From the NCBI GenBank assembly GCA_007123055.1, contig SKSJ01000152.1, positions 1 through 35,188 of the forward strand: 35,188 nucleotides of DNA. The letters run 5' to 3'. Position numbers and translations under genes: made by a program. This document shows positions 1 through 35,188 of this stretch, in pieces. The notes beneath the pieces were generated by a model, which saw nothing but the letters and a program-made list of their open reading frames with translations, made no database searches and was not told the origin of the DNA. This stretch comes from Wenzhouxiangella sp. GTDB taxonomy: Bacteria; Pseudomonadota; Gammaproteobacteria; Xanthomonadales; Wenzhouxiangellaceae. Every line of letters starts with the position of its first letter. The first letter of the stretch is position 1.

Positions 1-59
1 CTTGCATTTCCATCTGCAACTGACCAACACATACCGCCTCAAACCACAGGAGCGAAGAC

Positions 60-722
60 ATGGGTATCTTTTCCCGCATGGGCGACATCATCAATGCCAA
101 CCTCAACGCCGCACTGGAAAAGGCCGAAGATCCGGAGAAAATGATTCGCCTGATGATCCAGGAAATGGAAGACACCCTGGTGGAAGTGCGCTCGGCGACC
201 GCCAAGTGCATTGCCGAGAAGAAGGAGCGCGCCCGCCTGCTCAAGCGCCTCGAGCAGCAGCGTATCGATTGGGAGCGCAAGGCAGAATTGGCACTGGAGA
301 AGGAGCGAGAGGATCTCGCCCGCGCAGCCCTGGCCGAGAAGACCGCACTGACCGATCGCATCGGCTACCTGGGCGAGGAGTTGTCGCACTACGAGGACCA
401 GCTGGCCAAGTACGACGAGGACATCGGCAAGTTGCAGGCCAAGCTCACCGATGCCCGGAACCGCCAGCGCGCCCTGGTCATGCGCCACCGTTCCGCCAAC
501 GACCACCTGAAGGCAAGAAAACACATCCACAACGACAGGATCGACGAGATGCTGCACCGTTTCGATGCAGCCGAGGAGCGCATCGAACGCATCGAATCCG
601 AGTCCGAAGCCCTGGACATGGGCCGCAAGGGCCAGTCACTTGAGACCGAGTTTCGCAAGCTCGAACAAGATGAACGCGTCGAGGCCGAACTCAGTGCACT
701 CAAGGCGAAGAAGAAATCCTGA
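60..722 (+). CDS. pspA: Phage shock protein A (PspA/IM30 family)
   Basis: 220 aa ORF MGIFSRMGDIINANLNAALEKAEDPEKMIRLMIQEMEDTLVEVRS..., classic PspA N-terminus and coiled-coil; followed by pspB/pspC-like genes. Confidence 0.97.
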   Translation: MGIFSRMGDIINANLNAALEKAEDPEKMIRLMIQEMEDTLVEVRSATAKCIAEKKERARLLKRLEQQRIDWERKAELALEKEREDLARAALAEKTALTDRIGYLGEELSHYEDQLAKYDEDIGKLQAKLTDARNRQRALVMRHRSANDHLKARKHIHNDRIDEMLHRFDAAEERIERIESESEALDMGRKGQSLETEFRKLEQDERVEAELSALKAKKKS

Positions 723-740
723 TAGAGGAGATGCAGCAAC

Positions 741-1019
741 ATGCTTGATCTGATGTCTGCCACCGTAGGCTTTGCGGGCACTTCCATCGCACTGTCCGCG
801 ATTCTGATGCCCCTGCTGCTGTTGTTCATGGTCATTGTCGTGCCGCTATGGCTGATCCTGCATTACGCGACGCGCAACTCGGCCAACCGCCGCATCAGCA
901 GCAGGGACGAGGCATTGCTCGAAGAGCTCAACGAAAGCGCACGTCGAATGGAGGACCGCATCCGCACCCTGGAACGAATCCTCGACGCCGACACTCCCGA
1001 ATGGAGGAACCGGATATGA
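741..1019 (+). CDS. pspB: PspB-like envelope stress membrane protein
   Basis: 92 aa, one N-terminal TM segment then a charged coiled-coil (RRISSRDEALLEELNESARRMEDRIRTLERIL), located between pspA and pspC. Confidence 0.8.
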   Translation: MLDLMSATVGFAGTSIALSAILMPLLLLFMVIVVPLWLILHYATRNSANRRISSRDEALLEELNESARRMEDRIRTLERILDADTPEWRNRI

Positions 1020-1405
1020 ACAATCGCTATACCGAGCGCCCCAACCGCAATCGACTCTACCGCGACAAGGACCGCGCGATGATCGCCGGCGTCTGCTCGG
1101 GCCTGGCCGACTGGACCGGCGTCAACCGGGTGGCCCTGCGACTGATCATCGTACTGCTGGCGATTCCGTTCACGGCCGTCATGGTGATCGGTTACCTGGT
1201 GATGTGGATTCTGATCCCGAAACGCCCGCGCAACCTCTATCGCGACGAGAACGAAGAAGCCTTCTGGCAGGAAGTCAGACGCGCACCCAAGGATGGAGTC
1301 GGACAGCTCAATCGACGCTTTCGTGAGCTCGATGACCGTCTGCAGAGGATGGAGGCCTGGCTGACTTCGAGCGAGTACCGGATCGACCGCGAACTGCGCG
1401 ACTGA
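1016..1405 (+). CDS. pspC: PspC domain envelope stress response protein
   Basis: ATG at 1016 overlaps the pspB stop (ATGA); protein MNNRYTERPNRNRLYRDKDRAMIAGVCSGLADWTGVNRVALRLIIVLL... has the PspC signature (AGVCSGLA). Confidence 0.93.
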   Translation: MNNRYTERPNRNRLYRDKDRAMIAGVCSGLADWTGVNRVALRLIIVLLAIPFTAVMVIGYLVMWILIPKRPRNLYRDENEEAFWQEVRRAPKDGVGQLNRRFRELDDRLQRMEAWLTSSEYRIDRELRD

Positions 1406-1440
1406 CTGTCAATGACAGGCTGCCGTCGAGGGACTGCGAC

Positions 1441-1686
1441 ATGCACGTCATCGCCATCATCGTTGCCCTGATGATCATGATTCCGGCCGCCGTGGCCGGA
1501 ATCGTCTCGGGCCTGGTGCAGTACATGAGTCACCGCCCCGACCTCACCACCGTGCTCGAACAGGCCGATGCTCTGCTGACCGCCCTGGGTCCCGCCGGCA
1601 CCGGCCTGCTGCTGGCCATATCCAGCCTGTTTGCACTCGTCGTCCTGACGCTGACCGCCATCAACCTGCTAAGACCCAAGCGCTGA
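1441..1686 (+). CDS. Small two-TM membrane protein, psp-operon associated
   Basis: 81 aa ORF, two hydrophobic segments, same strand 35 bp after pspC. Confidence 0.6.
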   Translation: MHVIAIIVALMIMIPAAVAGIVSGLVQYMSHRPDLTTVLEQADALLTALGPAGTGLLLAISSLFALVVLTLTAINLLRPKR

Positions 1687-1708
1687 ACCGGCCCGTCCGA
1701 ACCGCACC

Positions 1709-1731
1709 GTGCGTCTGTGCGTCTGTGCGTC
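1709..1731 (+). repeat. Short tandem octamer repeat (GCGTCTGT x2.5)
   Basis: GT GCGTCTGT GCGTCTGT GCGTC directly visible. Confidence 0.85.
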
Positions 1732-1774
1732 AAGGACCGTACAATAGCTGCACTCTCTCACACCGTATTTCAGC

Positions 1775-2557
1775 ATGGCCTTCGACAACCTTCTGATCAA
1801 CGACAAAGACCGCGTTCGCACCATCACCGTCAACCGCCCCGACAAGCTCAACGCACTCAATCGACAGACCCTGCTGGAACTGCAGCAAGCCATCATCGAA
1901 GCCCACGGCGAGGATACGGTGCGGGTCATCGTACTGACCGGCGCTGGCGACAAGGCGTTCGTGGCCGGTGCCGATATCGGCGAGATCCGGGCGCAGTCGG
2001 CAGTCGAGGCGCGCGCGTTCTCGGCCATGGGGCAGAACCTGATGAGCCTGATCCAGTCGCTGGACAAGCCGGTGATCGCCGCCATCAACGGCTTTGCCCT
2101 GGGCGGCGGCATGGAGCTGGCACTGGCCTGCCATCTGCGCATCGCCTCGGACAACGCCCGGCTGGGGTTGCCGGAGATCAAGCTGGGTATCATGCCCGGC
2201 TTCGGGGGCACCCAGCGCCTGCTCAGACTGGTGGGAACGACACGGGCACTCGAAATGAGCCTGACCGGTGAACCGGTCGCCGCCGAGCACGCACTTGAAC
2301 TGGGTATCGTCAACCAGATGGTGGCCAGTGACAAGCTGGATTCAGCCACCACGGCCATGGCAGGCAAGCTCGCCACGGCCGCACCCGAAGCCGTGCGCGG
2401 CATCCTGCAGGCCATCAACCAGGGCGCCGACACCGATCTCAAAACCGGCCTGGCACTGGAAACCGCCCGCTTTGCCCTGTGCTGCGCCACCGAGGACATG
2501 CAGGAAGGCACCAGCGCTTTCCTGGAGAAGCGCAAACCAGAATTCAAGGGGCGCTGA
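1775..2557 (+). CDS. Enoyl-CoA hydratase/isomerase family protein
   Basis: 260 aa crotonase fold: VNRPDKLNALN, AFVAGADIGEI, INGFALGGGMELALACHLRIAS, LGIMPGFGGTQRL. Confidence 0.95.
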   Translation: MAFDNLLINDKDRVRTITVNRPDKLNALNRQTLLELQQAIIEAHGEDTVRVIVLTGAGDKAFVAGADIGEIRAQSAVEARAFSAMGQNLMSLIQSLDKPVIAAINGFALGGGMELALACHLRIASDNARLGLPEIKLGIMPGFGGTQRLLRLVGTTRALEMSLTGEPVAAEHALELGIVNQMVASDKLDSATTAMAGKLATAAPEAVRGILQAINQGADTDLKTGLALETARFALCCATEDMQEGTSAFLEKRKPEFKGR

Positions 2558-2610
2558 GGGCCGACTCTCTGTGTCTCTGTGGTGCATTGACTTTCCAACG
2601 CCGGCTCGAA

Positions 2611-3552
2611 TCAGTAGTCCGTGAAACCCGGCTCGCCTGCATAGCGCAACTCCCCGGCTTCCACCCGGACATCGAGCCGGTTCTCCGGCGGCGGCAACGG
2701 GCAGGTGGAGTATTCGGTGAAGGCGCAGGGCGGGTTGTAGGCGCGATTGAAATCAAGCACGGTGCGGCCGTCGTCACCCGGCAGATCAGCGTAAAGGAAA
2801 CGGCCGGCACCATAGGTTTCGCGACCGGTCGTGCGATCGGCAAAAATGAAAAACAGCTGCTCGCCGTCGGCAGAGGCCACCGCCTCGAGGCGAAACTCGC
2901 GCTGGTCGATTTCGAACACCACGGCGCCCGGATTGGGTTCCTCGGTGATGTCGCCGAGCACGCTGCCCACCGGCATGGTGGTCCCCGGCGGATGCGGTTC
3001 GAACCGGGCCTCGATCACCCAGTCGGAATCGAATTCGAAGTAATCCAGGCCCTTGAATTCCGTCAGGGCGCTCGCCTGCGGCCAGCGCGTGCGCACCGCC
3101 AGGCGATCGTTGCGGCCGATGATCTGGAACCGCACATCATCGGCCGCCACCCAGACCGGCTCGTCTCTATCGGGCCGCACCAGCTCGCCGGCCTCCCCGG
3201 CCCGCCCATCGACAATGACCGCCTCGGTGGCAGGTTCGAACCTTGCGTTACCCGCCTCGACAACCAGCTCTCCCCAGAATGAGGGACCGGCCGGCATGAC
3301 GAGGTCCATGCCTTCATCGCTGCCCACTCGCCATTCGCCGTCCGCCACGAAATCAAGCCCGACCAGGCTGAGCCAGCCATAGGGTTCGGTCAGTGCAGCC
3401 AGACGACGTTCACGCCAGTCCATGGACGCGCGCTCGAACTCATTGGCACGGATGGATTGCTCGGCCTCACCGTCCCCGTGGGTCGAACAGGCTGCCAACA
3501 GGGCCAGCGCGAAGGCAACAACAAAAATTGGGTGCCAGTTCGATGTCGGCAT
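2611..3552 (-). CDS. DUF1684-like lipoprotein
   Basis: 313 aa with lipobox (ALLAACS) and DUF1684-like motifs (WRERRLAALTEPYGWLSLVGLDF; DFNRAYNPPCAFTEYSTCPLPPPENRLDV). Confidence 0.82.
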   Translation of the reverse strand: MPTSNWHPIFVVAFALALLAACSTHGDGEAEQSIRANEFERASMDWRERRLAALTEPYGWLSLVGLDFVADGEWRVGSDEGMDLVMPAGPSFWGELVVEAGNARFEPATEAVIVDGRAGEAGELVRPDRDEPVWVAADDVRFQIIGRNDRLAVRTRWPQASALTEFKGLDYFEFDSDWVIEARFEPHPPGTTMPVGSVLGDITEEPNPGAVVFEIDQREFRLEAVASADGEQLFFIFADRTTGRETYGAGRFLYADLPGDDGRTVLDFNRAYNPPCAFTEYSTCPLPPPENRLDVRVEAGELRYAGEPGFTDY

Positions 3553-3597
3553 ACTGCCCCGCTCCCGGGTTACGAATTTCGGTTTACGCGTTGCGGC

Positions 3598-5013
3598 TCA
3601 GGCACGCCCGTAGACATCCTCCAGCCGCTCGATGTCGTCCTCGCCGAAGTAGCTTCCGGTCTGAACCTCGATGATTTCGACATCATCCTCGCCCGGATTC
3701 TCCAGGCGATGAACACTGCCAACCGGAATCCTGACTGTCTCGCCGGCACCGAGGGTGAACTCCTCGTCACCGACGCGGATTTTCGCCAGTCCGCCGACCA
3801 CGGTCCAGTGTTCGCTGCGGTATTGGTGACGCTGGAGCGACAACACCCCGCCCGGACGGACCACAAGCCGCTTGACCTTGCAGTCGTCAGCATCCTCGAG
3901 GACGGTATAACTCCCCCAGGGACGATGCACGGTGCGATGGTGAACCGCCAGGTCGTGATCGGAACGAGTCAGTTCCTCGACCACGGCCTTGACCTCCTGG
4001 GCACGATCACGGCTGGCCACCAGGACGGCATCGCCGGTATCGACAATGACCAGGTTCTCCACCCCCACTGCGGCCACCAGCCGGCGCTCACCCTGCACGA
4101 AGGTATTGCGCGTATCGACCAGGACGGCTTCGCCCTGCACCCGGTTACCCAGGGCATCAGTTTCGTAGAGGTCGCTGATCGCCTGCCACGAGCCGATATC
4201 GCTCCAGCCGCAATCGACCGGCACCACCGCCCGCTGCGACGCCTTTTCCATGACGGCAAAGTCGATCGACTCCGGCCTCACCGCGGAGAACGCCTCTGGA
4301 TCCAGCTCGACCGGGGACGCATCCGCATCAGTGGCCGCCCAGGTCGCGCGGACCTGCTCGAGGATGTCGGGTGCCAGCTCCCCGATAGCCTTGAGGATGG
4401 CATCGGCACGGAAACAGAACATGCCCCCGTTCCAGAGGTACTCGCCGGATTCGTAGTAGCGTCGCGCGGTATCGAGGTCCGGCTTTTCCACGAAAGCCTC
4501 GATGCGCCGACCCGACTCGCTGACGGATTCGCCGGCACGGATATAGCCGTACCCGGTTTCGGCATGGGTGGGCGTGATGCCCAGGCAGGTGAGCCAGCCG
4601 TCGGCTGCCAGCCGGCGTGCCTCGTCGACGGCCTCGGCGAACGCCTCGGTATCACGGATCAGGTGATCGGCGGGCAGTACCAGCAAGCAGGCTTCCGGCC
4701 CGAAGTGATGTTCCGCCCAAAGGGCGGCGGCGGCGATGGCCGGCGCCGTATTGCGACCCTCCGGCTCGAGCAGGAAATGGTGGTGGGCCTCACCAGCGGC
4801 CTGCTGGTATTCGTCGCGCGTGAGGAAAAAGTAGTCACGCCCGGTCACGGTCAGTGTCTCGGGCGCATCGGCCACCGCCAGGGCCCGTCGAATGGTGCTG
4901 GCCGCCAGGGTCTGGCCATCGGCCAGGCGCATGAATGGCTTGGGATGCGCCTTGCGCGAGACCGGCCATAGCCGGGTGCCGGCACCGCCGGAGAGAATCA
5001 CGGGAATCAGCAT
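3598..5013 (-). CDS. manC: Mannose-1-phosphate guanylyltransferase / mannose-6-phosphate isomerase
   Basis: MLIPVILSGGAGTRLWPVSRKAHPKPFM...; C-terminal PMI cupin RPWGSYTVLED...KRLVVRPGGVLSLQRHQYRSEHWTVV. Start set at 5013 rather than ORF-track 5040. Confidence 0.95.
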   Translation of the reverse strand: MLIPVILSGGAGTRLWPVSRKAHPKPFMRLADGQTLAASTIRRALAVADAPETLTVTGRDYFFLTRDEYQQAAGEAHHHFLLEPEGRNTAPAIAAAALWAEHHFGPEACLLVLPADHLIRDTEAFAEAVDEARRLAADGWLTCLGITPTHAETGYGYIRAGESVSESGRRIEAFVEKPDLDTARRYYESGEYLWNGGMFCFRADAILKAIGELAPDILEQVRATWAATDADASPVELDPEAFSAVRPESIDFAVMEKASQRAVVPVDCGWSDIGSWQAISDLYETDALGNRVQGEAVLVDTRNTFVQGERRLVAAVGVENLVIVDTGDAVLVASRDRAQEVKAVVEELTRSDHDLAVHHRTVHRPWGSYTVLEDADDCKVKRLVVRPGGVLSLQRHQYRSEHWTVVGGLAKIRVGDEEFTLGAGETVRIPVGSVHRLENPGEDDVEIIEVQTGSYFGEDDIERLEDVYGRA

Positions 5014-5894
5014 GCTGCGTCCTTCCACTTTTCCAGGCATTCGGCCAGCGCCGCCGTTGCATCGGGCAGCGGCTCGCCGGTCATTCGTTCATAGCGTGAG
5101 CCATCGAGTACCGACCATGGCGGACGTTTCGCTTTCTGGGGCCACTGGTCGCTGGTGATCGGCTCGACGGCCACCGTGGATTCGATGATGCCACGCTCGG
5201 CCGCCATCTGCACGGCCTTGCTGGCCAGCTCGTGCCAGCTCATCGCGCCCTTGCCTGCGACATGCAGCAAGGTCGGACGTTCAACTTTCTGCTCGACCCG
5301 GTCAAGCAACACTTCGGTGGCGGTGGCCAGCGTCCCGGCCCAGGTCGGTGACCCGACCTGGTCGGAGACCACGCGCAGGGCTCCCCCCTGCCCGGCACGC
5401 TTGAGTATCGCCGAGAGAAAGTTGCCCGGCAATGCGCTGTAGACCCAGGCCGTGCGCAGCACGAGCGCCCGGCAGCCAGAAGCGGTGATGGCCTGTTCCC
5501 CTGCCAGTTTGCTGGCACCGTAAACCGATTCGGGCGCCACCGGATCATCCTCGCGCCAGGGCCGGCCGGGGTTGCCGCTGAACACGTAATCGGTCGAGTA
5601 GTGAACGAGCAAGGTGTCATGGTCCCGGCACCAGGACGACAGTCGTGCCGGCACGTCGCAGTTCAGGCCGTAGGCAGCATCGCGGTGATCCTCGGCATCG
5701 TCGACTGCCGTCCACGCGGCGGCATTGATGATGGCCCTCGGTTGCAGCGAGTCGAGTACGTCGTCCAGTGCACCCGGGTCGGCCAGGTCGCAGCAAACGT
5801 CGGCATCCTGGCGGGCACAGGTCACCAGGTCGGTCATCCGTGCACGGAGGTGACGCCCGAGTTGCCCGTTGGCACCAAGCAGCAGGCAGCTCAT
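5007..5894 (-). CDS. rfbD: dTDP-4-dehydrorhamnose reductase
   Basis: [20 protein letters not shown]..., INAAAWTAVDDAED, YSTDYVFSG; ATG at 5894 overlaps the rfbC stop; the longer ORF to 6251 is read-through of rfbC in another frame. Confidence 0.94.
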   Translation of the reverse strand: MSCLLLGANGQLGRHLRARMTDLVTCARQDADVCCDLADPGALDDVLDSLQPRAIINAAAWTAVDDAEDHRDAAYGLNCDVPARLSSWCRDHDTLLVHYSTDYVFSGNPGRPWREDDPVAPESVYGASKLAGEQAITASGCRALVLRTAWVYSALPGNFLSAILKRAGQGGALRVVSDQVGSPTWAGTLATATEVLLDRVEQKVERPTLLHVAGKGAMSWHELASKAVQMAAERGIIESTVAVEPITSDQWPQKAKRPPWSVLDGSRYERMTGEPLPDATAALAECLEKWKDAAC

Positions 5895-6439
5895 GACGGC
5901 AGGCGATCCCGCGGCACCTCTGTCAGGGCAGGCGCACGCGCATCCTTTTCCGACACACCGGTCGGCGCCAGCGGCCAGTCGACGCCGATGTCGGGATCGT
6001 TCCAGGCGATGGCGGCATCGTACTCGCCCCGGTAGGGTCGGGTGCACAGGTAGTTGAAGGTGGCCGACTCGCTCAACACCTGGAAACCGTGGGCAAAACC
6101 CTCGGGAATCCAGAGCTGGCGATGGTTGTCGGCATCGAGCTCCACCGCCGTCCACTGACCGAAGGTCTCGGATTCCGGGCGGATATCGACGGCCACGTCG
6201 AACACGGAACCGGCGCTCACCCAGACCAGCTTGCCCTGAGGCTCGGGCCACTGGTAATGCAGGCCGCGCAGCACACCGCGCGATGATTGCGAGCAGTTGG
6301 ACTGCACGAAAACCGGCCCGATACCGTACTCCGCGTAGCGCTCGGCACGCCAGGTCTCGAGGAACCAGCCACGATCGTCACCGAACACACGCGGCTCGAC
6401 CACGACAACACCCGGCAAGTCGGTTTCGACCACCTTCAT
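5891..6439 (-). CDS. rfbC: dTDP-4-dehydrorhamnose 3,5-epimerase
   Basis: 182 aa, [54 protein letters not shown]. Confidence 0.96.
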
Positions 6440-7320
6440 GGCTGATCCGCGGTGCGTGCGACCATGCGCAGGTAATCACCGTAACCGCTGGAAACCAGCG
6501 GCTCGGCCAGCTTGAGCAACTCGTCGGTACTGATCCAGCCCTGGCGGAATGCGATTTCCTCGGGACAGGCCACCCTCAAGCCCTGGCGCGATTCCAGGGT
6601 CTCGATGTAGCTCGACGCCTGTTGGAGGGAGGCGTGTGTCCCGGTATCCAGCCAGGCATACCCACGCCCCATGCGCTCGACTGTCAGGTCGCCGGCTTCG
6701 AGGTAACGACGGTTGAGGTCGGTAATCTCGAGTTCGCCGCGTGCGGAGGGTTTCAGCGACTCGGCAAAATCGCAGGCACGCTCATCATAGAAGTACAGTC
6801 CGGTGACGGCATAGTTGGATTTTGGCCGTTCGGGTTTTTCCTCCAGCGACAGCACCTGGCCTTCGGCATTCATTTCCACCACGCCATAGCGCTCGGGATC
6901 GCTCACCCAGTAGCCGAACACGGTCGCGCCCTGTTCCCGATCATGGGCATGCTTGAGCAACTCGCGCATGCCGCCGCCGTGGAAAATGTTGTCGCCGAGG
7001 ATGAGGCAGGAGTGCTGCCCATCGACGAACTCACGACCAATAATGAAAGCGTCGGCCAGGCCACGCGGCTCCTCCTGCACTGCCCACTCAAGCTCGATGC
7101 CCCACTGGCTGCCGTCTCCCAGCAGCTTGCGGAACAGTGCCTGTTCGTGCGGCGTGGTGATGATCAGGATTTCGCGAATCCCGGCCTGCATCAGCGTCGA
7201 AAGCGGGTAATAGATCATCGGCTTGTCGTAAACCGGCAACAGCTGCTTGCTGATCACCTGCGTAATCGGGTAAAGCCGTGTGCCGGCACCGCCGGCAAGG
7301 ATGATGCCTCGTCTGTTCAT
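6436..7320 (-). CDS. rfbA: Glucose-1-phosphate thymidylyltransferase
   Basis: [44 protein letters not shown]. Confidence 0.97.
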
Positions 7321-7443
7321 CGCTTCATTCTTCAAGTCAGTTTGTCCCTGCGTCCGGACCGCGCGTCGGAACCGGTGACCACTGAGGTCGCAATGGCCGC
7401 CGCGATTACTGTGGAACGATCCATCGGACCGGGCAAAAGGAGT

Positions 7444-8496
7444 CTACTTCGAACGCAACCGGGATGTGCCGAGGCGCTCCGAACGGTAGCGACCGTCTCG
7501 AATGCGTTGCCACCAGTCACGGTTGGCCAGGTACCAGTCCACGGTGTCGGCCAGCCCTTCGGCGAAGTCGACTGACGGCTCCCAGCCCAGTTCATCGTGA
7601 ATGCGGCCGGCATCAACGGCGTAGCGGCGGTCATGGCCCGGACGATCGGTGACGAATTCGATCAAGTCACGCCGAGGTCGCTCCCCCGGCGCGCGCTCAT
7701 CAAGCAGGTCACACAGCAAGTGAACCACGTCGAGGTTGGCCATTTCGGCGTTCCCGCCGACATTGTAGACCCGCCCCGGCTCTCCTGCTTCCAGCACCCG
7801 CTGAATCGCCCGGCAGTGATCGGTCACGAACAACCAGTCGCGTCGTTGCTGACCGTCGCCGTACACGGGCAGGCGCTCACCCTCGAGGGCGTTGATCAGC
7901 ATCAGCGGGATGAGCTTCTCCGGAAACTGGAAGGGCCCGTAATTGTTCGAACAATTGGTGATCATCACCGGCAGGCCATAGGTCCGGTGCCAGGCACGGG
8001 CCAGGTGATCGGCAGCCGCTTTCGATGCCGCGTAGGGAGAGTTGGGCGCGTAGCGGTGTGTCTCGGAAAACGCCGGCTCACCCGGTGACAGCGTGCCGTA
8101 GACCTCATCCGTCGAGACGTGCACGAAGCGAAACGACTCGTTTCCGCCCTGCCGGTAATCGAGTGCCGCATCAAGCAGCGTCTGCGTGCCGACCACGTTG
8201 GTCCGGATGAAGGCTCCGGGATCGTCGATGGAGCGGTCGACATGACTTTCGGCGGCGAAGTGAACCAAGGCATCCGGCTGGTGTTCTTCCAGCAACTGCC
8301 GGACCAGGATGCCGTCGCAAATGTCGCCCTCGACTACGATGTGTCGATCTTCAGGCAGTCCGGTCAATGATTCCAGGTTGCCCGCGTACGTCAGCAAGTC
8401 GAGGTTGATGACCCGGCAACCGGGGTTGTCGAGCACGTGACGGACAAAGTTGGAGCCGATAAAACCGGCACCACCGGTAACGAGTAGCGTAGTCAC
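7444..8496 (-). CDS. rfbB: dTDP-glucose 4,6-dehydratase
   Basis: 350 aa [52 protein letters not shown]. Confidence 0.97.
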
Positions 8497-8508
8497 AAGC
8501 GGATCGGA

Positions 8509-8958
8509 TCAGAATGGGATGTCATCCTCGAGACCGGCACCGCCATCGTCGGGCGGGCCGCTATAGCTGCTGTCCTGACTGCGGTAATCACCGCCGGACT
8601 CACCCATGGGGGCACTCCCGCCACGACTGTCGAGCATTTGCATTTCGTTGGCGACGATTTCAGTGGTCCAGCGATCCTGTCCGTCCTGCCCCTGCCACTT
8701 GCGCGTCTGGATACGCCCCTCGATGTAGACCTTGGAACCCTTGCGCAGGTACTCGCCGGCAATCTCGCCGAGCTTGCCGAACAGGACCACGCGGTGCCAT
8801 TCGGTACGTTCCTGTTGCTGGCCAGTCTGGCGGTCGCGCCAGCTCTCGGAGGTCGCGATGCGGATGTTGGTGACCGCACTGCCGCCGGCAGTGTGACGGG
8901 TCTCCGGGTCTGCACCCAGATTGCCAATGAGAATCGCCTTGTTGATGCCTCGGGCCAT
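8509..8958 (-). CDS. ssb: Single-stranded DNA-binding protein
   Basis: [38 protein letters not shown]..., acidic C-terminal tail [10 protein letters not shown]. Confidence 0.97.
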
Positions 8959-9066
8959 GGCTTCGGCCTCTCCTTTGTCGTGATCCACGGAATGCGCTGC
9001 AGTCTAGCATAGCCGGGCATTTCGACCATCGGCAAAATCCTGCACGTCGCGTACGAAAACGCCCCG

Positions 9067-9072
9067 TATAAT
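9067..9072 (+). promoter_or_regulatory. Consensus -10 TATAAT immediately upstream of ispB
   Basis: CCCCGTATAATTGTCAGTCATGG; only 8 nt between TATAAT and ATG 9081. Confidence 0.5.
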
Positions 9073-9080
9073 TGTCAGTC

Positions 9081-10079
9081 ATGGATCCGATCTCGATACC
9101 AACCGCGCCGGCCAGCCTGGAGGAGGTGCTCACACTTGCCGAAGCTGACCGCCGGGCGGTGGATGCACTGATTTCCCGCCGCCTGCAATCCGATGTCGTT
9201 CTGGTCAACCAGATCGGTCAATACATCATCGACGGCGGCGGCAAGCGACTGAGACCGCTGGTTCACCTCCTGGCAGCCCGGGCTTCGGGTTACGCGGGTC
9301 GAGATCATATACAGCTGGCCACCATCATCGAGTTCATTCATACCTCCACCCTGCTGCACGATGATGTCGTCGATGAATCCTCTCGCCGGCGCGGCAAGGC
9401 TACCGCCCATCGAATCTGGGGCAATGCCGCCTCGGTGCTGGTGGGCGATTTCCTCTACTCGCGCAGTTTCCAGCTGATGGTCGAACTCGACAACATGGAG
9501 ATCATGCGAATCCTGGCCGACACCACCAACACCATTGCCGAAGGCGAAGTCCTGCAGCTGATGCAGATGGGCAACGCCGGACTCGGGGTGGATGACTATT
9601 TCCAGGTGATCTCCGACAAGACCGCCTGCCTGTTCGCTGCCAGTGCCCGGCTTGGCGGTGTGCTTGGCCGGCTCGACGGCAAGTCATGCGAGCATCTGGC
9701 CGATTACGGTCTGTACCTTGGACAAGCTTTCCAGATCACCGACGACGTGCTCGACTACCGTTCGAATGACGGTGAACTGGGCAAGAACGTGGGCGATGAC
9801 CTGGCCGAAGGCAAAGTCACCCTGCCGCTGATCCTGGCCATGCGCGATGCCGATCGCGAAGACAGTCGCCTGCTACAGGAAATGATCGAAGCCGGCGGCA
9901 GTGATCGGCTCGACGAAGTGCGACGCGTCATGGAAGCCACCGGAGCGCTGGAGCAGGCCATGGCGGAGGGCCGCGGCCTGGCCCAACGGGCCATTGAAGC
10001 CCTGGCAGTGCTGCCGGACAGCCCCCAGCGCCAGGCACTGGAATTTCTGGCCCACCATGCGGTGGATCGGACCCTCTAG
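9081..10079 (+). CDS. ispB: Polyprenyl diphosphate synthase (octaprenyl-type)
   Basis: DDVVDESSRRRGKATAH and DDVLDYRSNDGELGKNVGDDLAEGKVTLPLI (FARM/SARM motifs). Confidence 0.94.
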   Translation: MDPISIPTAPASLEEVLTLAEADRRAVDALISRRLQSDVVLVNQIGQYIIDGGGKRLRPLVHLLAARASGYAGRDHIQLATIIEFIHTSTLLHDDVVDESSRRRGKATAHRIWGNAASVLVGDFLYSRSFQLMVELDNMEIMRILADTTNTIAEGEVLQLMQMGNAGLGVDDYFQVISDKTACLFAASARLGGVLGRLDGKSCEHLADYGLYLGQAFQITDDVLDYRSNDGELGKNVGDDLAEGKVTLPLILAMRDADREDSRLLQEMIEAGGSDRLDEVRRVMEATGALEQAMAEGRGLAQRAIEALAVLPDSPQRQALEFLAHHAVDRTL

Positions 10080-10115
10080 TGGGCCATGCGGTTAATTAGC
10101 CGCATGGCCCACTAG
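10076..10115. terminator. Perfect 16-bp inverted repeat with 8-nt loop between convergent ispB and murD2; candidate bidirectional terminator
   Basis: CTAGTGGGCCATGCGG-TTAATTAG-CCGCATGGCCCACTAG; includes the ispB TAG stop; no T-tract. Confidence 0.65.
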
Positions 10116-10138
10116 GCCGAACATCGACCCTGCCTGGC

Positions 10139-11470
10139 TCATCGTGCGATCGAGCGGGCAGCGGCGGCAAATCGGCTGCCACGCTCCTCGAAATCGCGAA
10201 AGTGCGGAAAGCTTGGTGCCCCGGGTGACAGCAGCACCACACTGCCCGGCCGACTGATTTCGTGTGCTGTTTGCACGGCACTCTCGATATCAGCAGCGGC
10301 ATGCACCTCGATCACTTCTGGTCCCAGCGTCTCGTGAAATGACTGCGCAATGTCTTCACCGTTGTCGGGCAGGGTCACCAGCGCCTGCAGTTCGTGTCCG
10401 CGGCACCATTCGACGACCTCCGACCAGTCGGCCGGCCGGGCCAGGCCACCGGCAATCAGCGTGACCGGTTTGTTGCCGACCGCCTGCAGGGCGGCCAGCG
10501 TCGCATGCGGGCTGGTTGCGATGGAGTCGTTGATCCAGCGCAGCCCGCCGCTGTCGGCAACCGGCTCGAGTCGATGCGGCAAGGGCTGAAATCCGGCCAG
10601 CGCGGGCACCAGTTCATCCACCGCAAACCCCAGCAGCATGCACGCCTGAAGGGCAAGCGCCATGTTGTCGAGATTGTGGCGTCCGAGCAGCGGGAGCCTG
10701 CCCGAATCGATCAGCTCCCGTCCTCGCAGTGAGAGACCGTCACCCCGACGCTCGACACAGGGCGCGCGATTACCCGTCACCCGGCCAACGACATCGGCCG
10801 TGGCTTGCATCAAGACCGGGTCACGTCCGTTGACCAGCAGCGGACGCCCCTCGAGCAACCTGGCGATGCGCAGCTTGCTGTCGACATAGTGCGCAAGGCT
10901 TCCGTGCCAGTCCAGGTGCTCGGGGAACAGCCGGGTCATCAGCCCCAGCTCCAGCCGCCCTTCGATATCGGCCAGCTGATAGCTCGACATTTCCAGCACC
11001 ACCAGCGCGGCATCGGTATCCAGGTGGTCGAGCAGGGGGACGCCGATATTGCCGGCCAGCAGCACGTGCTTGCCACCTGACTCGAGCAGATGGGCCAGCA
11101 GCGACGCCGTGGTGCTCTTGCCCTTCGACCCGGTCACGCCGATCACGGGCAGGCCCGCACGCTCGGCAAACCAGATTGAGCCCGGGTTGACGACCTGTCC
11201 GCCCCGCGCGCGGTAAGCGATCAAAGCCGGATGGTCAACCGGCACGCCTGGAGAACGCAGCAGCACATCAAAGGCCTGCAGGCGATCATCGAATGGACCG
11301 GATTGCGACGGCAGGCCCGTCGGCACTTCTCCGCGTTCGACCAGGACCGTCACGTCGGCGTCGGCATGTCGCTCGCGCAGGGCGCGGACCGCGCTTCGCC
11401 CTTCCCGCCCATACCCGAGCACGCCCACCCGGCAGCGGGCCAGGGCGTCAAGCGTGGGCGAGGAGATCAT
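10139..11470 (-). CDS. murD2: MurD-like amino acid ligase, probably MurD2 (UDP-MurNAc-L-Ala--L-Glu ligase)
   Basis: 443 aa Mur ligase with P-loop GVTGSKGKSTTASLLAHLL, LLAGNIGVPLLDHL, VLEMSSYQL; adjacent to murL and overlapping it. Confidence 0.82.
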   Translation of the reverse strand: MISSPTLDALARCRVGVLGYGREGRSAVRALRERHADADVTVLVERGEVPTGLPSQSGPFDDRLQAFDVLLRSPGVPVDHPALIAYRARGGQVVNPGSIWFAERAGLPVIGVTGSKGKSTTASLLAHLLESGGKHVLLAGNIGVPLLDHLDTDAALVVLEMSSYQLADIEGRLELGLMTRLFPEHLDWHGSLAHYVDSKLRIARLLEGRPLLVNGRDPVLMQATADVVGRVTGNRAPCVERRGDGLSLRGRELIDSGRLPLLGRHNLDNMALALQACMLLGFAVDELVPALAGFQPLPHRLEPVADSGGLRWINDSIATSPHATLAALQAVGNKPVTLIAGGLARPADWSEVVEWCRGHELQALVTLPDNGEDIAQSFHETLGPEVIEVHAAADIESAVQTAHEISRPGSVVLLSPGAPSFPHFRDFEERGSRFAAAARSIAR

Positions 11471-12770
11471 CGGGAATCAGGTGGTTGCCGCAGGGGCGAC
11501 AGAGTTCGTCGATCGACGGCACATCCATCCCCTTGAGCCGGGGCAACAGCGCACGAACAACCGCATGATCTCGCCACGAATCCTGAGCACCGAGCGCGAC
11601 GATTGCCGCGCGTGCCTCCACCGCTTCACCAACACACTCGAAGGGCTTGGAGCCCTCGAGCGCCAGCAAGTGGCCAAAGCCCTGGATCTGCGCGGGGTCG
11701 GACAGCAAATCACGTCCGAAGATATCGCTCAGCCGCGGCGGTGACAGAAACGGAGCCAGCGCAAGAAACACGAAATGGCACTTGGGACATCGCCCGCACC
11801 AGCGCTGCGCTTGCCTTCCGTCGAGGTGAAAGTTGCGATTGCAGGAAGAAAACACATCATGATAGCGATCAAGCCCGGCAAACTCGCGACAGATGGCCAG
11901 TTCGCGATCCCGCCTGAGAATGGAAAAAACCTCGAGATCGGCGGCAATATAGCGCCTGACCCACTTCATGAACATGCGTTCGAACACAAAGGACTTGGAA
12001 AACTGGTGATTGACCGCGCGCCCCCGATCATCGAACAGGGTCTGCTCATCGGCGGAACGCTCATTGGCGAACACGACCCGCTTGTAGTCGCCGACCAGCG
12101 CCAGAATCACGAGCACTGCCGAGTTGATCGCCGTGATCGGCACATGACCGTTGAACGCGCCACGCCGATTGAAATCGCCGAGCAGCGGATCGACCCGGCG
12201 ATGAACCACCCGGTGAGTCTGGCCAGCCGCCGTGGCCACATCGGCGATCAGGCGAGCGCTTCCAACCTGAACCGTGGTCACGTTCTCTCCGGCCGCACGC
12301 AATCGCTCCAGCGCGACCAGCGAATCCTTGCCCCCTCCCATCGGAACCAGCGAGCGGCGACGGAGGGCCAGATCCAATGACGGCTCGACCGACTGCTCCG
12401 GGCCCTCGAACCGGGGCCACGCCTCCGCATCCAACCGATTGCACCAGGCAAATTCGGCCAGACCCTCCCGCCACAAGCGGGTCAGCCATGCCGCTTGCCA
12501 ACGGTCCGGAGCATGGCCGGCAAACTCAACCACCTTCGGACAACCTGCCTTCCAGTAACTGACGCCCGCCGTCCAATGGAGAAGATCGAGTGCATTTTCG
12601 ATGGCGGCAAGACGCCGGTCCGGCCAATCCAGAGGCGCACCGGGCAACGTGAAGCACTCGACCAGCCCGACCCCATCGAGTTCATACTCGAGCCGAACCT
12701 CGCCGGTCGCCGGATCCAGGCCGCGACCGAGGAAGCGAAAGCGGGCGCTGTCTTCCCGTCGCCATCGCAT
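11448..12770 (-). CDS. murL: UDP-N-acetylmuramoyl-L-alanyl-L-glutamate epimerase (MurL-like)
   Basis: PP-loop-like MGGGKDSLVALERL, AFNGHVPITAINSAVLVILALVGDYKRVVFANERSA, VNHQFSKSF, CGRCPKCHFVFLALAPFL; start uncertain (12770 or 12812). Confidence 0.87.
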   Translation of the reverse strand: MRWRREDSARFRFLGRGLDPATGEVRLEYELDGVGLVECFTLPGAPLDWPDRRLAAIENALDLLHWTAGVSYWKAGCPKVVEFAGHAPDRWQAAWLTRLWREGLAEFAWCNRLDAEAWPRFEGPEQSVEPSLDLALRRRSLVPMGGGKDSLVALERLRAAGENVTTVQVGSARLIADVATAAGQTHRVVHRRVDPLLGDFNRRGAFNGHVPITAINSAVLVILALVGDYKRVVFANERSADEQTLFDDRGRAVNHQFSKSFVFERMFMKWVRRYIAADLEVFSILRRDRELAICREFAGLDRYHDVFSSCNRNFHLDGRQAQRWCGRCPKCHFVFLALAPFLSPPRLSDIFGRDLLSDPAQIQGFGHLLALEGSKPFECVGEAVEARAAIVALGAQDSWRDHAVVRALLPRLKGMDVPSIDELCRPCGNHLIPDDLLAHA

Positions 12771-12792
12771 CACAGGCGAATCCAACCGCGCC

Positions 12793-13974
12793 TCAGTCGC
12801 CGGCTGCGGCATCAGGCACCATCCGCTCATCATCCTGTCGCGCCCTGGGCCAGGCACGCAACACCGCGTTGACCAGCGTGGCCAGGGGTATGGCGAAGAA
12901 GACCCCCCAGAACCCCCAGATCCCGCCGAACACCAGCACGGCGATGATGATCGCAACCGGATGCAGATTGACCACCTCGGAAAACAGTATGGGCACCAGC
13001 ACGTTGCCGTCCAGCGCCTGGATGATGGCGTAGGCGATCATGACGTACCAGAAACTCGCTGTCAGCCCGAATGTCACCAGGGCAACCAGGGCCACCGGCA
13101 GGGTCACCACGGCGGCACCGATATAGGGGATGATGACCGATACACCGACGAGCATGGACAGCAGCATGGCAAACGGCAGGTTCAGGAAGGTGAACACGGC
13201 GTAGGTCACCACCCACACGATCAGGATTTCGAGCACCTTGCCGCGAACGTAATTGCCGATCTGCGCGTCCACTTCCTGCCAGACACTGGCCGCCAGCGCC
13301 CGGTCGCGAGGTAGGTAGGAACGAATCCAGCTGACCAGCAAGTCCTTGTCCTTGAGGAAGAAGAACACCAGTACCGGCATGAGGACCAGGAAGATCAGCA
13401 GGCTCACGGCCCCCATGACCCCTGAAAGCGACACCAGCGTCGCACCATAATTGACCAGCTCGGTCCCGAGATTGTCGAGCATGCGCGAGAGCTGCTCCTC
13501 GGAAATCAGGGCCAACTGGTGCTCGGCCTCCTCGGTCGCCACCAACTGCTCGCTGACCTGCGCGTCCTGCACATCGGCATTGTCCGGATCGGCGGGTGCA
13601 ACAATCTGTGGATAGCGCTCGGGCAGTGTTGCCAGCCAATCCTGGGCGTCTGAGATGTAACCAGGCAGTTGCTGCACGATGACCGCCAACTGGCGTGTCA
13701 GCATGGGCAAAACACCGAAGATCAGGAAAAACAGGGCGGCCAGGAACGCGGTAAACACGCTGATCACGCTGGCCAATCGCGGCAGTCCGACGCGTTGCAG
13801 CCGTTGCACACCGCCCTCGAGCAGGTAGGCAATGATCAGGCTGGCCACGACCGGCGTGAGCATTCGCCCGAACATCATCACGACGACGACGCCGAGAACG
13901 AGAAAAAGCGCCAGGATGACGACCTGGGGATCGGAGAAGTGGCGTTGGTACCACTGGCTGATTCGTTCGAACAT
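12793..13974 (-). CDS. AI-2E family transporter / PerM-like permease
   Basis: multi-TM protein MFERISQWYQRHFSDPQVVILALFLVLGVVVVMMFGRMLTPVVASLIIAYLLEG...; IPYIGAAVVTLPVALVAL; QALDGNVLVPILFSEVVNLHPVAIIIAVLVFGGIWGFWGVFFAIPLATLVNAV. Confidence 0.92.
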   Translation of the reverse strand: MFERISQWYQRHFSDPQVVILALFLVLGVVVVMMFGRMLTPVVASLIIAYLLEGGVQRLQRVGLPRLASVISVFTAFLAALFFLIFGVLPMLTRQLAVIVQQLPGYISDAQDWLATLPERYPQIVAPADPDNADVQDAQVSEQLVATEEAEHQLALISEEQLSRMLDNLGTELVNYGATLVSLSGVMGAVSLLIFLVLMPVLVFFFLKDKDLLVSWIRSYLPRDRALAASVWQEVDAQIGNYVRGKVLEILIVWVVTYAVFTFLNLPFAMLLSMLVGVSVIIPYIGAAVVTLPVALVALVTFGLTASFWYVMIAYAIIQALDGNVLVPILFSEVVNLHPVAIIIAVLVFGGIWGFWGVFFAIPLATLVNAVLRAWPRARQDDERMVPDAAAGD

Positions 13975-14016
13975 TCCGGGATTATAAGGCCTCTGGTGCA
14001 CTGTAACCGGGCCCGG

Positions 14017-14050
14017 CCCGGGTGACCTTCCCCGCCAGGAGGTCACCGGG
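14017..14050. terminator. Stem-loop between the OMP gene and perM; candidate terminator or attenuator
   Basis: CCCGGGTGACCT-(11 nt)-AGGTCACCGGG, 8 bp uninterrupted core plus G+C extension with one bulge; no clear T-tract. Confidence 0.4.
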
Positions 14051-14109
14051 CAATTTGTCGTTATTGCTCAGGAGTGTTGTTGCAAGCGGGGATCATAATG
14101 TCAGGGGGA

Positions 14110-15294
14110 TCAGAATGTCAGACTCCACAGGGCCTGCACTTCGAGGCTCTGGTCGAGCTTGTCGCTGACCACCCCCAGCACGTTGCCGCCGAAAGTCGCC
14201 TCCGGGGGCGCATAAGCGGCGTTGAACTGAACACGGCTGTTCCCCAAGCCCTTCGAAACCCCCATCAGCATGGAGTTCTGGGCCAACTCCGGACTCAGCG
14301 CAGATGCCAGGGACGGTACCGTTGGCCGCGGCTGGGAACGGGTCTGGTAGTCGAAGTACAACTCGAGGTCGTTTTCGCTGCGCCAGCTCCAGCCCAGGCT
14401 GTAAACGACCAGGTCATCCCACGCGAACTGCGGGCTACCGCTGTCGCCCAGCAATGCTGTAAAGCGGGCCGGTAGTGAACGACTGGCAAACGCCCCGACC
14501 TCGCTGTAGAAGATCTGGGAAACACCCACATTGAAGCGTGTTCGTTCCGTTGCATTCAACGCCACTCCGACCTGCAGGCGGGACGGAATATCCAGTTCGG
14601 CCTGGGCACCATGCACGCCACGCACACTGGCGAACTCGCTCATGTCGATGCGGGACTGGAAGGCCGCCTCCAGGGCAACCCCCTCCATCAACTCCCCGCT
14701 CAGTGCGAACCGCAGCCCCGCACCGTGCGCTACTTCACTCGGAATCGGGTCATGCGACAGCCAAGCGGTTGATCCGCCAATCGGATCCTCGTGCTCATAC
14801 AGATTCATGCCGGAAGCACCGAAGCGCTGGCTGGCCAGAATGGCCGATACCGTCAGCGCACTGTGCTCGGACATGCGATGAGTCAGTCCCGGCATCACCA
14901 GGGACTGGTTGAATCGGTAACCGTCGGACAGCGCCGTGCGGCCATTGGATGCGTCCGAAAACAGCCTGCTGGAGTGGGAATGCCTCAGTGACAATCGCAG
15001 CGACGGACGATCCTTGTCGATCATGGATCGCGCAAAGTCAGGCACGATATGCCAGTCATCCAGCTCCAGCCAGCTGATACGAGGCTCGTCGACGACCGTG
15101 AGTCGGTCGAGACTCGGGGTCAACTCATGGATCAGGTACTCTTCCCAGGGTCCGAGTTCGAAGCTGATCAGGAACCAGGCAAGCCCGGCGGAACTCTTGG
15201 CATGCAGGCCATGCGGCGTCATGGCCGACTGCGCCATTCCGGTGGTGGCCATCAGGCTTGCCGTCAGCAGAATTGTCGCGATCCGGTGGTTCAC
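14110..15294 (-). CDS. Outer-membrane beta-barrel protein (FadL/OmpP1-like architecture)
   Basis: GTG start at 15294 gives signal peptide VNHRIATILLTASLMATTGMAQSA; alternating-residue strands; terminal aromatic residue (…EVQALWSLTF). Confidence 0.7.
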   Translation of the reverse strand: MNHRIATILLTASLMATTGMAQSAMTPHGLHAKSSAGLAWFLISFELGPWEEYLIHELTPSLDRLTVVDEPRISWLELDDWHIVPDFARSMIDKDRPSLRLSLRHSHSSRLFSDASNGRTALSDGYRFNQSLVMPGLTHRMSEHSALTVSAILASQRFGASGMNLYEHEDPIGGSTAWLSHDPIPSEVAHGAGLRFALSGELMEGVALEAAFQSRIDMSEFASVRGVHGAQAELDIPSRLQVGVALNATERTRFNVGVSQIFYSEVGAFASRSLPARFTALLGDSGSPQFAWDDLVVYSLGWSWRSENDLELYFDYQTRSQPRPTVPSLASALSPELAQNSMLMGVSKGLGNSRVQFNAAYAPPEATFGGNVLGVVSDKLDQSLEVQALWSLTF

Positions 15295-15429
15295 GGTTTT
15301 CGGGCAGTCTGGAGTTGACGACAAGTTTAATCCCCTACTTGGTAAAAATACAACGCCTGTTGCGATAATTTTTCGGCCCGCCGCCAAACCGTTGTTATTA
15401 TTGAATCCCCCAGCCGTCAAGTGTTGCAA

Positions 15430-16230
15430 ATGCACAACAATCACTGCGTATTGACCATTGCAGGATCGGATTCCTGCGGCGGTGCCGGCATTCAGGCCGA
15501 CCTGAAGACCTTCACCCGGCACGGCATCGAAGGCGCCAGCGTCGTGACGGCCATCACCGCCCAGAACACGGCGGGTGTTACCGCGGTCGAGACGCTGTCA
15601 CCCGGATTCGTGCAGGCCCAACTCGACGCGGTCCTGTCCGACCTGCCAATTCGTGCCGCCAAGACCGGCATGCTGGCCACCGCGCCCATCATCGAAACGC
15701 TGTCCGAGGGGCTGGCTGGACAGCCGACGATCGAACTGGTCATCGACCCGGTCATGGTCGCCACCAGCGGCGCGCGACTGCTCGACCCCGATGCCGAGCG
15801 GGCCCTGATCGAACTTCTGCTGCCGAAAGCCGCCCTGGTCACCCCGAACCTTCCCGAAGCGGCGGCGCTGACCGGACTCCCGGAAGATTCACGGCCCGAA
15901 CAGCTGGCCGAAGCCACCCTGGCCACCGGCTGCGACGCCGTCCTGATCAAGGGCGGTCATGGGCACGGCCGCCGTATCGAAGACCTGCTGGTCACCCCAT
16001 CGGGCCGCAGCACGATTTCGCACGAACGCGTCGATCGACGCATCCACGGCACCGGCTGTGCACTCTCGGCCGCCATCACCGCCCGGCTGGGCCGAGGCGA
16101 AGATCTGGAAGCCGCCACGAAAGCGAGCATCGAATGGTTGCAGCGAATGATTGCCGGCTCCTGGCAACCGCTGAAGGGCGAACTGGCGATGCTGCCGTTC
16201 GGGACTCAAAACGGGAAACGGGAAACGTAA
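15430..16230 (+). CDS. thiD: Hydroxymethylpyrimidine/phosphomethylpyrimidine kinase
   Basis: VLTIAGSDSCGGAGIQADLKTFTRHG, VIDPVMVATSGARLL, VTPNLPEAAALTG, HGTGCALSAAITARLGRG. Confidence 0.95.
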   Translation: MHNNHCVLTIAGSDSCGGAGIQADLKTFTRHGIEGASVVTAITAQNTAGVTAVETLSPGFVQAQLDAVLSDLPIRAAKTGMLATAPIIETLSEGLAGQPTIELVIDPVMVATSGARLLDPDAERALIELLLPKAALVTPNLPEAAALTGLPEDSRPEQLAEATLATGCDAVLIKGGHGHGRRIEDLLVTPSGRSTISHERVDRRIHGTGCALSAAITARLGRGEDLEAATKASIEWLQRMIAGSWQPLKGELAMLPFGTQNGKRET

Positions 16231-16235
16231 AACGG
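16208..16235 (+). repeat. Four tandem 7-bp units (AAAACGG GAAACGG GAAACGT AAAACGG) at the thiD 3' end
   Basis: read directly from the sequence; thiD stop TAA lies at 16228-16230 inside the array. Confidence 0.9.
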
Positions 16236-16253
16236 AGGCGAGCCTATCGCTCT

Positions 16254-16537
16254 TATTAACCCGGCAGGTATGTAGATCGCATTCAGCCGCCGTGTGGCTT
16301 TCGGCAGCAAGGCAGCGAAACGCCTCTGTAGCACTCCTACAGCAAGTTTCGATAACGCAGTCTGCCGAAAGCCACACGGCGGCCTGTTATTTGAAATCAG
16401 CATGTTAGGGGCTTCAAGCAAGGCCCGACTCTGCGTTCTCGCTCTTGCCAATGGAATCACCATTGGCTGCGAGCGACGCCTTGATTCGGACCCTGCTTGA
16501 AGCCCTGAATGTGATCTACATACCTGCCGGGTTAATA
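16254..16537. mobile_element. MITE-like non-coding element with 33-bp terminal inverted repeats and two internal hairpin arms
   Basis: 16254-16286 TATTAACCCGGCAGGTATGTAGATCGCATTCAG vs reverse complement of 16505-16537 (32/33 match); internal perfect 22-bp IR 16286-16307/16362-16383; internal IR 16409-16428/16486-16505 (18/20); no credible ORF. Confidence 0.7.
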
Positions 16538-16613
16538 GTGTTCGATTGGTGGCCAATGGCAGGGCCACGCCGTTGGCCACCGCGTCAAACTAGCGGCCAT
16601 CAGCAATCCCCCA

Positions 16614-16646
16614 TTTTACGTTTTACGTTTTACGTTTTGACGTTTT
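16614..16646 (-). repeat. Tandem 7-bp units (TTTTACG x3, then TTTTGACG TTTT) abutting the idh stop codon
   Basis: read directly; inverted relative to the array at 16208-16235. Confidence 0.9.
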
Positions 16647-17656
16647 CACGGTCCCAACCGCTCGCAGATCGCGTCGGTAAAGCTCTCGGTGGTGCCGTCA
16701 CCGCCCAGGTCCGGGGTCGTGCGGTCGGCTTTCTCGATGACATCGGCAATCGCCTTTCGGATGCGCGTCGCATTCTCGTACTGATCAAGATGCTCGAGCA
16801 TCTGGGCAGCAGCAAGCAGCAGTGCGCACGGGTTGGCGATTCCCCGGCCGGCGATATCCGGCGCCGAACCGTGAACGGCTTCGAACATGGCCGCACGGTC
16901 ACCGATGTTGGCACCGGGCGCGAGCCCGAGCCCACCGACCAGGCCGGCACACAGGTCGGAGAGGATGTCGCCGAACAGGTTGGTGGTCACCATCACATCG
17001 AACTGCTCGGGGCGCATGACCAGCTGCATGCAGGCATTGTCGACGATGATGTCGTTGAACTCGATATCGTCGTAATCGGCCGCCACTTCACGGGCGACAC
17101 TCAGGAACATGCCCGACACATCCTTGAGAATATTGGCCTTGTGGACGGCGGTGACCTTCTTGCGACCGGCACGCCGGGCCAGATCGAAGGCGAAGCGGAG
17201 TACCCGCTCGCAGCCTTTTCGAGTGACCACCATCTTGGATTCGGCGCGACTGCCATCGGGAGCGGTGAACGCACCTTCGGCCAGGTAGGCCCCCTCGGTG
17301 TTCTCGCGCACCGTGATCAGATCGATATCTTCGTAGCGTGAGGCGGTGCCCTTGAAGCTGATCGCCGGCCGGACATTGGCGTACAGGTCGAAATGCTTGC
17401 GCAGCGCCACGTTGAGCGACTTGAAACCACCCCCCACCGGCGTGGTCAGGGGCGCCTTCAGCGCCACCCGGTTGCGCTCGATCGATTCCAGCGTTGCCGC
17501 CGGCAGCAATTCTCCCGTATCTTCCAGAGCAGCCAGGCCGGCGGGCTGAAAGTCATACTCCAGCCCCGCGTTCAGCGTGTCGAGCACGCGAAGCGTGGCA
17601 TCCATGATTTCGGGGCCGATACCGTCGCCCCGAATGACGGTGATTTGCTGCGTCAC
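16646..17656 (-). CDS. NAD-dependent isocitrate dehydrogenase (isocitrate/isopropylmalate dehydrogenase family)
   Basis: [88 protein letters not shown]. Confidence 0.92.
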
Positions 17657-17835
17657 GCGTGATTATCCCAGTTTGTTGATGCAAAAGAGAACGATCCGGT
17701 CGGGCATGCACCCCACCGGCCAGCCAGGGGCCTGAAAGCCCGGATCAACCTCGTATTATAGCCGCAGCAACAAGCCCGGTCAGTCAGACCTGGGTCGCAT
17801 GGGAATCACTCTGGGGCGCCACGTTCGTCGACACC

Positions 17836-18096
17836 TCATGCCGCCAGCATGCGGTCGAGCGCGCCCTCCTGGTCCAGCGCATCGAGGTCGTCGAAGCCGC
17901 CCACATGCTCATCACCGATGAAGATCTGCGGCACGGTACGGCACCCGGATCGCTCCATCATTTCCGCGCGCTTTTCCGGCTCCACGTCGATCGATACCTC
18001 TGTCCAGCTCACGTTCCTCGAGCGGAAAAGTTCTCGCGCCAGAACACAAAAGGGACATGAGGCGGTGGCATAGATAACGACTGGTTTGTGGTTCAA
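17836..18096 (-). CDS. grxC: Glutaredoxin (GrxC-like)
   Basis: 86 aa, YATASCPFCVLARELFRSRNV, RTVPQIFIGDEHVGGFDDLDALDQEGALD. Confidence 0.93.
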   Translation of the reverse strand: MNHKPVVIYATASCPFCVLARELFRSRNVSWTEVSIDVEPEKRAEMMERSGCRTVPQIFIGDEHVGGFDDLDALDQEGALDRMLAA

Positions 18097-18148
18097 GACT
18101 GCACTTCCGTTGTTGGGCCATTCACGGGGGTCGATCGGACTGCCGGCA

Positions 18149-18901
18149 TCACATCGGGATGCTGTAGGTCAGTCGCTCACCATTGTAAAACTCGATCTGC
18201 TCGGCATCGGGGTTGTAACGGATCCGGATATTGCCCTGCGAGCCGTCGAGCGAGATGAAATCGCCGGCGGCAATGCGGATCGCTTCACCCGAGTCGATAC
18301 GATCGATGACGATACCGGCCCTCGAAGCCGGAGCGTACTCGGCATAACCGAACTCCGGGCCGGCCAGCACGATACCATAGCGCGGTTTGCCGGCGGGATG
18401 ATCGTTGCTGGTCATCACTCCAAGGCCGAACTCCGTCGGGGCACTACCCCCGTTGACGATATCGATCCCGCGAACGATGGCTGGCTGATCGGAGTAATTG
18501 AAGCCATTGACCTCCATGCCCACGGCCGGGCGGCCGCTGTAGGTCACGGCGATGCTGTTGGACCCCCACACTACCCCGCTCTCACCTTCGTTTTCCGCGT
18601 ACAGCGTGGCGCCAACGGCCCGACCGCTACCGGCGAGGCGCGCCATGGCGCCGAGCGCACCCGTATCGGCCTTCTCGCCCTCCGGTATCACGGTGTAAAA
18701 GGCTGAATTGTCAAAGCTGTCGGCCGTGGCCGTGGTACTCACCACCAGCGGCGCCTCTCCGGTACCGTCTTCGTATCCCCATATCCGCAGGATCGGCTCG
18801 GTGCCGTCCCCAAGCACCAGGCTGCCGACCGCCGTCCCCATCACGGCGGAAAAAAAGGAAACCGCGGCGACACTGCCCAGCATGGTCATCGAATGGCGCA
18901 T
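18149..18901 (-). CDS. Exported protein of unknown function, Gly/Ser-rich beta-type sequence
   Basis: ATG at 18901 with upstream AGGAGG; hydrophobic N-terminus MRHSMTMLGSVAAVSFFSAVMGTAVGSL; no family recognised with confidence. Confidence 0.75.
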   Translation of the reverse strand: MRHSMTMLGSVAAVSFFSAVMGTAVGSLVLGDGTEPILRIWGYEDGTGEAPLVVSTTATADSFDNSAFYTVIPEGEKADTGALGAMARLAGSGRAVGATLYAENEGESGVVWGSNSIAVTYSGRPAVGMEVNGFNYSDQPAIVRGIDIVNGGSAPTEFGLGVMTSNDHPAGKPRYGIVLAGPEFGYAEYAPASRAGIVIDRIDSGEAIRIAAGDFISLDGSQGNIRIRYNPDAEQIEFYNGERLTYSIPM

Positions 18902-18946
18902 CACTCAATCCTCCTGGCAATCATGTATTCCTGAGCATACACCGGT

Positions 18947-19288
18947 TCAAATGCACCAGTCCGGCTTGGGTAATCCACCGTACTTGCAGGCCAGTCGAAC
19001 CGGGCCGTCGGGAAACAGCCGATACAGGTCGCGGCTGGAACCCTCGCCGTGCCGCTCCCGCCAGGCAGCCACCACCACCCGCATCAGCGGCGGATTGCCG
19101 TAGCGGGCGTGGTAGGCGCGCACGAACTCGATCAGCCACCAGTGATCCGCCTCCAGCTCGATCCCGTCGCGATCAGCGACCAACTCGGCCACTTCGGGAA
19201 ACCACTGGTCGGAATCGATCAGGAAACCCTCGGCATCCAGGCCGATTTCGCATGTCCCGACATGCAGGATTTCGGCCACACGGCTCAC
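18947..19288 (-). CDS. DsrC/TusE family sulfur-carrier protein
   Basis: 113 aa; DAEGFLIDSDQWFPEVAELVADRDGIELEADHWWLIEFVRAYH..., C-terminus LACKYGGLPKPDWCI with penultimate Cys. Confidence 0.92.
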   Translation of the reverse strand: MSRVAEILHVGTCEIGLDAEGFLIDSDQWFPEVAELVADRDGIELEADHWWLIEFVRAYHARYGNPPLMRVVVAAWRERHGEGSSRDLYRLFPDGPVRLACKYGGLPKPDWCI

Positions 19289-19950
19289 AGGACGAGAACC
19301 CCGCGAGCGCCTGCGGTCAACCGCTCAAGCCCTTCCTCGTCGAGCACTTCGACCGGAAGCTCCGATTCGAGATCACCATCGCCGAGCACATGGACGCGAG
19401 CCAGGTCGAAATCCACCAGCTGCCGCCACTGACGGCCCCACCCACCGACCAGGTGCTGGCGCCCTTCGCCGGTGAACACCAGGGTGATGGGGAGATCCAG
19501 GCTGACACCCGCCAGTACCATCTCCAGCCTCTCCCGACTATCCGGCTCGGACGGTACGGAGTCGATGCGGACCACCCACGGATCCGCCAGCGAGGATTCC
19601 TCCGGGGCATGTGTCCCTCGACCCGCGATCCGATAGCCAGTCGCCAACCGGTGCCAGAAGCGAACCAGGCTCGAGATCACGAATGGCGCCAACAGGGTGT
19701 GGGAATGGCGACGTTGCCAGGCTGCTGAACACACTTCCAGCCTCAACCTCGAATCCCCGGACAGCCCGACCCACTGGTCTGAATATCCGGGCATTGCGTG
19801 ATCGACTCCATTGCCGTGAAAGAAAACCACCACTTCACCGGTACACTCCCGTAGTGCCCGGGAAGCCTCATCAACTGTTTCGGCCGCCGTGCCCGACAAC
19901 GGCGCGGAACCGACCAGTACAATCGAGTTGTCGTCAGTGGGCGCTTGCAT
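19285..19950 (-). CDS. Fused DsrE/TusD-like and TusC-like sulfur relay protein (possible TusB-like tail)
   Basis: SIVLVGSAPLSGTAAETVDEASRALRECTGEVVVFFHGNGVDHAM...LRLEVCSAAWQRR (DsrE/TusD-like with conserved Cys position), then RERLEMVLAGVSLDLPITLVFTGEGRQHLVGG...FDLARVHVLGDGD (TusC-like); ATGA overlap with the DsrC-like gene. Start set at MQAPTDDNSI. Confidence 0.65.
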   Translation of the reverse strand: MQAPTDDNSIVLVGSAPLSGTAAETVDEASRALRECTGEVVVFFHGNGVDHAMPGYSDQWVGLSGDSRLRLEVCSAAWQRRHSHTLLAPFVISSLVRFWHRLATGYRIAGRGTHAPEESSLADPWVVRIDSVPSEPDSRERLEMVLAGVSLDLPITLVFTGEGRQHLVGGWGRQWRQLVDFDLARVHVLGDGDLESELPVEVLDEEGLERLTAGARGVLVL

Positions 19951-20018
19951 CAAACTGTTGTGCGTTCCTGGAGTCTTCGGGTTGAAACAACGCCACTGAT
20001 TTCTGGTCTCAGGAGAGC

Positions 20019-21485
20019 ATGAGAAGACTGATTCCACAACTGGCGCTGATGGTCGCCATTGTATCGCTCACCGGCCTGGTCGGGGCGCAGACGCTGAAAC
20101 TGCCCGACATGGGCGGCACGTCGACGCGTGTCCTCTCGCCCGAGGACGAGCGAACCTTCCCGAAGGATTTCGAGCGATTCCTGCGGGCCAGCCGGCTGTT
20201 GATCGAAGACCCGATGATCCGCGGCTACTTCGAGGATATGGGCTATCGCCTGGTGTCCCATTCCAACCGTCCATCATCGGGCTTTCATTTCTTCGTCATC
20301 AACGAGCCGTCCATCAATGCTTTCGCCGCGCCCGCCGGGGTCATCGGCCTGCATTCGGGACTGATTCTGGCCGCGCACGACGAGAGCGAGGTAGCCGGCG
20401 TGGTGGCCCACGAAATCGCCCATGTCACCCAGGACCACCTTGCACGCAGCATGGAACAGGCCCAGCAGGTCTCCTTGCCCACGCTGCTGGCGACGATCGG
20501 CCTGGCACTGGCCGCCGGTGCCGCCGGTGCCGGGGCCGACGCCGGCCAGGCCATCATCATGAGCGGGCTGGGACTGGCCCAGCAGTTCCAGATCACCCAC
20601 ACTCGCCAGAACGAAGCCGAAGCCGACCGAATCGGCATCGGCCTGCTGGCCGATGCCGGCTACGATCCGCACGGCATGACACGTTTCTTCGAACGGCTGA
20701 ACATGCACATGCGATCCATGGGCCAGGGTCCGCCCGAATACCTGCGCACGCACCCGCTGACCGTCAACCGTATTGCCGAAGCACGTGATCGGGCGGAAAT
20801 GCTGAACGCGCGGGGCGTCCGGGAAGATCAGGAATTTCACTACGTCCAGTCCAGGCTGCGCGCCCTGATGGTGCAACGACCCGAGCAGGCCGAGCAGTTC
20901 TTCCTTGCCCGGATCAACGACGGGACCCGCCCCGAGGCAGCCATGCGCTACGGCCTGGCACTGACCCTGATCCGGGAACGTCGCCTGCAAGAAGCCGGTG
21001 AACAGGTCGAGTGGCTGCTCGAAACCAATGCCAATCGCCAGATCTACAGGCTGCTGGAAGCCGAGTGGTTATTGGCCAGCGGTGAGCTGGAGCAAAGTCT
21101 CGATCGACTTGAAACCCTTTACGGCAAGTATTCCGGCAGTCGTCTCGTTACCACCCAGTATGCCGAGGCGCTGATGCACGAGCGCGACACGGACAAGGCA
21201 GCCCGGGCCGCCGAGATTCTGCGCCATCACTTGCGCCGGCATCCCGGCGACCTTCCCATGACCGAGTTGTACGCGCGCGCTGCCGACCGGGCCGGCGAGC
21301 CGGTGCGGGCCACGGAAGCGCTGGCCGAGAGCTACTACATGCGCGGCGGCATCTACGAGGCCATAGAGCAGTTGGAGCGTGTCAGTCGACGTGAAGATCT
21401 CGACTACTACCAACGCGCACGCGTCAATGCCCGCATAGACGAACTGCGTGCCGAACAGGTACGCCTGGGCGGGCGCCAACCCTGA
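20019..21485 (+). CDS. bepA: M48 family metalloprotease, BepA/YfgC-like with C-terminal TPR region
   Basis: signal peptide; GVVAHEIAHVTQDHLARS (HExxH), RQNEAEADRIGIGLLADAGYDP, helical repeat C-terminus. Confidence 0.92.
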   Translation: MRRLIPQLALMVAIVSLTGLVGAQTLKLPDMGGTSTRVLSPEDERTFPKDFERFLRASRLLIEDPMIRGYFEDMGYRLVSHSNRPSSGFHFFVINEPSINAFAAPAGVIGLHSGLILAAHDESEVAGVVAHEIAHVTQDHLARSMEQAQQVSLPTLLATIGLALAAGAAGAGADAGQAIIMSGLGLAQQFQITHTRQNEAEADRIGIGLLADAGYDPHGMTRFFERLNMHMRSMGQGPPEYLRTHPLTVNRIAEARDRAEMLNARGVREDQEFHYVQSRLRALMVQRPEQAEQFFLARINDGTRPEAAMRYGLALTLIRERRLQEAGEQVEWLLETNANRQIYRLLEAEWLLASGELEQSLDRLETLYGKYSGSRLVTTQYAEALMHERDTDKAARAAEILRHHLRRHPGDLPMTELYARAADRAGEPVRATEALAESYYMRGGIYEAIEQLERVSRREDLDYYQRARVNARIDELRAEQVRLGGRQP

Positions 21486-21519
21486 TCGCGGGTTGTGTTC
21501 CTCCCCGGCCGAGCGGCCT

Positions 21520-21553
21520 GCGTCAACAATTCGTCACCTCACCGCGCTATGGT
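21520..21553 (+). promoter_or_regulatory. Pho-box-like direct repeat followed by a -10-like hexamer upstream of ppk
   Basis: GCGTCAA-CAAT-TCGTCAC (21520-21537) and TATGGT (21548-21553), 10 bp apart. Confidence 0.4.
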
Positions 21554-21582
21554 GAACCCTTTTCCAACGCGTGCCGGCCTGC

Positions 21583-23715
21583 ATGACAACTCATTCCCGC
21601 GACAGTCGGACCCGAATCGAACAACCGATCGACGCCCCGGACCGCTGGGAGCATCAAGAGCTGGACGATGCCGGGCTGCTGCTCAACCGGGAGATCAGCC
21701 TGCTCACGTTCACTCGACGCGTACTCGAGCTGGCGCGCGACGATCATATCCCCCTGCTGGAACGACTGCGTTTTCTCTGTATCTCCTGTACCAACCTCGA
21801 TGAGTTCTTCGAGGTGCGAGTCGCCGCGATTCGTCAGCGCATGCAACACGGTGCCAATCAGCCCGGCCCGGATGGACTGACTCCACGCGCCACGCTCACG
21901 GCCATCCGGGAAACCGTCCAGGCCATGGTCGAGACCCAGTACCGGGTCCTCAATCGCGAACTGATGCCGGCCCTGGCCGATCAGGACATTCACATTGTCC
22001 GGCGCGGCGACTGGACCCGGCGTCAGAGCCGCTGGCTGCATCACCACTTCCGCCGTCAGATCATGCCCGTGCTCAGCCCGCTTGGACTTGATCCGGCACA
22101 TCCGTTCCCGCGCATTCTCAACAAGAGCCTCAATTTCGCCGTAGCCGTGGAGGGAAGGGACGCTTTTGGCCGCGACAGCGGCATGGCGCTGGTCAGGGCG
22201 CCCCGATCATTGCCGCGCATCATTCGCATCCCGCGCAGCTACTCCCGCGGTCCGGACGATTTCGTTTTCCTCTCGTCGATCATCCATGCATTCATCGACG
22301 AGCTGTTCCCCGGCATGAACGTACGCGGCTGCTACCAGTTTCGTGTCACGCGCAACAGCGAACTGTTCGTCGACGAAGAAGAGATCGAGGACCTGGCGAG
22401 GGCACTTGAAGGCGAACTCATGGAGCGTGGCTTCGCCGAAGCCGTGCGCCTGGAAGTTGCTGATAACTGTCCGGAGTCCATCGTCCACTTTCTCACCAGC
22501 CGCTTCGGCCTCGGAGAGGAAGATACCTACCGTTGCGATGGCCCGGTCAACCTCAACCGCATGGTGGCCGTTGCCGACCTGACCGACCGGCCGGATCTGA
22601 AATACACACCGTTCCAGCCCCGCACCCCCCGCGCCCTGGAGCACGGTGAACCGTTTGCGGCCATGCGCCGGCGGGACTGGATGCTTCATCATCCATACGA
22701 CAGCTTCCAGCCCGTGCTCGACCTGGCGCGAGCGGCCGCATCCGATCCCCAGGTCCTGGCGATCAAGCAGACCCTGTATCGCACGGGTGCGGATTCTGCC
22801 CTGGTGGCCGTACTCATCGACGCCGCGCGTGCCGGCAAGGACGTCACCGTGGTCGTCGAATTGCGCGCACGCTTCGATGAAGAAGCCAACATCACCCTGG
22901 CCACTCGTCTGCAGGAGGCTGGCGTTCAGGTCGTTTACGGTGTGGTCGGCCACAAGGCCCACGCCAAGATGATGCTGATCGTGCGTCGCGAGGGCTCACA
23001 GTTGCGTCGTTATGCCCATCTGGGCACGGGCAACTACCACCAGGGCACGGCCAAGGCCTATACAGACTGGAGCCTGATCACCGCCAACAAGGAGGTGTGT
23101 CAGGACGTACATCGGGTCTTTCAGCAGTTGACCGGCCTCGGACGGGTCCAGACCCTCAACCGACTCGTGCAATCACCGTTCGGACTGCACGAGTTCCTGC
23201 TCGAGCGCATCGACCGGGAGACCGACAATGCCAGGCAGGGCAAGCCGGCCGGGATCGCGGCCAAGCTCAACGCACTCACCGAACCGGACATCATCCGCGC
23301 GCTCTACCGGGCCTCGCGTGCCGGCGTCACCGTTCGACTGGTGGTACGCGGCATCTGTTGCCTGCGCCCGGGCGTGCCGGGACTGTCGGAGAACATCCGG
23401 GTTCGATCGATACTCGGAAGATTCCTGGAACACAGCCGCGTCTACCACTTCGTCAATGACGACCAACCGGAAACCTACGCATCCAGTGCCGACTGGATGG
23501 AGCGCAACCTGTTCCAGAGAGTGGAAATCTGCTTTCCCATTCTCGACGAGCACGCCGCGCAACGAGTCCGCTCGGAAAGCTTCGATCTCGCCTTCGAGGA
23601 TGACACCCGCGCCTGGGAGCTCAGGCATGACGGGGCCTATGAACTGTGCGAGCCCGGGGGCAATGGCGGTACCGACCTGCAGGAACGACTGATTCGACTT
23701 GCCGATGAGGACTGA
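21583..23715 (+). CDS. ppk1: Polyphosphate kinase 1
   Basis: LLNREISLLTFTRRVLELARDDHIPLLERLRFLCISCTNLDEFFEVRVA, VLAIKQTLYRTGADSALVAVLIDAARAGKDVTVVVELRARFDEEANI, YAHLGTGNYHQGTAKAYTDWSLIT. Confidence 0.97.
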   Translation: MTTHSRDSRTRIEQPIDAPDRWEHQELDDAGLLLNREISLLTFTRRVLELARDDHIPLLERLRFLCISCTNLDEFFEVRVAAIRQRMQHGANQPGPDGLTPRATLTAIRETVQAMVETQYRVLNRELMPALADQDIHIVRRGDWTRRQSRWLHHHFRRQIMPVLSPLGLDPAHPFPRILNKSLNFAVAVEGRDAFGRDSGMALVRAPRSLPRIIRIPRSYSRGPDDFVFLSSIIHAFIDELFPGMNVRGCYQFRVTRNSELFVDEEEIEDLARALEGELMERGFAEAVRLEVADNCPESIVHFLTSRFGLGEEDTYRCDGPVNLNRMVAVADLTDRPDLKYTPFQPRTPRALEHGEPFAAMRRRDWMLHHPYDSFQPVLDLARAAASDPQVLAIKQTLYRTGADSALVAVLIDAARAGKDVTVVVELRARFDEEANITLATRLQEAGVQVVYGVVGHKAHAKMMLIVRREGSQLRRYAHLGTGNYHQGTAKAYTDWSLITANKEVCQDVHRVFQQLTGLGRVQTLNRLVQSPFGLHEFLLERIDRETDNARQGKPAGIAAKLNALTEPDIIRALYRASRAGVTVRLVVRGICCLRPGVPGLSENIRVRSILGRFLEHSRVYHFVNDDQPETYASSADWMERNLFQRVEICFPILDEHAAQRVRSESFDLAFEDDTRAWELRHDGAYELCEPGGNGGTDLQERLIRLADED

Positions 23716-25225
23716 AACCAACCTGTATGCCGCCATTGATCTGGGCAGCAACAGCTTTCACATGCTGGTGGCGCGACGTGAGCACGGGGAACTGCGGGTC
23801 ATCGACCGCATCAAGGACATGGTGCGATTGGCCGGCGGCATCGACGATGAAGGTCGACTGGACCCCGGTACCCAGCAACGCGCCCTTGCCTCCCTGTCGC
23901 GCTTCGGCCAGCGCATTGCCGCCATTCCCGAAGCCCAGGTCCGGGCGGTAGGCACCCAGACCTTCAGGCAACTCGGTAATCCGGCTGCCTTCCTGATCGT
24001 TGCCGAGACCGCCCTGGGTTGCTCCATCGACATCATCAGCGGACGCGAGGAAGCCCGCCTGGTGTTTCTCGGCGTGAGCCAATCCATCCCGCACAGTGAT
24101 CGTCGCCTGGTCGTGGACATCGGCGGCGGTTCGACCGAACTGGTGATCGGCGAGTCGCTCGACCCGTTGCTGACAGAAAGCATCCCGGTCGGCTGTGTGT
24201 CCATGTCGCGCAAGGCCTTTCCCGACGGTCGGCTGGAACCGGAAGCCTGGCGACAGGCGGTGCAGGCAGTCGAGAACGAGCTGCTCGAACTCGGCGGAGA
24301 GGTTCGCCGTCTGGGCTGGCAGCAGGCCGTGGGCAGTTCCGGAACGATCAGGGCCCTGGAGACGATGGCGGCCAGCAAACGAAACGAAGCCTCGGCACGC
24401 ATCACGCTCGCCGAAGTCGAGTCATTGCGCGAGGCCATGCTGGAAGCCGGCCACGTCGACCGACTCGACCTCCCCGGCCTTTCGGAACGACGGCGCCCCG
24501 TGATCGCCGGGGGTGCCGTCATCCTCGAAGCGTTCATGAAACACCTGGGGCTGGAAACACTGGAAGTCTCTCCCCACGCCTTGCGCGAAGGCGTCCTGCA
24601 TGACCTGCTCGGGCGACTCTCTCACCAGGATCCTAGAACTCGTGCGGTCGCGGCCATGGCCACCCGGCACCAGTGCGACCCGGAACAGGCCAGTCGCGTA
24701 CGCGACTGGGCCTTGCAGGCCGCTGAGCAGGTTGCTGAAGACTGGCAGCTCACACCAATCCATATCGAACTGCTGGACTGGGCCTGCCAGTTGCACGAAC
24801 TGGGCCTGGCCATCTCTCACGACCGGCACCATGTCCACGGTGCCTACGTGGTCGAACACGCCGACATGGCCGGTTTCAGTCGGCAGGAGCAGGAGTTCAT
24901 GGCCGCGCTGATCGCCACCCAGAGACAACGACTCGACCAAGGCATCCTCGAGCGGCAACCGGCGCGTCTCCAGGCACCTCTGCGTCACCTGATCGCCATT
25001 CTTCGCCTGGCCGTCACCCTCTGTCGCTCGCGACTGGACTCCGACATTCCCGACTTCGCCCTCCAGGCCAGGAACGGGGAGCTGGCCCTGCGACTGCCGG
25101 ACGGCTGGCTCGAGGCGCACTCGCTGTCGGCACGCGGCTTGTCCTACCAGCAACGCCAGCTTGAGAAACTGGGGATGAACCTCGAGATAGGCGTCCTGTC
25201 CAGCGATGAGCAACTCGAACCATGA
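23705..25225 (+). CDS. ppx: Exopolyphosphatase (Ppx/GppA family)
   Basis: NLYAAIDLGSNSFHMLVARREHGELRVIDRIKDMVRLAGG, VVDIGGGSTELVIGE; overlaps the ppk 3' end. Confidence 0.96.
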   Translation: MRTETNLYAAIDLGSNSFHMLVARREHGELRVIDRIKDMVRLAGGIDDEGRLDPGTQQRALASLSRFGQRIAAIPEAQVRAVGTQTFRQLGNPAAFLIVAETALGCSIDIISGREEARLVFLGVSQSIPHSDRRLVVDIGGGSTELVIGESLDPLLTESIPVGCVSMSRKAFPDGRLEPEAWRQAVQAVENELLELGGEVRRLGWQQAVGSSGTIRALETMAASKRNEASARITLAEVESLREAMLEAGHVDRLDLPGLSERRRPVIAGGAVILEAFMKHLGLETLEVSPHALREGVLHDLLGRLSHQDPRTRAVAAMATRHQCDPEQASRVRDWALQAAEQVAEDWQLTPIHIELLDWACQLHELGLAISHDRHHVHGAYVVEHADMAGFSRQEQEFMAALIATQRQRLDQGILERQPARLQAPLRHLIAILRLAVTLCRSRLDSDIPDFALQARNGELALRLPDGWLEAHSLSARGLSYQQRQLEKLGMNLEIGVLSSDEQLEP

Positions 25226-26163
25226 ATGCCTGGCATCCCACGGCCAGTATCGCCGCTCTCCAGCGCCGTGGCGAACTGTTGGCTCGCATCCGTGCCTTCT
25301 TTGCCGAACGCGGAGTGACCGAAGTGACCACCCCCGTGATCACCGCCAGCGGCGTCACTGACCCGAACATCGACAGTATCGAACTGGCCGACGGCGCGGG
25401 ATACCTGCGTACGTCACCCGAGTACTGGCACAAGCGGCTGCTGGCGGCCGGGTTCGGCGACCTCTACGAACTCGGCCCCGCTTTTCGCGAGGGCGAATGC
25501 GGGCGACTGCACCAGGTCGAGTTCACCCTGCTGGAATGGTATCGGCGAAACTGGGGGTGGCGGAAATTGGCCGACGAGGTGGTGGCCCTGATCCGGCATT
25601 GCCTCGACCGCCCCGAGGAAGCGTTTTCAGTGCGCTATGCCTCCTGGAACGATTGCTTCCGCGAAGTGACGGGAATCGACGGACTGACTGCCGACGATCA
25701 GGAGTTGCGTCGGCTGGCCGCCGACGCCCCGACCGGCTGCAACCGCGACATGCTGCTCGACTTTCTGTTCGCGACCCGGGTCCAGGCCGCGTTCCCGGCT
25801 GATCGCATCACGGTGGTGCACGACTATCCGTCATCACAGGCCGCTCTTGCCCGGCTCAAACCCGGTGAGCCTTCCGTGGCCGAACGGTTCGAGGTGTTCG
25901 CGGGAACACTGGAACTGGCCAACGGCTACCATGAGCTGCAGGATGCCCTTCAGCAGTCCGAACGATTCGAACGGGACAACCGGATCCGGGCGCAATTCAA
26001 TCGACGCGAAATGCCGGTCGATCAAGCCCTGCTTGCAGCGCTCGAATCGGGCCTGCCCGATTGCTCGGGCGTGGCGCTGGGCGTGGATCGTCTGCTCATG
26101 CGATCACTCGACGCGCCGCACATCACTGCAGTGATGCCGTTTCGACCGGGTGATCGTCAGTAG
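25222..26163 (+). CDS. epmA: EF-P lysine lysyltransferase (EpmA/PoxA/GenX)
   Basis: short class II LysRS-like: YLRTSPEYWHKRLLAAGFGDLYELGPAFREGECGRLHQVEFTLLEWYR, LANGYHEL, CSGVALGVDRLLM. Confidence 0.96.
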   Translation: MNAWHPTASIAALQRRGELLARIRAFFAERGVTEVTTPVITASGVTDPNIDSIELADGAGYLRTSPEYWHKRLLAAGFGDLYELGPAFREGECGRLHQVEFTLLEWYRRNWGWRKLADEVVALIRHCLDRPEEAFSVRYASWNDCFREVTGIDGLTADDQELRRLAADAPTGCNRDMLLDFLFATRVQAAFPADRITVVHDYPSSQAALARLKPGEPSVAERFEVFAGTLELANGYHELQDALQQSERFERDNRIRAQFNRREMPVDQALLAALESGLPDCSGVALGVDRLLMRSLDAPHITAVMPFRPGDRQ

Positions 26164-26710
26164 CCATTCCGTCCGGAGGCCGCTCGGCGAGGCGATCGGC
26201 AAAACGCTGCCATGCCAGTTGTACCCTCTCGAGCACGGCCAGCCTGTTGGGGTAGACCAATCGTTGTACTTCCAGAACCGGAATCCCGACACGTTTCCCA
26301 TCGGCACCGGCCAGCACGAGCATGTCATAATCGCCCTCCCGAACCTCGGCCACCGCCTGCTGAAGGGGCTCGGGAACGTCATCGTGCAATGAGAGGTCAT
26401 CGGCCGAGCTCACACCCAGAAGGTAGCCGTGTCGCCATCCACCGTCGGTCATCTCAACCCTCACCAGGCTCAGAGGGCGGCTGCGAGCCAGCACGGGTCC
26501 GGTTCGGGACGGGGCGGCACGGCGCACGGGGACAAGATCCCGCCCGGCCTCGCCCTCGGCTGCCAGGTACAGCAACTCCTCGACCGGACCGGGCCACAGG
26601 GGCTCCAGCACGTGCCGGGCCGGCCAGGCGAGCAGCAAGGCGATCAAGACGAAGAGGGCAAGGCCGGCGGACAACTTGCGCAGCACGGCCTTAACAAAAG
26701 CTGGCATCAT
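26123..26710 (-). CDS. Membrane-anchored protein of unknown function
   Basis: 195 aa with N-terminal TM (LFVLIALLLAW); ends 41 bp inside the epmA 3' end, convergent. Confidence 0.65.
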   Translation of the reverse strand: MMPAFVKAVLRKLSAGLALFVLIALLLAWPARHVLEPLWPGPVEELLYLAAEGEAGRDLVPVRRAAPSRTGPVLARSRPLSLVRVEMTDGGWRHGYLLGVSSADDLSLHDDVPEPLQQAVAEVREGDYDMLVLAGADGKRVGIPVLEVQRLVYPNRLAVLERVQLAWQRFADRLAERPPDGMATDDHPVETASLQ

Positions 26711-26753
26711 GGGTGAAAATATAGCACGATAACAACAGAATCCTTATCGCCCG

Positions 26754-26818
26754 GCTCCGGCAGGGGGGCTCGTCAGGGAGCGGCAAGGGCGCTGATTCAG
26801 GGAACAGACTGCCGGAGC
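26754..26818 (+). promoter_or_regulatory. 10-bp inverted repeat whose right arm covers the Shine-Dalgarno of the GNAT-VanY gene
   Basis: GCTCCGGCAG (26754-26763) and CTGCCGGAGC (26809-26818); GGAG 6 nt before ATG 26823. Confidence 0.35.
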
Positions 26819-26822
26819 AATC

Positions 26823-27791
26823 ATGCAAGACGCGATAAAGGTGCGGCCCGCCCGCACCACCGAAATTGCGACACTGGCCAGACTGGTCGAGACTCGCCTG
26901 CCCGACATGATGTCGGGCAACAACTGGGCCGACAATATCGAGATGCGTCTGGCCAGCCTGGTTCCCGACCAGGCCTTGCTGGTGGCCACGCGGGGTGCAC
27001 GATTGGCCGGCATGATCGCCCTTGACATCGATCACCACCGCATCGTCGCCTGTTACCTGGATCCCGAGAATGCCTCGCCGACCACTCCGAAGGAGTTGTT
27101 TCGAAGCATCGAACAGGTTGCACTGATTTTTGGTATCCGGACCCTGTTTGGTGTCGCACGGCGCCGCGTCTCGGGATTCATGAAGTCGCTGGGCTACGAA
27201 ATCACCCCTGGCACCAGTGCCGAAGCGGAGACGGTCGAGATCAGCAAGAACCTGCTGGCAGACGCCGACGAGGAACTGACCAGGATCATCGAGCACTGCG
27301 ATCGCCTCGGAATCCCGGAGAACTACGGCGCCGTCCATCGCATGCCCCTGGTCCGGGACGCCTCCGAACTGGTCGAGGCCGGACGTGACATTTTCAACCG
27401 GGACCAGCGCCTGGCACCACCGGCCGCCGACGCATGGGCAAGAATGAAGGTGGCGGCAGCCAATGCGGGCATCGATCTGCAGCTGGTATCTGCCTACCGC
27501 AGCATTGGCTACCAGACCAACATCCTCCAGAAAAAGCTCGGAGAAGGGCAGTCGCTCAAGCGGATACTGAGAGTTTCGGCCCCGCCGGGTTACAGCGAGC
27601 ACCATAGTGGCCGCGCCATCGACCTGACAACGCACGGCTGCAAACCGCTGGAAGAGGATTTCTCCAAGACCCGGGCCTACGACTGGCTGCGAGCCAACGC
27701 GCGTTTTTTCGGCTTTCGCGAGTCCTATCCCAAGAACAACCGTCACCAGTTGGCCTGGGAACCCTGGCACTGGTACTACTTCAAGTCCTGA
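26823..27791 (+). CDS. GNAT-like domain fused to VanY/LAS-type D-Ala-D-Ala carboxypeptidase
   Basis: N-term IKVRPARTTEIATLARLVETR...FGVARRRVSGFMKSLGYE (GNAT-like); C-term LVSAYRSIGYQ, SEHHSGRAIDLT, AWEPWHWYY (LAS metallopeptidase motifs). Confidence 0.85.
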   Translation: MQDAIKVRPARTTEIATLARLVETRLPDMMSGNNWADNIEMRLASLVPDQALLVATRGARLAGMIALDIDHHRIVACYLDPENASPTTPKELFRSIEQVALIFGIRTLFGVARRRVSGFMKSLGYEITPGTSAEAETVEISKNLLADADEELTRIIEHCDRLGIPENYGAVHRMPLVRDASELVEAGRDIFNRDQRLAPPAADAWARMKVAAANAGIDLQLVSAYRSIGYQTNILQKKLGEGQSLKRILRVSAPPGYSEHHSGRAIDLTTHGCKPLEEDFSKTRAYDWLRANARFFGFRESYPKNNRHQLAWEPWHWYYFKS

Positions 27792-29196
27792 TCTTCTGCC
27801 ACGCCTCCAGCGCGCGTTCCCGAGAACGTTTCAAATCCACCCCTGACACCGGGTAGTCGAACTTCTCCGCTTCCTGCGGCGCGATCGGCTGGTGGATCCG
27901 CCTGCCCTTCCTGCTGGCCAGTTCCGGACACCATCGACGCACATAGCGCCCGTCAGGATCAAACTTTTCGCCCTGAAGCACGGGATTGAACACGCGGAAA
28001 TACGGTGCCGCATCGGCACCACAGCCCGCGGTCCACTGCCAGCCCTGCGTGTTGTTCGCCAGATCGGCGTCGACCAGCGTATCCCAGAACCAGCGCGCGC
28101 CTTCCTGCCATGGGATGAGCAGGTTCTTGGTCAGAAACGACGCCACGACCATGCGAACCCGGTTGTGCATCCAGCCTGTTGCCCACAGTTCGCGCATCCC
28201 GGCATCGACCATGGGGATCCCGGTTCGCCCCATCCGCCAGGCCCGCAGGTCGTCGGCATAATCTTGTGCCTTGCGCCAGGGAAAATCGTTGAACGACGGA
28301 TTGAGCGGCTTGTCGGCCAGGTAGGGATAGTGAAACAGCAGGTGGGCGGAAAACTCCCGCCAGGCGATTTCGCGAAGAAACGACCAGCGCCCTTTCCCCG
28401 CGGGCAACTCTCCCGCCTCGTCCAGGGCCCGCGCGACCTGGACCGGAGAAACTTCGCCGAAATGCAGGTGTGGAGACAGGCGGGATGTCCCCGCCGTCCC
28501 CGGGAAATCACGTTGACGGTCATAGTCCGCCACCGTTTGCTCGACGAAACGATGCAGTTGTCGTTTTCCGCCCAACTCACCGGGCGCCCATCGATCCTTG
28601 AAACCATCGGCCCAGTCCAGCTGCGGCAGCAGCGCCAGACCGTCAAGCTCGAGGCTGGCCGGCCAGCGCTTCGAAGCGGCGAGTCGACATGGTTCCGGGG
28701 AAGCAAGCGGCGGCGTCCAGTGCTTCTGCATCTGTTTCCAGAACGGCGTGAACACGCGGTATGGCGAGCCGTCACTCTTCAGCAACTGCCAGGGCTGGAA
28801 CAGCAGGCTGCCGTTGCAGCTTTCAACCGTCAAACCGTCGTTTCTTAGCGCGTGCTTGACCTTGCGGTCACGTTCGACAAGCAACGGCTCGTAGACCCGG
28901 TTCCAGTAGACCGCCTCGGCGCCGCTGGCATTCCGGATGCGCCGCAGTGCCTCGAGTGAGTCGCCCCGAGCAAGCACCAGGCGACTGCCGCGATCGCGAA
29001 GCCTCTCGTCGAGCTCGCACAGTGAATGATGCAACCACCAGCGACTGGCAGCACCGCGGGCCCAGTCCCCCTCTGCGGCGGTGTCATCGATGAACACCGG
29101 GATGACGTGATCGTGATCGCGACGTGCCCGGTCCAGGGCGGGATGATCGGCCAGACGCAGATCGCGCCGGAACCAGACTATGGCAGTGCTAGGCAT
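27781..29196 (-). CDS. phrB: Deoxyribodipyrimidine photolyase (cryptochrome/photolyase family)
   Basis: IVWFRRDLRLADHPAL, SPHLHFGEVSPVQV, WREFSAHLLFHYP, GRTGIPMVDAGMRELWATGWMHNRVRMVVASFLTKNLLIPWQEGARWFWDTLVDADLANNTQGWQWTAGCGADAAPYFRVFNP. Confidence 0.97.
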   Translation of the reverse strand: MPSTAIVWFRRDLRLADHPALDRARRDHDHVIPVFIDDTAAEGDWARGAASRWWLHHSLCELDERLRDRGSRLVLARGDSLEALRRIRNASGAEAVYWNRVYEPLLVERDRKVKHALRNDGLTVESCNGSLLFQPWQLLKSDGSPYRVFTPFWKQMQKHWTPPLASPEPCRLAASKRWPASLELDGLALLPQLDWADGFKDRWAPGELGGKRQLHRFVEQTVADYDRQRDFPGTAGTSRLSPHLHFGEVSPVQVARALDEAGELPAGKGRWSFLREIAWREFSAHLLFHYPYLADKPLNPSFNDFPWRKAQDYADDLRAWRMGRTGIPMVDAGMRELWATGWMHNRVRMVVASFLTKNLLIPWQEGARWFWDTLVDADLANNTQGWQWTAGCGADAAPYFRVFNPVLQGEKFDPDGRYVRRWCPELASRKGRRIHQPIAPQEAEKFDYPVSGVDLKRSRERALEAWQKIRT

Positions 29197-29268
29197 ATCG
29201 CCATGGTGGCAGGCAACGCGTCAAGATGCCATCAAGCAATGGCAATGCGCCCTGCCCGCTTGCTGGAA

Positions 29269-30750
29269 CTACCCGACATTTCCCCGTCGCTGCTGGCGCA
29301 CAGCGTCCGAGCGCTTCGCCTCCAGTGCCTCGAGATAACCCTCATCGAGCCCGGTGACGTATTGACCGCTGAAGCAGGAACTGTCGAAGCCGGTCAGTTT
29401 GTCGTTCTTGCCGCGCACCGCCTTCTCCAGGTCGGCGAGGTCCTGATAGATCAGGCGGTCGGCACCGATTCGTTGACGGATTTCTTCCTCGCTGCGCCCC
29501 GAAGCGATCAGTTCGCTGGCTGCCGGCATGTCGATGCCGTACACGTTGGGATGGCGGACCGGCGGAGAGGCCGACGCCAGGTAGACTTTTTTCGCCCCGG
29601 CCTCGCGTGCCATCTGAATGATCTGCTTCGAGGTCGTCCCTCTCACGATGGAATCATCGACCAGCAACACGTTCTTGTTGCGGAACTCCAGCGATATCGT
29701 GTTGAGCTTGCGTCGAACCGACCGAGCCCGTTCCTCCTGACCGGGCATGATGAAGGTTCGTCCGATGTAGCGGTTCTTCATCAGGCCCTCGCGATACTTG
29801 ACCTCCAGCATGTGCGCCAGCGGCAGGCAAGCCGTTCGCGATGTGTCGGGCACGGGAATGACCACGTCGATATCGTGATCGGGCCATTCCTTCAGGATCC
29901 GTCCCGCCAGCGCCTCCCCCATGCGCAGGCGCGCCTTGTAGACCGACAGGTCATCGATCATGGAATCGGGACGGGCGAAGTAGACGAACTCGAACATGCA
30001 AGGGCTGTAGGCTTCGGCGTGCTCGCTGACATGCCGGTGGATCTCACCGTCGAGAGTGATCAACACGCTCTCGCCGGGCGCCAGGTCACCAACCAGTTCG
30101 AAATCGAGGATATCGAGCACGACCGACTCGGAAGCCAGTATGTATTCGGTCCCCTCGGACGACTCGCGCCGGCCAAGCACGATGGGACGAATGCCGTGCG
30201 GGTCGCGGAAGCCGAGTAGCCCGACGCCGGCGATCACCGCCACGGCGGCATAACCTCCACGACAACGACGATATACGCCGTCGACTGCGGCGAACACGTC
30301 ACGGGGATAGATCCCGTTGCTAGTGTGCTGGTTCAGCTCGTGGGCGAGGCAGTTGAGCAGCACCTCGGAATCCGATTCGGTGTTGATGTGACGGCGGTCC
30401 TCCTCGAACAGTTCGCGACTGAGCTTCTCGCTGTTGATGAGGTTGCCGTTGTGGCCAAGCGCGATACCGCACGGCGAGTTGACGTACATCGGCTGGGCCT
30501 CGTCCGGTCGGTCCAGTCCCGCCGTCGGGTAGCGCACGTGACCGATCCCGCAATCGCCGGTCAGCCCGACGACCGATTCTTCCGAGAAGACGTCACGAAC
30601 CAGACCGATACCCCGGGCCGAGCGCATCCGGCCGTTGTCCAGCGTCGTCATTCCCGCCGCGTCCTGGCCACGGTGCTGGAGAATGGTCATCGCGTCATAC
30701 AGGCGGGCAGCGACCGGCGATCGTCCCGCGATTCCAACTATTCCACACAT
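29269..30750 (-). CDS. purF: Amidophosphoribosyltransferase
   Basis: MCGIVGIAGRSPVAARLYDAMTILQHRGQDAAGM (Ntn Cys2), VLLVDDSIVRGTTSKQIIQMAREAGA. Confidence 0.98.
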   Translation of the reverse strand: MCGIVGIAGRSPVAARLYDAMTILQHRGQDAAGMTTLDNGRMRSARGIGLVRDVFSEESVVGLTGDCGIGHVRYPTAGLDRPDEAQPMYVNSPCGIALGHNGNLINSEKLSRELFEEDRRHINTESDSEVLLNCLAHELNQHTSNGIYPRDVFAAVDGVYRRCRGGYAAVAVIAGVGLLGFRDPHGIRPIVLGRRESSEGTEYILASESVVLDILDFELVGDLAPGESVLITLDGEIHRHVSEHAEAYSPCMFEFVYFARPDSMIDDLSVYKARLRMGEALAGRILKEWPDHDIDVVIPVPDTSRTACLPLAHMLEVKYREGLMKNRYIGRTFIMPGQEERARSVRRKLNTISLEFRNKNVLLVDDSIVRGTTSKQIIQMAREAGAKKVYLASASPPVRHPNVYGIDMPAASELIASGRSEEEIRQRIGADRLIYQDLADLEKAVRGKNDKLTGFDSSCFSGQYVTGLDEGYLEALEAKRSDAVRQQRRGNVG

Positions 30751-30752
30751 TT

Positions 30753-31265
30753 TTAGGTTTCGGTCTCCGTTGCGGATTCAACCGGCAGGTAAGCCTGTAT
30801 GGATTCGGGAAAGAAACCGACCAGCCAGGTACCCAGCCTTTCAAACTCGGGCAGCAGGGTCGACTCCTGCCACCACGGATCTTCAATAAACGGCGTGAAC
30901 GTCGCCACGATCACGGCCACGGTCACGATGGCGATACCCCTCAGGGCACCAAACAGCGCCCCGAGCAGTCGGTCGGTACCACTCAGGCCCGTCCCCGCCA
31001 CCAGCTTGCCGAGCAGGTAATTGACCAGCCCGCCGACGATCAGCACCAGCACGAACACGCCGACAAACGCAACGATCACGCGCACCGACGGCACCTCGAT
31101 CAGCCCCTCGAGCTGCAACGACAAGGGGCCGGCGGCCTGCAACGCCGCATAGGCGGCCGCGACCCACACCAGCAGAGAAAACACCTCGCGGATAAACCCG
31201 CGAAACAGGCTGACCAGCATCGATACCAGGCAGATACCCAGGATCGCGTAATCGGCCACGCTCAT
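30753..31265 (-). CDS. cvpA: CvpA family membrane protein
   Basis: [38 protein letters not shown]; immediately upstream of purF. Confidence 0.95.
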
Positions 31266-32191
31266 GGATGGCTGACCACGATCCCCTCGAACCCGGCCTC
31301 GTCACGGAGGCGATCCCTCAGTGTCTCGGCCTGTTCGCGCTCGGCAAAACCACCGACACGGACGCGGTGGATGGTGCGCCCACCCGACTCCTCGGAGTGT
31401 ACGAAAGCGTCGTGCCCCAGTTCGGCCAACTGCGCGACCAGTCGATCAGCATTGTTGCGGCTGGCAAACGAGCCCACCTGAACAACATACCCGGAGCGCT
31501 CGGGAGCCGCTTCGGCCGCTGAACCCAGTGCGCGCACCGCCGGTTCGACACCGGCAACAGTGGCGGCGATCTGGCCGCGCGCCGTCTCCGCATCGGCACG
31601 ACTGCCGTACGGACCGGTGCGCAGGCGCCAAAGCTCACTCTGATCGCGCGTCATCCGTTCCAGGGCGACATCATGCCCGAGCTCTTCGAGTCGGGCGACG
31701 ATCCGCTCTGCTGTCTGCCGGTTGCTGAATACGGCGACCTGGACCATCCAGTCACCATCGGCATCGGTTTCAGCCGCCGCCTGTCGGGGCTCGGGTTCTG
31801 GCTCCGGCTGGGGTTCTGGCTCCGGTTCGGGAACGGGCTCAGATTCAAGCTCAGGCTCAGTTTCAGATTCAGGCCCGGATTCTGGCTCTGGCTCAGGTTC
31901 GGTTTCGGGAACCGGTTGCTCCCTAACTTCCGGCTCGGCCGGGGCCGGCTCCGTTTCCGCGACCGGTGGCGATTCGGCCTCCGATTCGCGCGGCGGTCTG
32001 CGCGCCTGGTCCGGGTCCAGCGGCAACCGGCGCACCTCGCGCTGTCCGTCCGGGCGGTCCGGAAGATCCAGTGCCAGCTGACGAGGTGCACGTTCTCCTT
32101 CGCCACCGTCGAACAACATCGGCAGGAAAATCACGGCCAGGGCGATCAGGATGGAGGCACCGATGAGGCGCTGTTTGAGAACCTTGTCCAT
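31262..32191 (-). CDS. dedD: SPOR-domain protein (DedD-like) with Pro/Glu-rich linker and two SPOR repeats
   Basis: N-terminal TM, PEPEPES... linker, [22 protein letters not shown]... and [22 protein letters not shown]...; between folC and cvpA. Confidence 0.92.
31786..31925 (-). repeat. Low-complexity Pro-Glu codon repeat inside dedD
   Basis: hexameric GGCTCn/GGTTCn-like units on + strand encoding [37 protein letters not shown] on -. Confidence 0.8.
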
Positions 32192-32195
32192 TGCG

Positions 32196-33461
32196 CTAGC
32201 CTTGCTCTGTCAGGTTGGGCCAAGCCTCGGCCACGGTCCGGAATGAGCCGAAAACAACAATCCGATCATGCGTGCCGGCCCGCTCGAGGGCAAGCTCGAC
32301 TGCCCGGGGTACGGATTCTACCGTCTCCCGCCGGCCGGAGACAGGGATTCGCGCAAGTTCTGCATCGATGGCGGCGGCAGACCGCCCCCGGTCGCCGTCG
32401 ATCCCGGCCACCAGCCAATCGCTGAAACAGGCGTCCAGGGCCCGGCCGATCGACCGGACATCCTTGCCGTCCAGTACGCTGAAGACAGCAATGCTTCGCC
32501 CGGAGCAAGGCCCCAGCTCTCTGGCCAGCTCGCGAGCGGCCGCTCCATTATGGGCCACATCGACATAGACTGCCGGCGCCTCGGACAGGCATTGAAAGCG
32601 CCCCGGAAGCTGCGCCGAGGCCAGACCGCGCGACATTGCCGCTTCGTCCACCTCCAGTCGATCTCCGAGCGCGGTCAGTGCAGCCACCGCACACGCCGCA
32701 TTGGCAGCCTGCCAGCGCCCGGCCATGGCCGGGCGTTGCAGGCGCAAGGCATGATCACCGACCTGGATGACCAGGCGATCCCCGCTGCGACGCCAGGTCA
32801 GATCCCGACCGGCCATCAGCGGTCGCGCCCCGATTCGCTGCAGCGCCTCGTCCAGCGCCGGAGGTCGTCGCTTCTCACCCACGATGACCGGCCGCCCCGG
32901 GCGAGCGACGCCGGCCTTCTCGCGCGCGATATCGGCCCGCGTCGGGCCCAGCCAGTCGGTATGGTCCAGCCCGATGGAGGTGATCACGGCCACATCGGCG
33001 TCGATGACGTTGACCGCATCAAGTCGACCGCCCAGTCCGACTTCCATGACCATGACATCCGGGCGTGCCTGTCGTGCCAGCACCAGGGCCGCCAACGTCA
33101 CGTGTTCGAAATAGGTCAGCGCGATATCGCCACGCGCGCGCTCGACGGACTCCAGCGCCGCGGCAATATCGACTGCAACGGCTGGCTTGCCAGCGACGCG
33201 CATGCGCTCGCCGAATTCGTGCAGGTGGGGGGAGGTATACGCGAAGGGTCTGAAACCGGCAGCCATGACCATGGACTCGAGCATGGCCACGACCGAGCCC
33301 TTGCCATTCGTTCCGGCCACCGTGATCACCGGGCAGTCGGGCGGGTCGGCATTCAGGCGGGACAGAACCGTGCGCACCCGATCCAGCCCGAGATCGATAC
33401 GCGACTCGGGGCTGCGACGTTCCAGCCGCGCCAGCCAGTCGGCGAGTGGCCGATCACTCAA
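32196..33461 (-). CDS. folC: Bifunctional folylpolyglutamate/dihydrofolate synthase
   Basis: [71 protein letters not shown]. Confidence 0.96.
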
Positions 33462-33479
33462 GGCTGGTGTCCCCCGCCG

Positions 33480-34388
33480 TCAGTCCTGTTGCTCGTCGGA
33501 CGGGTCGACCAGCTCCCCTTCGCGCACATTGTCACGGGAGCGCCCATGCAACATCGACAGGAGACTGTAGATGCGCTGGCGTAATTCCCGACGGTCGACG
33601 ATCTGGTCGATGGCGCCCTTCTCGAGCAGGAACTCGGAACGCTGGAAGCCTTCGGGCAATTTCTCGCGAACGGTCTGTTCGATGACGCGCGGCCCGGCAA
33701 ATCCGATCAGGGCATTGGGCTCGGCAATGTTGACGTCGCCCAGCATCCCCAGGCTTGCCGAGACTCCGCCGGTGGTGGGATGGGTCAACACAGAAATGTA
33801 GGGCAAGCCGGACTCCGCCATTCGCGCCAGGCCGGCTGAAGTCTTGGCCATCTGCATCAACGAAAACAGCCCCTCCTGCATACGCGCCCCGCCCGATGCG
33901 GCGAAACAGACCAGCGGCAAATCGTGCTCCAGGCACTCGCGGGTGGCCAGGGCAAAGCGCTCTCCAACCACCGAGCCCATCGAACCGCCCATGAAGCGAA
34001 AGTCGAAAGCACAGGCAACCAGTTCCATTTCCAGCAGACGGCCACGCAGAGCAATCAGCGCATCCCGCTCACCGGTAGCCTTCTGACTGGCGTTGATTCG
34101 GTCCCGGTACTTCTTGGTGTCACGGAACTTGAGCACGTCGACCGGAGAAAGCGCGGCGCCAAGTTCGACGTGATCGCCCTCGTCGAGAAAAGCCTCGAGG
34201 CGGGCGCGACCGGTCAGTGACATGTGGTGGTCACACTTCGGGCAGACATGAAGGTTGCGCTCCAGCTCGGGACGGTAGAGTACGGCATCGCAGGCCTTGC
34301 ACTTGGTCCACAAGCCATCGGGCACCTTGCGGGTCTTGCCGCCTTCGGTGCGAATGCGCGCGGGCATGAGTTTCTGAAACCAGCTCAT
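33480..34388 (-). CDS. accD: Acetyl-CoA carboxylase carboxyltransferase subunit beta
   Basis: Zn ribbon [81 protein letters not shown]. Confidence 0.98.
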
Positions 34389-34389
34389 T

Positions 34390-35188
34390 TCAGGCAGTCA
34401 GCGTCCGTTGTTTGTCAGGTGAAGGCGCGTTATTGTCCATTGCTTCGCGGATGGGGGCAAGGTATTGACGCGTGACGGCCACCGCATCCTCGGTTCCGCC
34501 GCACTCGCCCAGTCGACTGACCAGCGCCGATCCGATGACCACGGCATCGGCGGCTCGCGCCGTCGCGGCCGCCTGCTCGGGCGTGCGAATACCGAAGCCG
34601 ACCGCCACCGGCAAATCCATCCGTGCGCGGATCCGCTCGACGGCCGGGGCGAGCGAATCGGTATCGAGCGTGGCGGCGCCGGTCACACCCTTGATCGAGA
34701 CGTAGTAGACAAAACCGCCGGCCAGCTTGGCGGTACGCTCGAGACGTGATTCGGTCGTCGTCGGTGCGACCAGGAAGATCTGGTGCAGCCCTTTCGCGGC
34801 CAGGGCCGCACGCATGTCGCCGGCCTCCTCGGCCGGGCAGTCGACGATCAGCAGGCCGTCCACCCCGGCTGCAGCCGCCTGGTCAATGAACAGATCCAGT
34901 CCGCGCCGCTCGATCGGGTTGGTGTAGCCCATCAGAACGATGGGTGTATGCGCGTCCTCGCGACGAAACTCGGCCACCATGGCCAGCACTTCGTCGAGAT
35001 GTGTTCCCTGCTCCAGCGCGCGCGCGCAAGCTTCCTGGATGACGGGACCGTCGGCCATGACGTCGGAGAACGGCATACCGATCTCAAGCAGATCAGCACC
35101 GGCCTCGACCGCGGCGCGCAGGACCGGGACGGTCGCATCGGGACTCGGATACCCGGCCGTGATATAAGGCACCAGCGCCGGTCGGCCC
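34390..35188 (-). CDS. trpA: Tryptophan synthase alpha subunit (5' end outside window)
   Basis: ...[64 protein letters not shown]; reading frame open to the window edge. Confidence 0.96.

Follow-up and report, generated by a model that had tools for sequence, protein, structure and literature searches.

What kind of element occupies the spacer between thiD and idh in the window (the whole 35,188-nucleotide stretch of Wenzhouxiangella DNA that was analysed), and does its elaborate fold do anything? The element measures 280 bp with TA at each side (16254-16537), and a sequence-only reading had left it between a transposon derivative, a structured RNA and a terminator domesticated between convergent genes. 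The convergent arrangement of thiD and idh was borne out by profile matches (Table 1). As that reading held, no real open reading frame is present: 280 bp is too short for a transposase gene, and the frames listed across the element are mechanical.

The terminal repeats, described earlier as matching at 32 of 33 positions, were recovered by the repeat search at 16254-16286 and 16505-16537 (33 nt, 97%), and the perfect 22-bp inverted repeat of arm 1 at 16286-16307 and 16362-16383 (22 nt, 100%); for arm 2, described as 18 of 20, the search gave 16409-16431 and 16483-16505 (87% over 23 nt). The predicted fold of both strands agreed with the proposed closing stem and two long hairpins, and all of the inner stems named beforehand (GAAAC/GTTTC, CTGTAG/CTACAG and CCAATGG/CCATTGG) were present in it. 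Predicted folding energies were -181.9 and -187.2 kcal/mol for the two strands (z = -17.8 and -17.5), and energies this low were reached in none of 200 shuffles of either strand. The element's repeats are real and lie far beyond chance. Both arms carry the same motif, oriented oppositely, which the sequence-only reading did not mention. A hairpin predicted within the linker was dropped for poor conservation.

Table 1. Features of the thiD-idh element and its neighbours, in window coordinates.
Feature	Position	Strand	Evidence
Left target-site duplication TA	16254..16255	.	G008 empty site without element and with one TA; TA at both sides in 27/35 related copies (paired non-IS elements)
Left terminal inverted repeat TTAACCCGGCAGGTATGTAGATCGCATTCAG	16256..16286	+	Repeat search; TTAACCCGGC end common to intact IS630 elements of G027
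Arm 1, long hairpin with perfect 22-bp basal stem	16286..16383	+	Repeat search, fold; helix 2: both-side changes in 13/25 pairs
Hairpin motif, + orientation (CAAGGC..GCNG..CAA..AACGCNG)	16300..16369	+	R1 57.5 bits, R2 63.9 bits, E 5e-15
Inter-arm linker; IS200 insertion site in one relative's copy (L085)	16384..16408	.	
Arm 2, long hairpin	16409..16505	-	Repeat search, fold; helix 5: both-side changes in 9/20 pairs
Hairpin motif, - orientation	16423..16491	-	R1 71.4 bits, R2 78.2 bits, E 7.5e-19
Right terminal inverted repeat	16505..16535	-	Repeat search
Right target-site duplication TA	16536..16537	.	Empty-site comparison
thiD (HMP/HMP-P kinase), convergent left neighbour	15421..16230	+	TIGR00097, 256 bits, above cut-off
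Isocitrate dehydrogenase (idh), convergent right neighbour	16646..17656	-	NF006529, 578 bits, above cut-off

The suggestion of a TA-duplicating IS630/mariner-type MITE held up, in that the element is multi-copy and dispersed, has TA-flanked copies and is missing from the thiD-idh site of one relative. When an empty site was sought in relatives, the orthologous spacer of G008 was found to read CTCTTGGTGTTGGATT, and the window reads CTCTTA, the element and then TAGTGTTCGATT; the empty site is clean save for single-base differences. Element matches were obtained in 21 of the 101 genomes searched, as dispersed copies, many of them in related Wenzhouxiangella genomes, and the complete genome G018 carries nine full-length copies at different sites. 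Named contigs bearing the window's terminal repeat were from Wenzhouxiangella or Wenzhouxiangellaceae, or from Gammaproteobacteria MAGs without a genus name. Two further copies lie in the window's own draft genome, and since both are cut off at contig ends the element breaks assembly. No match to the window element was found among the plasmids and phages searched, a Salinivibrio plasmid match being a bare terminal-repeat fragment. The element's mobility is well supported, and its identity as a non-autonomous IS630/Tc1-mariner-type MITE is nearly certain.

Some members of the family have a single arm (158-159 bp) and others carry arm deletions; in one, L113, the inner part of arm 1 is inverted. 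In L085 (3001-3777) an open IS200/IS605 transposase frame lies in the MITE linker; as both terminal repeats and TA are kept despite this insertion, the whole 777 bp may still move as a cargo element. In four sequences (L077, L082, L085 and L093) TTAACCC-type MITEs have entered CTAGTGGGCC-type elements, each time close to one particular TA-rich position inside them, which suggests a target preference. In G018 (G018:C1:1270295-1270317; L088, L125) the remnant of a MITE with an internal deletion overlaps the 3' end of thiD, whose stop codon it appears to supply; this insertion is separate from that in the window and lies almost at the same position. Beside the window element, inverted AAACGTA/TTTACGT heptamer-like repeats (16206-16238 and 16608-16640) are independent of the insertion, since similar repeats occur in the empty-site relative G008; a 13-bp inverted repeat, GGTGGCCAATGGC/GCCGTTGGCCACC (16548-16581), adjoins the element, is conserved in G008 and is possibly the native thiD-idh terminator hairpin.

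A candidate source of transposase was found in G027, which holds three 1,108-bp and one 1,096-bp IS630 elements with TTAACCCGGC ends, open transposase frames and, in all four, a TA duplication; its 347-aa transposase scored 234 bits against the IS630 model (NCBIfam, cut-off 100). Another IS630, in G033, has TATTAACCCGGC ends and the same 10 end bases as the window element. Compared with the closest IS630 end (G027), the window's terminal repeat has the same first 10 bases and shares 20 of 23, not all. Because a profile search of the window's own draft genome found no IS630 transposase, we infer transposition in trans: a transposase supplied from elsewhere would recognise the ends, cut the element out and insert it at TA. 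A direct search likewise found no IS630 partner in most of the other motif-rich genomes searched. A terminal repeat adjoining an IS630 gene in Azotobacter was rejected as a partner, being part of a motif-bearing MITE and not of that IS. The intact IS630 elements lack the hairpin motif: L101 gave no R1 match, and where L103 and L120 matched, the match fell outside the IS. In the case of ISY100, insertion by an IS630-family transposase takes place at TA, which is duplicated (PMC2170065). IS630 is described as favouring TA in CTAG (Tenzen and Ohtsubo 1991, as cited in PMC2170065), a preference with which the CTAG-ended group of motif-bearing elements fits, as agreement and not as proof.

The shared motif of about 70 nt has the form CAAGGC-P2-GCNG-P3-loop-P3'-CAA-P2'-AACGCNG, on the + strand in arm 1 and on the - strand in arm 2. 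In a seed set of 13 hairpins, both-side changes occurred in 17 of 21 pairs and 97% of cells were paired, against 33-45% when the alignment was slid; across 52 distinct hairpins the stems vary while the loop bases hardly change. Covariance models of the motif (R1 and R2), which detected the window's two arms with scores of 57-78 bits, were used for wider searches. R1 matched 49 of 101 relatives; R2 matched 104 of 369 sampled Gammaproteobacteria genomes (84 of 272 genera) and 67 of 399 Pseudomonadota genomes, 29 outside Gammaproteobacteria. A weak third match in the window (10527-10603; 20.6 and 15.9 bits) is probably due to chance. Strong matches were also seen in a few viral contigs (L329, L293, L319, L292 and others), so phages or prophages may serve as vehicles for motif-bearing elements.

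The motifs are arranged as mirror-image pairs. Among 80 neighbouring pairs, 75 were +/-, one was +/+ and four were -/+; where tested, no terminal repeat enclosed the -/+ pairs, which appear to fall between adjacent elements. The gap between paired motifs was 35 or 36 nt in 59 of the 80. In 68 resolved elements the motifs lie within terminal repeats, mostly of 30-35 bp, in a total length mostly of 260-290 bp, and the +/- pair is kept in elements outside Gammaproteobacteria (L418 and L416). The terminal repeats themselves are unrelated and fall into end groups (TA-TTAACCC, C-TA-GTG/GTA..., T-TA-CTAA and rarer ones); TCAG, or a sequence close to it, stands at the inner end of most terminal repeats. 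The main end groups are compatible with TA duplication, the empty-site evidence coming from the window element only. Some ends, such as CTAGGGTCTGTTGAC in Azotobacter, are ones we take to resemble IS5-type ends. On named Azotobacter chroococcum plasmids the motif-bearing elements are unannotated.

Compensatory change in the stems was assessed in 18 aligned copies of the window's family. Of 107 pairs, 33 had changed on both sides, with contributions from the closing stem and from both arms; slid controls gave 3-11 such pairs and shuffles a mean of 16, and 33 was reached in none of 500 shuffles. The fold proposed from one sequence is thus matched by compensatory changes across its family.

The strands were then distinguished by their mismatches, an A-C mismatch reading as G-T on the other strand, so that an excess of G-U means that the fold of one strand is under selection. 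For the motif in + orientation (61 motifs below 80% identity), 102 G-U and 17 A-C were counted, an excess that is possibly inflated in part, as the motifs were chosen by a covariance model favouring G-U and the cells are not fully independent. The corresponding ratio was 38:42 in the terminal repeats and 16:11 in the outer stems (Fisher p for the motif, 1e-8 and 0.005, respectively). Taken by itself, the window's own family showed no strand bias, so the one-strand argument draws on the wider set. The excess suggests that selection acts on the fold of a single strand, either as RNA or as single-stranded DNA.

Taken overall, the best explanation, and a probable one, is an IS630-type MITE with a structurally selected hairpin-pair core. 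Structural selection on the core is itself very likely: the folded motif recurs, nearly always mirror-paired, in many differently ended elements, so that the core is probably functional. It would be retained by selection for an activity as a folded single strand. As the first hairpin on either strand is always a + motif, the element should act alike in either insertion orientation. In the preferred reading, the + motif would fold first in read-through transcripts, where a widespread host factor, for which RNA polymerase, a ribonuclease and an RNA chaperone are candidates, would bind it and make insertions tolerable. The structured RNA proposed at the outset gains weight from the conserved motif; that proposal found no counterpart in Rfam, where neither element nor motif matched a family and the best match to an element was to a miRNA model (56.7 bits against a cut-off of 200; L273). 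Action as RNA rather than as single-stranded DNA has about an even chance. Arm loss is common (L161, L027, L165 and L196), so the core is not essential to the survival of every copy.

The closest rival would have the hairpins act as single-stranded DNA, extruded in replication or transfer and recognised by a DNA-binding protein (a transposase accessory, an HUH enzyme or a recombinase), thereby aiding spread. Mirror-image motifs beside each terminal repeat resemble extended transposon ends, their spacing of 35-36 nt is conserved, and DNA also tolerates the G-T wobble; the absence of the motif within intact IS630 elements and the failure to find a cognate protein count against this account, which we regard as possible and rather unlikely.

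An ordinary IS630 MITE with functionless palindromic arms was also considered, in which template switching at quasi-palindromes restores complementarity and common descent alone accounts for the shared motif. The terminal repeats and outer stems co-vary without strand bias, as such correction at the DNA level predicts, and arms are frequently deleted or flipped. Correction fails, however, to explain why non-complementary internal loops are near-invariant across the phylum or why the G-U excess is confined to the motif, and we consider this explanation improbable.

A bidirectional transcription terminator kept between thiD and idh, to which the convergent position and the strong hairpins lend themselves, is very improbable, because there is no U-tract, relatives have convergent thiD-idh without the element, and related copies stand mostly in tandem settings (tandem, convergent and divergent 48:29:17 by crude ORF calls, with no clear bias); the domesticated terminator of the sequence-only reading thus found no support, and a search of 16100-16700 gave no promoter-like site and no terminator-like GC hairpin with a T run after it. 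Identity as an integron attC site or a REP/BIME-type repeat, suggested by the folded repeats, whose stems vary while certain bases are conserved, can practically be dismissed, since the alignment gives no RYYYAAC/GTTRRRY pair at the hairpin ends (the conserved bases being CAAGGC and AACGCNG), and the element has TA-flanked terminal repeats, far exceeds a 20-40 bp REP and is built of units of about 70 nt without a fixed GTAG or CGTC tag.

MITEs are usually defined by their ends and viewed as passive parasites. In its TA duplication, terminal inverted repeats and non-coding nature the present element is like the MITEs of IS630/Tc1-mariner (ISY100, PMC2170065; IS1471-like transposases), and its TTAACCCGGC ends match the IS630 elements of G027 and G033; unlike in those MITEs, a core structure is conserved here across elements with unrelated ends. 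With integron attC sites it shares a folded strand with conserved bases and variable stems, but the core site bases are absent and the elements are dispersed rather than in cassette arrays. We know of no sequence in common between the element and ERIC or Correia/NEMIS. The latter MITEs, of enterobacteria and Neisseria, resemble it in being structured when transcribed and are processed in mRNAs (review, PMC10969869), whereas the motif here has no Rfam family match. REP doublets or REPINs likewise combine two hairpins in opposite orientation in a dispersed, non-autonomous unit, but they are defined by a GTAG/CGTC tag, and the present element is far longer, with TA-flanked terminal repeats and conserved internal loops (PMC3116915). 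The motif was not found in open-licence full texts on MITEs, REPs and REPINs, and ISfinder or subscription journals could contain descriptions of it. As far as could be found, a conserved two-motif core under unrelated ends is undescribed, the MITE type itself being known.

The same folded core under unrelated ends across Gammaproteobacteria and beyond implies that the core serves the element or the host in some way. More tentatively, and with somewhat less than an even chance, the core may define a phylum-wide mobile superfamily of mirror-image structured RNA or single-stranded DNA modules with many ends, borrowed transposases and a conserved host partner. The motif is short, and a covariance model of it works; many repeats and contig breaks that lack annotation in proteobacterial genomes would also be labelled by it.
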